Shown here: positions 1 to 64,000 of the stretch, in pieces | Position numbering within the stretch: the first letter of the stretch is position 1 | Layout of the letters: each line of letters starts with the position of its first letter | NCBI RefSeq assembly: GCF_003335215.1 | Contig: NZ_QPGB01000003.1 | Location: 248,001 to 312,000, forward strand | Reading direction: 5' to 3' | Length of the DNA stretch: 64,000 bases | DNA from: Parvibium lacunae | GTDB taxonomy: Bacteria; Pseudomonadota; Gammaproteobacteria; Burkholderiales; Burkholderiaceae_D | The notes under the pieces: model-generated | Databases searched by the model: none | Told to the model about the DNA's origin: nothing | Seen by the model: the letters and a program-made list of their open reading frames with translations, nothing else | Made by a program: the position numbers and the translations under genes

Positions 1-579
<579 letters not shown>

Positions 580-595
580 TCAACGTCTTTAATGG

Positions 596-622
596 AAAAA
601 GGCTTCGCACCTGCGAAGCCTT
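596..622 (-). terminator. Intrinsic terminator downstream of rpmA
   Basis: An 11-bp perfect inverted repeat (599-609 with 612-622, arm AAGGCTTCGCA) is followed, reading on the minus strand, by a short T run (complement of the A run at 596-600). It lies between rpmA and obgE and may be a partial terminator that lowers obgE expression relative to the ribosomal protein genes. Confidence 0.7.
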
Positions 623-673
623 GAGTGTAAAACAAAGCAAGCGGTCAATTGACCAGCTTGTGTGCTTGTTTAC

Positions 674-931
674 TTATGCTGCCACGACGCTCACGGTGGA
701 ACGCTTCAATGGGCCAGTGATGCTGAACTTGACAACACCATCTGTTGTAGCAAATAGGGTGTGATCTTTACCCATACCCACATTATCGCCAGCGTGGAAT
801 TTAGTGCCGCGTTGACGAACAATGATACTGCCTGCATTGATTTGCTGACCACCGTAAACTTTTACACCCAGTCGTTTGGCTTCCGAGTCACGACCGTTTC
901 GCGTAGAGCCGCCGCCTTTTTTCTGTGCCAT
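674..931 (-). CDS. rpmA: 50S ribosomal protein L27
   Basis: Bacterial L27, a large-subunit protein whose N-terminal tail reaches the peptidyl transferase centre. The 85-residue product has the family start [16 protein letters not shown] and the conserved core with [18 protein letters not shown] and [10 protein letters not shown]. Length is normal. It lies 48 bases downstream of rplU and upstream of obgE, and is read from the same promoter near 1431-1459. Confidence 0.98.
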
Positions 932-979
932 TTCCTATGCTCCTAAACTGAAAGAGGGGATCTTGATTTCACCAAACAA

Positions 980-1291
980 TTATCCATTGATTGCTTCAAT
1001 GCGAAGCTCGGTGTAATTTTGGCGATGGCCTTGGCGCTTTTGATAGTGCTTGCGGCGACGCATTTTAAAAATCTTCACTTTATCGTGACGGCCTTGTGAT
1101 ACTACGGTAGCCTTGATAGACGCACCGGCAACCAAAGGCGCACCAACTTTCAGTTGTTCGCCTTGCCCAACGGCAAGAATTTGGTCCAGCGTGACTTCTT
1201 GGCCAACGTCCGCAGATATCTGTTCTACTTTAATCTTTTCGCCAGCGACAACTTTGTATTGTTTGCCGCCAGTTTTTACGATCGCGTACAT
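980..1291 (-). CDS. rplU: 50S ribosomal protein L21
   Basis: Bacterial L21, which binds 23S rRNA in the large subunit. The start is taken at the ATG complementary to 1289-1291, giving [12 protein letters not shown], the universal L21 N-terminus, and 103 residues, the usual length; an AGAGG ribosome binding site lies just upstream. The frame stays open to 1375, but that extension is unlike L21. The C-terminal part carries the basic [15 protein letters not shown] stretch expected for rRNA binding. First gene of rplU-rpmA-obgE. Confidence 0.97.
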
Positions 1292-1430
1292 TGTTAAACC
1301 TCTGTAAATAAGTAAAAAGTGATCCCGTTTCATTTGACTCTGCCAACCAACAACGGCCATCGAGAGAACGGGCAAAGGATTAATCTTCGAGCACTGATAT
1401 TGCTAGCCCAGACTAAAACCAGAACTTAGT

Positions 1431-1459
1431 ATTATAAGAAAATAGCCGGACACTGTCAA
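1431..1459 (-). promoter_or_regulatory. Sigma70 promoter of rplU-rpmA
   Basis: On the minus strand TTGACA (1454-1459) and TATAAT (1431-1436) are separated by exactly 17 bases, a consensus sigma70 promoter. It lies about 140 bases upstream of the rplU start and accounts for strong transcription of the ribosomal protein genes. Confidence 0.85.
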
Positions 1460-1512
1460 ACCTGACCTAGTCAATCCCTTCGGTGGAAGCAAGCGAGTAA
1501 AGAACAACAGGC

Positions 1513-1518
1513 TATAAT
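1513..1518 (+). promoter_or_regulatory. Possible -10 element of ispB
   Basis: TATAAT on the plus strand in the divergent rplU-ispB gap. No good -35 box is found 16 to 18 bases upstream, so only the -10 hexamer supports it. If used, RNA would begin near 1525. The 303-base gap 1292-1594 holds this and the rplU promoter; nothing else is recognised there. Confidence 0.45.
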
Positions 1519-1594
1519 AGGCGACATTTGATACTTGATAAGAGCATGCCCAAGCCTAACTGGCGGGGGGCTCCTTCAACTTGACTTAATTTCA

Positions 1595-2617
1595 GTGAAC
1601 GCGCCTAACTCTGATTCCTTTACCGCTCCCTCTGCGACGGCTATTTTTGCAGCAATTGCACCCGACATGGCGGCGGTTGACGAGGTCATACGTAAGCGCC
1701 TACTCTCGGAAATACCTTTAATTAGCCAAGTTGGCGATTATATTATCAGCGCGGGGGGGAAGCGTTTACGCCCTGCCTTACTGCTATTGCTGGCACAGGC
1801 ACTCGGCTACCAGCCAGCCCAAGAACAGCACGACACACCCAAATTACATACACTTGCGGCGGTAATCGAGTTTATTCATACTGCAACGCTGCTGCATGAT
1901 GATGTGGTCGATGAATCCGCCCTACGTCGCGGCCGAGCAACCGCAAATGCCTTATTTGGTAATGCTGCCTCCGTTCTAGTTGGCGACTTCCTTTACTCAC
2001 GTGCCTTCCAAATGATGGTGGCGTGTGACGACATGGCAGTCATGCGAATCTTGGCCGATGCTACTAATACAATTGCAGAAGGTGAGGTTTTACAGCTCCT
2101 GAACTGCAATGACCCTGATGTAACAGAGGCGCGTTATTTTCAAGTTATCCGCTTCAAAACAGCGCGGTTATTTGAGGCTGCTGCTGAAATTGCTGGCATC
2201 TTGAATGGCCTCCCCATAGATCAGATTGCGCAATGTGCCGAGTTTGGGCGCCGAATCGGCACAGCATTCCAACTCATTGATGACGTCTTGGATTACTCAG
2301 GCGCAGTGGAACAAATCGGTAAAAATGTTGGAGACGATTTGCGCGAAGGAAAGCCCACGCTGCCACTCATTTATCTTTTGCAACACGGTGAGCCAGCGCT
2401 AGTGAACCTAGTTCGTAGCGCCATTCTAAACGGTGGCAGCAGTGAGTTTGACACCATTCTCAGCGCAGTGCAGCGCAGCGGCGCGCTGGCCTACACCCAG
2501 GCAGCGGCGACAGATGAAATCCGCTTGGCGCGAACTTGGCTCGACAGCTTGCCAGCCAGCCCTTGGCAGAGTAGCCTGCAATCACTCTGTGATTATTCAC
2601 TAGCACGCCTCAGTTAG
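1595..2617 (+). CDS. ispB: Polyprenyl (octaprenyl) diphosphate synthase
   Basis: Trans-polyprenyl diphosphate synthase that extends farnesyl diphosphate with isopentenyl diphosphate to make the quinone side chain. Both aspartate-rich motifs are present (DDVVD after LLH, and DDVLD in IDDVLDYSG), with the family GGKRLRPAL motif near the N-terminus. The frame is open from TTG 1535; GTG 1595 (VNAPNSD) gives 340 residues, closer to the family length, while ATG 1668 would also be possible. No clear ribosome binding site decides between them. It is divergent from rplU, the usual betaproteobacterial arrangement. Chain length of the product is inferred from the family only. Confidence 0.92.
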   Translation: MNAPNSDSFTAPSATAIFAAIAPDMAAVDEVIRKRLLSEIPLISQVGDYIISAGGKRLRPALLLLLAQALGYQPAQEQHDTPKLHTLAAVIEFIHTATLLHDDVVDESALRRGRATANALFGNAASVLVGDFLYSRAFQMMVACDDMAVMRILADATNTIAEGEVLQLLNCNDPDVTEARYFQVIRFKTARLFEAAAEIAGILNGLPIDQIAQCAEFGRRIGTAFQLIDDVLDYSGAVEQIGKNVGDDLREGKPTLPLIYLLQHGEPALVNLVRSAILNGGSSEFDTILSAVQRSGALAYTQAAATDEIRLARTWLDSLPASPWQSSLQSLCDYSLARLS

Positions 2618-2720
2618 CCCTAACCCTGACGTGAGCAGGACAGCTCGCGGATAAGCATAGAACCTTTATTGTTGACATAGCCCTAGTCAGTTAGCGTATC
2701 CCAACACCGAAACGATCATC

Positions 2721-4016
2721 ATGGAAAATCTCCCTCTCTGGGCACAAATCAGTATTTTGGTTTTTCTTTTGATATTTTCTGGCTTTTTTTCGATTGCAGA
2801 AACCAGCCTGATGGCGCTGAATCGCTATCGACTCAAACATTTGGTGAAGCAAGGCTCGCGTGCGGCCAAAGTAACAGCAGGTCTGCTGGAACAAACTGAC
2901 CGGTTACTAGGAACCGTCTTATTGGGCAATAACTTGCTCAATACAGCCGCAACCACCCTAATCACTGCACTCACCATTGCGATTTATGGCAATGATGAAA
3001 TCGCCCTGACCATTGCCACCGCGGTAATTGCGTTCGCAATTATTGTCTTCAGTGAAATCACCCCGAAAGTGATAGGCGCGCGTTTCCCAGAAAAAATCGC
3101 GCTGCCGGCCAGTTATCTGCTCGTACCGATTCTTAAATTACTCTATCCGGCATTTTGGTTCGTCAATTTATTTGTCGGTCGCCTGCTACAACTCCTTCGT
3201 CTAAAGCCTGCGCAAGAAACACAGCAATCCCTCAGCATGGAAGAGTTACGGACAGTCGTCCTCGAATCCAGCGCCTTCATTCCCAAAAAACATCACAGCA
3301 TTCTGGTGAATTTATTTGAATTAGAGCAAATTGCGGTCGATGATGTGATGACCCCACGCGCACAAATCGAGGGGCTCAATATTGGTGCGAACACCCATGA
3401 AGGCATGCAAAGTGTGCGCGATCAACTGGCAACTTGCTATCACAATAAGCTACCCGTGTTTGAGGAAGACATTCATAACACCATCGGGATTCTCCATGTC
3501 CGGCGCTTACTTGGCCAGCTGGCAGACCCTGATTTTGATTTGACTGGGCTGCGTGAACTACTCAGTGATCCGTACTACATTCCATCAGGCACCCCCCTGT
3601 TTCAACAACTTCAATATTTCCAGGAAAACAAGCAGCGCCTGGGTCTGGTAGTGGATGAGTATGGCGAAGTCCTCGGTTTGATTACCTTAGAGGATATTTT
3701 GGAACAAATTATTGGTGAGTTTACAACCAGTATGCCCACCAGCCAACATGCAGAGACCATGTGGGATAGCACCGATAGCGTGATTGTCGAAGGCAGCATT
3801 CCCTTGCGGGAGCTCAATCGTCGTCTTCACCTGAATTTAGCGCTCAATGGACCGAAAACCTTGAATGGCTTGATTCTTGAATGGTTACAAGAAATTCCAG
3901 AGCATGGTGTCAGCTTCAAGCTAGGGGACCACGTGATTGAAATCCTGCAAGTGCAGCAAAATGCCGTGAAAACCGCGCGAATAGCAAAGCTGAAAGCACG
4001 CCATTTGGCGAACTGA
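2721..4016 (+). CDS. CNNM/CorB-family (HlyC/CorC, DUF21) membrane protein
   Basis: Inner-membrane protein of the CorB/YfjD family, linked to magnesium or cobalt transport in related bacteria. Order of parts: DUF21 membrane domain with about four hydrophobic segments (residues 1-190), paired CBS domains (about 205-335, beginning DVMTPRAQI and containing GLVVDEYGEVLGLITLEDILE), and a C-terminal CorC_HlyC transporter-associated domain. Length of 431 residues is normal. A TTGACA at 2672-2677 could be part of a promoter but has no good -10. It precedes pilB, which is a frequent neighbour in betaproteobacteria. Confidence 0.9.
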   Translation: MENLPLWAQISILVFLLIFSGFFSIAETSLMALNRYRLKHLVKQGSRAAKVTAGLLEQTDRLLGTVLLGNNLLNTAATTLITALTIAIYGNDEIALTIATAVIAFAIIVFSEITPKVIGARFPEKIALPASYLLVPILKLLYPAFWFVNLFVGRLLQLLRLKPAQETQQSLSMEELRTVVLESSAFIPKKHHSILVNLFELEQIAVDDVMTPRAQIEGLNIGANTHEGMQSVRDQLATCYHNKLPVFEEDIHNTIGILHVRRLLGQLADPDFDLTGLRELLSDPYYIPSGTPLFQQLQYFQENKQRLGLVVDEYGEVLGLITLEDILEQIIGEFTTSMPTSQHAETMWDSTDSVIVEGSIPLRELNRRLHLNLALNGPKTLNGLILEWLQEIPEHGVSFKLGDHVIEILQVQQNAVKTARIAKLKARHLAN

Positions 4017-4124
4017 ACTGTTGGTAAAAGCGCGTTCGATAGCGCTAGAACAGCGAACTAACTTTACAAGGCACAAGCTGGAATGCATTATTCACTCTTG
4101 TCTTGCTCTTATTCTTTCTAAGTT

Positions 4125-5867
4125 ATGGCTGTCTCTCCTTCTGCCGCCAGTCAAGCACCCGCTAGCACCTTGGTTCTGTCCGGATTAGCCCGTGCGCTCG
4201 TGCAAGGTAATGCACTGCGGGCGGATCTTGCGGATGATTTATTCAAAAAGGCGAATGCGAATAAAAGCGCCTTCATTGATGAATTACTTAGCAATGGCGC
4301 ACTCAGTCCCCGCCAAGTCGCCCGTTTTTGTGCCGATACCTTTGGCTACGCTTTACTGGACTTATCTGCCGTTAGCATTGAAGCGCTCCCGAGTGGGATA
4401 CTCGACAGCAAATTATCAAAAAATCTGCGCGCAGTCGCATTGAACAAGCGGGGTAACCGACTCGCCGTTGGAGTCTCTGACCCGACTAATCAGCAGATTA
4501 GTGAGCAAATCAAATTTCAGACTCAATTGGCTGTGGATCTCGTCGTGGTCGAACACGACAAATTACTACAACTCATCGGCACCCTCACCCAAAGCACCGA
4601 AGGCTCCCTTAATACACTGATTGGCGATGATTTCGACCTTGGAGACCTAGAAGAGCAAACGCAACACGATACTGCCGCCCTCGATCAAGATGCCGATGTT
4701 GATGACGCACCCGTCGTCAAGTTTTTGCAAAAGATCCTGTTCGATGCTATCAATCAAGGTGCCTCAGATTTACATTTTGAGCCTTATGAAAAGTTTTACC
4801 GGATTCGATTCCGTGTAGACGGGCAGCTGCGGGAAGTCGCTCAACCACCCTTAGCAATTAAGGAAAAACTGGCCTCCCGCATCAAAGTCATCTCTCGCAT
4901 GGATATTGCTGAAAAACGCATCCCACAAGATGGTCGAATGAAATTGGCCGTATCTGCCACCCGCGCGATTGATTTTCGGGTCAGTAGCTTACCCACATTG
5001 TTTGGTGAAAAAATCGTGATGCGGATTCTTGATCCGTCTAGTGCCAAGTTAGGTATTGATGCGCTTGGCTATGATCCTGAACAAAAAACCGTGCTGATGG
5101 AGACCATACAGCGTCCCTATGGCATGGTCTTAGTGACTGGGCCGACGGGTAGCGGTAAAACCGTCTCGCTCTACACCTGTTTGAATATCTTGAATCAACC
5201 TGGCGTGAATATTTCGACTGCAGAGGACCCGGCAGAGATTAACTTACCCGGCATTAATCAGGTCAACGTAAATGATAAGGCGGGTTTAACTTTCGCGGCA
5301 GCGCTCAAGTCTTTTCTGCGTCAGGATCCAGATGTCATCATGGTGGGGGAGATACGCGATCTCGAAACCGCTGACATTTCAATCAAAGCAGCACAAACCG
5401 GTCACATGGTCTTTTCTACGCTGCATACCAACGATGCGCCCAGTACAATTACGCGCCTAATGAATATGGGGGTCGCCCCTTTCAATATCGCTTCTAGTAT
5501 TTTATTGATTACCGCGCAGCGTCTGGCTCGACGGCTATGTAGCTGTAAACAACCCCTGCCTATGTCAGACACAGCCTTGCTTGAAGCGGGATTCCGCGAA
5601 GAAGACTTAGACGGGAGCTGGACACCCTATAAGCCAGTTGGTTGTGAACGTTGTGGGGGCAGTGGCTACAAAGGGCGGGTCGGGATCTATCAAGTAATGC
5701 CGATTACCGAAACCATGCAAAAAATCATTTTGAATCAGGGAAATGCCATACAGATTGCCGAGCAAGCTGAAAAGGATGGGGTCAACAGCTTGCGTCGGGC
5801 TGGCCTGATGAAAGTCAAACAAGGCTTGACGTCAATTGAAGAAGTGCTTGGCTGCACCAATGAATAA
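4125..5867 (+). CDS. pilB: Type IV pilus assembly ATPase PilB
   Basis: Cytoplasmic hexameric ATPase that powers type IV pilus extension. N-terminal MshEN/GSPII_E domain (residues 20-155), then the secretion ATPase domain with Walker A GPTGSGKT at 339-346, the Asp box near RQDPDVIMVGEIRD and the His box near TLHTND. The C-terminal part has the zinc-binding cysteine pairs CSC and CERCGGSG. Length of 580 residues is typical. It is followed after 13 bases by pilC and then pilD, so the three form an operon; no major pilin gene is in the window. Confidence 0.96.
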   Translation: MAVSPSAASQAPASTLVLSGLARALVQGNALRADLADDLFKKANANKSAFIDELLSNGALSPRQVARFCADTFGYALLDLSAVSIEALPSGILDSKLSKNLRAVALNKRGNRLAVGVSDPTNQQISEQIKFQTQLAVDLVVVEHDKLLQLIGTLTQSTEGSLNTLIGDDFDLGDLEEQTQHDTAALDQDADVDDAPVVKFLQKILFDAINQGASDLHFEPYEKFYRIRFRVDGQLREVAQPPLAIKEKLASRIKVISRMDIAEKRIPQDGRMKLAVSATRAIDFRVSSLPTLFGEKIVMRILDPSSAKLGIDALGYDPEQKTVLMETIQRPYGMVLVTGPTGSGKTVSLYTCLNILNQPGVNISTAEDPAEINLPGINQVNVNDKAGLTFAAALKSFLRQDPDVIMVGEIRDLETADISIKAAQTGHMVFSTLHTNDAPSTITRLMNMGVAPFNIASSILLITAQRLARRLCSCKQPLPMSDTALLEAGFREEDLDGSWTPYKPVGCERCGGSGYKGRVGIYQVMPITETMQKIILNQGNAIQIAEQAEKDGVNSLRRAGLMKVKQGLTSIEEVLGCTNE

Positions 5868-5880
5868 CTAGGAGGAAACC

Positions 5881-7101
5881 ATGGCCACCAAAGCAGAAAA
5901 GGACGTCAAACAATATTTGTTTGCGTGGGAAGGTAAAGACCGCTCTGGCAAGCAAGTGAAAGGGGAGGTTCGCTCTACCGGTACGAGCGCCGTCTCTGCA
6001 ACCTTGCGGCGGCAAGGGATTCTCGTTACCAAAGTCAAAAAGCTGACCAAAAGCGGGGGTAAAAAAATTACCGATAAAGACATTACCGTCTTTTCTCGTC
6101 AGCTAGCAACAATGATCAAGTCTGGCGTTCCACTGCTACAAGCGTTTGATATTGTAGCCAAGGGCCATGCCAATCCTTCGGTGGGTAAATTGCTGAATGA
6201 CATTCGTAATGACGTTGAAACCGGAACATCACTCAGCGCGGCCTTTCGAAAATATCCGCTTTACTTCGACCAACTCTTTTGCAATTTGGTGGCAGCCGGT
6301 GAGCAAGCAGGTATTCTAGATCAACTGATGGATCGCATCGCCCAACAAAAAGAAAAAACCCAAGCAGTGAAGAAAAAAATCAAAGGGGCCTTGATGTATC
6401 CCACAGCTGTGTTGGTCGTCGCTTTTATCGTGACCGCCGTGATTATGCTGTTCGTCGTCCCGGCCTTTAAGAAAGTATTCGAAAGCTTCGGTGCAGACTT
6501 ACCCGCGCCAACCCTCTTTGTGATGGCTATTTCTGATTTCTTTGTTGACTATTGGTATCTTGTTTTCGGCAGTATCTTCTTTGCGTTCTATTTCTTTATA
6601 CAAGCGCTGAGGCGCTCGACTGCACTACAGGCAAAAATGGACCGGCTGCTACTGAATATTCCAGTTTTTGGTGATCTGGTTCGCAAAGGCGTCATTGCCC
6701 GCTGGACACGAACCATGTCAACGATGTTTGCAGCAGGGGTACCACTGGTAGAAGCCCTTGATTCGGTGGGGGGGGCGTCAGGCAATGCCGTTTATGCGGA
6801 AGCAACCCGGCAAATTCAGAGTGAAGTCAGCACCGGAACGAGCTTAACAGTCGCCATGCAGCAAACCAATGTCTTTCCGCCGATGGTGACACAAATGACG
6901 GCAATTGGTGAAGAATCTGGGGCGCTGGATGGCATGCTATCCCGCGTGGCTGACTTTTATGAAGAAGAAGTGGATGAAATGGTTAAGTCGCTGTCGAGCC
7001 TCATGGAGCCAATTATCATGGTTGTGCTGGGGGTCATCATTGGTGGCTTGATTGTTGCGATGTACTTACCGATCTTCAAATTGGGAGCGGTCGTTGGCTG
7101 A
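5881..7101 (+). CDS. pilC: Type IV pilus inner-membrane platform protein PilC
   Basis: Inner-membrane platform of the type IV pilus machine, which couples PilB ATP hydrolysis to pilin extraction. The 406 residues hold two tandem T2SSF domains (about 68-192 and 272-395), each ending in a hydrophobic segment, with the typical FSRQLATMIKSGVPLLQAF opening and the GEESG motif in the second. An AGGAGG ribosome binding site lies before ATG 5881. The end of the gene overlaps the start of pilD. Confidence 0.96.
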   Translation: MATKAEKDVKQYLFAWEGKDRSGKQVKGEVRSTGTSAVSATLRRQGILVTKVKKLTKSGGKKITDKDITVFSRQLATMIKSGVPLLQAFDIVAKGHANPSVGKLLNDIRNDVETGTSLSAAFRKYPLYFDQLFCNLVAAGEQAGILDQLMDRIAQQKEKTQAVKKKIKGALMYPTAVLVVAFIVTAVIMLFVVPAFKKVFESFGADLPAPTLFVMAISDFFVDYWYLVFGSIFFAFYFFIQALRRSTALQAKMDRLLLNIPVFGDLVRKGVIARWTRTMSTMFAAGVPLVEALDSVGGASGNAVYAEATRQIQSEVSTGTSLTVAMQQTNVFPPMVTQMTAIGEESGALDGMLSRVADFYEEEVDEMVKSLSSLMEPIIMVVLGVIIGGLIVAMYLPIFKLGAVVG

Positions 7102-7972
7102 TCTTTTTGCGGTGTTGTCATCCTATCCACTCCTCGCGTATGGGGTAGTGGTCTTATTCAGTCTGCTAATAGGCAGTTTTCTGAATGTAGTCATCTACCG
7201 TCTCCCCGTCATGATGCAGCAAGCCTGGGCCCGTGACTGCGCGGAACTGCGCGGCGAGCCGAGCCCAGACACCCCTCCTTTCAATCTCGCGGTTCCTCGC
7301 TCGCGCTGTGGGACCTGCGGGCACATGATTGGTGCCTGGGAAAACATTCCTATCGTGAGCTTTTTGTGGCTACGGGGCCGCTGTCGTGCCTGCAAAACGC
7401 CATTAAGTTGGCGCTATCCTGCGATCGAGCTGATCAGTGCCTTACTCGCGTTGGCTTGCTTGCACATTTTTGGTCTGAGCTGGCAAGCCTTGTTCGCCAG
7501 CGTTTTTGCTTGGGTCTTACTGGTTTTGGCTTGCATTGATTTCGATACGCAACTACTGCCAGACAGTCTGACTCTCCCTCTTCTGTGGCTCGGTCTATTG
7601 TTCAACGCTGGGCTCGCAACCATCGGGTTTTGCTCGCTTCAAGCAGCGGTGTATGGCGCGGCGATTGGCTATCTCAGCCTGTGGTCTGTGTATTGGGTAT
7701 TTAAACTCGTCACCGGCAAAGAAGGAATGGGCTATGGCGATTTCAAACTGCTGGCGGCGCTGGGGGCTTGGTTTGGCTGGCAAGCACTTCCCGCGATCAT
7801 TTTGCTTTCGTCGATCAGTGGCGCAATTATCGGCTCACTCTGGCTGCTATTGCACCGACAGGGGCGTGATCACCCAATCCCCTTTGGGCCTTTTCTAGCG
7901 TGTGCAGGTCTATTGCAACTGTTTTTTGGGCCAACACTGCAGTACATTCTAAGTGTTTTCTCGCCTGTCTGA
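7094..7972 (+). CDS. pilD: Prepilin leader peptidase/N-methyltransferase PilD
   Basis: A24-family aspartic peptidase that cleaves and N-methylates type IV prepilins. It has a N-terminal membrane segment, a cytoplasmic zinc module with two CxxC pairs (CGTC and CRAC), then multiple membrane helices with the two catalytic aspartates in IDFDTQLLPD and GMGYGDFKLL. The start is placed at TTG 7094, 6 bases after a GGGAG site and overlapping the pilC stop by 8 bases; this gives 292 residues, a usual length. The frame is open from TTG 7052, but that start lacks a ribosome binding site. Confidence 0.94.
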   Translation: MADLFAVLSSYPLLAYGVVVLFSLLIGSFLNVVIYRLPVMMQQAWARDCAELRGEPSPDTPPFNLAVPRSRCGTCGHMIGAWENIPIVSFLWLRGRCRACKTPLSWRYPAIELISALLALACLHIFGLSWQALFASVFAWVLLVLACIDFDTQLLPDSLTLPLLWLGLLFNAGLATIGFCSLQAAVYGAAIGYLSLWSVYWVFKLVTGKEGMGYGDFKLLAALGAWFGWQALPAIILLSSISGAIIGSLWLLLHRQGRDHPIPFGPFLACAGLLQLFFGPTLQYILSVFSPV

Positions 7973-7978
7973 GATTCG

Positions 7979-8605
7979 ATGAACACCCCACTTCGAATAG
8001 GCATGACAGGGGGCATTGGCAGCGGAAAAAGTGCGGCGGCTCATTATTTTGCTCATCTTGGGGCAACGATTATCGATAGCGATCAAATCGCACATCAACT
8101 CACGACCTCAGGGGGATTAGCCATCCCCGCCATACGTCAACACTTCGGTACGGATTACTTAACAACAAATGGCAGCCTCGATAGGCAACGCATGCGCGAA
8201 CGTATCTTTCAAGATCACGTAGCGAAAAGGACACTTGAAGCGATCTTGCATCCGCTTATCCGTGCTGCCTGTTGGCAACAAGCGCAGGAATCCGCTGCGG
8301 CACCTTATCAAATCTGGGTCATTCCCTTACTCTATGAACACCCAGACTGGCAAGAAAATCTAGATCGCATTCTGGTGATTGATTGTGATGAGGAAACGCA
8401 AATTCATCGAGTTATGCAGCGCAGCCAGCTGACACGGGAGGCCGTTGAGCAGATTTTGCGGCAACAAGCGAAGCGTATTGATCGACTCAGTATTGCGAAT
8501 GATGTGATTGTTAATATAGGCGACTTCGCTGCTCTCCAGCAGCAGGTTGATGCACTGCACCAACTCTACCTGAACCGCACACCACAAAACCATCACAGAT
8601 TGTAG
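7979..8605 (+). CDS. coaE: Dephospho-CoA kinase
   Basis: Last enzyme of coenzyme A biosynthesis: phosphorylates the 3'-hydroxyl of dephospho-CoA with ATP. P-loop GGIGSGKS at residues 11-18, followed by the family IDSDQIAHQL substrate motif and the HPLIR segment. 208 residues, normal length. It starts 6 bases after the pilD stop, the common pilD-coaE linkage in beta- and gammaproteobacteria. Confidence 0.96.
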   Translation: MNTPLRIGMTGGIGSGKSAAAHYFAHLGATIIDSDQIAHQLTTSGGLAIPAIRQHFGTDYLTTNGSLDRQRMRERIFQDHVAKRTLEAILHPLIRAACWQQAQESAAAPYQIWVIPLLYEHPDWQENLDRILVIDCDEETQIHRVMQRSQLTREAVEQILRQQAKRIDRLSIANDVIVNIGDFAALQQQVDALHQLYLNRTPQNHHRL

Positions 8606-8712
8606 GCAGCAGGCGCTAGTTTTTTTGTTGGCTGATAGCGCGCCAGGATTTAAATCTGGTATTGTTCAGGGTTATACCATTTTCACGAACACTCAGTTAA
8701 TCATTAGGCATT

Positions 8713-9471
8713 GTGAGCGCCATACTCTACGAATATCCTTTTAACGAGCGGGTTAGAACCCTGTTACGGCTGGAAGATTTATGGGACAAGTTCTCGTTCT
8801 TCTTAGCCCAGGAAAACGCGCTGCAACATCATACGGCGCTGGTCACGTTATTCGAGATGCTTGATATTGTTGGGCGCGCCGATCTCAAATCAGATTTACT
8901 ACAAGAGCTTGAGCGTCAGCGTCAAGTGTTGGCTGCCTTCCGCAACAACCCACAAATTGAAGAGCGCGTTCTTGAAGAGATCCTCACTAACATCGAACAG
9001 GCAGCACAAGGCTTGAGCCAGAGCCAAGGTAAAACCGGGCAATATCTACGTGATAATGAATGGCTCATGAGCGTTCGCAGTCGAACCATTATTCCAGGTG
9101 GCGCATGCGAATTTGATCTGCCGTCTTATCATGCTTGGCTGCAACAGTCTCATGACATTCGCCGCCAGGACATTGAACGCTGGGTTGGCCCGATGCAGCC
9201 GTTGTTTGATTCAATTCAGATCGTCCTGCGCTTATTGCGCGAAAGCGGCCACCGCAGTCACCAAATCGCCCAGCAAGGTAGCTTTCAACAGATGTTGGGC
9301 GGCAAGCAATACCAAATGATGCAGGTACGGATTGCCGACCCTCGTTTCATTCCTGAAATGAGCGCCAATAAATACATGCTATGGGTACGATTCACCACTC
9401 AAGATGGGGATCTCAAGCCCAAACCAGCAGAACAAGATGTTCCATTTGATTTAACGCTGTGTAATTTTTAG
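8713..9471 (+). CDS. zapD: Cell division protein ZapD
   Basis: FtsZ-associated protein (formerly YacF/DUF1342) that bundles FtsZ filaments. Recognised from its N-terminus ([20 protein letters not shown]), the overall 252-residue helical sequence, and its place between coaE and yacG. The start is a GTG at 8713. No catalytic motifs are expected. It lies 107 bases after coaE and just before yacG. Confidence 0.94.
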
Positions 9472-9484
9472 GGCGTTGTTCGTC

Positions 9485-9685
9485 ATGAAAGTCAAGTGCC
9501 CTACTTGCCATCAAACCCACGATTGGGATACCCGTAACCGCTACCGCCCATTTTGTTCTGAACGCTGTAAGCAAATTGATCTGGGCGCTTGGGCTGACGA
9601 GCGTTATCGTGTTGCGGGCGCACCGCTGGATGAAAACGCTGTCAGTGTCGATGAATGGGGCCAGTCTTCATCACAGGCCCATTAG
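9485..9685 (+). CDS. yacG: DNA gyrase inhibitor YacG
   Basis: Small zinc protein; in E. coli YacG binds GyrB and inhibits gyrase. Four cysteines form the zinc site: C5 and C8 (CPTC), C24 and C28 (CSERC). The ATG at 9485 gives [10 protein letters not shown] and 66 residues, the family length; the in-frame TTG at 9476 is less likely. It follows zapD after 13 bases and meets the M48 protease gene tail to tail. Confidence 0.94.
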
Positions 9686-9691
9686 CCTGTG
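9672..9691. terminator. Hairpin in the yacG / M48 convergent gap
   Basis: A 7-bp inverted repeat CACAGGC/GCCTGTG with a 6-base loop spans the yacG stop codon, between two convergent genes. It has no T run on either strand, so a terminator role is only suggested by position. Confidence 0.3.
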
Positions 9692-9704
9692 CCAATACCG
9701 TGAA

Positions 9705-11765
9705 CTAACGGCACAAGGCGTCGGCTTCTGCAAATTGTATGCTCACTTGCGGCGGCAGGGGGGTATCAATCGCCGCGCAGAGGGTTCGTAAAAACTCGGC
9801 TGCAACCATCGTGAGTTGGCGCTGATGCTGATACGGCGAGCTGGCCACTAACGCAGTTTCTACACAAGCTTGTAAGAAAGCGGGTTTGCGCAAAGGGGCT
9901 AATTGCCGAATTCGCTGTATCGACGCGCTGATTTGGGGATAAGCAATACCACCGCCGCTGTCTATCGCAATCGGCTTTAACGCCAACACCGCCAACCCTT
10001 GATGAACCGCTTGCTGACAAATGGCCTGATTGTGTGGGACGTTGCGCGTGGATCGCCCTGGAGCAGCCACGTACGCCAGCAAATGCAACACACAGGCAAT
10101 CTCAGATTGCAGTGACGCATAACTTGCGTAGCGTTTGTTTGGACCTAATTGTGGTGATGCCGCCAAACGCTGCTGCAATAGAGTTTGGAACATAAACTCC
10201 GTGAGTGATAAGCGTTGATCAGCCTCAATCACCCGTTGCACAGTCTGCAAGAAGCTCTCTAGATATTGTTTTGCCATTAAACGCAATGCGGGTGTACAGA
10301 CATCTAGCAAGGGTAGACGCAAACTGGCCGGGTAGGTATTCAACATGTCTCGATAGCGCTCGATCTCGCTGCGCGCCGGCGGTGCTAGGCTAACAGCGAC
10401 ATCCAGCGCTTGTTGATCACGGACCTCCCCCTGCTCGGCCCACAGCATGGCATAGACCAGCGCTCGTGCGGTGTAAGGTTCGTGTGCGGCTTTAAGGATT
10501 AACGGCAGCGACACAGTGCTTGCCTGATCGGCTTGATCTGTTGCCAACATCCGCTGAGCAAAGCGCTGTTGCGCTGGGCCTGGCTGGCCAATTTGGGCTG
10601 CAAAATCGGGGACTTCCGGAGAGGATTGAATGAGCCCGGCCACTGGGTTCAAGGTCTCATGAATCCGGCGCGCATCACTAAAGTTGGTCACCTGATAAGA
10701 GAGCGGTGGCAGATCAGCAGTTGCGCCTATACCATCATTGATGATGGTCGCAGCCAAGTAAGTCACGCTGCGCCCGTATAGTTTTTCCAACCGTCGTGCC
10801 AAAGGGGGGTGCGTGGCAAGCCAACGATTGACGGCAGCTTGATTAACAGGGCCAAGATAAAAATGCGACAGTCTGTCACTGCTAGGATGGATGACGAAGG
10901 AACCGGCCTCTGCATTGCGCGGATTGATCTGGCGGCCCAAGCCGCCGATTTTTCGGAGTGCGCCGCCGATACCCTCAACCTGGCGAGTAAATTGGACAGC
11001 AGAGGCATCGGCTAAATACTCGCGCTGTCGGGATAGCGATGCACGCAGCAAACGGCCACACCACTCGCCCAAGTATCCCAACAACAACAAGGTCATGCCG
11101 GCTGCGAACCAAATCAGGGCAAAGCCATGATTACGCTCTCCATACTGACGCCGAGGCGTATGGTTGAGTAACCAGTGACCAAAATCAGCGACCATTTGCA
11201 AGCCAAATACCAGACCGAGCAGCCGGATGTTGAGGGCCATGTCACCATTGAGAATATGGCTAAATTCATGCGCAATAACGCCCTGTAACTCATCGCGCGT
11301 CAAGCGCTGCATTGCCCCTTGGGTAACGGCAAGCGCGACATCCTGCCTATCATGACCGGCGGCAAAGGCATTAATCCCATCGCTGTGTTCTAGCACGTAC
11401 ACCGCAGGCATAACTACCCCGGCGGCGAGGGCCATTTCTTCCACCACGTTTAATAAGCGACGTTCACGCTGATCACGGGTATTGGGCTGGATCCGCCGCC
11501 CTCCTGCCATTTCTGCAACACGTGTGCCTCCCGCCCGTAGATTTTGAATTTCTATCCAAGCCCCACCAACAATTAATAAAACAATAATCGCCGTATTCGT
11601 GAAATAAAAATAATGCGGGACCACCCGATCCTGCGCCACCCAGATCCAAACATAGGTGGCGATAATATTAACAACCACAACAATAAACAATACAAGCAAG
11701 GCGAACAGCCATAGTAAGCGACGTGAACGCCGACGCGCCTGGGCTTGCTCGACAAAAAACTGCAT
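9705..11765 (-). CDS. M48-family membrane metalloprotease with long C-terminal domain
   Basis: HtpX-like integral membrane zinc protease. Two N-terminal membrane helices (about 18-42 and 56-72), zinc site HEFSH at 166-170, further hydrophobic segments around 180-235, and the third zinc ligand in REYLADA. The peptidase part ends near residue 335; about 350 more residues follow that I do not recognise, making it roughly twice the size of HtpX. It is preceded by lemA with 19 bases between, a pairing seen in many proteobacteria. Substrates are unknown. Confidence 0.88.
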   Translation of the reverse strand: MQFFVEQAQARRRSRRLLWLFALLVLFIVVVVNIIATYVWIWVAQDRVVPHYFYFTNTAIIVLLIVGGAWIEIQNLRAGGTRVAEMAGGRRIQPNTRDQRERRLLNVVEEMALAAGVVMPAVYVLEHSDGINAFAAGHDRQDVALAVTQGAMQRLTRDELQGVIAHEFSHILNGDMALNIRLLGLVFGLQMVADFGHWLLNHTPRRQYGERNHGFALIWFAAGMTLLLLGYLGEWCGRLLRASLSRQREYLADASAVQFTRQVEGIGGALRKIGGLGRQINPRNAEAGSFVIHPSSDRLSHFYLGPVNQAAVNRWLATHPPLARRLEKLYGRSVTYLAATIINDGIGATADLPPLSYQVTNFSDARRIHETLNPVAGLIQSSPEVPDFAAQIGQPGPAQQRFAQRMLATDQADQASTVSLPLILKAAHEPYTARALVYAMLWAEQGEVRDQQALDVAVSLAPPARSEIERYRDMLNTYPASLRLPLLDVCTPALRLMAKQYLESFLQTVQRVIEADQRLSLTEFMFQTLLQQRLAASPQLGPNKRYASYASLQSEIACVLHLLAYVAAPGRSTRNVPHNQAICQQAVHQGLAVLALKPIAIDSGGGIAYPQISASIQRIRQLAPLRKPAFLQACVETALVASSPYQHQRQLTMVAAEFLRTLCAAIDTPLPPQVSIQFAEADALCR

Positions 11766-11784
11766 GGTGATTTAGCTTGAGCGA

Positions 11785-12384
11785 TTACTTGCTGAAAGAG
11801 ACTTTCACCGCTGCCTTCTCCACCGCAGATTCAGTCGCTTGCAGTAACTCCGCCGGCGCAAAGCCGTAACGATTGGCGATGAGATTGGTAGGAAATGATT
11901 CGCGCGCGGTGTTGTAGCTCATGACTTCATCGTTATACGCTTGCCGGGCAAACGCAATCCGATTTTCCGTGCTGCTCAACTCTTCCGTGAGCTGCATCAT
12001 GTTGTCATTGGCTTTCAATTCTGGATAGGCTTCCGCCAGCGCCATAAAGCGTGACAGCGCACCCCCTAATGCCATTTCAGCTTGGCCCAGCGCTTGGATA
12101 GCCGTTGAATTAGCCGGATTACTGGCAGCGGTTTGGTTCACTGTCACCGCCTGATTGCGCGCCTTTACCACGGCTTCGAGGGTGTCGCGCTCATGTTGCA
12201 TGTAAGCTTTGGCAGTTTCAACCAGATTGGGAATTAAGTCATAACGGCGTTTCAGTTGTACATCAATCTGCATGAAGGCATTTTTATAACGGTTGCGTGC
12301 CGCTACCAGACCGTTGTAAGCCGAAACCAGCCATAAGACTAATGCAATTAAGGCCCCTAACACTACCATCGTCGTGATGCTCAT
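11785..12384 (-). CDS. LemA family protein
   Basis: LemA-family protein anchored by one N-terminal membrane helix (about residues 4-24), followed by a helical domain with the family pattern YNGLVAARNRYKNAF and DIQLKRRYDLIPNLVE-like sequence. 199 residues is normal. It is the first gene of a two-gene unit with the M48 protease; partner function in membrane or envelope quality control is inferred from that linkage only. Confidence 0.93.
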   Translation of the reverse strand: MSITTMVVLGALIALVLWLVSAYNGLVAARNRYKNAFMQIDVQLKRRYDLIPNLVETAKAYMQHERDTLEAVVKARNQAVTVNQTAASNPANSTAIQALGQAEMALGGALSRFMALAEAYPELKANDNMMQLTEELSSTENRIAFARQAYNDEVMSYNTARESFPTNLIANRYGFAPAELLQATESAVEKAAVKVSFSK

Positions 12385-12479
12385 CGTGTCTCCCTATGTC
12401 AATTTGGCAATTCACTATACTGCGGTGGATATTACCCTGACTGGCTAGGGATATGGCGAGAAATAACAACGCTAGCGGA

Positions 12480-13496
12480 CTACGCTTCCCAGTAGCCCCG
12501 TTGTAATGCCACGCCCTGCCCCCCTGCCGCCAGTGCTTGCGGCAGATCGCCTAAAGTCATCCCGCCAATCGCATACGTGGGTACGGGACAGCCAGTTACC
12601 TCCGTTTGCCAAGTCGCCCATCCCATGCCGGTCTGACCGGGATGGCTCGCCGTCGCTTGAACATTCCCTAAAAATGCATAATCCACATCCCAATCCGCCA
12701 ATTGCGCCAACTCAGCCGCCGTATGGCAAGAGGCGCCGCGCCAGATGCACATTGCATCGGCATCGGTGCGCGGTGTTAATTCTGCACCGAGTGCGGCCAC
12801 ATCCCGCGCGGTGTAATGCAAAGGAGAGTTAACTTGCCTAGTAGCAAGTAAATTGACGTGACGACTGCTGACACTCAGCGGCACTTGGTAAGCCTCACAC
12901 AAAGCGCGCAATCCGTCATACAGCTCAAATAAATCAGCTTCAGCCAGCGCCGGCTCGCGCAGCAATAACCACGGGCAGGCAGTTTGTTGAAAACGGGCTT
13001 CACACGCTTGTAAAAAGGGCTGCACGCCCCAGGCTGCCGCATGCGATAAGACCACATAGCGCGGCAAAGCCAACCAACGCAATACCGGTAAGCTGGCAGG
13101 TAACAGTGGCTGCGGCAATCCAGCAAACGCATCCACCGCGGTAGGTTGCATGCAGGTCCAGGTAAACGCCTGGCCTTCCCGCCCTCGGGGCTCCCCCGCA
13201 AAAGCAGTGACGCGCCAGAAGTGCAGACGCACAGTGGCATGGGGATAGGTATACACACGTGTCACCCAGGGAGTACCTGTTTGCGGTTGAATCCCTAGCT
13301 CTTCATCCAGTTCGCGGCAAAGAGCCTGCCAGACCGATTCGCCCGCTTCCAATTTGCCGCCGGGGAACTCCCAGTATCCTGCATACGGTTTGCCTTCTGG
13401 GCGTTGTCCTAACAGGAATTGCCCCTGCTGATTAAACACAATCGCCACCGCGACGTCCTTAATGTTAATCATGGTCTTACTCATGACGTCAGTCAT
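12480..13496 (-). CDS. Nudix hydrolase fused to a ThiE-like (thiamine phosphate synthase-like) domain
   Basis: Two-domain protein. The N-terminal MutT-type Nudix domain has a complete Nudix box at residues 46-69 (GGKLEAGE...RELDEELGI), so it should hydrolyse nucleoside diphosphate derivatives such as 8-oxo-dGTP. The C-terminal half (about 145-338) resembles ThiE/TenI TIM barrels, with VSSRH, YAFLGNV and YAIGGM near the phosphate end. This fusion is known in proteobacteria; its second activity is not settled. Starts at residue 5 or 9 are alternatives. The first start overlaps the stop of the upstream monooxygenase gene as ATGA. Confidence 0.88.
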   Translation of the reverse strand: MTDVMSKTMINIKDVAVAIVFNQQGQFLLGQRPEGKPYAGYWEFPGGKLEAGESVWQALCRELDEELGIQPQTGTPWVTRVYTYPHATVRLHFWRVTAFAGEPRGREGQAFTWTCMQPTAVDAFAGLPQPLLPASLPVLRWLALPRYVVLSHAAAWGVQPFLQACEARFQQTACPWLLLREPALAEADLFELYDGLRALCEAYQVPLSVSSRHVNLLATRQVNSPLHYTARDVAALGAELTPRTDADAMCIWRGASCHTAAELAQLADWDVDYAFLGNVQATASHPGQTGMGWATWQTEVTGCPVPTYAIGGMTLGDLPQALAAGGQGVALQRGYWEA

Positions 13497-13783
13497 GGAA
13501 AGCGATATTCCCGCTGGATCTCAGCGATTTGGACTTGATAGGTTTCATACCAATCGGTACGGCCACGCTGCTGGGCTAATACATGCGTGCCGTGGGCTTT
13601 CCATGCTTGAATATCTTCTAGCTTATGCCAGTACGACAGTGCAATCTCTTGCTCACCTTCGGTCACGGCGATAAATTCCACGCAGTGGAACTGTTCCAAG
13701 GCGAGTTGGCGCAATACGCTGGCTGTCGCGCTGTACTCCGCATCAAGGGCCTTAGTTTTGGCTCTAAAGATCACGACATACAT
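13493..13783 (-). CDS. Antibiotic biosynthesis monooxygenase (ABM) family protein
   Basis: Small ferredoxin-like fold protein of the ABM/YgiN type, 96 residues, starting MYVVIFRAKTK with the central pattern GEQEIALSYWHKLEDIQAWKAH. Members are usually dimeric; many act on quinones or haem, others are uncharacterised. It lies 16 bases downstream of the DUF815 ATPase and its stop overlaps the Nudix gene start, so the three are likely cotranscribed. Confidence 0.87.
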   Translation of the reverse strand: MYVVIFRAKTKALDAEYSATASVLRQLALEQFHCVEFIAVTEGEQEIALSYWHKLEDIQAWKAHGTHVLAQQRGRTDWYETYQVQIAEIQREYRFP

Positions 13784-13799
13784 TCGATCACCATTCGCG

Positions 13800-14684
13800 C
13801 TACACCTTCCCAGCCCAATCTTTGGCGAACTGATACGCGACGCGACCTGAACGCGAACCGCGCTCTATCGCGAAGCGCAAAGCATCGGCCCGCGCCCGTT
13901 CTATTTCATCCGTAGCGCAGCCTAATTGCACTAGCCAGTGCGCGACGATATTCAGATAATCGTCTTGCCGGAAAGGTTGAAACGAAATCCACAAACCAAA
14001 ACGCTCAGAGAGAGAAATTTTTTCTTCCACTACTTCCCCCGGGTGAATCTCGCCATCGTCGGTATGGGTGTAGGTTTTGTTTTCGTGAAAGTACTCCGGC
14101 AGGAGATGCCGGCGGTTACTCGTGGCATACACCAACACATTCTCAGCCGGGGCGGCGAGCGCGCCATCCAGAACCGTTTTCAGCGCTTTGTAGCCAGAAT
14201 CACCTTCATCAAAAGAGAGGTCGTCGCAAAATAAAATAAAGCGATAGGGCTGTGCCGCGATTTGCTCGACGATATCGGGCAAACACACCAAGTCAGTTTT
14301 ATCAACTTCGATCACCCGTAAACCTTGCACGAAAAACTCATTCAAACACGCTTTGATTAGCGACGATTTGCCCGTGCCCTTGGCGCCGGTCAGCAAGATA
14401 TTATTCGCTGGCTTGCCCGCAACAAATTGGGCCGTATTGCCAACCAAGCGCATCTTCTGCGTATCCACATGCTGAATATCCGCCAAGCGAATCGGCGCGA
14501 CCTGTGGAATCGCTTGCAGATACCCATTGCTAGCGCTTAAGAGGCTCGCGGTACGCATACGCCAGCGTGCCGCAGGGATCGTTTGCCAATCAATCGCCGT
14601 GGCAGGTGGGGCAACCAAGGCTAAGAGCTGCTCAAGCGCTGCTGCTAATCTCTCATTGGACTGGTGCGTGATTTCAGTGGTCAT
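13800..14684 (-). CDS. DUF815 family ATP-binding protein
   Basis: P-loop ATPase of the DUF815 family. Walker A is GAKGTGKS at 100-107, Walker B is FILFCDDLSFDEGD near 149-162, and a sensor-like ATSNRRHL follows. 294 residues. No function is established for the family; AAA-type mechanics are inferred from motifs. Located between argJ (upstream, 19 bases) and the small monooxygenase, the order seen in many betaproteobacteria. Confidence 0.92.
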   Translation of the reverse strand: MTTEITHQSNERLAAALEQLLALVAPPATAIDWQTIPAARWRMRTASLLSASNGYLQAIPQVAPIRLADIQHVDTQKMRLVGNTAQFVAGKPANNILLTGAKGTGKSSLIKACLNEFFVQGLRVIEVDKTDLVCLPDIVEQIAAQPYRFILFCDDLSFDEGDSGYKALKTVLDGALAAPAENVLVYATSNRRHLLPEYFHENKTYTHTDDGEIHPGEVVEEKISLSERFGLWISFQPFRQDDYLNIVAHWLVQLGCATDEIERARADALRFAIERGSRSGRVAYQFAKDWAGKV

Positions 14685-14703
14685 ATCCTCACCGCTATTC
14701 AGA

Positions 14704-15936
14704 TTAGGTACGATATTCCGCGTTAATCTTCACGTAATCATAGGAAAAGTCACAGGTCCAAACGGTGGTGTGTTCAGTGCCGCGCCCCAAATCCACACGC
14801 ATACTAATTTCGGCTGGGGCCAATACGCGTTGCCCATCGGCCTCGGTGTAGCTGGCGGCACGCCCGCCATTCTCCACCACCAGCACATCACCAAACCACA
14901 CATTGGTTTTTTGGGTGTCTAAACTCGGCAAGGCATTCCCTACCGCCATGAGCACACGGCCTAAGTTCGGATCACTCGCGAACAAAGCAGTTTTCACTAA
15001 AGGCGAATTGGCAATGCCTTTGCCGACCTGATGAGCCTCTTCTACGGAGGCAGCGCCCGTGACCTGTATCGTCAAAAACTTGGTCGCCCCTTCGCCATCC
15101 CGCGCGATCCGCTGCGCCAAATCTGCGGCCACATCAGTCAAGGCGGCTTTCAGTGCCGCATAACGTGGGTCAGTCGTTACATTAATTTCAGGGTGTGCGG
15201 CTTGGGCACTCGTTATCAATACAAACGAATCATTGGTAGAAGTATCGCCATCCACGGTCACGCGATTGAATGAGGCATCGGCGACTTCTTTGACTAACTG
15301 CGGCAATAGCGCCGCAGAGATATTAGCGTCTGTCGCCAAATACGCCAGCATGGTGGCCATGTTCGGCTCCAGCATCCCCACCCCTTTAGCAATGCCCGTC
15401 ACACTCACCGTTACCCCGTCCACGACCAGCTGTGTTGAGCGCGCTTTGGCAATCGTATCCGTGGTCATAATCGCCGCCGCGGCATTCGCCCAGGCTTGCG
15501 GGGTATCGCTCAAATTAGCCTGCGCCACGGGTAAGGCAGCGACGATCTTTTCAACGGGCAAGTGTTCCAGAATCACGCCCGTAGAAAAGGGCAGCACCTC
15601 CTGCGCCTTACACCCCATTAACTCGGCCACCGCACGGCAGCTTGCCTGCGCGGCCTGTAAACCCTGAGCCCCGGTACCGCAATTCGCATTCCCAGCATTC
15701 ACAACCAAGGCACGAATGCTATTCCCGGCCTGCAAATGTTGGCGACAGACTTGCACCGGCGCAGCCGCAAAGGCATTTTGTGTAAACACGCCCGCGGCGC
15801 GACTACCAGGCGCTAACTCAATCAAAAGCACATCATCGCGCGTCCACTTTTTAATGCCAGCTGGCGCACTACCTACTTTAATGCCTGGCACAGAAACCAA
15901 TTCAGCGGGGTTGGGGGGAAGCAGATTCACAGCCAT
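14704..15936 (-). CDS. argJ: Bifunctional glutamate N-acetyltransferase / N-acetylglutamate synthase ArgJ
   Basis: Arginine biosynthesis: transfers acetyl from N-acetylornithine to glutamate, and in bifunctional forms also uses acetyl-CoA. The self-cleaving precursor is recognised by the MATMLA motif; the nucleophile is Thr195 (GMLEPNMATM). Oxyanion-hole residues lie in FSTGVI. The start is ATG 15936 (MAVNLLPP), 410 residues; the longer frame to 15963 lacks conservation. Whether it is bifunctional cannot be told from sequence, though no argA was seen here. Confidence 0.95.
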   Translation of the reverse strand: MAVNLLPPNPAELVSVPGIKVGSAPAGIKKWTRDDVLLIELAPGSRAAGVFTQNAFAAAPVQVCRQHLQAGNSIRALVVNAGNANCGTGAQGLQAAQASCRAVAELMGCKAQEVLPFSTGVILEHLPVEKIVAALPVAQANLSDTPQAWANAAAAIMTTDTIAKARSTQLVVDGVTVSVTGIAKGVGMLEPNMATMLAYLATDANISAALLPQLVKEVADASFNRVTVDGDTSTNDSFVLITSAQAAHPEINVTTDPRYAALKAALTDVAADLAQRIARDGEGATKFLTIQVTGAASVEEAHQVGKGIANSPLVKTALFASDPNLGRVLMAVGNALPSLDTQKTNVWFGDVLVVENGGRAASYTEADGQRVLAPAEISMRVDLGRGTEHTTVWTCDFSYDYVKINAEYRT

Positions 15937-15982
15937 CACGTATCCTAATGAACATAAAAACAATTATTTGATTGTAACGAAT

Positions 15983-16027
15983 CTACAAACAGAAAAGCCA
16001 CTCGCTGAGTGGCTTTTCTGTTTGTAG
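15983..16027 (-). terminator. Intrinsic terminator after secA
   Basis: A perfect 21-bp inverted repeat (15983-16003 with 16007-16027) with a 3-base loop lies just after the secA stop at 16040. On the minus strand the GC-rich core GCCACTC/GAGTGGC is followed by a TTTTCTGTTTG tail. It separates secA from argJ. Confidence 0.8.
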
Positions 16028-16039
16028 CGCCAGACGAGT

Positions 16040-18784
16040 TTAAGCTAAAGCGCCGTGACAATTCTTGTATTTCTTCCCGCTGCCACAAGGACAAGGATCG
16101 TTCCGGCCAACTTTCGGCACCACATTCCGCACTGGCTGATTTTTAGGTTCAGCCGCAGCAGGTGTGGCCTCACCATCGGCGTCGGCATGCTGGTATTGGG
16201 CTTGCTCGCGACTCTGAGCCGCACGCTCCTCCATCTGTTCTTCCGCTTGCTCCAGCTGTTCAGCATGTTGAATCCGAATCGTCATGATGATACGGATGAC
16301 ATCGGTCTTAATCGCTTCCAGCATATTGGCAAAAAGCTCAAAGGCTTCACGCTTGTATTCTTGCTTCGGATTTTTCTGGGCATAACCACGCAGGTGAATC
16401 CCTTGACGAAGGTGATCTAATGCCGAGAGATGCTCACGCCAATGATTGTCAAGAGTATTGAGCAACAACGCACGCTCAAAGCTGGTGAAGGCTTCACCAG
16501 CCTGAGTCACTTTAGCTGCATAGGCTTCCTTAGCGGCTGTCAAGACCAATGCCAGCAGGTTATCGTCGTCTAAATTCGCTTCGTCAGTAAGGCTTGCGGT
16601 CAGCGGCACTTCAAGTTGCCATTCTGTGCGCAATATATTTTCGAGTGCGGCTAAATCCCATTGCTCTTCCATGCTCTCAGCGGGAACATACGTCCGGAAA
16701 AGGACGGTAAAGACGCCATCGCGCAAATGATGGATCATCTCGCGGACATTCTCCGACTCTAAAATTTCGTTACGCTGGGAATAGATCACCTTACGCTGAT
16801 CATTCGCCACATCATCGTATTCCAATAACTGCTTACGGATATCAAAGTTCCGTGCTTCTACTTTACGCTGTGCGGACTCAATGGAACGCGTTACCATGCC
16901 TGCCTCAATGGGTTCGCCATCGGGTAGTTTCAAGCGTTCCATGATGGCACGTACCCGGTCACCGGCGAAGATACGCAGCAATTGATCTTCCATCGATAAA
17001 TAGAATCGCGACGAACCAGGATCGCCTTGACGCCCAGCCCGACCCCGTAATTGATTGTCAATCCGGCGCGATTCATGACGTTCACTGCCGATAATATGCA
17101 AGCCGCCCGCTGCAATCACTTGATCATGTAAGCTCTGCCACTCATTCCGTAAGGTTTCAATCTTGCTGGCTTTTTGCTCATCAATCAAATTGGGATCAGC
17201 TTGGACAAACGCGCATTGCTTTTCCAGGTTGCCGCCCAACACAATGTCGGTTCCCCGGCCTGCCATATTGGTCGCAATCGTAATGCGTTTTGGCCGCCCG
17301 GCTTCCGCCACAATTTGTGCTTCACGGGCATGCTGTTTCGCGTTCAATACCTCATGCGGCAAATTAAGCTCACGCAACATCCCCGACAACAATTCAGATT
17401 GTTCAATCGAGGTCGTCCCGACCAGTACAGGTTGACCACGCTCAAAACAGGCTTTCATGTCTTGAATAATGGCCTGATATTTTTCTCGCGCTGACTTGTA
17501 AACTTGATCTTGCCGATCTTGGCGACGGATTGGCTTATGCGTTGGAATGACCACCGTCTCCAAACCATAAATTTCTTGAAACTCATAAGCTTCGGTATCC
17601 GCAGTCCCCGTCATACCTGCCAATTTGCCATACATGCGAAAATAGTTCTGGAACGTGATGGATGCCAAGGTTTGGTTCTCAGCCTGAATTTTCGCGCCTT
17701 CCTTCGCTTCAATCGCCTGATGCAAGCCATCAGACCAGCGACGACCTGGCATCAAGCGGCCCGTAAATTCATCAACGATAATGACTTCACCAGCTTGCAC
17801 GACGTAGTGCGTGTCTTTGTGGAACAGGGTGTGTGCTCGCAGGGCGGCATTCAAGTGATGGAACAACAAAATATTTTGCGGATCATAAAGACTGGCACCA
17901 TCCGGCAGTAACCCGAGGTTAGCCAGAATCTGTTCCGCTTTTTCATGGCCAGCTTCTGAAATATGAACCTGATGCCCTTTTTCATCCACCCAATAATCAC
18001 CCGGTGGTTCTGGTTCTGTCGGCTTGGGTTCACTGGTTTGCGGCGTCAACAAAGGCGGTACCGCATTCATCTTGACGTAAAGTTCGGTATGGTCTTCAGC
18101 GGGGCCTGAAATAATCAATGGGGTACGAGCTTCATCAATCAGGATGGAATCAACCTCATCCACAATCGCATAAATCAGTTGCCGCTGACGTCGATCGCCA
18201 ACTTGATGCTCCATGTTGTCACGCAGATAATCGAAACCAAACTCATTGTTGGTACCGTAGGTAATATCTGCGGCATACGCGGCTTTTTTCTCTTCATTCG
18301 GTTGCTGGCTCAGAATAACCCCGACCGATAACCCTAGAAAACTATAGAGCTTACCCATCCACTCAGCATCACGCGCAGCCAAGTAATCATTCACAGTCAC
18401 CACATGCACGCCCGTTGCCGGAATCGCATTTAAGTACACCGCCAGCGTTGCCGTGAGTGTTTTGCCCTCACCCGTACGCATTTCCGCAATTTTGCCGTGA
18501 TGCAATACCATCCCGCCAATCAGCTGTACATCAAAGTGCCGCATGCCCATAACCCGCCGGCTCGCCTCACGCACTACCGCAAACGCTTCGGGCAGTAACT
18601 GGTCTAACGATTCTCCTGCGGCATAGCGCTGGCGAAACTCAGCCGTTTTTGCTTGCAGCGCTGCATCATCCAGTTGCTGTAAAGTTGGTTCTAAGGCATT
18701 AATTTTGTCTACTGTCTTCTGATACTGGCGCAACAAGCGCTCATTACGACTGCCGAAGATTTTTTTAAGTAATTGATTGATCAT
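16040..18784 (-). CDS. secA: Preprotein translocase motor ATPase SecA
   Basis: ATP-driven motor of the Sec pathway, acting at SecYEG on the cytoplasmic side. It has Walker A MRTGEGKT at 102-109, the DEAD-like [16 protein letters not shown] segment, the preprotein crosslinking domain, the second motor domain with [10 protein letters not shown], helical scaffold and wing domains, and the C-terminal zinc-binding tail [13 protein letters not shown] that contacts SecB. 914 residues, normal. Position between the M23 peptidase gene and argJ is typical of Burkholderiales. Confidence 0.98.
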
Positions 18785-18974
18785 GCTAGAGACCCATTAA
18801 GGGTACGAATCGGGTTGAATCGGATAGCCCCGCAAACCATAGCCTGCGTTGCTGTTGGGGCATATATGCATGCGAAAGCCTGAAATACAAGCGCTATCTT
18901 TATTTTAGCATGCAGGCATTGGGGAATTTTGGCGAGATTCGCCACCAACTCGGCAAAACAAACGCGAGCAGCCG

Positions 18975-19877
18975 CTATTTTTGCGCAATCGCCGTCGCGC
19001 TAAAAAAGCGGTGTGGATTTTGTGGCACGCCGTTTACCCGGACTTCAAAGTGTAAATGCGAGCCGGTAGAACGCCCTGTTGAGCCAACCTCTGCGATTTT
19101 TTGGCCACGTTTAACGACATCGTTCAACTTGACCAAGAGGCGCGAAGCATGGGCATAGCGAGAGATTAAGCCTTCGCCGTGATCAATGTCGATCACATTA
19201 CCGAACTCATGGTGATACTCGGCGGCAATCACTACCCCGTTGGCTGCAGCCACAATAGGCGTTCCCACGGGCGCGACGAAATCAACCCCTTCATGCATGG
19301 CTTGACGGCCCGTGATGGGATCAATCCGAACCCCAAAACTGGACGAGTTATAGCCAACTGCAACGGGCGGCAAGGAAGGTAAGCGGGCTTTCTCCATTCG
19401 ATTCAATAACAGCTCCGCCTCTAATAGCGATAAGTAATCGGTACGCGATTCTACCGAGCGCTGCAACGAATCGAGCGAACGCTGTAAGTCTTGCAAGCTC
19501 ATTTCCTGAGCCACGACCAACTGCCCGCCACGTCCTGGCGGCTGACTGAAATCAATCTCTTGGGGCTTGACACCGGCCTCACGGGAAACGCGTTCGCCAA
19601 CCGCATCCAGACGCAAAATTTGGGCTTGCAATTCACCCACGCGGCGGGCCATTTCTTGCACATTGTCACGTACAAAACGCTGACTATCACCAGCGACATT
19701 AGTCACAGGCTGAATAATGTACTGCATGACGCCGGTCTGCCAAGCCAACCAGGCAAGCAGTGAGGACCCACCGAAAAACATAAATAAAGAAAATGCCAAG
19801 CCATACAGCACATGCTTGCGGGTGATCGTAAAGCTTCGGGCTTGCGCTAGGCGCGGATGCACCAAAATAATTTGCAC
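18975..19877 (-). CDS. M23-family (LytM) metallopeptidase, membrane-anchored
   Basis: Peptidoglycan endopeptidase-type protein with one N-terminal membrane helix (about 23-46), a coiled-coil stretch (about 65-165) and a C-terminal LytM domain. All zinc and catalytic residues of the family are present: H195 and D199 in MHEGVDF, H243 in YAHAS, and H276 in HLHFEVR. It should be an active enzyme of the periplasmic cell wall rather than a degenerate EnvC-like activator. 300 residues; upstream of secA on the same strand and divergent from dciA. Confidence 0.92.
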   Translation of the reverse strand: MQIILVHPRLAQARSFTITRKHVLYGLAFSLFMFFGGSSLLAWLAWQTGVMQYIIQPVTNVAGDSQRFVRDNVQEMARRVGELQAQILRLDAVGERVSREAGVKPQEIDFSQPPGRGGQLVVAQEMSLQDLQRSLDSLQRSVESRTDYLSLLEAELLLNRMEKARLPSLPPVAVGYNSSSFGVRIDPITGRQAMHEGVDFVAPVGTPIVAAANGVVIAAEYHHEFGNVIDIDHGEGLISRYAHASRLLVKLNDVVKRGQKIAEVGSTGRSTGSHLHFEVRVNGVPQNPHRFFSATAIAQK

Positions 19878-19999
19878 GATGACTCCTCCAATGACTCGCT
19901 AGTGTGTCCGATTCAAAAATCCAGCATCGCTGGATCCGAACCGGCAACACAATTCGCTACAATAGCTGAGTACAACTTGAGTTTGCTTGCTTCGTTACT

Positions 20000-20494
20000 A
20001 TGCCCACCTATCCTATGCGTCAACAGATCGTCGCTGACTGGCTCTCCGCCGATCCCAAGCTAGCCGGCGTATTGATACAGACGCATGCCCAGCAACGTCT
20101 CCAACAGGATTGTTTGGACTTACTCTCTCAGTCTGGTGTGGCCCTGGGGAACCGCACACGCGTGCCAGGCATAACCACTGATCACCTACAACCCCTGCAA
20201 ACGAGCCTACGCGGCAACACCCTTATTTTTGTTCATGGATCGTCCGCGATCGTCAATAAAATTAAGCATCTCGCCCCGCGACTGTGCGCGGGTTTGCAGG
20301 AAAAGGGATGGCAGGTTAACGCAATCCGGGTTCAAGTGCAACCCCGACTGATTAAAAAAGAAACAAAATCAACAAAGAGGGGGCTGACTGAAGAAAATTT
20401 ACGCAATTGGGAAGCGATGGCCACGCAACTTCATGACCCCGGCCTACAGCGCGCTGTTTTCGCTTTATTGAAACATCACCAGCGTAAATCCTAA
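20000..20494 (+). CDS. DciA-like DUF721 protein
   Basis: 164-residue protein of the DUF721 group, whose DciA members load the replicative helicase DnaB in bacteria lacking DnaC. Recognised by the central NTLIFVHGSSAIVNKIKHLAPRL pattern, a truncated KH-like fold, and by position between the M23 gene and lpxC as in other betaproteobacteria. No catalytic motif expected. It stands alone on the plus strand; its stop is 13 bases from the end of the convergent 58-codon ORF. Assignment rests on pattern and synteny. Confidence 0.75.
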   Translation: MPTYPMRQQIVADWLSADPKLAGVLIQTHAQQRLQQDCLDLLSQSGVALGNRTRVPGITTDHLQPLQTSLRGNTLIFVHGSSAIVNKIKHLAPRLCAGLQEKGWQVNAIRVQVQPRLIKKETKSTKRGLTEENLRNWEAMATQLHDPGLQRAVFALLKHHQRKS

Positions 20495-20507
20495 GCAGGT
20501 CTGCGCC

Positions 20508-20684
20508 CTAGACCACTCGCTCTAAGATCAAAATGGTAAAGAAAATGAGCCCGCCGATGATAAAAAGACGGAATCCGAGCTGCGCCAATTGCAGGTAACG
20601 CGGTTGGCGCGTCAGGAAATAAGCCCCAACAGCAACCAATATGGCGATCAAAATCAAGGCCATTAATAATCGGAACACCGGCAT
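20508..20684 (-). CDS. Small membrane protein of 58 residues, unrecognised
   Basis: A short frame from ATG (complement of 20682-20684) to TAG (complement of 20508-20510). It has a GGGAG ribosome binding site 8 bases upstream of the ATG. The product starts MPVFRLLMALILIAIL and has two hydrophobic helices (about 5-24 and 38-54) joined by a polar link TRQPRYLQLAQLGFR, and ends in ERVV. It begins 30 bases after the lpxC stop on the same strand, so it is probably the last gene of an lpxC transcript. Function unknown; I cannot say whether it is conserved. Confidence 0.72.
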   Translation of the reverse strand: MPVFRLLMALILIAILVAVGAYFLTRQPRYLQLAQLGFRLFIIGGLIFFTILILERVV

Positions 20685-20714
20685 AGCGTACTCCCTTGCA
20701 AATGAGTTCAGGCG

Positions 20715-21626
20715 TTAAGCCGCGTCCAGGACTCGAAGATACGCGGGCGGTGCCGTTTTACGTTGGGTAAAGGTCACGATGTCATAGGCATTGGAATCGG
20801 CCAAAACCGCACGAATCAACTGATTATTCAAGGCATGCCCAGATTTATGTGCGCTGTAGCTTGCTAAAAGGGGTTTGCCGATGAGATAGAGATCGCCAAT
20901 CGCATCCAGAATTTTGTGTTTGACGAATTCATCCGCATCGCGCAACCCGTCTGCATTCAAGACCCGAAATTCATCCATCACAATCGCATTCTCAAGACTC
21001 CCTCCGCGGGCCAAGCCGACTGCCCGCAGGGTGTCAACATCCTTGACAAAGCCAAAGGTGCGAGCGCGCCCAATCGCATCAATATAAGGAACATCAGCAA
21101 AATCGACGGTGTACTCCTGGCCACTGCGATCAATCGCGGGATGATTAAAGTCAATTGAGAAACGCAATTTAAAACCATGGTGCGGGTCAAGTCGCGCCCA
21201 CTTATCACCTTCACGGACCTCAACCGACTTGAGCAAGCGAATGAATTGCCGTGGCGCTGTCTGTTCTACCCGCCCCGCTTGCTGTAGTAAATAAAAGAAA
21301 GAGCCAGCGCTACCGTCCATAATTGGGACTTCTTCCGCATCGAGATCCACATAAAGATTATCGATATTGAAACCGGCTAATGCGGACATTAAATGCTCTA
21401 CCGTAGAAACGCGAACCCCTTCTTTTTCGAGGACAGAGGCCATCCGCGTATCGCCAACGCCGTGCGCCGCCGCAGGCAGCGAAATCACAGGGGTTTGATC
21501 GACCCGACGAAACAAAATACCTGTATTCACTGGTGCGGGGTGGAGTTGTAACCGCACAGGCAGGCCTGCATGGAGGCCGATGCCAACGGTACTAACACTT
21601 TGACGTAAGGTGTGCTGGTAAAGCAT
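20715..21626 (-). CDS. lpxC: UDP-3-O-acyl-N-acetylglucosamine deacetylase LpxC
   Basis: Zinc deacetylase, the committed step of lipid A synthesis. Zinc ligands H78 (STVEHL), H237 and D241 ([12 protein letters not shown]) are present, as is catalytic E77 and H264 (HKSGH). 303 residues, normal. In many proteobacteria lpxC follows ftsZ at the end of the dcw cluster; here a strong terminator at 21834-21874 separates the two, so lpxC should have its own promoter in the 290-base gap, where I find no convincing consensus. Confidence 0.97.
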
Positions 21627-21827
21627 AGCTATTCCAAGTAAGGCTCATTCACAGCCTGGGTTATCTGACGACACTGAATGAAGCCGCTGCGCCATTACGA
21701 CCGCAACAGACTCAATTAAGCACTTTTGAGTCAGAGTAAAGCGATCTTATTCTTAGAACAGTATATCGACAATTCAGCCAATTGGCTGGCGCGCAGGTCC
21801 TGTCGTGTCTTTCGTGTCTTTTTAAAA

Positions 21828-21874
21828 AAGACAAAGCGACCCAGCCACGGGAGGCAATCGTGGCTGGGTCGCTT
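21828..21874 (-). terminator. Intrinsic terminator after ftsZ (end of dcw operon)
   Basis: A 16-bp perfect inverted repeat (21834-21849 with 21859-21874; arm begins AAGCGACCCAGC) with a 9-base loop, followed on the minus strand by TTTGTCTTTTTT. It lies 43 bases past the ftsZ stop and closes the dcw cluster ahead of lpxC. Confidence 0.88.
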
Positions 21875-21917
21875 ATACCGGCTAGATCAAAAATTGATCG
21901 ACCGGGGGAGCTTAGAG

Positions 21918-23198
21918 TCAGTCAGCTTGGCGACGCAAGAAAGCGGGAATATCGTAACGATCCATCCCACTCTCCTCAAGGGCGTTCACCCGCGCATTGG
22001 CCGACTCGCGCGAACTACGCCATACAGCCGGCGTTTCAAAACTCTGATAATCGGTTGCTGGTGCTGTCGCCACATTTGGCTGCCCAGCCATGCTGGCGCC
22101 ACTGGCGAGCGCATTGGGTGACGTCATGGCAGCCGCCATACTGGCGCCAAGCGCGTTGGCCTGGGCAGTTGTAAAGCCCACATTATCCGTCCCCGTGCGT
22201 AATACCGTATTCACCGTTGTTTGTGGGACTAACTGCGGCTTTTGTTTGGCTCGGCCTAGGCCAGTTGCGACCACGGTGACGCGCAAATCATCGCCCATCG
22301 CATCATCATAGACCGTGCCAAAAATCACCGTTGCATCTTCCGCCGCAAACGCGCGGATGGTATTCATGACCTCTTTGGTTTCCTTTAACTTGAGGCTACG
22401 GCTGGCGGTAATATTCACCAGAACCCCACGCGCGCCAGAGAGATCGATGCCTTCCAACAAGGGGCTGGCAACCGCTTGCTCGGCAGCGATTCGGGCGCGA
22501 TCGATGCCGTTGGCTTTTGCGGTCCCCATCATGGCTTTACCTTGCTCAGACATCACTGTCTTCACATCCTCAAAGTCAACATTCACCAAGCCATCCACAT
22601 TGATGATTTCGGCAATGCCTGCGACCGCGTTATGTAGTACATCATCTGCGCACTTGAAGCACTCATCCATTTCGGCATCTTCACCCATGACTTCTTCGAG
22701 CTTCTCATTCAAGATCACAATCAATGAATCGACATTTTGTGTCAGGCTCTCCAGACCTGCCTCGGCAGAGCGCATGCGCTTCGGACCTTCAAAATCAAAG
22801 GGTTTGGTCACTACCGCAACGGTCAAAATCCCCATCTCTTTGGCCACTTCAGCAACCACAGGGGCAGCGCCAGTACCCGTACCGCCACCCATACCCGCCG
22901 TGATAAAGACCATATGTGCGCCACGTAGCGCATCGGCAATGCGGCTACGCTCTTCTTCTGCCGCCAAGCGCCCTGCCTCAGGCTTGGCGCCCGCCCCTAA
23001 GCCTGTTTTGCCCAGTTGAATATTGTTATGGGCTTGGGAACGAACCAGTGCTTGCGCATCGGTATTCGCACAAATGAACTCGACGCCCTGTACGCCACGA
23101 TTGATCATGTGCTGTACCGCGTTACCACCTGCACCACCTACCCCAACCACTTTAATAATGGTCCCTTGGGTCTCTGTTTCCAACATTTCAAAACTCAT
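21918..23198 (-). CDS. ftsZ: Cell division protein FtsZ
   Basis: Tubulin-like GTPase that forms the division ring. The tubulin signature GGGTGTG is at 104-110, the T7-loop region is intact, and after a variable linker (about 320-410) the conserved C-terminal peptide DIPAFLRRQ that binds FtsA and ZapD-type partners closes the protein. 426 residues. It is the last gene of the dcw operon, 64 bases downstream of ftsA, and is followed by a strong terminator. Confidence 0.98.
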   Translation of the reverse strand: MSFEMLETETQGTIIKVVGVGGAGGNAVQHMINRGVQGVEFICANTDAQALVRSQAHNNIQLGKTGLGAGAKPEAGRLAAEEERSRIADALRGAHMVFITAGMGGGTGTGAAPVVAEVAKEMGILTVAVVTKPFDFEGPKRMRSAEAGLESLTQNVDSLIVILNEKLEEVMGEDAEMDECFKCADDVLHNAVAGIAEIINVDGLVNVDFEDVKTVMSEQGKAMMGTAKANGIDRARIAAEQAVASPLLEGIDLSGARGVLVNITASRSLKLKETKEVMNTIRAFAAEDATVIFGTVYDDAMGDDLRVTVVATGLGRAKQKPQLVPQTTVNTVLRTGTDNVGFTTAQANALGASMAAAMTSPNALASGASMAGQPNVATAPATDYQSFETPAVWRSSRESANARVNALEESGMDRYDIPAFLRRQAD

Positions 23199-23262
23199 GA
23201 TTGCCTCCTACAGTTGAACTACAAAGTAAAAACGACGCTTTCCTAACTACGATGAGTAATCA

Positions 23263-24495
23263 TTAAAAATTACCCACAAACCACTCTTTCATCCGCTGCA
23301 AAACACTCTTGATGGAACCGCTTTGCTGCGCTACGCGACGCCCGCGCAGGCGCTGTGCCCGCGCTTCTAGCAGTAACCCCATCGCTGTTGCGTAGCGTGG
23401 GCTGGCGACGACATCGGCCAAGCCGCCACGGTAATCTGGCACGCCCATGCGCACCGGCTTGAGGAAAATATCCTCACCCAACTCAACCATGCCGGGCATT
23501 AAGGCTGTGCCGCCGGTCAAGACGATGCCCGACGACAGCAACTCCTCATACCCTGACTCACGGATCACTTGCTGCACCAATGAAAATAACTCCTCAACCC
23601 GAGGCTCAATCACCGCCGCCAACGCTTGTTTAGAGAGTGCCCGCGGCCCGCGATCACCCAAGCCGGGTACTTCAATACGATCATCCATACTGGCCAAGGC
23701 TTGTTTCGCAATACCATGTTGCACCTTGATATCTTCTGCATCAGCCGTGGGTGTACGTAATGCCATGGCGATATCGCTAGTGATCTGATCGCCCGCGATC
23801 GGGATGACAGCGGTATGGCGAATAGCGCCACCGGTAAAGATAGCGATATCGGTGGTGCCACCACCGATATCGACTAGGCAGACGCCCAGGTCTTTTTCAT
23901 CTGGGGTTAAGACAGAGAGACTGGATGCCAGTGGCTGTAAAATTAAATCTTCGACTTCAAGACCACAGCGACGGACACACTTGACGATGTTTTGTGCGGC
24001 ACTCACCGCCCCAGTCACGATGTGAACCCGCACTTCGAGGCGTACGCCACTCATCCCAATCGGTTCCCGAACATCTTCTTGACCGTCGATCATGAACTCT
24101 TGCGTCAGCACATGTAACACTTGCTGATCGGTTGGAATATTCACTGCTTTGGCCGTATCTATCACGCGCGCCACATCGGATTGAGACACTTCACGGTCTT
24201 TAATCGCGACCATGCCGCTCGAGTTAAAACTCCGAATATGACTGCCTGCGATCCCGGTAAAGACGTGCTTGATTTTGCAATCAGCCATCAGTTCTGCTTC
24301 TTCCAGTGCGCGCTGAATCGAGTTGACCGTGGCTTCAATGTTAACAACCACCCCTTTTTTCAGGCCTTGCGAAATATGGTGGCCCATACCGATCACTTCA
24401 AAGTGTCCGTCAGCCATTAACTCAGCGACCATAGCGACAACTTTTGACGTCCCGATATCCAGTCCCACAATCAAATCTTTATATTCTTTACTCAT
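23263..24495 (-). CDS. ftsA: Cell division protein FtsA
   Basis: Actin-like ATPase that tethers FtsZ to the inner membrane. It has the phosphate 1 motif GLDIGTSKV near the N-terminus, phosphate 2 VDIGGGTTDIA, adenosine motif TGGTALMPG, and the C-terminal amphipathic helix (SVLQRMKEWFVGNF) used for membrane binding. Start at ATG 24495 (MSKEYKDL) gives 410 residues; the longer frame to 24519 uses a GTG and is not conserved. Confidence 0.97.
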   Translation of the reverse strand: MSKEYKDLIVGLDIGTSKVVAMVAELMADGHFEVIGMGHHISQGLKKGVVVNIEATVNSIQRALEEAELMADCKIKHVFTGIAGSHIRSFNSSGMVAIKDREVSQSDVARVIDTAKAVNIPTDQQVLHVLTQEFMIDGQEDVREPIGMSGVRLEVRVHIVTGAVSAAQNIVKCVRRCGLEVEDLILQPLASSLSVLTPDEKDLGVCLVDIGGGTTDIAIFTGGAIRHTAVIPIAGDQITSDIAMALRTPTADAEDIKVQHGIAKQALASMDDRIEVPGLGDRGPRALSKQALAAVIEPRVEELFSLVQQVIRESGYEELLSSGIVLTGGTALMPGMVELGEDIFLKPVRMGVPDYRGGLADVVASPRYATAMGLLLEARAQRLRGRRVAQQSGSIKSVLQRMKEWFVGNF

Positions 24496-24589
24496 GCTGA
24501 TTCCCTTGGGCAGCACCACATCATTTGATTAAGCAACGATATGGATGTTTGTTCACCAAATTCACGCCTGACCTGTTTCAGCCTTGCGG

Positions 24590-25393
24590 TTACCCTGCTG
24601 CTGCTAACTTGACCGCATTAGCACGTACCGCAAACCCATTGCTATAACGCAAATCCACATAGTCAATCTCTTTCCCCAACTGTTTTTGCAATTGCGGATA
24701 TACCGCGACAAAACGACTCACTTGCGCGGTTAAATCAACATCGGTACGATCTCGACCCAGGGCTAATTGCATCCCATTATTCAAACGAATTTGCCAGGCG
24801 TAGCGCGGCGTGAGGGTCAATTGCTGAATAGCTTGAGGCCCAAGCGGCAACTTGGACAACTGGCTCTGTAATAAAGCAAAACGCTGTGCCACTAATGCTG
24901 CGGCACTGTCTGGCCCACTCAGCTCAGGCAAGGGCCCATCAAGCTCAGCTTCATCGAGGTTCGCCGTAAAAATCTCACCTTGTTGATTCAAAAGCCGGCT
25001 CTCACCCCATTGCGCGAGCGCCCGATGTTCTTCAATCTCAACCAACAACCCATTGGGCCATAGCCGTCTCACGCTGGCTTTACGTACCCAAGGTACCGTT
25101 TCAAACGACTGCTTCACCGCATCAAGATTAACGCCGAAAAAAGACTGATTAGGATGACGCGTAGGTCCAGCCTGCGCCCAGCCCGCCCCTAAACCGCCTG
25201 CGCGTAAAGTGGGTACGGTGACATACTGAAGCGTCATACCTGATTTTGCGCTGACTTGGATATGCTGTAACTCAAAATAAGGCAAATACATCACCCAGCG
25301 AATCGCATAGGCGAGCCACAAGAGGACCAATCCGATCCCCAACAGCAGGCTGAGGCGGCGTAACGCCAGCGGGTCATGCCATAAATTCATCAT
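24590..25393 (-). CDS. ftsQ: Cell division protein FtsQ
   Basis: Bitopic inner-membrane divisome protein, partner of FtsB and FtsL. Short cytoplasmic N-terminus, one membrane helix (about 13-33), then POTRA and FtsQ beta domains in the periplasm; SVRRLWPNGLLVEIEEHRALAQW is the recognisable core. 267 residues. Its ATG overlaps the ddlB stop as ATGA, so translation is likely coupled. Confidence 0.94.
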   Translation of the reverse strand: MMNLWHDPLALRRLSLLLGIGLVLLWLAYAIRWVMYLPYFELQHIQVSAKSGMTLQYVTVPTLRAGGLGAGWAQAGPTRHPNQSFFGVNLDAVKQSFETVPWVRKASVRRLWPNGLLVEIEEHRALAQWGESRLLNQQGEIFTANLDEAELDGPLPELSGPDSAAALVAQRFALLQSQLSKLPLGPQAIQQLTLTPRYAWQIRLNNGMQLALGRDRTDVDLTAQVSRFVAVYPQLQKQLGKEIDYVDLRYSNGFAVRANAVKLAAAG

Positions 25394-26409
25394 GACAAAG
25401 CCTCGTCATGCGCAGGCTTCAGTTGCAAACGTGCCGATGCCAAAATCTGTAAGCAGAGCGCCTGATAGGATAACCCTGCTGCTTGCGCCGCCATTGGTAC
25501 CAGAGAATGGCTGGTCATCCCAGGGGAAGTATTAATTTCCAACAAGTAAGGCTGTTGGTCATGTTCACGCAAGAGCACGTCCACCCGCGCCCAGCCGCTG
25601 CATCCGAGTGCATGAAAGGCGGCCAGGGCCATTGCCTGAATGTGTGTGGTCAAGGCAGCACTCAATGGCGCCGGGCACAAGTACTGGGTATCGTCTGTAA
25701 AATATTTATGTTGATAATCATAGTTACCTTCTGGGGCCACAATCTCAACAATTGGCAATGCGCGAGCCTGTTCCCCCGTACCCAGAATAGCCACCGTAAA
25801 TTCGCGACCCGCGACAAACTCTTCCACCAATACATCGCGGTCATGCTGTGCTGCTGTCTGCCAAGCTGCGGCTAATTCACTTTCTTGTTGGACACAGCTA
25901 AAACCAATGCTAGACCCTTCACGGGCAGGCTTCACTGCCAAGGGCAAGCCAATTTCACGGACGGCTGCCGACAATTGTGCTAATGATTCTGCCAACATGA
26001 AGCGTGGTGTTGTTAGGGTTGGCGCGTGGTCTGATCCGGTTTGGTTGGTTTGTAAATGGCTCATCCAGATACGCTTGGTATAGACCTTATCCATCGCCAT
26101 CGCAGAAGCCATCACCCCACTGCCGGTATAGGGGATACCCATTTGCTCGAGCGCCCCCTGCAAAGTGCCGTCTTCACCCCAGCGGCCATGTAACGCGATA
26201 AACACTCGCTCGAATTGCTGTGCCGCCAGGGCGCTCAGCACGGTATCTTGGCTGTACAAGCCTGGGTCAAAAGGATGCGCATCTACCCCCGCCGCTTGCA
26301 AAGCCGACAGTACCCCATTACCGGATAACAAGGAAATCTCACGCTCAGCGGAGCGCCCCCCCAGCAAAACCCCGACCTTACCAAACTGAGAGACATCGAT
26401 CTGGCTCAT
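25390..26409 (-). CDS. ddlB: D-alanine--D-alanine ligase
   Basis: ATP-grasp ligase that makes the D-Ala-D-Ala dipeptide for the peptidoglycan stem. It has the N-terminal [14 protein letters not shown], the [13 protein letters not shown] loop, and the C-terminal [11 protein letters not shown] metal-binding motif. 339 residues. Overlaps murC and ftsQ by 4 bases each (ATGA), consistent with coupled translation inside the dcw cluster. Confidence 0.97.
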
Positions 26410-27842
26410 GCCTGGCTCCCTTCTGTGTACTGTCGCTGTAACTCAACGACTTGCCCAGCTACGTTACCAATCGAGCCGGCACCCATGCACAGCACCACAT
26501 CTCCCGGTTGTGAAAACTGCAAAATGGTTTGCGGTAGCTCTGTCACTGTGGGGATAAATAGCGGTTCTGATTTTCCTTGTGTAGTGGCTTGTAACCGTAA
26601 TGCACGCATCAGTGCGCGGCCATCGGCGGCGACAATGGGCGCTTCACCTGCGGCATACACCTCGGTTAAAAGCACCACATCCGCTTGATTCAGTACAGCC
26701 ACAAAGTCTTCAAAGCAATCTCGGGTACGGGTATAGCGGTGTGGCTGAAAAGCCAGCACGATACGCCGCCCCGGAAAGGCCCCACGCGCGGCTTCCAGAG
26801 TTGCCGCCATTTCTACAGGGTGATGCCCGTAATCATCAACCAGGGTAAATGTGCCAAGACCATCTTGGGTGACGACCTCACCATAGCGCTGAAACCGCCG
26901 GCCCACGCCATGAAACTCTGCGAGGGCTTGAGCGATATGTCGATCGTCTATATGCAGTTCGGTGGCAATCGCAATCGCTGCCAGCGCGTTCAGCACGTTG
27001 TGTTGACCGGGTAAATTCAAGGTAATGGACAAATCTGGTAACGTGACGCCGTTATGACGCTGCACCGTGAAGTGCATCTGCCCCTGTTGTGCGCAGACAT
27101 TGACGGCCCGAACCTGGGCTTGCTCACTGAAGCCATAGGTGGTCACAGGGCGCGAGAGAAAAGGAATAATTTCCCGAACATGAGGGTCATCCAAGCAAAC
27201 CACCGCAGTGCCATAAAACGGCATGTGTTCGGTAAACTGGACAAACGCCTGCTTCAAGCGGGCGAAGTCATGCCCATAGGTATCCATGTGGTCAGCGTCG
27301 ATATTGGTAATCACTGCCATCACGGGTAGCAAATTCAGGAATGAGGCATCTGACTCGTCGGCCTCCACCACAATATATTCACCACTGCCCAACTTCGCAT
27401 TGGCCCCCGCCGAATTGAGCCGGCCACCAATCACAAAAGTCGGGTCAAGCCCGCCTTGTGCTAAAACGCTCGCAACCAAGCTGGTGGTCGTGGTTTTCCC
27501 ATGGGTTCCAGCAATCGCAATCCCGCGCTTGAGGCGCATCAGCTCAGCCAACATCATCGCCCGTGGCACTACCGGAATAGCGCGCTGACGTGCCTCAATC
27601 ACTTCTGGGTTGTCCCCTTGCACCGCGGTGGAAGTCACCACGACATTCGCCTGCGCGATGTGCTCCTTGGCATGTCCAATATAAATGGTTGCCCCCATGG
27701 TTTGTAAGCGGGTGGTGGTAGCGCTAGGGTGCAGATCAGAGCCGCTAATTGCGTAACCTTGATTCAGCAATACCTCGGCAATACCGCTCATACCGGCACC
27801 ACCAATGCCGACAAAGTGAATATGTTTAACTTTATGTCTCAT
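26406..27842 (-). CDS. murC: UDP-N-acetylmuramate--L-alanine ligase
   Basis: First amino acid ligase of the peptidoglycan precursor pathway, adding L-Ala to UDP-MurNAc in the cytoplasm. Nucleotide-binding GIGGAGMSG near the N-terminus, ATP loop GTHGKTTT at 112-119, and DDYGHHP in the central-to-C-terminal region, all diagnostic of MurC. 478 residues. It lies 20 bases downstream of murG and overlaps ddlB. Confidence 0.97.
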
Positions 27843-27862
27843 GGATCTCTATCATTCCTGAC

Positions 27863-28978
27863 TTAACTTGGACTGGCCGCTGCGAGGCAATAGCCAGCCA
27901 CCTGCTCAACCGCCTCAGGTTTCCCTAATGCTCTGGCGCAACAGGCCATTTGCATCAAGCTCGTGCGCGTCAGCTGTGCCAGCCGCTCAGCCAACCAAGC
28001 AGGGCTTAGCGTCGCTTGCGGTGCTAACCATGCTGCCCCTTGAGCGGCGAGAAACTCGGCATTATGGGTTTGGTGATCATCGACCGCATAAGGGAATGGC
28101 ACCAAAATACTGGCGACACCCACTACAGCGAGCTCAGCAATGGTCATGGCACCCGCCCGACAAATAACCAGATCCGCTTGCGCATAGGCTTGCGCCATAT
28201 CGTCGATAAAGGCCACCGTTTCAGCCGCCACCCCCACTGCCGCATAATTCTCTTGCAGGGTCTGCAAATGCTTTTCCCCTGCTTGGTGTAAGACAGTCGG
28301 GCGCTGCGCCGCGGGAAGTAATGCCAGTGCTTGTGGAATTAAGGTGTTTAACGCTGCCGCCCCCAAGCTTCCACCGACCACGAGCAACCGCAGTGGCCCC
28401 GCCCGTTCGGCCATACGCTCGGCGGGCGGCAACACCTGTGTCAGCGCTGCACCGACGGGGTTACCCGTCCAAATAGCATTCGGCAATGCTTGGGGAAACG
28501 CCACCAGCACATGCTGCGCTAGCCGCGCTAAGAGTCGATTGCTCAAACCAGCTATGGAATTTTGCTCATGCAACACTAACGGATAACCGAGCCAACGAGC
28601 AGCAATGCCGCCCGGCACAGTAATGTACCCCCCCATGCCCAGCACCACGTCTGGCTGAACGCGCCGCAGCACCTTACGGGCCTGCCAGCAAGCCCTTGCC
28701 AGACGCCAAGGCGCAAGCAAACGGGTTACCCAGCCTTTGCCTCGAACGCCACCAAATGCTACCAATTCAATCTCAATCCCGTGCTGCGGGACGACGCGAC
28801 TTTCCATACTCGCTGGTGCGCCGAGCCAGTGAACTTCCCAGCCTTGGGCTTGTAAATACTTGGCCACAGCCAGTCCTGGGAAGATATGCCCGCCAGTGCC
28901 GCCCGCCATCACCAGCAAACGCTGAGGGCGCTGCTGGCGGGAGCGCGAATTGATAGGCAGGTCGCGTTTAATGCCCAT
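27863..28978 (-). CDS. murG: UDP-GlcNAc:lipid I N-acetylglucosaminyltransferase MurG
   Basis: Membrane-associated GT28 glycosyltransferase that converts lipid I to lipid II on the cytoplasmic face. Family motifs are the GGTGGH loop at 26-31, [22 protein letters not shown], and the C-terminal [12 protein letters not shown] donor-binding segment. The N-terminus carries about 15 extra basic residues before the fold. 371 residues. Overlaps ftsW by 11 bases. Confidence 0.97.
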
Positions 28979-30257
28979 GCTGTCGCCCGCCCGTTTTCAA
29001 ATTTGCATAGGTCAATCCTGCACTGCCATGGCTGGCACTGGCTGCGCGGCTACTGCCGCGCATGTAGCCACGATTTTCTGCATCGACCCGCAATAACACT
29101 GCGACCGCGATGCAATTCACGAGAATGCCACTACCGCCATAACTCATCAGCGGTAAGGTTAGCCCTTTGGTTGGTAATAATCCGAGATTAACGCCCATGT
29201 TGATAAATGCCTGTGCCCCTAGCCAGAGGCCCACGCCCTTGGCAACCAATCCGGCGTAGACACGATCGAGGGCGATTGCCTGATCCCCAATGTCAAAAGC
29301 CCGTTTAATAATGAAGAAAAACAACAGAATGACGCACACCACCCCAACCAATCCCAACTCCTCACCGATCACCGCTAACAAAAAGTCGGTGTGCGCTTCG
29401 GGTAAATAATGCAGTTTCTCTACGCTTCCCCCTAATCCGACCCCCGTCCATTCACCACGACCAAACGCGATGAGTGAATGGGATAATTGGTACGCCTTAC
29501 CCAGCGCATTTTTTTCTTCCCAAGGATTCAGATAGGCAAAAATCCGCTCGCGGCGCCATGGAGAGAACCAGATCAGCATCAAAAACGTTGTGGTTAACGT
29601 CAAAATCAAGCCGCCAAACAATTTGCCATTCACGCCACCTAAAAACAAAATACCAAAGGCAATCGCGACAATCACCATAAAGGCGCCCATATCAGGCTCT
29701 AGCAATAGCAACATACCGACTAACATCATCGCTGCGGCCATTGGTAGAAATCCCTGTTTGAAATATTGCATCACCTCTTGTTTCCGCACGGTGTAATCCG
29801 CGGCGTACATCACACAGCACAGCTTCATTAATTCAGAAGGTTGGATGTTTAATACATAGAGGGAGATCCAACGACGGGCACCATTCACCCCTTTGCCGAT
29901 ACCAGGGATCAACACCAACACCAGCAGCACCAACACGGCCAAAAAAAGTAGGGGGGCTAAACGTTGCCAGACACTCAACGGAATCTGAAAAGCCAAGACC
30001 GCCGCTATAAACCCGACCAATAAAGAAAAACAATGACGCATTAAAAAATGCGTACTTTTATAATTTGCATACTTAGGCGAATCTGGTAAGGCAATCGACG
30101 CCGAGTAAACCATCACCATGCCGAGTAAGAGCAACGCCAACACCGCCCATAACAGCCATGAATCGTAATCGGGCATGGCATTGCGGGCGGGCCGAATCGC
30201 CGTCAAAGACTCGCTGGCGTAGTCTGGTTTACCTTTAAAGTCGGCGAGGTTCAGCAT
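28968..30257 (-). CDS. ftsW: Septal peptidoglycan polymerase FtsW
   Basis: SEDS-family glycosyltransferase that polymerises lipid II at the septum with FtsI. About ten membrane helices; conserved features include the WISL segment after GARRW, the large periplasmic loop with [42 protein letters not shown], and [16 protein letters not shown]. 429 residues with a 37-residue cytoplasmic N-terminus; an internal ATG at residue 28 is an alternative start. Overlaps the murD end by 7 bases. Confidence 0.96.
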
Positions 30258-31774
30258 ACCGATATCCCAATTTGTCCCTGCGCCAGTGCGAGCTCTTGGT
30301 AGGCCTCACGGAATACCTCGGCACGATGTGCATAATTACGAAACATGTCCAAACTCGCACAGGCGGGCGACAATAAAACGACCGGGGCAACCGCGACTGC
30401 CGCCTGCGCGGTACGCGCCATCTCAAAGGCTTGTTGCGTTGCTTGTGGTAACGAGTCGCATCTCACCAAAGGCACGCCTTGGTCAGCGAGCGTCTCGGCT
30501 AATAGGGCGGCATCGCGACCAATCAGAAAAACAGCCTGTGCATGTTGGCGAATCGGTGCTGCTAGCGGGGTGAAATCTTGCCCTTTGCCATCCCCCCCGG
30601 CGATCAAATAAATCGGCCGCTGCAAACCCGTTATCGCGGCGACAGTCGCGCCGACATTGGTGCCCTTGCTATCGTCGATAAACTCCACCCCTGCGAGGGT
30701 GCCAATGCATTCCATGCGGTGCGGTTCACCGCGATACTCTCGCAACCCACGTAACAGCGGTGCCCAGGGGATGTCGAGGCGCCGGCAAAGCAACAAGGCT
30801 GCCAAGGCATTCGCCACATTATGCAAACCACGAATCTGTAATGCTTCGGCAGGCATCAGGCGTTTTATCCGAGTAGGAACAGGTAACTCGGCGGTTTTTT
30901 TTCTGCTTTTGGGTTGCGCTTCCTGTGCTTCCGTATCAATTTCAGCTTCTACCAGCCAGCGCATCCCTTGCTCTTCCACCACGCCTAAATCGCCAGCACG
31001 AATCGGGGCATCAATACCAAAACTCTGCCAAGGCACAGTATCGATTGCCTGTGTCATCACCCATTCATCTTGTCGATTCAGCACTCGGTAGGTTTGGCTT
31101 CCGAAAATTCGAGCCTTCGCCGCGCCATAGGCCGACATGGAGCCATGCCAGTCGAGATGATCCTGACTTAAATTCAGAATTGTGGCGACATCCGCCTGTA
31201 AGGTGTGTGTCGTTTCCAATTGAAAGCTAGAGAGCTCCAACACCCACACGGCAGGTAAAGTCTGTTGTTCGAGGGCATCGCTTAACGCATCGAGAGCCGC
31301 CGGGCTAATATTGCCGGCTTTGCAAACGGCATGTCCTGCTTCGCTGAGTAAATGAGCGGTAAGGCTTGTGGTCGTGGTTTTACCATTGGTACCAGTAATC
31401 GCAATCACTTTAGGCGCGTAGCCCTGTGTTTGCTGTAGCTCGGTCAAGGCTTGCGCAAATAGCTCAATTTCGCCAACCACGGGAATCTGTGCCGCGTCGA
31501 CCTGTGTCAACCAATCTTTCCATGGGGCAATTGTTGGCGCTACCCCTGGACTTAGGGCGACTTGCTGCACCCCCTCAAACCAAGATGCCTCTGGCGTACC
31601 CGAAAAATAAGTCACTGTCGGTAGGGTGGCTTGCAAGGTTTCCAGTTGCGGTGGGGCTGGACGAGTGTCAGCAACGCGCACATCATGCCCCTGGCGGACC
31701 AACCAACGCGCCATTGCTAGGCCACTTTCGCCTAGACCAACCACCAGAGTCACTTTGTTCTCACTGTATGACAT
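30251..31774 (-). CDS. murD: UDP-N-acetylmuramoyl-L-alanine--D-glutamate ligase
   Basis: Adds D-Glu to UDP-MurNAc-L-Ala. N-terminal Rossmann motif [10 protein letters not shown] at 11-20 binds the uracil nucleotide, and the ATP loop [12 protein letters not shown] lies near 125-136; the DDSKGTN motif follows. Start at ATG 31774 (MSYSENKV) with AGAGGAAG upstream gives 507 residues, slightly above the common 440-500 because of an insert around 270-290 rich in charged residues ([19 protein letters not shown]). The open frame to 31810 is not conserved. Confidence 0.96.
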
Positions 31775-31826
31775 ACCGTCTTTATCTTCCTCTATGCAAT
31801 CGCAACACACACCGGCGTGATGCGGG

Positions 31827-32996
31827 CTAACGCAGTTTTAATGTGGATAATCCAATTAACACCAACATCATGGTGATAATCCAAAAGCGCACGACCACTT
31901 GTGTTTCTTTCCAACCCGAGACCTCGAAATGGTGATGCAGGGGGGCCATCTTCAAGATCCGGCGGCCTTCGCCATAACGCTTTTTCGTGTATTTGAAATA
32001 CCCCACTTGCAACATGACTGAGAGTGTTTCTGCCACAAACACGCCGCCCATAATGAACAGTACAATCTCTTGCCGGACAATCACCGCCACTGTGCCTAAA
32101 GCCCCGCCCAGCGCCAGCGCCCCAACATCGCCCATAAATACCTGGGCGGGATGGGTGTTAAACCATAAAAAGGCAAGCCCAGCCCCCGCCATAGCCACAC
32201 AAAACACCAGCAGCTCACTGGCCCCTGGAATATGTGGAAAAAATAAATATTTCGAGTAATCCACCCGCCCCACCACGTAAGCGAATACGCCGAGCGCCGC
32301 CCCCACCAAGACTGTTGGCATAATCGCCAGCCCGTCTAAGCCATCGGTTAAGTTCACTGCATTGCTAGTTCCGACAATCACCAGATAAGTGAGCAAAATG
32401 AAGCCCCACACCCCGAGTGGATAACTAATCGTTTTAATAAATGGCAAGATCAAATCTGCTTGCGATGGCAAGGGCATCATGAAACCGCTCTGAATCCATT
32501 GCCAAACCAACGCAAAAATTTTTTCTGTATTCGGCGCCGATACAGCAAACGCCAGATAAATGGATGCCGCCAAGCCGATCACGCTCTGCCAGAAAAATTT
32601 TTCCTTGGATGACATGCCCTTAGGGTTTTTGAACACGACTTTACGATAATCATCAACCCAGCCGACCCAGCCGAATCCCAGTGTCACCAGCAACACCACC
32701 CAAATAAAACGATTCGATAAATCAGCCCAAAGCAGGGTAGAGGTCGCGATTGCCAGCAAAATTAAGGCCCCGCCCATGGTTGGGGTGCCCTGCTTGACCA
32801 AATGGGTTTGCGGACCATCGGTACGTACTGCCTGGCCCATTTTCAATTTTTGTAGATAGCGAATCATCGCTGGCCCTGCCAGTAGGCCAATCAATAGCGC
32901 CGTAGCACCGGCCAGCACCGCCCGTAAGGTGATGTAATTGAACACCGAAAAAGCTCGGATATCTTGTGCGAGCCATTGCGCAAGCTCAAGCAGCAT
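31827..32996 (-). CDS. mraY: Phospho-N-acetylmuramoyl-pentapeptide transferase MraY
   Basis: Integral membrane enzyme that transfers phospho-MurNAc-pentapeptide to undecaprenyl phosphate, forming lipid I. Ten membrane helices; active-site motifs include [17 protein letters not shown] and [12 protein letters not shown] plus the histidine-rich APLHHHFE loop. Start at ATG 32996 ([12 protein letters not shown]) gives 389 residues, the family length; upstream codons to 33104 belong to the overlapping end of murE-murF in another frame. Overlap with that gene is 11 bases. Confidence 0.97.
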
Positions 32997-35900
32997 GGCG
33001 CTCTCCTTGATGGGGTTGTATGTGCTGGGAAGCGGCTGAGCTTGCCCCGTGAGAAGCAGGCACGGTAGCGTCAGTAACACCGCTATTATTAGCACTATAG
33101 TCATTCGCTAGCGCTGCCTGAATCGCGGCCACCACGCGCTCCATCCGCATGAAACGTGAGCCCTTAACGAGCACGCAGCACTCTGGGGTTAAACGTGGCA
33201 ACAGATCCTGCAATAGGCTGGCTTGATCGGCGAAATGTTGCGCACCCTCACCAAACGCCTCGCTACTATGTGCGGCCAACGCGCCCACCGTCAATAACCG
33301 AGTGAGTTGCTGTTGCTGGGCATACTGCCCGACTTCTTCATGGAATGCCGGCCCTGCCGCGCCGACTTCCCCCATGTCACCCAAAATCAGAATCCGTTGC
33401 CGATAGGTCATCTGCCCAGCCAGCACTTGGATAGCAGCACGGACCGAGTCGGGGTTAGCGTTGTACGTATCATCGATCAAACGCATCCCATTGCGCAGCG
33501 TGTGTTGCACCAAGCGGCCTGGGACAGCGCTGAATTGTGCCAAGCCAGCCTGAATCGCGAAGATTGAACAGCCTGCAGCATAAGCACAAGCAATCGCGGC
33601 TAGCGCATTACGGGCATTGTGCTCACCCGCCACGTTAAGCTCTACGGTAAAGCGCATCATCGGTTCGTTACTGATTGAACAGGATAGCTGCATGCCCTGG
33701 GGCTGGATCGTGAGCCGACCTTCTACCGTGGCTTGCGCTTCGTCAGTCTCCAAACCAAACGTCAAACAGCGTGCGGCGCCTGCCTGCTTGCGCCACAGCG
33801 CATGGTATTCAGCTTGGGCCGCGGGAAATACGGCGCAACCTTGCGCCCCCAATGCGCGCAATACGTCGCCATTTTCTTGTGCGACAGCGGCAATACTGCC
33901 CATGAATTCTTGGTGTTCGCGTTGTGCATTATTCACCAGCGCGACGGTGGGTTGGGTGAGTTGCGCCAACCAGGCAATCTCACCCGGATGATTCATGCCC
34001 AATTCAATCACGGCGGCTTGATGCGCTGGCTGTAAACGACAGAGCGTCAGCGGCACCCCAATTTCATTATTCAAATTGCCTGCTGTTGCCAGCCGCGCCT
34101 CTGCACCATATTGGGCTGCCAAGATGCTCGCAAGCATTTCTTTGACGGTGGTCTTGCCATTGCTGCCGGTGACCGCAATCATAGGGAGCGCATAGAGTTG
34201 CCGCCATGCTGCGGCGATTTCGCCGAGCGCACGGCGGCTATCTGGCACGATAATTAAAGGCAATGGCGCAGCAGCCATTGCAGGGCTAGCTTGGGAGTGC
34301 AGATAACGAGCTAGCGCATTGGCCTCTACCACTGCCGCAGCCGCGCCCTGAGCAGCAACCTGTGGCAAGTACGCATGGCCATCGAACTGTTCTCCGCGTA
34401 AGGCAACAAATAACTGACCTGGCTGTAACTGCCGGCTGTCAGTACAAATACCGACAAAGGGACGATTATCGGATGCCTGTAACACGGCACCCGATAAACT
34501 CTGCACCAACTGCCAGAGATTGCCACGCACGCCTAACGTAGCAGAGTCGTTTGTTTGTTCGGTTTTCATGGCCGGCCTACGTTGGCGCAGACTGATCGCC
34601 CGTTCTGCTTCCGCCATGTCGCTAAAGGGATGACGCACCCCTGCGCAATCCTGATAAGGCTCGGCGCCTTTACCTGCCAGCAAAATGACATCGGCTGGCG
34701 CCGCTTGGGCTATGACTTGCTGAATCGCCCGCGCACGATCAAGTTCCACGACAACAGTCGTCGCCATCACACCCGCCTCGACATGCGTTGAAGTTGCTGT
34801 ATCGCCTACTCGGCTTGGCGAACTGAACGCTAACGCAGCGGGCAAACCAGATAACATGGCTGCTAGAATCTTTTCCGGCTCTTCCCGGCGAGGATTATCA
34901 GTGGTTAACCACAGATGATCTGCGTAGCGTGATGCCACACTCACCATCAAGGGCCGCTTTACCTTGTCTCGCTCACCACCGCAACCAAAAACAACATGCA
35001 AACGGCCTTGACGTTGCTGACAGAGCGGATGTAATGCCTGTAAACATTGGGCGAGCGCATCAGGGGTGTGGGCATAATCAACAAAAACTTGCGGCATCAA
35101 TCCTGACACCCCACCAGTATGCTCTGCCATAAAGGGGTAATGGACTGGCTGCAACCGCCCAGGAACCGGGGCGAGCGTTGCCAACACCTTCACAATGTTA
35201 GCGAGCGGATAGCCAGCCGCGAGCAATACACCGATTACGCCAGTGATATTACTGACATTAAATTGCCCAAAGATTGGAACCTGAACCACCGCTTCATCAT
35301 GGTTGGCAGGCCGCTGTCGGTCCCATACCTTCACCGACCAACGCATTCCCAAGGGAGCTGCCTGTGCCCACGACACCGCTGTGGCCTGCACAATCACATC
35401 ACACCAATCAACCGCAACACCTTGAGTGGTATAGCCCCAAACACGCACCTGTTGATTGAGAGGCCGCATTTGTACGGCGGCGGGATCATCGAGATTTAAG
35501 ACAACAGCGTGTAAATCTGGAAATTGAAACAGCTGCGCTTTTGCGGCGGCGTAGGCTGCCATTGACCCATGGTAATCGAGGTGGTCATGCGTTAAGTTGG
35601 TAAACAGGGCATAGGAAAATGGAACGGCAGCCGCACGTTGCTGAACCAAACCAATTGAGGACACTTCCATCACAACGTGCTTTGCCCCAGCCTCAATCTG
35701 TTGCCGCAAATTGGCCTGCAGCGATAAGGCATCGGGCGTAGTGTTTAATGCGGGCTGCGTCGGATCAATCGCGCCGAGCAAGCCCGCCCCCAACGTGCCC
35801 ACCACGCCGCTGGGCGTGCCACTCAAGGCCGCAAACGCTTGCGCGAGCCAGAAGCTGCATGAGGTCTTACCATTGGTCCCTGTAATACCGACATACTGCG

Positions 35901-36228
35901 GCGCAGGATAATCATCGAGCCGATAAAACTGCCGCGCAATCTGACTGGCCAAGCCTTTTAGGCCCTGGATCGCCAATCCAGGGCGGCCTTGCCAAGCCTG
36001 CGACCAGCGCTCGCTCTCGGTGGCTTCATAGACCACGGCAACCGCACCCGCTTGCCATGCCTGCTCAATGTAGGCACGGCCATCTTGCGCCACACCACTC
36101 ACGCCTGCTTCACCAGGATAGGCAAAGAAAATATCGCCCGCTTGTAGCTGCCGGCTATCACTGATCAGCCGAGTCTGCGGCTGCGCGTGCTGACGCAGGA
36201 AAGATTGGATTGACGCCAGGGGGGTCAT
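32986..36228 (-). CDS. murE-murF: MurE-MurF fusion: UDP-MurNAc-tripeptide synthetase / tripeptide--D-Ala-D-Ala ligase
   Basis: One 1080-codon frame holds two complete Mur ligases. Residues 1-550 are MurE: ATP loop GTNGKT (116-121) and the DNPRREEP motif (444-451) that selects meso-diaminopimelate. Residues from about 554 are Mur[18 protein letters not shown] loop GSNGKTT (688-694), NLNNEIGVP and DTYNANPDS. The join is short ([13 protein letters not shown]), and Met554 may mark an ancestral murF start. About 40 polar residues extend the C-terminus. The two enzymes add consecutive residues to the stem peptide. A similar fusion is known from Bordetella. Overlaps ftsI by 4 and mraY by 11 bases. 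Confidence 0.96.
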
Positions 36229-38105
36229 ACACCCTCCTCCAATACCTCTGCGGGCACAACAATCTCCGTTTTGTGGGGAATATCTGGCTGGATTTGTAGA
36301 ATGCGCATGGCGTTTTCAACGATTGCGCTGTAAATCGGTGCCGCGACTTCGCCTCCATAATGCTTACCCGCGCTGGGTTCATCGACCATCACCGCGATAA
36401 TGATTCGCGGCTGACCAACAGGAGCGAACCCGGCAAAGGAAGAAACATAGCGATTCTCATAGCCTTGTTTACCGAGTTTGTGGGCGGTTCCTGTTTTACC
36501 TGCAACGCTGTAACCAATGACCTGTGCTTTTGGTGCGGTTCCACCGGGCCCCGCTGCCATTTCTAACATTTTGCGAACCGACTGTGCGGTCTTGGCTGAA
36601 ACAACACGCTGGGTGACTAATGGCTGGCCGCCAGCATTGAGTTTCTGAAAACTCAACGGAACCAGATCGCCATCGCGCGCAAAAATACTGTAAGCGCGGG
36701 CCAACTGAATCAGAGACACAGAAATACCGTGACCATAGGACATGGTTGCCTGCTCAATCGGCCGCCAGCTTTTCCAGGGCCGCACACGACCCGCGGTTGC
36801 GCCCGGAAAGCCAACGCGAGGCGCTTGGCCAAAGCCGAGTTCAGTTAAGAAGGACCACATTACCTCGCGCTCAATTTGCAAGGCAATTTTTGCCGTGCCT
36901 ACATTACTGGACTTCTGCACAATTTCTTCCACCGTTAACCAACCGTGGGGATGCGCGTCACCAATCGTGGCGGTGCCGATCGTTAACTTGCCGGGTGCGG
37001 TTTGAATCTGTTTTTGTGGCGTAATCAAGCGCTGCTCCAGACCCAACGCAACCGTAAATGGCTTGAGCGTCGAGCCTGGCTCAAACGCATCCGTCAAGAC
37101 CCGATTACGCAGTTCCGCGCCGCTCAAATGACTACGCTGGTTTGGGTTGTAGGTTGGGAAATTCGCCAGCGCCAGTACCTCACCCGTTTGCACATCGAGC
37201 ACCACTGCCGCCGCCGCTTTGGCACGATGCTGCTGCATCGCCTGTTTCAGCTGCGAATACACGACATACTGAATACGAGTATCAATCGATAAGGTTAAAT
37301 CGCGGCCATCACGAGGTGGCTGCGTACTGCCCATATCTTCAATCACACGCCCCAATCGATCCTTAATCACCCGACGCGAGCCATTCACTCCCACCAAGGC
37401 TTGTTGCATTGACAACTCGACCCCTTCTTGGCCAAGATCCTCAATATTGGTAAAGCCAACGACATGCGCTAAGGTTTCCCCTTCTGGGTAATAGCGCTTG
37501 TATTCATCCCGCTCATGAATCCCGGCGATTTTGAGTGCGGCAATTTTCTCCGCCACGTCAAGATCAACCTGACGACGCAAATACACGAAACTCCGATCTG
37601 CCTGCAATTTACGTTTTAGTTCAGTTAACGGTAAATTTAATAAGCTCGCAAGCTGGGGTAATTTCGCTAGGCGTTCGCGCCACTCCTGCTCGCGCTGAGC
37701 CAGACTGATTTTTTCATTTTTACTGATTTCCATCACATCATCTGGGATCGCCCAGATCGCTTTCGCCGGCACACTGGAAGCCAGCACCACGCCATTGCGG
37801 TCTAGAATTTTGCCGCGCGTTGCTGGTAACTCCAACGTTCTGGCATAGCGCGACTCTCCCTGGCGCTGTAAGAAATCCGTAGAAAAGCCCTGCAGGTAAA
37901 CAGCACGCGCAATCAACGCCAGAAAAGCCAGCGCAATCAATACTAGCAACAGTCGGGAGCGCCAACGTGGTAGCGATAAATTCAGTACTGGGTTAGCCGA
38001 GAACGAGACGCCACGCTTATTCGCTCCACTACCACGCTTGGTTCCGGTGGCACCGGCCTTCGCCCCCACCTTCACCCCACCGTGCTGTAAACCTAATTCA
38101 CTCAT
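36225..38105 (-). CDS. ftsI: Septal penicillin-binding protein 3 (FtsI, transpeptidase)
   Basis: Class B penicillin-binding protein that crosslinks septal peptidoglycan. Basic cytoplasmic N-terminus (about 50 residues), one membrane helix (51-70), dimerisation domain, then the transpeptidase with nucleophile Ser345 in STLK, SSN, and KTGT. Start at ATG 38105 (MSELGLQH) has a GGGAGGGG ribosome binding site and gives 626 residues; the frame is also open to 38135. It overlaps ftsL by 8 bases and murE-murF by 4. Confidence 0.96.
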   Translation of the reverse strand: MSELGLQHGGVKVGAKAGATGTKRGSGANKRGVSFSANPVLNLSLPRWRSRLLLVLIALAFLALIARAVYLQGFSTDFLQRQGESRYARTLELPATRGKILDRNGVVLASSVPAKAIWAIPDDVMEISKNEKISLAQREQEWRERLAKLPQLASLLNLPLTELKRKLQADRSFVYLRRQVDLDVAEKIAALKIAGIHERDEYKRYYPEGETLAHVVGFTNIEDLGQEGVELSMQQALVGVNGSRRVIKDRLGRVIEDMGSTQPPRDGRDLTLSIDTRIQYVVYSQLKQAMQQHRAKAAAAVVLDVQTGEVLALANFPTYNPNQRSHLSGAELRNRVLTDAFEPGSTLKPFTVALGLEQRLITPQKQIQTAPGKLTIGTATIGDAHPHGWLTVEEIVQKSSNVGTAKIALQIEREVMWSFLTELGFGQAPRVGFPGATAGRVRPWKSWRPIEQATMSYGHGISVSLIQLARAYSIFARDGDLVPLSFQKLNAGGQPLVTQRVVSAKTAQSVRKMLEMAAGPGGTAPKAQVIGYSVAGKTGTAHKLGKQGYENRYVSSFAGFAPVGQPRIIIAVMVDEPSAGKHYGGEVAAPIYSAIVENAMRILQIQPDIPHKTEIVVPAEVLEEGV

Positions 38106-38382
38106 GGTGCCCCTCCCGCGTCTCCGGGGAAACATAGAGGGTTCTCGCTGGGGTCACGCTTTGCATACGTAACTCACGCCGCGCCGCACTGTCGATTAAA
38201 CTGGCTTTCGCACTATTCGATTGCTCAAGCTGCAATTGATCCCACTCAACCTCGAGCTGACGCATTGTCGCTTGCGCCCGATCCAGCGTTACAAAGAGCG
38301 TACGCTCACGCTGCCGCGCATTGATTAACCCAAACGCAGACGCGAGTAATAACAGGATAAGAAATATTTGGCCGCGAGTCAT
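38098..38382 (-). CDS. ftsL: Cell division protein FtsL
   Basis: Small bitopic divisome protein, partner of FtsQ and FtsB. 94 residues: one N-terminal membrane helix (about 4-21) followed by a coiled coil (about 22-65, [20 protein letters not shown]). Sequence identity in this family is low, so the call rests on architecture, length and its place between rsmH and ftsI. ATGA overlap with rsmH. Confidence 0.92.
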
Positions 38383-39377
38383 GGGCGCCCCTTCAACTGC
38401 GTCGGCGTCAGCAAGGGGAGCGTTAATAATTGCCCGACCTCTGCGGCAGAAGGCTCACGGCACTTTTCAGCGACCCGCAAAATCGCCGAGCGCGCACGTG
38501 GATTGGCGGCGACTTCGGCTGCGCTAGGCTTGATACGATCAACTAACCGTAGAATGGGTTGCGGCAGGTCCGCAGCGCGGACAGGCATACCGCGCGGAGG
38601 CTGGATGACCTGCACCAAACGCTGCATGAATTGTTTAACCAGGCGATCTTCCAATGAATGAAAGCTGATCACCGCCAGCCTCCCTCCCACGTTTAATACC
38701 TGCACGGCATTTGCTAGCGCACGCGGCAACTGCGCAAGCTCTTGATTGAGGTGAATCCGTATAGCTTGAAAGGTGCGTGTGGCCGGATCTTGCCCGACCT
38801 CCTTCTTACGGACACAACCTGCCACGAGCGTGGCAAGGTCGCGAGTGGTAACAAGGGGCCGCCCCGCTGCCCGGCGCGCAACAATCGCTGCTGCAATCTG
38901 AAAAGCAAACCGTTCTTCCCCATAGCCCGCTATCACCTCTCTTATCTCTTGCTCGGTCGCCTGTGCCAACCAAGCCGCTGCGGTTAGCCCTTGCGTGTTA
39001 TCCATGCGCATATCCAGGGGGCCATCCAAGCGAAAGCTGAACCCGCGCTCCGCCTGGTCTATTTGTGGTGAAGAAATCCCCAAATCCAGCAACACCCCAT
39101 CAACCCCAGACCAACCGCGCCGTTCTAGCACATCTGGCAACGCAATAAATGCCGCATGCTCAATAGCGAAGCGCGCATCTTCTATCTCTGCCGCTGCCGC
39201 AATGGCTTGCGGATCTTTATCAAACGCCAAGAGCCGCCCACGCTCACCCAATTGCGCCAGAATCGCTCGACTATGCCCACCCCGACCAAACGTGCCGTCT
39301 ACGATTTGGCTATCCGGCTGCAACGCCAAAGCGGCAACGGCTTCTGACAACAACACCGATTGATGTGCTGCCGTCAT
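38379..39377 (-). CDS. rsmH: 16S rRNA (cytosine1402-N4)-methyltransferase RsmH
   Basis: SAM-dependent methyltransferase of 16S rRNA C1402 (formerly MraW). It has the N-terminal [12 protein letters not shown] loop [24 protein letters not shown] and the [15 protein letters not shown] motif. 332 residues. Starts at the last base of the mraZ stop (TAATG) and overlaps ftsL as ATGA. Confidence 0.97.
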
Positions 39378-39805
39378 TAAAAACTCAATTCATGCAATAC
39401 CGTTGGCATCGGCTGCTCGAGGGCCGCCATTTCGTCAGCTTGCAGGCGCCGGCTGTCCCAGAGTTCAAAATGCGAGCCCATGCCCATCAGAACCACGTCT
39501 TTATCTAGCGCCGCAGCCTCACGCAACTCAGGCGCAATCAAAATTCGGCCAGCGCCATCCATCTCGACATCCACCGCACTACCCAGAAACAAGCGTTGCC
39601 AGGCGCGCGCTGACATCGGCCACGCGGCAATCTTTTCCCGATTCATTTCCCACACCGGGCGCGGAAATACGAGCAGGCAGCCATGCGGGTGGCGCGTAAG
39701 CGTGAGACGCCCCTCGCACTGCGCAGCAAGGACGTCACGATGCCGAGCCGGTACCGCAATACGGCCCTTCCCATCCATCGCCAACGCTGATCGCCCTTGG
39801 AACAT
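39377..39805 (-). CDS. mraZ: Transcriptional regulator MraZ
   Basis: SpoVT/AbrB-like regulator that binds repeats in front of its own operon. The start at ATG 39805 ([15 protein letters not shown]) gives 142 residues, the family length, with [13 protein letters not shown] and the second repeat [16 protein letters not shown]. The frame is open to 39895, but those codons cover the operator and promoter. First gene of the dcw operon. Confidence 0.96.
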
Positions 39806-39818
39806 GACGCCCTCACTC

Positions 39819-39868
39819 CCCTCACACCAAAACACCACTTTTTTACACTTTTCACCACGAATCACCAC
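39819..39868 (-). promoter_or_regulatory. Putative MraZ operator: 10-bp-period GTGGTG boxes
   Basis: Between the mraZ -10 box and start codon the minus strand carries successive 10-base units beginning GTGGTGATTC (39859-39868), GTGGTGAAAA (39849-39858), GTGTAAAAAA (39839-39848), GTGGTGTTTT (39829-39838) and a weaker GGTGTGAGGG (39819-39828). MraZ proteins are known to bind direct repeats with 10-bp spacing upstream of mraZ, so this is a likely autoregulatory operator. Binding itself is inferred. Confidence 0.75.
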
Positions 39869-39895
39869 TTTAGTGGAATGTTTTTGATGGGTCAA
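39867..39895 (-). promoter_or_regulatory. Sigma70 promoter of the mraZ (dcw) operon
   Basis: On the minus strand TTGACC (39890-39895) and TAAAGT (39867-39872) are 17 bases apart. The -10 box touches the first MraZ-type box, and transcription would start inside the repeat array, so a bound repressor could block initiation. The remaining gap to rnpB (39896-40124) is A/T-rich near the promoter and holds nothing else I recognise. Confidence 0.75.
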
Positions 39896-40124
39896 GCTGA
39901 AAATCGAAAAAAATCAATTAGAACAATGACTTAGCGTGTTTTATCAAGGTGAAATTGGAATAAAAAAATGAATAAAAACAATACCCTGGCGCGCACATTG
40001 AAAGTGGCTTATGAGGAGTAAAGAGGGAATGAGGAGGAATAGCGCTAAGGCCTGCATCAGGCTGACGCAGCAATCTCACAACAAGGGCCGAACGCTCAGT
40101 CAGCTGGGCGGTAGATCACGAATA

Positions 40125-40453
40125 AGGCAAAGTCGATCGATAAGCCGGATTCTGTGTCAGCAACAACGCCAGGCAAGCTGGGTTGTTACGACGGCAATCA
40201 TTCCTCTTGGTGGTATATCGCTATCCCACTCTAGCCACCTACCCGCACACTCACCGGGCCGGGTCAGCGTGTGCCTATTTGGTGTTGCTCCCCGTAGAGA
40301 TTGCCCGTTTCACCCGAACTGAATCGGCTCGTCTCTGTTGCTCTAATCCGCATCTCACGATGGACAGGTATTACCTGCTACGGCGCCCTTTGGAGTCCGG
40401 ACTTTCCTCGTCAAACATGGCTATGTTTGACGCGATTGCCTGATCGACTTTGC
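40125..40453 (-). ncRNA. rnpB: RNase P RNA (type A)
   Basis: Catalytic RNA that matures tRNA 5' ends. On the minus strand: P1 pairing of 11 bp (40442-40452 with 40128-40138), P3 hairpin with a 10-bp stem (40409-40432), the conserved GAGGAAAGTCCGGACTCC of P4 (40392-40409), the later CAGAATCCGGCTTATCG 3' element near 40139-40156, and an ACGGGCAA-type CR segment. Length about 329 bases. Ends are set by P1 and may be off by a few bases. A possible -10 box TAAAAT is at 40461-40466. Located between mraZ and the OmpR-type regulator gene. Confidence 0.95.
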
Positions 40454-40639
40454 GTTGGCGATTTTATCAGCTTGCTGGAGAGGGGGGAGTTTATCTTTAT
40501 CACCCACACAACGAAGTGCAAAATTCGACGAATGAGATTGTTAAATTCGGCAAAGAGCACTACACATTTTGATCGACTTGCGGATAATCGCAGTATGAGG
40601 CAGTAACAATAAATACAGACAATAGGATTTGGGATAGCT

Positions 40640-41374
40640 ATGCGCATAGCCGCACTCGACGATGATGCCGAACAAGTACAGATGATCACGGCAACGCTCA
40701 CCGCCGCCGGGCATACTTGTCACAGCTTTACGCAAGGAAAACAGCTCATGGTGCATTTGCGCCGTGAGAGCTTTGATTTGCTCATTCTGGACTGGCAGGT
40801 GCCTGATGTGTCCGGGTTGGAAATTTTGCAATGGCTACGCGCCAACAGCGAACAAATGACGCCCGTACTGTTCACCACCTCGCGGGCCAGTGAAGATGAT
40901 ATTGTGGCTGCGCTCGCCGCCGGGGCCGATGATTACATGATCAAACCCATCCGGCGGGCGGAATTAGTGGCACGCGTGCAGGCGCTGCTACGCCGGGCCT
41001 ATCCGAACCACCTGAATAGCAGCACACTCGAATATGAGCATTATCATTTCGATGTGCGGTCAGGTGAGCTGCGCTTAGAGGGCGCCGCTATCGAATTGAC
41101 CCGTAAAGAATTTGATCTTGCGTTGCTGTTCTTTCGGAATATGGGACGCCCGTTATCCCGCACCCATATTGTTGAATCTGTGTGGGGGCGCGATCCTGAT
41201 ATTCCTTCCCGGACGATGGACACCCATGTCTCGCGCGTGCGCAATAAGCTTAAATTAAGGCCCGAAAATGGTTATCGCTTGAGTGGCGTCTATAGCTATG
41301 GCTATCGACTCGAACGGGTGGAGCCATTGGCCCTCGACAAAAATCCAGAGACGCCCCCGCTCGACGCGAGATAA
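40640..41374 (+). CDS. OmpR-family response regulator
   Basis: Two-component response regulator. Receiver domain (1-120) with acidic D7-D9, phosphoacceptor D51 (LILDWQ), T/S at 79-81 and K102 (MIKP), all intact; winged-helix DNA-binding domain (about 130-230) with ELTRKEFDLALLFFRN and RTMDTHVSRVRNKL. 244 residues. First of a block that continues with the FecR-domain protein and the CHASE2 kinase at 41511 and 43226; the kinase is its most likely partner. Confidence 0.94.
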   Translation: MRIAALDDDAEQVQMITATLTAAGHTCHSFTQGKQLMVHLRRESFDLLILDWQVPDVSGLEILQWLRANSEQMTPVLFTTSRASEDDIVAALAAGADDYMIKPIRRAELVARVQALLRRAYPNHLNSSTLEYEHYHFDVRSGELRLEGAAIELTRKEFDLALLFFRNMGRPLSRTHIVESVWGRDPDIPSRTMDTHVSRVRNKLKLRPENGYRLSGVYSYGYRLERVEPLALDKNPETPPLDAR

Positions 41375-41510
41375 CAGCGCTCAAAGGTAGTGTGATGGCT
41401 CAATGGACGTGATGGACGTGATAGCCATGTTGCTGACTCAGTGTCTTAAAAGAGCGATAAACTGCTAAGATGGTTGCTGGCTCAATTTTGACAGTTTGCA
41501 TTGCCTACTC

Positions 41511-43220
41511 ATGCTTGATTTTCGCCTCCTCTCGTACGTCCAGACAAGTCGCTTCGCGACGCTCCTTGGGGCGCTGCTATTAAGCCCGCTACTTGCCGCG
41601 CAAACTGCGATTAATGAGTTCATTTATCCAGCCAAAACCGGCGATACCCTAATCGGTATCGCCGCACGCCTCCTTGAAAATCCCAATGACTGGCCCGCCC
41701 TACAACAACTTAATAGGATTGCGAACCCGCGCCAACTTCAACCGGAACAACGAATCCGCATCCCTTACCCGTTACTTAAAAAAATCAGTACTCAGGCAGA
41801 GCTTGTCAAACAAAGCGGAGAGGTCACCATTCGCAACCCGAGAGGGTCTGACAGCGCACCAACCGGCAGCACGATACCCGAATCCAGCGTGATACAAACG
41901 GGTGAAAATGGCTATGTCACCGTCAAGCTACCGGATGGTTCACTGCTGCACATCCCGGCGGCCAGTCAAATTCATCTTGCTAAGCTAAAACGGTATTTGC
42001 ATGGACCCGTATTGGAGACCCAAATTCAAGTTGAGCGAGGTCGCATTGAGACCCAGGTCGCCAAACAAGCCCCGGGCAGTCGTTTCAGTATTGGTTCGCC
42101 CACCGCGATTGCCGGTGTTCGGGGGACCGAGTTTCGCCTTGCCTACCGTCCGGGCACTCAGATCACCACGACCGAGGTGGAAGAGGGCCGCATTCAATTT
42201 GGCGCGAACAAGCCGCTTAATGACGAGTCTACTAAGCCTGGGCAGCGCCAAAAAGTGACCCCGCCCGGCGTTGGGCTGGCTGCTGGCTACGGCGCGGTAG
42301 CAACGGCACAAGGTGAGGTAAGCGCACCGATTGCGCTGCTACCCGCCCCGACACTGCCCCCAGAACAAATCCTGCAAGAACGCCTAACGCTTCAATTCAA
42401 GCCTGTTCTTCCAGAATCCAGTCAGCAAGTCCGGGCCATAGTGGCGGCTGATCGCGATTTCCAAACCATCCTTGGAGAGCGCTTGGTGACTGCGGGTCAA
42501 GTCATCAGTTTTCCTGCACCCAATGATGGCGAATACTGGTTACGCTTGCGCGCTATCGCCTCAACTGGGCTGGAGGGTCTGAGCGGGGAAACGGCATTCA
42601 GTGTGGCAGCACGGCCTGAACCACCACTACTGCAACAGCCTGCGCCGAATGCAAAACAACGAGAAGAAACCGTGCGTTTCAATTGGACGACGGAACCAGA
42701 CTTGCGGTATCTGCTGCAAATCGCGAAAGACAGTCAATTCAGGCAACTCCATGTAGAACGCGATATCAAGCAGGGAGAAAGCGTCGAAAATTTACCTGTG
42801 GGCCGTTATTTTTGGCGCGTCGCCTCGGTGCAAGGAGCGCGCCGTGGCCCGTGGGGTGAAGCGCTCTCGCTGCAGGTGTTGGCTGGCCCAAGCCCGCTCT
42901 CCCCTCCCTCCGATGAGGGTAAAACCTTGCAGTTCAGCTGGGGGGCTGAGCCAGGACAAACCTTTGAAGCCGAAATCGCGCGCGACCCGGAATTTAAGCA
43001 GTTACTGCTGCGTCAGCGGATCCCCCACCCTACCTTAGTCATCGCGCGGCCTGCCGCCGGGAAGTATTACATCCGCTATCGGTGCCGCGATAGTGACGGC
43101 TATCTCGGCCCTTACTCTCGTCCTCAGGAATTTCGCGTCATGCCCAGATGGTCCGACACACACGGCAATGCGCTGAACGCCAGTGCGGGTGAGGTCCGAA
43201 CTGATTACGCTGCGCCATAA
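41511..43220 (+). CDS. Exported LysM-FecR domain protein
   Basis: Signal peptide-like N-terminus (hydrophobic LLGALLLSPLLAAQ), then a LysM domain (GDTLIGIAARLL...NRIANP...RIRIP) that could bind peptidoglycan, a FecR domain (about 95-235, with GSPTAIAGVRGTEFRL and TEVEEGRI), and three Ig/fibronectin-like repeats, each with a FxW or YW core. 569 residues from ATG 41511; a TTG at 41496 is an alternative start. FecR domains usually sense or relay envelope signals. It is 5 bases from the CHASE2 kinase gene, so a periplasmic partner of that sensor is a reasonable inference. Confidence 0.87.
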   Translation: MLDFRLLSYVQTSRFATLLGALLLSPLLAAQTAINEFIYPAKTGDTLIGIAARLLENPNDWPALQQLNRIANPRQLQPEQRIRIPYPLLKKISTQAELVKQSGEVTIRNPRGSDSAPTGSTIPESSVIQTGENGYVTVKLPDGSLLHIPAASQIHLAKLKRYLHGPVLETQIQVERGRIETQVAKQAPGSRFSIGSPTAIAGVRGTEFRLAYRPGTQITTTEVEEGRIQFGANKPLNDESTKPGQRQKVTPPGVGLAAGYGAVATAQGEVSAPIALLPAPTLPPEQILQERLTLQFKPVLPESSQQVRAIVAADRDFQTILGERLVTAGQVISFPAPNDGEYWLRLRAIASTGLEGLSGETAFSVAARPEPPLLQQPAPNAKQREETVRFNWTTEPDLRYLLQIAKDSQFRQLHVERDIKQGESVENLPVGRYFWRVASVQGARRGPWGEALSLQVLAGPSPLSPPSDEGKTLQFSWGAEPGQTFEAEIARDPEFKQLLLRQRIPHPTLVIARPAAGKYYIRYRCRDSDGYLGPYSRPQEFRVMPRWSDTHGNALNASAGEVRTDYAAP

Positions 43221-43225
43221 ACGCT

Positions 43226-45754
43226 ATGACTAAGTCAGGCATGGGGACGGTGAAGCAGGCATGGCGACAGTGGGTTGCGCAGGCGCGTAGCACACGTGGG
43301 CAATGGCTCGGACTCACGCTGGGGTTGTGCTGCCTAGCCAGCTATCTTGGCTGGCAAAATGGCTTAGGCCGCATCGATGCACTGTTTTATGACACGGCGC
43401 TCAGTCACTATCGAATTCCAGCAGACCCCCGAATCGTCATCATTGCGATTGATGATGACAGTATTGGACAATTAGGACGATGGCCGTGGTCACGTCAGAT
43501 TCATGCCGCTCTAGTCGAACAACTGACGAGAAGTCACCCCGCCGCGATAGGGCTAGACATTCTCTTTAATGAGCCGGTCGAGCAAGATAATGACTTGAGT
43601 GATCTCACCTTAGCAAAAAGCATCGCCAAAGCCGGGAATGTCGTGCTGCCGGTTATCGCAGAAAGCAGTCGGGCATGGCTCCATCAACCTGGAAGTTCTT
43701 CGCTGCGAGCCGCTTTGCCCATTCCACTGTTGGCCGCTAACGCCCGATCACTGGGCCATATCCATGTCGAATTAGATCAAGACAGTCTGGTGCGGAGTGT
43801 TTTTCTGCGGGAAGGTCAACCGGCAACCGCCATGAAATCTGTCATACCTTGGCCCCATTTTTCTCTCGCCCTGCTGGAAGCAGCTGGGAACTCAATCGCG
43901 CAAGCGCCACTTCCAGGGCAGCGCGTACCGAGTTATCTGAGTAACGCAGCGAATCAGCTGGACTGGCAACGCGATTATTGGATTCACTTGCCTTTTGCGG
44001 GGCCACCCGGGCAATTTACGACCTACTCTTATGCAGCGGTGTTGCGGGGTGAAGTTCGGCCAGATCTGTTGCGCGATAAATTTATTTTGGTAGGTGCAAC
44101 CGCCGCTGGTTTGTGGGATGCTTACCCAACACCGGTGTCAGGCCATGCCCAACCCATGCCCGGGGTTGAAATCAGTGCCAATGTCTTGAATGCCCTGTTA
44201 CAGGAACGCACGATCCAGCACGCCAAGCCCTGGCAAAATGCCATATTTGCCCTGATCTGGCCCTTGCTGGTAATGCTGATGCTAGCCCGAGTGCGCCCCC
44301 GTGTTGCGCTGCTTGGCGTCGTGCTGTTAAGCGGTATGGTGATGTTGCTTAGCTTCTTGGCCCTGCGCTATGGCAATGACTGGTTTGCGCCCGCTGCGCC
44401 CTTGGCGGCAATGCTGCTGGCCTATCCACTCTGGAGCTGGCGACGTTTGGATGCGGCTCATTATTTTATGCATCAGCAGCTTCAGGCTCTCGCGCGTGAG
44501 CCCGATTGGTTGCCGCAACAAGACCTCAGCGAGACCGACACGCCGCGCAGCGCGTGGCAAGTTTTTGGGCCACTGCGCGATCCGCTAGAACAAGACATGC
44601 TGCAGTTGCATGAAGCCATACAACGCATCCGTGATCTGCGGCAATTTGTCAGCGACAGTCTCGAAAGCTTGCCGGATGCAACGTTCGTGACGACCTTGGA
44701 TGGCCATGTACTCTTGGCGAATCGTCAAGCGCGACAATGGTTTCAAAAGTTGGGGCGCGAGCACCTCGATAGTGTTCTGCTGCCGTATCTGTTAAATGAA
44801 ACTACCCCGCAAGATAGCCGCCCTGATTTCAGTTGGTGGCACTTATTCGAAGAAAACCATTATCGACGCTATGCTGAGGGGGTGGAAGGGCGCGATCAGC
44901 TTGGGCGCGATCTCATGATTCACAGCGGCCCGATCTCTGCGGCCCGCGGGCAAACGATTGGCTGGATCGCAACCCTCATCGATATGTCTGCGATTCGGGC
45001 GGCAGAGCGTCAGCGTGATGAAACACTGCGCTTCCTCTCTCATGATATTCGCAGCCCGCTCAGCGCCATTTTGACTCTGGTTGACTTGCAACGCACGCAA
45101 AGCCTGCAACTCCCGATTGAACAAACCCTGGCTCAAATAGAACGCCAGGCGGGACGCTCTTTGACATTAGCGGATGATTTTGTGCAATTGGCACGCGCAG
45201 AAACACAAGAATACCAATTTCAGCACTGCGTGATTGAAGACATTCTGGATCAAGCGATTGATGATAGTTACGCCCTGGCCATCCGGCAGCAAGCAACCAT
45301 CACGACCGATTATGTCGACACTGACTGCGTGTTGATTGCAGATCGGGAATTATTGTTACGGGCCTTGCAAAATTTACTCAATAACGCCTTGAAATACTCG
45401 CCCCCGCAGCGGACAGTTCTGTGCTGGACGCGGATTGAACCGAATCTAACCAGTGCTGATCTCATCGTCGGCATCCGTGATCAAGGCTATGGAATAGCCG
45501 CGGCGGATCAGCCCAAGTTATTTCGACGATTCACACGTTTTCAACACCCGGATCAGCCCAGGATCGAAGGGATTGGACTCGGCTTGACGTTTGTTAAAAC
45601 GGTCGTTGAAAAACATAAAGGGCAGATTGAATTTACCAGTAACCCAGGCCTTGGCACTGAGTTTCGTTTACGCTTTCCCGTGCGTCTCAACACACTGCCT
45701 GCGGTAGCAAGACAGCGAGAGACCGCGCAGACATCATCACACTCTCCTCGCTGA
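43226..45754 (+). CDS. CHASE2-domain sensor histidine kinase
   Basis: Membrane sensor kinase. N-terminal membrane helix (about 28-44), periplasmic CHASE2 domain (about 50-320, with RIVIIAIDDDSI and GLDILFNEP), a cluster of three helices (338-400), a PAS-like segment (about 470-590), HisKA with phosphoacceptor H606 (FLSHDIRSPL) and HATPase_c with N box (LLNNALKYSP), GIRDQGYGI and GIGLGLTFVK. 842 residues, all catalytic motifs intact. It follows the FecR-domain gene by 5 bases; likely phosphorylates the regulator at 40640. Confidence 0.94.
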   Translation: MTKSGMGTVKQAWRQWVAQARSTRGQWLGLTLGLCCLASYLGWQNGLGRIDALFYDTALSHYRIPADPRIVIIAIDDDSIGQLGRWPWSRQIHAALVEQLTRSHPAAIGLDILFNEPVEQDNDLSDLTLAKSIAKAGNVVLPVIAESSRAWLHQPGSSSLRAALPIPLLAANARSLGHIHVELDQDSLVRSVFLREGQPATAMKSVIPWPHFSLALLEAAGNSIAQAPLPGQRVPSYLSNAANQLDWQRDYWIHLPFAGPPGQFTTYSYAAVLRGEVRPDLLRDKFILVGATAAGLWDAYPTPVSGHAQPMPGVEISANVLNALLQERTIQHAKPWQNAIFALIWPLLVMLMLARVRPRVALLGVVLLSGMVMLLSFLALRYGNDWFAPAAPLAAMLLAYPLWSWRRLDAAHYFMHQQLQALAREPDWLPQQDLSETDTPRSAWQVFGPLRDPLEQDMLQLHEAIQRIRDLRQFVSDSLESLPDATFVTTLDGHVLLANRQARQWFQKLGREHLDSVLLPYLLNETTPQDSRPDFSWWHLFEENHYRRYAEGVEGRDQLGRDLMIHSGPISAARGQTIGWIATLIDMSAIRAAERQRDETLRFLSHDIRSPLSAILTLVDLQRTQSLQLPIEQTLAQIERQAGRSLTLADDFVQLARAETQEYQFQHCVIEDILDQAIDDSYALAIRQQATITTDYVDTDCVLIADRELLLRALQNLLNNALKYSPPQRTVLCWTRIEPNLTSADLIVGIRDQGYGIAAADQPKLFRRFTRFQHPDQPRIEGIGLGLTFVKTVVEKHKGQIEFTSNPGLGTEFRLRFPVRLNTLPAVARQRETAQTSSHSPR

Positions 45755-46017
45755 TTCGCTTGGGTACTACTGCCTAGTGCTGTGACTGAGCCGGCTAACC
45801 TAAAGTGCTAGAGGTATTCCCGGATTGAAGCGTCGACAAGTCAAGCCGTACTATTCAAGCTTCATTAATCCCTAAATAAACCATTACAGGTGCCCGCATT
45901 GTCCGGAGGGAGACAAGCACCCTGGCCGTCACACCGCTTGGTCAGCGTTGCGCTAAGTCGAGCCCCCATCATTCAGGTACGTAACAATGGTTAAGCCCCC
46001 TCTGCGACACAGTCTAT

Positions 46018-46815
46018 ATGCATATCATATTGGCCGATGATCAGCCCCTATCCCGTTATGCCTTGCGTCACGTTATTGATAGTGCGCTCACGGCATCCCT
46101 AGGTAACCGCCGGAAAATTCAATTTTTCGAGTGGGAAGACATCCGCCATTTTCCAACGCTACCTGCAGCAGCAGAAGAAGTCTGGCTAGTGATTGACGAA
46201 CATTTTCAAGGTCAGCGCATGCTCGACTGGATCGATGCGACATTCAATACGCCGTCGTCTCATCATAAGCCGCCGCCCAGGCCCCATAAAATCATTCTGG
46301 TCTGCGTTCAAACTGAGTCGAGTCAAATCGGCCTTGCCTTTAAAGCAGGCATCGATGCCTACATTGCAAGACAACAAGATGTCGCGGCCATCCAGCAAGC
46401 GTTTGTTGATATTGCTGCGGGTAAGCGGGTGGTGTGTCTCGCTGCGTCAGTCGAAGTCCAGGCCGCCCCTGGTGCCAATAAAAGTCAAGAACAGAGCAAG
46501 CCTGCAGGTCGGCCATTCGTTGATGTTGCTCACACCACGCGGGCGCAAAAGCCATTCCTTCAACATCGGTCTGTCGATAATCGGCATAATCTTCATCAAA
46601 GCCTCGGTTTAACGGCACGAGAATCAGACGTCTTGCGGCTACTGGCTGACGGCTATTCCAACAAACAAATCGCGCTGCACTTAGCCATTACCGAGCACAC
46701 GGTCAAAGTTCACCTGACTAAAATTTTTAGGGCGCTGCGAGTCAACAGTCGAGCGCAAGCCTTGGTTTATTTGATGCGAAATATGGCCCAACAAGACCCC
46801 CAAGCCCCTGATTAA
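46018..46815 (+). CDS. LuxR-type response regulator with atypical receiver
   Basis: Receiver-like domain (1-140) followed by a long polar linker and a C-terminal LuxR helix-turn-helix (about 196-258, LTARESDVLRLLADGYSNKQIALHL...TVKVHLTKIF). The acidic pair D7-D8 and a possible acceptor D60 are present, but the conserved lysine is replaced by R118 (AYIAR) and the segment around 75-92 is rich in proline and histidine, so phosphorylation may be weak or absent. 265 residues. It starts 263 bases after the kinase gene without a clear ribosome binding site; the gap holds nothing recognised. Confidence 0.88.
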   Translation: MHIILADDQPLSRYALRHVIDSALTASLGNRRKIQFFEWEDIRHFPTLPAAAEEVWLVIDEHFQGQRMLDWIDATFNTPSSHHKPPPRPHKIILVCVQTESSQIGLAFKAGIDAYIARQQDVAAIQQAFVDIAAGKRVVCLAASVEVQAAPGANKSQEQSKPAGRPFVDVAHTTRAQKPFLQHRSVDNRHNLHQSLGLTARESDVLRLLADGYSNKQIALHLAITEHTVKVHLTKIFRALRVNSRAQALVYLMRNMAQQDPQAPD

Positions 46816-46889
46816 TCGCGGCAAATCGAAGGAAAACGTTGGGCTTGGGCGAGTGGGCAATCCGATTACCAAGCCGCTACGCTCACACA

Positions 46890-47318
46890 CTAGGCAGCAT
46901 CATCGACAATTTCATAGTCATGGGTCAGTTCTGCTGTTTTTGCCAGCATGATTGATGCGGAACAGTATTTTTCATGCGATAAGCTGATCGCCCGCGCCAC
47001 ATGGACTGGATTTAACTGGCGGCCACGCACAATGAAATGGAAGTGAATCCGGGTAAACACTTTGGGTTCCGTCTCCGCCCGCGTCGCTTCAAGACGCACA
47101 CTACACCCCCGGACATCCTGACGACTTTTTTTCAATATCATCACCACGTCGTAAGCAGTGCAGCCGCCTGTCCCCAGCAAGACCATTTCCATCGGGCGCG
47201 GGCCAAGATTACGCCCGCCGCCTTCTGGGGCACCATCCATCACGACCGCATGACCACTCCCGGTCTCGGCGATAAAGCTCATGCCCTGTGGGCCAGTCCA
47301 GCTAACCGTGCATTCCAT
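46890..47318 (-). CDS. OsmC family protein
   Basis: OsmC/Ohr-fold protein of the YhfA type, 142 residues. The two redox cysteines of the family are present, in TGGCTAYDV and EKYCSASIML, so thiol peroxidase activity on hydroperoxides is plausible, but the physiological substrate is unknown. Convergent with the LuxR-type regulator gene and at the edge of the large 47319-48157 gap. Confidence 0.9.
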   Translation of the reverse strand: MECTVSWTGPQGMSFIAETGSGHAVVMDGAPEGGGRNLGPRPMEMVLLGTGGCTAYDVVMILKKSRQDVRGCSVRLEATRAETEPKVFTRIHFHFIVRGRQLNPVHVARAISLSHEKYCSASIMLAKTAELTHDYEIVDDAA

Positions 47319-47649
47319 GTTGATTCCTTTTCGTTTCGACGAATTTCTACGTTTAAATTGGTGCTTTCCTTGGCAAGATTATCCCATTACTCCCTGCGAT
47401 CAGGGGCGCGCTATCGCTCAATCTCTGTTTAATTTACAGGCAACAGTAATCTTCTTGCGCATTCGCTCTGTGATTGACTCCGCCCCGCAAAGCATGCGGC
47501 ATTGCAATAAAATTGTTTCGATTTGCAACTTAGCCAACCAACCAAACTTAGCCAGCATGCCAGAAAAAATAAAACAAACCATTGATTTCATTGAATATTT
47601 ATCTATCCACATAAATCAAGCCTTGAAAATTGAAGGCAACAAAAACATC
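47319..47649. other. Intergenic stretch without recognised gene
   Basis: Part of the 839-base gap between the OsmC gene and rplM. It becomes A/T-rich from about 47430. Long frames cross it on both strands but lack ribosome binding sites and recognisable protein sequence. The rest of the gap holds the small RNA candidate and the rplM promoter and leader, listed separately. Confidence 0.6.
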
Positions 47650-47678
47650 TTGCAATGCAGCAAATTTACGCCTACAAT
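47650..47678 (+). promoter_or_regulatory. Sigma70 promoter of the small RNA candidate
   Basis: TTGCAA (47650-47655), a 17-base spacer, and TACAAT (47673-47678) on the plus strand. Transcription would start near 47685. No protein gene with a ribosome binding site begins downstream before the terminator at 47802-47835. Confidence 0.68.
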
Positions 47679-47684
47679 GATGTC

Positions 47685-47835
47685 ATTGAGATTGCTGCAT
47701 GACCCTCATCAACGCAACCCCGTGAACTTGGTTCCTGTTGCAACGAGCGCAGCCTGACCGTCTCACCCAGTGTCTCCTCCACCCTCCTCCTTTGGTGGAT
47801 TAAGCCCAAACGCGAAACCGTTTGGGCTTTTTTTT
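47685..47835 (+). ncRNA. Candidate small RNA, about 150 nt
   Basis: A transcription unit defined by a good promoter (47650-47678) and an intrinsic terminator, with no convincing ORF inside. Just before the terminator a 5-bp stem CCACC/GGTGG (47779-47783 with 47794-47798) presents the loop CTCCTCCTTT, which resembles the anti-Shine-Dalgarno end of 16S rRNA. C-rich exposed loops plus a U-rich terminator tail are typical of Hfq-bound regulatory RNAs. I cannot match it to a named family. It could instead be an orphan leader or a transcript with a very small peptide. Confidence 0.55.
47802..47835 (+). terminator. Intrinsic terminator of the small RNA candidate
   Basis: An 11-bp perfect stem AAGCCCAAACG/CGTTTGGGCTT (47802-47812 with 47819-47829), a 6-base loop, and a run of eight T (47828-47835). 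It reads on the plus strand, although no protein gene lies upstream on that strand within 850 bases. Confidence 0.88.
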
Positions 47836-47889
47836 GGCACATAAATCCACACAGCCATAGGATTCGATCCCCTATTCCTTTTGTTTAGC

Positions 47890-47919
47890 TTGACCCTGCT
47901 TTGAAAAAACCGATATAAT
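47890..47919 (+). promoter_or_regulatory. Sigma70 promoter of rplM-rpsI
   Basis: TTGACC (47890-47895), 18-base spacer, TATAAT (47914-47919). Start of RNA would be near 47926, leaving a leader of about 230 bases before rplM. Confidence 0.78.
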
Positions 47920-47925
47920 TCAAGG

Positions 47926-48157
47926 CTTTTCCTCATGCTTAAGACCTATTGGGAGAGGCCGACAATTTGTAGCAGTAAGGGTGAAATACCGCTTCGCTGA
48001 CTACGCAGAATTGGTAGTAGGTCGCATCAATAAAGTAGTGCTAGTTAGCTTACTGCATGCGATGCGCGGCATGGGGTTTATTAATCTGTGCAGTGCTTGC
48101 GATAGCCAACCATTTCAATGGCTTGAACGACATTGCAAATCAACAAGTGAGTCGAAC
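47926..48157 (+). other. Long untranslated leader of rplM-rpsI
   Basis: The 232 bases between the inferred start of transcription and the rplM ATG. The frame upstream of rplM is open from 47981 but reads as non-L13 sequence. Such a leader is longer than needed for initiation and could carry an autoregulatory binding site for L13, as described for the E. coli rplM-rpsI operon; I do not recognise a specific structure. Confidence 0.4.
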
Positions 48158-48586
48158 ATGAAAACCTTTTCCGCCAAACCGCATGAGGTCCAGCGCGATT
48201 GGTTCGTGATTGACGCGACGGACAAAGTTTTAGGCCGTGTCGCCAGCGAAGTGGCACGCCGTCTGCGTGGCAAACACAAACCAGAGTTTACCCCCCACGT
48301 CGATACCGGCGATTTCATCGTGATTGTTAACGCGTCAAAAATTCGCGTTACCGGCACCAAAGATGAAAACAAAAAGTATTTCCGTCACTCCGGTTACCCC
48401 GGTGGGATTTATGAAACCAACTTCAAGAAGATGCAAGAACGCTTCCCAGGCCGTGCTTTAGAAAAAGCCGTTAAAGGCATGTTGCCGAAAGGGCCATTGG
48501 GTTACGCTATGCTGAAGAAGTTGAAAGTGTATGCGGGTGCCGAGCATCCCCATAGCGCGCAACAGCCTAAAGCACTCGATATTTAA
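48158..48586 (+). CDS. rplM: 50S ribosomal protein L13
   Basis: Large-subunit assembly protein. The start at ATG 48158 ([15 protein letters not shown]) gives 142 residues, the family length; upstream in-frame codons to 47981 are untranslated leader. Core motifs are [31 protein letters not shown], and [16 protein letters not shown]. Nine bases separate it from rpsI, with which it forms the standard two-gene operon. Confidence 0.98.
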
Positions 48587-48595
48587 GGAGCGAAC

Positions 48596-48988
48596 ATGAT
48601 TGGTGAATACTATTACGGTACAGGCCGTCGCAAAAGCTCTGTAGCGCGTGTGTTTTTGAAAAAAGGCAATGGCAACATTGTTGTCAACGGCAAGCCCCTT
48701 GATGAATACTTCGCCCGCGAAACAGGTCGCATGGTGGTTCGTCAACCGCTTGAGCTAACCAGCAATCTTGAGGCGTTTGACATTATGGTCAATGTCCATG
48801 GTGGCGGTGAAACAGGCCAAGCCGGTGCTGTACGCCATGGCATTACACGTGCCCTGATTGACTATGACGTTAATCTGAAACCGGGTCTTTCCAAAGCGGG
48901 CTTTGTCACCCGTGACGCGCGTGAAGTCGAACGGAAAAAAGTGGGTCTGCGCGGCGCCCGTCGTCGCAAACAGTTCTCCAAGCGTTAA
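48596..48988 (+). CDS. rpsI: 30S ribosomal protein S9
   Basis: Small-subunit protein whose C-terminal tail contacts P-site tRNA. 130 residues, [22 protein letters not shown] at the start and the KRRKQFSKR-type basic tail ending in SKR. AGGAG ribosome binding site before ATG 48596. Second gene of the rplM operon; a terminator follows at 49038-49064. Confidence 0.98.
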
Positions 48989-49037
48989 GCCTGTTTACGC
49001 AATGGTTCCGCGACCTCCCCGCAGAACCTTATCTACC

Positions 49038-49064
49038 AAGCCGCAACGATGTTGCGGCTTTTTT
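49038..49064 (+). terminator. Intrinsic terminator after rpsI
   Basis: Perfect 10-bp stem AAGCCGCAAC/GTTGCGGCTT with a 3-base loop and a T run (49059-49064), 49 bases past the rpsI stop. It isolates the rplM-rpsI operon from argC. Confidence 0.9.
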
Positions 49065-49156
49065 ATTGGCCAGCCACATTCAACAGCAGCCCCTCCCAGA
49101 AGTAAGGCCAATGAACTCGGTTTACAATGCCGGTAATATGCTTTGAGGAAACCAAG

Positions 49157-50191
49157 ATGATTAAAGTAGGGATTGTAGGTGGCACAGGTTATACCGGTGT
49201 TGAATTGCTGCGTTTACTCGCGGGCCATCACCAGGTTCAATTACAAGCCATTACCTCACGCAAAGAAGATGGCGTTGCGGTTGCCGATATGTTCCCCAGC
49301 CTGCGCGGTCATGTCGATTTGGCGTTCAGCTCGCCCGACAAAGCCGCGCTAGACCGTTGCGACGTGGTTTTCTTTGCGACCCCCCACGGCGTTGCGATGG
49401 CACAAGCGCGCGAGCTCTTGGCGGCCGGGGTCAGAATCATCGACTTAGCAGCTGACTTTCGACTACAAGATACCGCCGTCTTTGAGCAATGGTATGGTAT
49501 GCCGCATACCTGCCCAGAGTTGCTGTCGGAAGCGGTTTATGGCTTACCGGAAATCCATCGCCACGCGCTGGCTAAGGCACGGCTTGTTGGGAACCCCGGC
49601 TGTTATCCCACCACGGTCCAACTGGGTTTACTGCCGCTGCTCGAAAAGGGAGGCTTAATCGATACCCAGCATATTATTGCTGACTGCAAATCCGGGGTCT
49701 CCGGTGCCGGACGGAAAGCCGAGCTTCCTTACCTCTTAACCGAAGCCGGTGATAATTTCAAAGCCTATGGCGTTAAGGGACATCGGCATCATCCAGAAAT
49801 TGTCGAACAACTGCAGAAGATCGCGGGAGTCCCGATCCATTTAACGTTTGTACCGCATTTAGTCCCCATGATTCGTGGCATGTTTAGTACGCTCTATGTC
49901 ACGCTGACCGACGCGGGGCAAGCCATTGACTGCCATGCCCTGTATGCCGACCGTTATGCCAATGAACCGTTCGTGGACGTCTTGCCCAAAGGCATGCTGC
50001 CAGATACCCGGTCTGTCAGGGCCTCCAATATGCTGCGGATTGCGGTACATCAACAAGGGCAACAACTGATCCTACTGGTGGTTCAGGATAATTTGACCAA
50101 GGGCGCAGCAGGACAAGCGGTACAGGTCATGAATGCCATGTTTGGACTGCCAGAAACCACAGGCTTAACCGGGATCGCGGTTTTACCTTAA
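49157..50191 (+). CDS. argC: N-acetyl-gamma-glutamyl-phosphate reductase
   Basis: Third step of arginine biosynthesis: NADPH-dependent reduction of N-acetylglutamyl phosphate. Nucleotide loop [10 protein letters not shown] at the N-terminus and catalytic C149 in GNPGCYPT; the HRHHPEI segment follows. GAGGAAA ribosome binding site and ATG 49157 give 344 residues; the frame open from 49127 is not conserved. Followed after 23 bases by the coiled-coil protein gene. Confidence 0.97.
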
Positions 50192-50214
50192 GTGCGCTCA
50201 GAGCTGAATCCATC

Positions 50215-51000
50215 ATGCGCCTGCGCCTACTCCTGCGAAAGCTGACCATCAGTGCGCCACAAATGCGTGTGCTGACACAGCGACCCTGGTATGTGCGCTT
50301 GGCCCCCTATTTTCTTGTCGCCCTAGCTAGCGCTGGGGTTACCGCCGGTTGGTACGCATGGAGTGGCGCAGCGGGCAATAAAACCAAACAGCAATTAGAG
50401 CAAGAGCTCGCCGAATCAAAGCTGAAATTGCAGCAACTGTATGATGAACATGCGCAGTTAGAACGGACCGCCCGCACCGCAACCAGTCAGATTGACATGG
50501 AACAAGCAGCCCGCAGCCGCTTAACCCAAGAAATGAAAACCTTGGAAGCGGATAACGCCCGGCTACGAGAAGAGTTGGCATTCTTCGAGCGTAGTATCAG
50601 CGCCAACCAGGCCGTACTGGGTTTAACGCTGAGCGGAGCGCGCATTCAAGTGGTTCAGGAAGGCGTTTATCAATTACGCGTCATGGTGGCTCAAAGCGGC
50701 AAGATCAATGCTAATTTCAATGGTCAATTGCAGCTCCACGTAACCGGGCAGCAAAATGGCAAGACCGTTCAACTGATCCTCCCTGAGCCGATCCAAAATT
50801 CAGCTACCGCAGCGGCTGGCCTCACGGGTAAAACCACTGGTTATGCGGTTTCCCCTGCAAGTGCATACCAACTAAATTTCAGGCATTATCAGCGCCTAGA
50901 AATTTATTTTGCACTACCGGCAAACCTACAGCTTAAAACCGTTCAAGCCAAGGTTTTTGATGGCAAAACGATTCGCCTCACGCAGCAGGTAAGCCTGTAG
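50215..51000 (+). CDS. Membrane-anchored coiled-coil protein (DUF6776-like)
   Basis: 261-residue protein: basic N-terminus, one membrane helix (about 31-48), a coiled coil (about 55-125, KTKQQLEQELAESKLKLQQL) and a C-terminal beta-rich domain (about 130-260). It resembles the DUF6776 proteins often found next to bactofilins in betaproteobacteria; I am fairly but not fully sure of that family. Between argC and the bactofilin gene, 37 bases from the latter. A role with the bactofilin in envelope or cell-shape structure is inferred from position only. Confidence 0.78.
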   Translation: MRLRLLLRKLTISAPQMRVLTQRPWYVRLAPYFLVALASAGVTAGWYAWSGAAGNKTKQQLEQELAESKLKLQQLYDEHAQLERTARTATSQIDMEQAARSRLTQEMKTLEADNARLREELAFFERSISANQAVLGLTLSGARIQVVQEGVYQLRVMVAQSGKINANFNGQLQLHVTGQQNGKTVQLILPEPIQNSATAAAGLTGKTTGYAVSPASAYQLNFRHYQRLEIYFALPANLQLKTVQAKVFDGKTIRLTQQVSL

Positions 51001-51037
51001 CTTGTCCAGACCCGCACTCAGCCAGTAAGGAATGCTC

Positions 51038-51439
51038 ATGTTTAAACAAACCAAACCGGTACGACCCAACATCGACAGCTTGATTGGCGCGACAACGCAT
51101 ATCCACGGCAACCTGAATTTTGCAGGGGGGCTGCGCATTGATGGCAAAATCAGTGGCAATGTAATCGGTGCCGCAGAGAGCAAAACCATGCTTGTGCTCA
51201 GCGAAAAAGCAGAAGTTGAAGGCGAGGTGAAAGCCGCGCATGTTGTGGTTAACGGAAAAATCAACGGCCCGGTTACCGCCACCGAGCTGCTTGAGCTGCA
51301 ACCGAATGCCCATATTACTGGCGACGTTCAGTACGTTGCCCTGGAAATGCACCCCGGCGCCGTGATTTCTGGGCGGCTCACCCATCAACACAACAAACCC
51401 GAACTGAAATTGGCCAGCGATCAGAGTGCGGCGGCCTAA
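51038..51439 (+). CDS. Bactofilin family protein
   Basis: Bactofilin, a right-handed beta-helix protein that polymerises without nucleotide and scaffolds local cell wall or membrane processes. 133 residues from ATG 51038 (MFKQTKPVRPN), preferred over ATG 51032 because AAGGA at 51027-51031 gives correct spacing. The core is a run of short repeats with glycine turns (HIHGNLNFAGGLRIDGKISG, VEGEVKAAHVVVNGKINGPV), flanked by short polar tails. Next to the coiled-coil protein upstream and erpA downstream. Confidence 0.93.
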   Translation: MFKQTKPVRPNIDSLIGATTHIHGNLNFAGGLRIDGKISGNVIGAAESKTMLVLSEKAEVEGEVKAAHVVVNGKINGPVTATELLELQPNAHITGDVQYVALEMHPGAVISGRLTHQHNKPELKLASDQSAAA

Positions 51440-51532
51440 TCGCCCAAACAGCACGCACTCGTCTGCCCCCACAAAAGCAGCGGATAACCCGGGGCGAGGC
51501 AGTGCCTTTCAGCAATCGCAGCAAAAGCTGTC

Positions 51533-51538
51533 TATAAT
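51533..51538 (+). promoter_or_regulatory. Possible -10 element of erpA
   Basis: TATAAT 30 bases upstream of the erpA start. No consensus -35 is seen at the proper distance, so only the hexamer and its position support it. Confidence 0.4.
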
Positions 51539-51568
51539 GTCTCGTTATTGAAGAAATGAGGAGTTGCC

Positions 51569-51922
51569 ATGAATGCGGTCGTCGAAGCGCTGCCTGATCC
51601 CTTGGTGTTTACCGACAATGCAGTCAACAAAGTCCGTGAACTGATTGCCGAAGAGGGAAACCCAGACTTAAAGCTGCGGGTATTTGTTCAAGGCGGAGGC
51701 TGCTCTGGCTTCCAATATGGCTTTACGTTTGATGAATTAACCAATGATGACGATACCCAGTTAGAAAAGGGCGGGGTCAAACTCTTGGTGGACTCAATGA
51801 GCTTACAGTATTTGGTTGGTGCCGAAATTGACTACACCGAAGGCCTAGAAGGGGCGCAATTTGTGATCAAAAACCCCAACGCAACGACGACCTGCGGCTG
51901 CGGCTCCTCTTTTTCGGTCTGA
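51569..51922 (+). CDS. erpA: Iron-sulfur cluster insertion protein ErpA
   Basis: A-type Fe-S carrier that passes clusters to apoproteins, notably in isoprenoid synthesis and respiration. Ligand cysteines C45 ([10 protein letters not shown]), C109 and C111 ([11 protein letters not shown]) are present. 117 residues; GAGGAG ribosome binding site. The N-terminal extension before the fold is typical of the betaproteobacterial ErpA. A terminator follows at 51946-51970. Confidence 0.95.
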
Positions 51923-51945
51923 AAGCGGCCGCTTGATTTATTAAC

Positions 51946-51970
51946 AAACGCGGCCTGTGCCGCGTTTTTT
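51946..51970 (+). terminator. Intrinsic terminator after erpA
   Basis: Stem AAACGCGGC/GCCGCGTTT (51946-51954 with 51959-51967), 4-base loop, T run to 51970. It ends 7 bases before the YggT-family start codon, so the next gene may depend on read-through or a separate promoter. Confidence 0.82.
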
Positions 51971-51977
51971 GTGGGCC

Positions 51978-52577
51978 ATGCCAATGCTATTCGATTTCTT
52001 GCATTTGCTTCTCTCGCTACCAGTGTCGCTGTTAGGGGGAGCGTTGCTACTGCGAGTCTATGCGCAGCGTATCAAACTCCACCCCCACAACCCGCTGTCG
52101 CAATTCTTATTCAAATTAACCGACTGGCTGGTTAAGCCACTACGACGCCTCATTCCTGGGGTTGGCGGGGTTGACTGGGCCAGTTTATGTGGCGCCTGGG
52201 CGCTGGCCGTTTGCCTCTTGGCTGTGTTGGCCTTGCTACGTTCGATACTCGCAGGGAGTGGCCTGGCGCTATTCCCCAGCCCCCTCAATCTGGCTTTGCT
52301 CGGTCTACTCAAAATTGCGCAATGGGGGATCTCAACCGCCTTGCTGTTTGTGTTTGTTGCGGCATTAATGAGTTGGTTCCAACTGCAATCGCCCTTGGCC
52401 TATGTCATTCGCGAGTTGGTTGCCCCGTTGCTGCGGCCCATCCAACGCCGCTTACCCACAAATGGCATGGGGCTTGATATGTCCCCCATGGTGCTGGTAT
52501 TTATTCTGTTAATCGTACAACATGGCTGCATGCTGGGTGAACTTTATCTCACCCCCATCGGGACTATCGTGCGCTAG
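51978..52577 (+). CDS. YggT family membrane protein
   Basis: Inner-membrane protein with two tandem YGGT repeats, each with two hydrophobic helices; QFLFKLTDWLVKPLRRLIPG in the first and RELVAPLLRPIQRRLP in the second mark them. 199 residues from ATG 51978; ATG 51984 is an alternative. The family is linked to osmotic tolerance in some bacteria, otherwise uncharacterised. It is next to a DUF167 gene, as in E. coli yggT-yggU. Confidence 0.92.
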   Translation: MPMLFDFLHLLLSLPVSLLGGALLLRVYAQRIKLHPHNPLSQFLFKLTDWLVKPLRRLIPGVGGVDWASLCGAWALAVCLLAVLALLRSILAGSGLALFPSPLNLALLGLLKIAQWGISTALLFVFVAALMSWFQLQSPLAYVIRELVAPLLRPIQRRLPTNGMGLDMSPMVLVFILLIVQHGCMLGELYLTPIGTIVR

Positions 52578-52609
52578 CAGCACGGGCAACGCCGCTAGCC
52601 AACCCGAAT

Positions 52610-52963
52610 ATGAAACGCGCACTCAGCGCCCCATCTTCCCTGCCAACTTGGCTGCGCAGTCAGCTTACTGCGCGTGGTGAACAAACGTGGTTGTTAGCCT
52701 TGTATGTTCAGCCCAATGCCAAACAGACCGTGTGTCTCGGTCTCCACGACACGGCGTTGAAGATCAGGTTAAATGCGCCCGCAATTGACGGTAAAGCCAA
52801 TCAGGCATTGTTGCAGTGGTTACAAAATCGCTGTCGTCAGTTGCAAGCGGGAACACCCCAGCTTCATCTGCGCCAAGGCGAGCGCAGCCGCTATAAATGC
52901 ATCGAGCTACAGTTCCCGCAGGCGGTCACACCACAAGCTTTAGTTGATTGCATAACCAAATAA
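52610..52963 (+). CDS. DUF167/UPF0235 (YggU-like) protein
   Basis: 117-residue protein with the DUF167 core LYVQPNAKQTVCLGLHDTALKIRLNAPAIDGKANQALLQWL. No enzymatic function is established. It follows the YggT gene by 32 bases. Its last 24 bases overlap the convergent PfkB kinase gene. Confidence 0.92.
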   Translation: MKRALSAPSSLPTWLRSQLTARGEQTWLLALYVQPNAKQTVCLGLHDTALKIRLNAPAIDGKANQALLQWLQNRCRQLQAGTPQLHLRQGERSRYKCIELQFPQAVTPQALVDCITK

Positions 52964-53884
52964 GCTTTTGAAGCGGGCCAAGATATGCTCACGTTGGAGG
53001 TGGTGGTTCTGCGCGCCTTGCGAAGCAATTTTGATCGACCCCATTAAGCTGGCCAAGCGCCCCGTACTGGGCCAATCCATCCCGGTTGCGATGCCATACA
53101 GCAACCCACTGCGAAAAGCGTCACCACAACCAGTTGGGTCGACTAAATCAGGGGCGGCCACGACCGGAATCGTCTCAAGCTGCCCACCGTGATAAATCTG
53201 CGAGCCTTGGCTACCCAGGGTCACGACTACTGCTTTAATTCCTGCCCGCTGGGCCAACTTTTCCATACTCAGGCCAGTACGTTCGGAAAACAGCTTCGCC
53301 TCGTAATCATTTAGGGTGATGTAGCTGGCTTGCTCAGCCATCTGCAATAACTCGCTGCCATTAAACATCGGCAAGCCTTGGCCTGGATCAAAAATAAACG
53401 GGATATTCGCCGCGGCAAATTGCTGACAGTGTTCCAGCATCCCCTCTTTGCCATCTGGCGACACAATCCCGAGCTTGACATCGCGGGCATCGCTCACCCG
53501 GTTCAAGTGAGACGAGTTCATCGCCCCGGGGTGAAAAGCCGTGATCTGGTTATCATCGAGATCCGTGGTGATAAAGGCTTGCGCCGTATAAGCCCCAGGA
53601 ATGACACGAATATGTGCGGTATCCAGGTCCAGATCAAGAAACCGCTGGCGATAGGTATGCCCATCAATCATGCCAATGGTCCCCATTAGCACAGGCTCGC
53701 CACCCAGCATCTTGAGGTTATAAGCAATATTGGCCCCTGTGCCGCCAAACTCGCGACGCAACTGCGGGACCAAGAATGCCACATTCAGAATATGCACCTG
53801 ATCGGGCATGATATGGTCTTTAAAATGGCCGGGGAAGACCATAATATTGTCATACGCAATCGAGCCGCAGATCAGGGTACGCAT
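52940..53884 (-). CDS. PfkB-family carbohydrate/nucleoside kinase (adenosine kinase-like)
   Basis: Ribokinase-fold kinase. N-terminal substrate segment (SIAYDNIMVFPG), GGTGANIAYNL motif, and the C-terminal PfkB signature DPTGCGDAFRSG with catalytic aspartate. 314 residues from ATG 53884 (MRTLICGS, GAGGTG upstream); a GTG at 53890 is an alternative. Close relatives are annotated as adenosine kinases, but the substrate cannot be fixed here. Only 14 bases downstream of tpx. Confidence 0.92.
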   Translation of the reverse strand: MRTLICGSIAYDNIMVFPGHFKDHIMPDQVHILNVAFLVPQLRREFGGTGANIAYNLKMLGGEPVLMGTIGMIDGHTYRQRFLDLDLDTAHIRVIPGAYTAQAFITTDLDDNQITAFHPGAMNSSHLNRVSDARDVKLGIVSPDGKEGMLEHCQQFAAANIPFIFDPGQGLPMFNGSELLQMAEQASYITLNDYEAKLFSERTGLSMEKLAQRAGIKAVVVTLGSQGSQIYHGGQLETIPVVAAPDLVDPTGCGDAFRSGLLYGIATGMDWPSTGRLASLMGSIKIASQGAQNHHLQREHILARFKSLFGYAIN

Positions 53885-53898
53885 AGTCACCTCAATAA

Positions 53899-54399
53899 TT
53901 AGTTCAACACAGCCAACGCGGCTTCATAGTTTGGTTCGTGTGCAATTTCTGGCACCAATTCAACATGCAATACGGTATTGTTTTCATCCAGCACCACCAC
54001 GGCACGGGCGGTCACGCCTGCGAGCGGCCCACTGGTAATATCGACACCGTAAGCGCGCGCAAACTCGCGGCCACGCATCAATGACAGAGGAATGACATTA
54101 TCAAGCCCCTCAGTGCTGCAAAAGCGGCCCATGGCAAACGGCAAGTCCGCTGAAATCGTCAGTACAACCGTGTTTTGCAGTTGGCTAGCCTGTTGATTGA
54201 ATTTGCGTGCTGAGGTTTGGCAGGTTGGCGTGTCTAGACTCGGGACAATATTCAACACCTTGCGTTTACCGGCAAAGTTGGCCAGGCTCACATCTGCCAG
54301 ATCTTTCCCCACTAGGGAAAAATCGGGTGCAGACTGGCCGACTTGTGGCAAGCTTCCCGCCAATGAAATGGGATTGCCTTTTAGGGTTACGGTGGTCAT
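53899..54399 (-). CDS. tpx: Thiol peroxidase
   Basis: Atypical 2-Cys peroxiredoxin that reduces lipid hydroperoxides with thioredoxin. Peroxidatic C60 ([12 protein letters not shown]) and resolving C94 (RFCSTEG) are both present. 166 residues, normal. Between the DUF3426 protein gene and the PfkB kinase, all on the minus strand. Confidence 0.97.
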
Positions 54400-54419
54400 C
54401 TTATTTCCTTTCCAGGAGA

Positions 54420-55658
54420 TTACGGGTAAAAAATATACAAAAGGTAGCCCGCTGCTTTATAAGAAGCAGCCTGACTGGCGTCAAACAAGACTTTAGCATT
54501 CAATTCTGCTCGGCCAGGAATCGCCCCGCTCGTTTCGCCGGTGAGGCTAGCGAGCTTCTGCCCGTCCTGAACCAACAGGTACTCATTCGGCGCAAAAACC
54601 CGCCGCACCACAGGTTGATTTTGGACATCAGTCAGCGTCAGCTCAACATGCGGCAAAGCCAGGGGCCACGCGCTTTGATTTTCCATCGCAAACTGCAAGC
54701 TAAAAATATCGCGGGCCTTGCTTTCGGGCTGTAAATCCGAACTCGTAATACGTAACTGTTCAATGTGCTGAGGCCAGTCCAAACGACAAGGCCAGTAAGG
54801 CGAGATGGCCTCACAAGCGGTTTGTAATGCAGGACGTAACGAGGGCAAGCGCACCGCCAAGTCAGCCCGCCACACATACGCAACTTGAGCGACGAGCGCC
54901 AGCAGCGCGAGCAATGCCCCCCCCGCAGAGAGCCAACCGATCCAGCGACGCCAGCGCGCCTGACGCTCAAAGGCCAGCAGAAATGCCGGTTCGACCCGGC
55001 TGTCGGCTTCCTCGACACCCGCTATGTGCGAGGGAGCGAATGTGGTTGCTGACGGCATCGGGTCGGGCTCTGCCTGCGCGGCGGGCATCAAGGTCACAGG
55101 ATCAGGGATCTCCGGCTCATGAGAAGCGATAGCAGGCTCGGTTGGCGGCACTGGCACTCGCTCTGCTTGCGGCGGCGTGCTAACCACGGCTGCGGGTAAG
55201 CGCGGCTCTTGCCGCTGTGCCTGAGCGGACGTCGCCGCAGCAGGCATCTCCAACACATGACGACGTGGGGGAGTGGTGGCGGGCGGCGGGTCATCCAATA
55301 ACGCTAAAATTTCAGATTGGATAGCCGCGGTTGGCGCGGCAACCGGCGCTTTAGGCGTTGCGGCAGGGGTTTGCGGAGGCTGACTCCTCGGGCCTGGCGA
55401 GGCGCTTGGCTGAACAATGGCGGGTCGGCTTTCTGCGCCTGCCGCTGCAATAGCGGCAGCAGACGAAACAGGGGGGCTCAGCGTCGGGCTACTTGCCTCA
55501 TCCGAGTCGCCTTCCAGCGCCACATGGGCCAGATGGTCGAGTGAATTAAACACATGGCGACACACCCCGCAGCGCACCATCCCGCCCCCTGTTTTCAGGT
55601 GTTCGGGCTGCACCCGGAAACGGGTTTGGCAATTCGGGCATTGGGTTGCTAAGGCCAT
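54420..55658 (-). CDS. Zinc-ribbon DUF3426 membrane protein
   Basis: N-terminal MJ0042-type zinc ribbon with C7, C10, C30 and C33 (CPNC and CGVC), a long proline/alanine-rich disordered linker (about 55-235), one membrane helix (239-262), and a C-terminal DUF3426 domain (about 270-410). 412 residues from ATG 55658; a TTG at 55670 is an alternative. Function is not established. Directly downstream of prmA, as in other betaproteobacteria. Confidence 0.88.
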
Positions 55659-55784
55659 GCGATCTATCAATCAGAGAAAACACACAGGGTAAGAACTATA
55701 CCAGTCAGCGACTGCTGTCGCCGCGCTACGATCAGGAAAGCCCGTAAATTCGAGGTCAACTCAGCGTCAGCGGGCAGCGCCCGC

Positions 55785-56702
55785 TTATTGCTTTTGTCCT
55801 GCCAGGCAGACCCAACCTTCCGCACTTTGCCAGATTGTAACGTTAAGATACGGCGCATAGGCAGCCGCTACTTCTTCGGCTTGGCGTGCCAAAACGCCTG
55901 ACAGAACCAGGTAGCCCCCAGGGGCGACTTGACGCACCAACATGGGCGCCAGGATTTTTAGCGGATTCGACAGAATATTGGCGACCACCACGGCAAACCC
56001 CTGTGTGGCTTGAGCCTGCGGCAATGGTGCGTCAGGCAGGGAAAAAGTGGCCTCGACCTCATTGAGCACCGCATTCGCCTGGGCGGCCGTCACGGCCTGG
56101 GGGTCGATATCAACCCCCAGCGTTAATCCGGCACCGAGCTTCTTGGCAGCAATCGCCAAAATCCCGGAGCCGCAGCCATAATCCAACACGGTTGGGGCAG
56201 CCAAATTCGGCACATGCTGTTCCAGCCATTGCAGGCATAAACGGGTAGTCGGGTGACTCCCCGTGCCAAAAGCCAAGCCTGGATCCAACCGCAAGACAAC
56301 CCGATCATCGTCGGGCGGGGCGGTATGCCAAGTTGGCACGATCCACAAACGCGAGGAGATCGGAATCGGCTCAAATTGCGATTGTGTCAGCCGCACCCAG
56401 TCTTGCTCAGCCACCCACCGTTCCGTGTGAGCAGCAATCGGTGTCATGCCTAAGGCCGAGAAAGCCGCTTGTAACACCGGTTCACTCTGACACTCGGCTG
56501 GCAATAGAATAATCAGCTCACTCTGCACCCACCCAGCTATGGCAGGTTCCAGACCAGGCTCGCCAAACAAAGGCTGCTCATCCGGGCTATCGCGATCCGC
56601 ATCTTCCACCAATACCGACAAAGCCCCAGCCTCTAGCAGCGCATCACTCAGTGCCTCCACCTCGGCTTGGGGCACCCGCAGCAGCACCTCCCGATAAGCC
56701 AT
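55785..56702 (-). CDS. prmA: Ribosomal protein L11 methyltransferase
   Basis: SAM-dependent enzyme that trimethylates ribosomal protein L11. N-terminal substrate-recognition domain (about 1-60), then Rossmann methyltransferase with the LRLDPGLAFGTGSHPTTRL segment and SAM loop DYGCGSG at 174-180; VANILSNPL is the NxxxNP-type motif. 305 residues. Its ATG shares one base with the accC stop (TAATG). Confidence 0.96.
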   Translation of the reverse strand: MAYREVLLRVPQAEVEALSDALLEAGALSVLVEDADRDSPDEQPLFGEPGLEPAIAGWVQSELIILLPAECQSEPVLQAAFSALGMTPIAAHTERWVAEQDWVRLTQSQFEPIPISSRLWIVPTWHTAPPDDDRVVLRLDPGLAFGTGSHPTTRLCLQWLEQHVPNLAAPTVLDYGCGSGILAIAAKKLGAGLTLGVDIDPQAVTAAQANAVLNEVEATFSLPDAPLPQAQATQGFAVVVANILSNPLKILAPMLVRQVAPGGYLVLSGVLARQAEEVAAAYAPYLNVTIWQSAEGWVCLAGQKQ

Positions 56703-58063
56703 TACTTGACGCCTGCCTGTTTACGCTGTTCTAAGCGGTGTTCGAGGTAATGGATACTGGTGCCGCCTTCGACAAAGCGGCCATCGTGCATGAGTTCCCG
56801 ATGCAGGGGAATGTTGGTTTGAATCCCTTCCACCACCATCTCAGATAAAGCAATGCGCATGCGCGCAATCGCTTGCTCGCGCGTATCGCCGTAAGTAATC
56901 ACCTTACCCACCATGGAGTCATAGTTGGGCGGGACAAAATAACCACTGTAAGCATGTGAATCCACCCGCACCCCAGGGCCGCCAGGGGGATGCCAAGTTG
57001 TAATTTTGCCGGGTGATGGCGTGAACTTAAACGGATCTTCCGCGTTAATGCGGCATTCGATTGCATGCCCGCGGAATTGAATATCACGCTGCCGATACCG
57101 TAGTTTTTCACCTGCAGCAACCCGAATCTGCTCTTGCACAATGTCAATGCCCGTAATCAATTCCGTGACTGGGTGTTCGACTTGGACGCGCGTATTCATT
57201 TCAATAAAGTAGAACTCGCCGTTTTCATACAGAAACTCAAAGGTGCCCGCGCCAAGATAGCCGATTTTCCGGCAAGCTTCTGCACAACGATCCCCAACCC
57301 GTTCAATCAGACGACGCGCAATCCCGGGGGCGGGTGCTTCTTCAATCACTTTTTGGTGCCGACGCTGCATCGAGCAATCACGCTCCCCCAACCATAAGGC
57401 ATTGCGGTGCGAATCGGCCAGTACCTGAATCTCCACATGGCGGGGATTTTCCAAAAACTTTTCCATGTAAACATTGGGGTTGCCGAACGCCGCCCCAGCT
57501 TCCGCACGCGTCATTGTCACGGCATTTACCAGTGCCGCCTCGGTGTGAACCACCCGCATCCCGCGTCCGCCCCCACCACCAGCCGCTTTAATAATGACCG
57601 GATAACCAACCTGACGCGCGATGCGGATAATTTCTTTGGGATCATCCGGGAGTGCGCCCTCTGAGCCGGGCACACAAGGAACCCCAGCCTCAATCATGGC
57701 CCGTTTCGCACTGACCTTATCTCCCATCATCCGAATGACATTCGCCGAGGGACCAATAAAGGTAAAACCACTTTGCTGCACCCGCTCGGCAAAATCAGCA
57801 TTTTCAGAGAGGAAGCCATAGCCGGGGTGAATCGCTTCAGCATCCGTCACTTCAGCCGCACTGATAATGGCTGGCACATTCAAATAACTCTGTGCTGAAG
57901 GCGCCGGGCCAATACAAACCGACTCATCAGCGAGCTTGACATACTTAGCCTGAGCATCCGCCTCTGAATGCACGACCACCGTTTTAATTCCTAGCTCACG
58001 GCAGGCTCGCTGCACGCGCAGGGCGATCTCGCCCCGATTGGCAATCAAAATTTTCTCAAACAT
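56702..58063 (-). CDS. accC: Acetyl-CoA carboxylase, biotin carboxylase subunit
   Basis: Carboxylates biotin on AccB with ATP and bicarbonate, first half of the fatty acid synthesis entry reaction. ATP-grasp protein with [10 protein letters not shown], the ATP loop GGGGGRGM at 162-169, [19 protein letters not shown], and [14 protein letters not shown] catalytic segment. 453 residues. It follows accB by 83 bases and overlaps prmA by one. Confidence 0.98.
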
Positions 58064-58146
58064 ACGCTACCCAAACAGTATCCATCCGTTCCCACTGGCA
58101 CCGCACCCTGCAGCGCCGAGGTCTATGCAAGCAATTACTAGTGCGA

Positions 58147-58611
58147 TCAAGCAATGACAAAGAGGGGTTGGCCATATTCAACAGGCTGACCATTCTCCAC
58201 CAGGATTTGTTTAACCGTACCGCCAACATCTGCCTCAATTTCATTGAGCAGTTTCATGGCTTCAATAATGCACAGGGTGTCGCCCGCTTTTACTTGTGCG
58301 CCCACATCGATAAAGGGAGCGGCACCAGGTGCGGAAGACCGATAAAACGTACCCACCATCGGGCTCTTAACCACATGCCCCTCAAGCGCAGCGGGCGCTG
58401 GCTCAACCGCCGCCGCGGCAGCGGGTGTCGGGGGCGCAGCAAAGACGGCGGCAGGAGCAGGGGCAGCAACCAAGGGTGCGGCCGGCTGTGCGCCAGGCTG
58501 TGCAAATTTGACGATACGGACTTTTCCTTCGCCTTCCTCGGTAATCTCTAGCTCGGCGATCCCGGATTCGGCCACCAGGTCGATCAAGGTTTTCAATTTG
58601 CGTAAATCCAT
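58147..58611 (-). CDS. accB: Acetyl-CoA carboxylase, biotin carboxyl carrier protein
   Basis: Carrier subunit with biotinylated lysine K120 in EAMKLLNE. N-terminal helical part (1-35), alanine/proline-rich swivel linker (about 40-76), C-terminal biotinyl domain (about 79-154) with SPMVGTFY. 154 residues, normal. First of the accB-accC pair, 128 bases downstream of aroQ. Confidence 0.97.
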
Positions 58612-58739
58612 GACTTCTTCCTCCTTCTCGTTTACGAATGTGGCGTGCGGCAGGTTAAGCTTTCAGCGGCGCTGTCGCCCCACAAAAATTTGACGGCACC
58701 TTATGCTGGCCGTTGTGTTGAATGACGGAATGACTCGCT

Positions 58740-59186
58740 TTATGTAGCGACTGAGTAGGTCAGCGCATACTCCAGCGCAGCCACATAGCCTGCTGCCCCC
58801 AAGCCCCCAATGACGCCCAGCGCCAACGCAGAAAAATACGAATGCTGGCGGAAGGGCTCACGTTTATAGACATTAGATAGGTGAACTTCAATGAAAGGAA
58901 TCGCCACCGCCGCCAAAGCATCGCGCAATGCCACGCTGGTATGCGTAAAGGCGGCCGGGTTAATGATGATGAAATCCACCCCCTCAGCTGCGGCCGCTTG
59001 CACCCGGTCTACCAACACTCCCTCATGGTTGCTTTGGCAAGTTACCAAGTGCGCGCCCACAGCACGAGCCTGTGCCTCTAAGCGGGCATCAATCTCTGCC
59101 AAGGTCATCTGCCCATAGACGCTTGGCTCACGGGTTCCCAACATATTCAAGTTAGGCCCATGCAATACCAAAATCTGTTTCGCCAT
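58740..59186 (-). CDS. aroQ: 3-dehydroquinate dehydratase, type II
   Basis: Shikimate pathway enzyme that dehydrates 3-dehydroquinate. Type II signature [18 protein letters not shown] with the catalytic tyrosine at its end, [17 protein letters not shown], and [15 protein letters not shown] carrying the catalytic histidine. 148 residues. Upstream of accB, the common aroQ-accB-accC order. The 269-base gap upstream (59187-59455) holds nothing recognised. Confidence 0.97.
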
Positions 59187-59455
59187 TGCTACCTTCTCCT
59201 CACCCGCCCCAATATTCGTCGCAGTTCGCGGCGCTTACCGCACCACGCCCCCTGCAAACACCAAAAAGACGAGATCAAATAAACTACAGATAGGCTACAT
59301 TTATATGAAATTGGGCGCATTTTGCCTACAGACTCGCCTTCTGTCTAGCAGTTTTTGGTTTTTGTCTAAATAATAAACAATGGCCATAGCGGCATCGCGT
59401 CTGATGTCCACACGCCACACGAAACCAGAGTCAGACAGTGACAGCCTGGCGCCGC

Positions 59456-60052
59456 TTATTGTCCCCGCGCTGGTGCTACAGCTTGTTGCAAATCGGCCAA
59501 GGTAATTCGCCCTGTATGACGCCAGACGATTTCACCACGTGGGTTTAACAACGCAGTAAAGGGCAAGCCCCCTGTTTGATTGCCCAAGCTCGCCGCCAGC
59601 TCCGTGCCCTGCAAGCCCCCCAATAAAATAGGATACGTGACAGGTGTTTGGGTTAAAAAGGTACGAACATTACTCGGGGAATCAATCGCCACCCCCAATA
59701 AAACCACCTTATTTTTATCTAATTGCTGATAAAACTGATCCAACTCCGGCATTTCTGCCACACAAGGAGGGCACCAAGTCGCCCAGAAATTAACAATCAC
59801 CCAGCGCCCTGCATACGCCGCTAGAGACTGCGGCTGGCCGTCCAAACTCGGCAAGCTGGCCGCAAAAAAAGCCTGGGTAGAGGCGGTGGGGACTGGCGCC
59901 AAGACAGCAGGTGAGGTGGGGCCATAGCGTTGATACACAAAGCGCCCGCCCGCCCCCAAGATGAGCGCCCCCAGCGCACACCCGACCCAGATCCATCCTT
60001 GCCATAAGCGTAACTTCACTTTATCTCCTTGGTTTAACAACTCACGGGGCAT
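59456..60052 (-). CDS. TlpA-like membrane-anchored thioredoxin
   Basis: TlpA/ResA-type thioredoxin facing the periplasm. One N-terminal membrane helix (about 18-37), then a thioredoxin fold with the redox site WCPPC at 93-97 and a cis-proline region GLPFT. 198 residues. Substrate unknown; relatives act in cytochrome maturation or disulfide reduction. It begins at the final base of the preceding gene's stop, so the pair is probably coupled. Confidence 0.92.
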   Translation of the reverse strand: MPRELLNQGDKVKLRLWQGWIWVGCALGALILGAGGRFVYQRYGPTSPAVLAPVPTASTQAFFAASLPSLDGQPQSLAAYAGRWVIVNFWATWCPPCVAEMPELDQFYQQLDKNKVVLLGVAIDSPSNVRTFLTQTPVTYPILLGGLQGTELAASLGNQTGGLPFTALLNPRGEIVWRHTGRITLADLQQAVAPARGQ

Positions 60053-60783
60053 TAACGCCCACTATACGCTGCTGACGCTGCCGCACCCCGATCTTCTTGC
60101 ATCACTTGCAACAACTCCTGCCAAGTACCCCGCTCTTTGCGGCGATAAAGCGGCAACATGCCCCCATCTTGCAAAGCAATATTAGTTTGCGCTGACCGTG
60201 CCGCGGCATTATCCGACGTAGTAGCAGAACGCCCCGAACCGCGATGTTGCGCGACGTACTCATACAAATACAGGCAAATATCAACATCTTGCCAAGCAAA
60301 GTGCAAAAACTCTCCAGCATCTCCGCTACTATCCCCACTGACTAGGGGTTCGACCTGATAATCAATACCAGCATTCAATAAAAAGATTTCTGCATCCTTG
60401 GGGTTATCCAAATACAGCTCCAGCCGAACCGGGCTGTGAGCACTGGCCGTTCCATTCCACACCGCGCCCGTCACAAATGGCCCACTTGTCGTGGCGGCCA
60501 AATCGGCCTCTTGGAGCCAAGTGGAAAGCCGGCGCAACCAGTCCAGCGCGACCTCTCGCCGGGCGGCCAAGAGGGCAGGCTGCGAATCAGACTGAAACAA
60601 GCGCTGATAAACCCGCACTTCTTCCTCGATTTCGCTATTAGAGGGTAAGAGATTGCTGGCCCCACGCGGTAACTCGCCGAGCACCTGCGCAGTCGCTTTG
60701 CGTTTGGCTGAGCCGTAGTCGAGCCCGTCTTCGGCAATAAATCGAGCCGCACTCGCGGCGATTTCGGCGCGTATGTTTTCCAT
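60052..60783 (-). CDS. Unrecognised protein, 243 residues
   Basis: I do not recognise a named family with confidence. The N-terminal half (ENIRAEIAASAARFIAEDGLDYGSAKRKA...RVYQRLF) is helical and soluble; the second half has several acidic beta-like stretches (RLELYLDNPKDAEIFLL, FAWQDVDICLYLYEYV). No signal peptide or membrane helix. A nucleotidyltransferase-like fold is conceivable but unproven. ATG 60783 follows AGGATGAG at good spacing; ATG 60792 is less likely. It overlaps the TlpA gene by one base (TAATG), and similar genes appear with TlpA in other betaproteobacteria as far as I recall. Confidence 0.82.
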   Translation of the reverse strand: MENIRAEIAASAARFIAEDGLDYGSAKRKATAQVLGELPRGASNLLPSNSEIEEEVRVYQRLFQSDSQPALLAARREVALDWLRRLSTWLQEADLAATTSGPFVTGAVWNGTASAHSPVRLELYLDNPKDAEIFLLNAGIDYQVEPLVSGDSSGDAGEFLHFAWQDVDICLYLYEYVAQHRGSGRSATTSDNAAARSAQTNIALQDGGMLPLYRRKERGTWQELLQVMQEDRGAAASAAYSGR

Positions 60784-60818
60784 AAATCTCATCCTGATAG
60801 CGCACGATAAACGCGATG

Positions 60819-62243
60819 CTAACGCTCTCTTAAACTCTCATGTCGCACTTCTAGTAATGGTGTCAGAAAATACTCAATAACGCGACGTTTCCCCGTTTTT
60901 ATTTCCACCGAGACTGCCATGCCCGGCGACAGTTTTACGGCAGCACCTCCGACCATAACGACATGACGAGCCATTCCAACGCGGGTAGCGTAGATTAATC
61001 CGCGCTTCTCATCATTAATCGCATCATGCGAGACCGTATTAATGACGCCTGAAATCGTACCGTATTTTGTATAGGGGAAGGTTTCGATTTTGATTTCTGC
61101 CGCCTGTCCAGGTTTTACAAAACCGATATCCTTATTTTCTAGAAACGCCTCAATATCAAGCGTATCGCCACTTGGCACAATCACCATTAAAGCTTGCGCT
61201 GGTGTCACGACTCCACCAATCGTATGGATCGCCAATTGCTGCACGGTACCCGTTACCGGTGCGGTGATCCGCATTAACTCCTGGCGCGACGTCGCTTTGA
61301 GTAATTCTTGCTCTAACGTCGTGACTTTTTGTTGACCTTCCGTCAAACTATCTAGTGTGATTCGTCGGGTTTCAGCCACCATTAAGTCTTTTTGGCCGAT
61401 TGCTTCTCGCAGCGCAGCCTCAATCTCTTGTAAACGACTGCGCTGTGTCGCCAAATCGGCTTCCTGTTCGATACGAATCTGCTCTTTTTCTAGAAAGCCG
61501 TGCTGTGAAACGTAATTTTCCGCCATTAGTCGCTGATAATCCTGCGCGCGCTGTCTGACGATCGGGACTGTTTGCTCTAACTTCCGGATAAGCTCCTGAG
61601 TGGAACGAACCTCGGCTTGACGTCGATGAATATCTGCCTCAAGTCGGTTCAGCTTAGCCTGATATTCCCCATACTGGCCCTGCACTTGTCGTTGGGCTTC
61701 TGCATATCGTAACCCGCTAATACCCGCTGGTTTTGACAGAGAGGGAAGCTGTCCAATACTTAAGGCCTGTATCAGTGCTTGGCTGCGTAGTACCTGCAAT
61801 TTCGCCACTTGCCAATCCTGTTGAATGCGCTCCCGATCTGCTGTTGTCATTGTTGCATCTAATTCGAGCAATATTTGCCCAGCCTGCACGAACTGGCCGT
61901 CCCGCACATGAATCGCCCTAACTACTGCGCTTTCTAAGGGCTGGATGGTTTTACTTCGGTCATTTAATACAATCTTACCCTGCGCGGTCGCGACAACATC
62001 AATCTGACCAAAGCAAGCCCACAACAATAACAAGCTTGAGAAACACAGCAAAATCCAGAGTGTTAAGCGAGGGAACGGGGAGGGCGGTGTCTCTTGTAAC
62101 GCCAGAGCGGCGGGCAAAAAAGCGGTTTCATGCGATAAGCGCACTGGGCTATCTAAACTGCTGCGTTGCTGCCAAACTGCCCGGAAAATTTGTCCATAGC
62201 GCTTGAACAGATCGACCCATGCCATGAGATACATTTTTGACAT
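60819..62243 (-). CDS. Type I secretion membrane fusion protein (HlyD family)
   Basis: Periplasmic adaptor that links an ABC exporter to an outer-membrane TolC-type channel. Cytoplasmic N-terminus, one membrane helix (about 59-79), lipoyl half-motif (IQPLESAVVRAIHVRDGQFVQAG), a long coiled-coil hairpin (about 125-325) and a C-terminal beta-barrel with APVTGTVQQLAIHTIGGVV and SPGMAVSVEIKTGKRRVIEYFL, the RTX-toxin adaptor ending. 474 residues, normal. Three bases downstream of the exporter gene. No substrate or TolC gene is in the window. Confidence 0.93.
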   Translation of the reverse strand: MSKMYLMAWVDLFKRYGQIFRAVWQQRSSLDSPVRLSHETAFLPAALALQETPPSPFPRLTLWILLCFSSLLLLWACFGQIDVVATAQGKIVLNDRSKTIQPLESAVVRAIHVRDGQFVQAGQILLELDATMTTADRERIQQDWQVAKLQVLRSQALIQALSIGQLPSLSKPAGISGLRYAEAQRQVQGQYGEYQAKLNRLEADIHRRQAEVRSTQELIRKLEQTVPIVRQRAQDYQRLMAENYVSQHGFLEKEQIRIEQEADLATQRSRLQEIEAALREAIGQKDLMVAETRRITLDSLTEGQQKVTTLEQELLKATSRQELMRITAPVTGTVQQLAIHTIGGVVTPAQALMVIVPSGDTLDIEAFLENKDIGFVKPGQAAEIKIETFPYTKYGTISGVINTVSHDAINDEKRGLIYATRVGMARHVVMVGGAAVKLSPGMAVSVEIKTGKRRVIEYFLTPLLEVRHESLRER

Positions 62244-62246
62244 TGA

Positions 62247-64000
62247 TTAGCCCTGCTGTAAGCGGTGTAAATAACGATAGGAGCCACCTTCCTTCGCGAG
62301 TAATTCTGCGTGGGTTCCTTGCTCGACAATCTGTCCCCGTTCCATAACAATAATGCGATCAGCACTACGCACAGCAGACAGCCGATGGGCAATGATCAAC
62401 ACTGTTCGTCCTTGACAAATAGCACGCATATTCTCTTGCACAATGCGTTCGCTTTCATAGTCCAGCGCGCTGGTTGCCTCATCGAAAATCAAAATGCGGG
62501 GATTTGTGATCAGCGCCCGAGCAATCGCAATACGTTGTCGCTGCCCTCCAGACAATCCCGTCCCGTGCTCACCAACCAGCGTATCGTAGCCCTCGGGTAA
62601 CTCCAAGATAAACTCATGCGCGCCGGCTAATGTCGCTGCATTCACCACCGCGTCCAACGGTGCGCCAGGATCTGCCAACGCAATGTTGTCGCGAATACTC
62701 CGGCTAAACAACACATTTTCCTGCAACACAACCCCAATTTGGCGACGCAAAGAAGTGGCATCCGCCATCGCAAGATCCATCCCATCGACCAGCACACGCC
62801 CACTTTCTGGCACATACAAACGCTGAACCAGTTTTGTTAAAGTGCTTTTTCCAGAACCGGAACGCCCCACTATCCCGATTACTTCACCCGGTGCCACATC
62901 CAAAGAAACTGACTGCAATACAGGTGCCATTTCAGGGCGATAGCGAAAGATGACTTGATCAAACTGAATCTGCCCGCGTAATCGTGGCAATGAGCTCTTT
63001 TGTCCACTAAGCTCAGTGCGCGTATTCAAAATATCAGCCAATCTTTGAACCGAAATACCAGTTTGCTGGAAATCCGTCCACAACTGCGCCAATCGCATTA
63101 CGGGCTGCGCAACTTGGCCAGACAACATATTGAATGCCACTAACTGTCCGACTGAAAGATCGCCCTCTATCACCAATTTTGCCCCAAAATATAGGGTTGC
63201 TACCGTCACTAACTTGCTAACCAAACTAACCCCATTATTGGCTAACATCCCCAATGTGCTGGTTCGAAAACTGGCTTGAACATACGCAGCAAGTTGACTA
63301 TCCCATTTACGTGTCCATTGCGGCTCAACCGCCATTGCCTTCACCGTATCCATGCTGCTTACCGTCTCAACCAAGAATGATTGATTCTCAGCCCCTCGAT
63401 TAAATTTCTCATTTAAGCGGGCACGTAACAGAGGGGTAAACAATAAAGACAAGACAACGTAAGCGGGTAACGAAAGCAAAACCAATGCGGTTAAGCCCAC
63501 GCTGTAATAAAACATGACTGCAACAAAAACGACTGCAAATAGCAGATCTAGCACCACAGTAATCGCATTACCTGTTAAAAAATTACGGATATTTTCCAAT
63601 TCCCTTACCCGTGCGACAGAATCGCCAACTCGACGTGCCTGAAAATAAGCAAGGGGTAAGCTTAATAAATGCCGAAATAATTTTGCTCCTAGCTCCACAT
63701 CAATTCGACTGGTTGTATGAGAAAACAAATAGCTTCTTAAACCGCTCAATACAATCTCAAATAAGGTCACCCCTAACAATCCTAGCGTGATCACATCCAG
63801 CGTACTCCAACCGCGATGTACCAATACCTTATCCATCACCACCTGAAAAAATAACGGGGTAACCAGTGCAAATAGCTGCAAGACCAAACTCACCAAAAGC
63901 ACCTCTAACAATAACTTTCGGTACTTAACCAATGCTGGAATAAACCACGTGAAATCAAATTTAGTTAACTCGCCAAGCAGAGTGGCTCGTGAAGTAAATA
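62247..64000 (-). CDS. Type I secretion ABC exporter (HlyB family), N-terminus cut by window end
   Basis: ABC exporter with a membrane domain of six helices followed by an ATPase domain: Walker [10 protein letters not shown], signature [12 protein letters not shown], Walker [13 protein letters not shown], and H-loop IAHRLS. The frame stays open to the window edge with [15 protein letters not shown], the segment that in HlyB-type exporters follows an N-terminal peptidase-like (C39-like) domain, so the true start lies beyond 64000; TTG at 63932 is not a credible start. Operon with the HlyD-type adaptor. Similarity is to exporters of RTX-type proteins; the cargo is unknown. Confidence 0.93.

Follow-up and report, generated by a model that had tools for sequence, protein, structure and literature searches.

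A PhaR-operator-like palindrome at the promoter of a conserved S17-type small RNA between osmC and rplM in betaproteobacteria

Among described systems, the closest to the RNA considered here are the RF02278 members ncS03, ncS05, ncS27 and ncS62, which have two hairpins, a CU-rich 5' end and loop, and a terminator, all as at this locus. According to PMC5688073, ncS27 is induced 9.7-fold in biofilm and 4.3-fold in glucose medium, its action at the ribosome binding site is a prediction of its authors, and a common upstream motif occurs at three of four ncS genes. Bordetella pertussis S17 is described as having a sigma-A promoter, Hfq dependence, an osmC/coq7 neighbourhood and RNase E trimming to 67 nt, and as repressing mRNAs at their ribosome binding sites; its promoter did not need BvgA, and the authors postulated an unknown repressor (PMC11722255). 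Neisseria NmsRA and NmsRB (RF02877) are also anti-Shine-Dalgarno small RNAs (sRNAs) of central metabolism and differ, as reported, in being tandem copies under RelA control. A further comparison is Sinorhizobium meliloti MmgR (alpha-r8), an sRNA linked to PHB whose promoter carries a dyad for AniA/PhaR; PhaR/AniA is reported to repress its gene (PMC12542648, PMC8401924) and MmgR to act on phasin synthesis. For Cupriavidus necator, a 2021 review called the riboregulation of PHB undeciphered (PMC8401924).

The window (the whole 64,000-nt stretch of Parvibium lacunae DNA that was analysed) contains an sRNA that resembles S17 in promoter type and spacing, in its long primary transcript, and in an osmC/coq7 neighbourhood and exact 26-nt core found in other Bordetella records. 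The two differ in that S17L has 190 nt and the window transcript, by inference, about 151 nt, in that Bordetella has coq7 between osmC and the sRNA and no rplM in the 1.3 and 2.0 kb examined to the right, and in that S17 levels follow BvgAS. Compared with the ncS family, the host genome holds one copy over the cut-off; it belongs to the CCACC/GGTGG subtype and, unlike the CTATAT and CCAAC subtypes, carries a PhaR-like palindrome. From these sequence comparisons we propose, with a probability of about 60%, that S17-type sRNAs are members of the PhaR regulon across betaproteobacteria, such that PHB would free the promoter and translation for carbon uptake and acyl-CoA metabolism would be shut down, with PhaR as the repressor postulated for Bordetella S17. 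This design would parallel the alphaproteobacterial PhaR-MmgR circuit, the RNAs themselves being apparently unrelated. The RF02278 family and its mode of blocking ribosome binding sites were already known, and what is new is the PhaR-like operator at the S17-type promoter; our search found no paper linking PhaR to the family, an absence that is unproven as subscription literature lay mostly outside that search. The features of the locus are as follows.

46890..47318, minus strand: osmC (PF02566), conserved left neighbour, from Pfam
47647..47663, plus strand: PhaR-like palindrome ATCTTGCAATGCAGCAA, 2 of 17 mismatches to the consensus YTKNTGCRNYGCANMAR (PMC12849132), overlapping the -35
47650..47678, plus strand: sigma-70 promoter TTGCAA-17-TACAAT, from sequence, compared with the S17 promoter TTGCAT-17-TACTAT
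47685..47770, plus strand: leader of the primary transcript, probably cut off, by inference from S17 processing
47771..47835, plus strand: probable mature double-hairpin sRNA, full-length RF02278 match
47772..47780, plus strand: candidate pairing site 1, the single-stranded 5' end GUCUCCUCC, by analogy with S17 Site 1
47778..47799, plus strand: hairpin 1, stem UCCACC/GGUGGA, with loop CUCCUCCUUU as candidate pairing site 2, from folding and stem covariation
47802..47835, plus strand: intrinsic terminator, 11-bp stem and 8 T, from a sequence scan
47890..47919, plus strand: separate rplM promoter TTGACC-18-TATAAT, from a sequence scan
48158..48586, plus strand: rplM (ribosomal protein L13), conserved right neighbour, from Pfam

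An RF02278 RNA at a conserved locus

An initial annotation had read this interval as encoding an independent trans-acting RNA with its own promoter, an anti-Shine-Dalgarno-like loop and a terminator. The promoter is present at 47650-47678 and the terminator stem of 11 bp at 47802-47829 with the 8-T run behind it, and between them a hairpin pairs 47778-47783 with 47794-47799 and exposes CTCCTCCTTT at 47784-47793. Within this loop, CCTCCTTT is identical to part of the 16S rRNA 3' end, as had been claimed. Taken alone, the promoter (9 of 12) and the terminator are not beyond chance for the region, where the scanned 2.5 kb held 5 promoter-like sites against 2.2 expected and 4 terminator-like sites against 3.5 expected; they are credible because of the Rfam covariance match and the conservation of the core in other genomes. 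That covariance search, a check that the annotation had suggested, matched RF02278 ("Betaproteobacteria toxic small RNA") to 47771-47835 at 69.5 bits (cut-off 50, E 5.8e-12) over the full model (positions 1-64 of 64), and the RNA has the double hairpin and CU-rich single-stranded stretches of that family. The anti-Shine-Dalgarno RNA at 47771-47835 is therefore a new member of a known family, and we are highly confident of both that membership and a mechanism at ribosome binding sites. The cmscan matches to this stretch at E up to 1 numbered four; among them NmsRb (RF02877) reached 36.4 bits against a gathering score of 52 and anti-hemB (RF02837) 26 bits against 49.5, and MmgR was not named. 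The CcsR-type RNAs of Rhodobacter, with which the annotation had compared it, share its C-rich loops, and that identity was set aside, no match of that name being among the four.

The start of the transcript is predicted at 47685, 7 nt after the -10, and by analogy with S17 the mature RNA is probably a processed 65-nt 3' part with its 5' end at 47771. Also named by analogy, the 5' single-stranded GUCUCCUCC may be a second pairing site besides the loop, its final three bases sitting inside the predicted stem. The CCACC/GGTGG stem, for which the annotation had looked to covariance, covaries across 70 copies that came from a covariance-model search, which favours pairing: pairs 2 and 4 of hairpin 1 form in 70 and 69 of the 70 copies (54.7 and 33.1 when permuted) and pair 5 in 47 (permuted 25.5), with C-G, T-A and A-T exchanges and with pairs 1 and 3 invariant. 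The 5' end reads TGTCTCCTC in 64 of these copies, CGTCTCCTC in 5 and CGTCTCTTC in 1. Among the matches listed, 77 of 122 exact-core copies have a run of 8 T, more than have any other length, and a T precedes GTCTCC in 113 of 122. A -10-like element lies directly before the core in L131, L041, L050, L070, L123 and L143, so that transcription there may yield the short form directly, with no leader. L086 (Zoogloea), L115 (Cognatazoarcus) and L131 each contain the exact core twice within one stretch.

Evaluating conservation across 60 genomes, the host included, revealed RF02278 at E≤1e-3 in 48, of which 40 exceed the cut-off, one genome having as many as 19 matches; the host genome (2.63 Mb in 18 contigs) has a single copy above the cut-off and 10 weaker matches (E≤10) of a kind that control genomes give as well. 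The best loci of 29 relatives carried the CCACC/GGTGG core in 13, and osmC and rplM flank all 13 of these copies; the other 16 loci have neither gene in the examined flank, which is shorter in L028, L039 and L040. The species collection has the exact 26-nt core in at least 119 of its stretches. Among the matches listed there are 122 exact-core copies, 89 of them with enough flank for neighbour calls, and the arrangement osmC(-)/sRNA/rplM(+) holds in 55 of the 89, osmC alone (within 2 kb) in 20 and neither gene in 14. The osmC-only group contains Bordetella and Achromobacter records, including L071, in which coq7 lies between osmC and the exact core as it does for S17, and L060, in which the exact core has osmC alongside. 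Because L071 has the coq7/osmC neighbourhood given for S17, the window sRNA and Bordetella S17 are most probably orthologues, a comparison made through these two records and with the 26-nt core, the 27-nt core of S17 being given in its paper as a figure. In this comparison, the piece tested of the putative glycosyltransferase downstream gave no Pfam match. The osmC-[sRNA]-rplM locus is, by sequence comparison, conserved among betaproteobacteria, and it looks like the ancestral place of the S17-type sRNA.

Around the locus, the distance from core to rplM is just 150-200 nt in many relatives, and the best RplM identities are 88-89%, with Limnobacter and Cupriavidus records among them. As had been stated, no protein gene on the same strand lies close upstream, the nearest with a known domain being the LuxR-type gene that ends at 46815. 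It follows a CHASE2 histidine kinase gene (together 43226-46815), and Pfam recognised no receiver domain in the LuxR-type regulator. Two mechanical plus-strand ORFs, 47037-47432 and 47281-47757, overlap osmC in antisense or the promoter, and the Pfam search matched neither to a family. Elsewhere in the window, class A RNase P RNA (RF00010, 229 bits) lies at 40125-40451 on the minus strand, and a tRNA scan of the 64 kb returned none.

The palindrome at the promoter

A TTGC-N3-GCA palindrome recurs at or just before the -35 in the listed upstream regions. It fits the PhaR operator consensus YTKNTGCRNYGCANMAR (PMC12849132), the operator TG[N]TGC[N]3GCAA of Herbaspirillum PhbF (PMC3206438) and the published S. 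meliloti PhaR sites (PMC12542648); in Ralstonia and Herbaspirillum the PhaR palindrome is reported to be backed by EMSA or footprint (PMC12849132, PMC3206438). The window site, 47647-47663, is not significant alone, as the level of ≤2 mismatches is reached 17 times in the 64 kb, once with 0 mismatches, inside the coaE coding sequence. Across genomes the palindrome is frequent, with a PhaR-like site (≤2 of 17 mismatches) in the 200 nt preceding 99 of the 117 exact-core copies among the matches listed (shuffles 4.65%) and of 85 of 99 cluster representatives once similar upstream sequences among these matches were collapsed; 18 of the 117 are without one at this level. Among the 60 genomes, the host included, 14 of 19 CCAC-type copies have such a site (shuffles 4.1%) and 13 of the 14 osmC-rplM copies carry TTGC[AG]N[CT]GCA; 12 of those 14 reach ≤2 mismatches, L034 having 3 and L037 having 4 and no half-site pattern. 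The best-scoring site of L024 and of L031 differs from that at the promoter. In 47 of the 117 listed copies the palindrome overlaps a -35 that is followed by a -10 after 16-18 nt, whereas the shuffled control averaged 6.1 and reached at most 14 of 99 sites, and this speaks for PhaR control. The host genome has 13 occurrences of the pattern TTGCRNNGCANCAA and 0 of its reversed form.

Phasin genes, which are known PhaR targets, served as positive control, and 28 of 29 phasin upstream regions (300 nt, the host's included) held a PhaR-like site against 9.5% in shuffles; upstream of phaR itself the count was just 8 of 28 (shuffles 6.9%). The stretch from -1000 to -800 gave 5 of 100 and the stretch before rplM 0 of 19. 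A control 330-530 nt downstream gave 15 of 115, above chance (shuffles 3.3%), and we guess that conserved rplM codons are perhaps responsible, as with the window site 48210-48226. The other RF02278 subtypes are at chance (3 of 50; shuffles 4.3%), so the PhaR-like operator is found at the S17-type subtype and is not in excess at others, and PhaR control of the whole family is unsupported. Upstream of the CTATAT and CCAAC subtypes, about 20-80 nt from the core, another element recurs (tgatatcagaaatggaaattgg / aataaagcagac), carried by L015, L017, L019, L023 and others, and in some of their copies the -10 is covered by a half-palindrome, TGC-N3-GC(A/G); these paralogues are probably under separate regulation. 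The upstream motif reported for ncS genes in PMC5688073 may be either the PhaR-like palindrome or this other element.

The host encodes its own PhaR (G000:C1:355475) with both PHB_acc domains. PhaR is present in 51 of the 60 genomes, the host included, and in all 36 core-bearing genomes tested (36 of at least 119 loci, mostly named isolates). PhaR and RF02278 occur together in 46 of the 60, with 2 genomes having the sRNA only, 5 PhaR only and 7 neither (Fisher 6e-5), a statistic confounded by kinship. In the two PhaR-less sRNA genomes the best sites have 5 mismatches in 200 nt, and 4 and 3 in 400 nt, and these genomes are a weak test because their copies adjoin neither osmC nor rplM.

A doubtful but serious alternative keeps the sRNA as described and takes the palindrome for the site of another regulator or for an extended -35 element. 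Consistent with this, TTGC in the palindrome doubles as the first four bases of the -35 at the same 47 of 117 listed copies, and a conserved upstream element of another kind marks the other subtypes, in which PhaR-like sites are not in excess. Against this, another 42 of the 117 listed copies have a -10-like hexamer 36-52 nt beyond the palindrome, which would then sit upstream of the -35, though the criterion is loose (shuffled control: mean 21.8, maximum 37). The base frequencies of the centre and right arm also resemble those of phasin sites, both sets having been picked with the same consensus. We favour PhaR as the regulator.

Candidate targets and competing accounts of the RNA

Motif counts did not predict targets at a significant level. 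The site-1 8-mer GGAGGAGA stands before ATG 4 times against 5 in the reversed control, AAAGGAGG before starts 5 times against 2, and GGAGACA, which is complementary to the 5' end of the sRNA, 39 times against 25, with control GGAGATA at 16 against 19 (Fisher p 0.11). Of 22 GGAGACA hits whose ORF had 80 aa or more, 10 went to Pfam and were chosen by eye, so the target list is biased; they comprised two TctC and two DctP binding proteins, a sugar/MFS transporter, an AMP-binding ligase, an FGGY kinase and a CoA transferase, besides a response regulator and PilJ. Several of these genes resemble published S17 and ncS27 targets and are leads only.

GGAGACA also precedes the start of aceE, which in the host genome has a PhaR-like site with 0 mismatches starting 258 nt upstream and whose ribosome binding site carries an 8-nt stretch complementary to the 5' end of the sRNA, AGGAGACA.

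G000:C1:369357 and 369606: PhaR-like site and sRNA complement at aceE (L162, L287, L312)

PhaR and the sRNA may thus converge on aceE in this genome. Among 30 genomes, the host included, a PhaR-like site with ≤2 mismatches lies within 400 nt of aceE in 12 (p 1e-4, with the expected rate of 12.5% assumed from shuffles of shorter stretches), and a site-1 complement of at least 7 nt is present in 16, a count without a background rate.

That the RNA is instead a general anti-Shine-Dalgarno decoy or toxin, competing with 16S rRNA without defined targets, appears improbable. Cloned relatives are said, by a source citing Kimelman 2012, to inhibit growth of E. coli, and the loop has CCTCCTTT in common with the 16S rRNA 3' end. 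Overexpression of ncS27 is likewise reported to slow growth (PMC5688073). Yet, according to PMC11722255, S17 represses some reporters and spares others, its repression of BP2158 tracks site-specific mutations and their compensation, and S17S is not similarly toxic, with only a modest effect at entry into stationary phase.

A leader or attenuator of rplM would be on the right strand, 323 nt before that gene, but we give this reading very little credence: the terminator and the separate rplM promoter, which the annotation had noted and which matches at 11 of 12 positions, speak against it, and 34 of the 89 exact-core copies with enough flank (among the matches listed) are without the osmC-plus-rplM arrangement, some with no rplM found nearby. 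An independent RNA acting in trans is the best reading. The rplM leader itself, 47926-48157, is long (about 230 nt from the inferred start), has a GTG in frame at 47981 and gave no Rfam match. That the transcript is a small-protein mRNA is the faintest prospect: a 25-26 codon ORF (the end of ORF 47281-47757, most of it within 47685..47770) does run to 47757 and S17L reportedly holds a 32-codon ORF too (PMC11722255), but a conserved leader peptide, which the annotation had named as a refuting outcome, was set aside, with no homologue seen by eye in 13 orthologues, no Pfam match, and conservation sitting in the double hairpin.

A proposed PHB-responsive circuit

We suggest that the sigma-70 promoter at 47650 would give a transcript of about 151 nt, which a cut near 47771 would convert to a stable 65-nt form whose C/U-rich 5' end and loop would pair with purine-rich ribosome binding sites, so that less protein would be made from genes of carbon uptake and of acyl-CoA/pyruvate metabolism. 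PhaR over the -35 would hold transcription down until it is taken up by newly formed PHB granules. From where the site lies, over the -35, one expects the promoter to be repressed as long as PHB is lacking and released once PHB forms, and on these sequence grounds PhaR probably does repress the sRNA until PHB accumulates. The same release logic is published for phaP1, and PhaR is reported to activate at phaP3 (PMC12849132); for mmgR, negative control by AniA is published (PMC8401924). At copies whose palindrome lies farther upstream than the -35, either repression or activation of the phaP3 kind is conceivable, and the sign of control may differ between copies. If granules do release the promoter, carbon storage would signal a cut in carbon intake.

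RF02278 RNAs are widespread, and a PhaR operator at the S17-type copy is a specific and testable answer to what switches them on, one that fits the glucose induction of the family member ncS27. If true, PHB storage in betaproteobacteria would gain a post-transcriptional arm, and carbon storage would be tied to RNA control of nutrient uptake.
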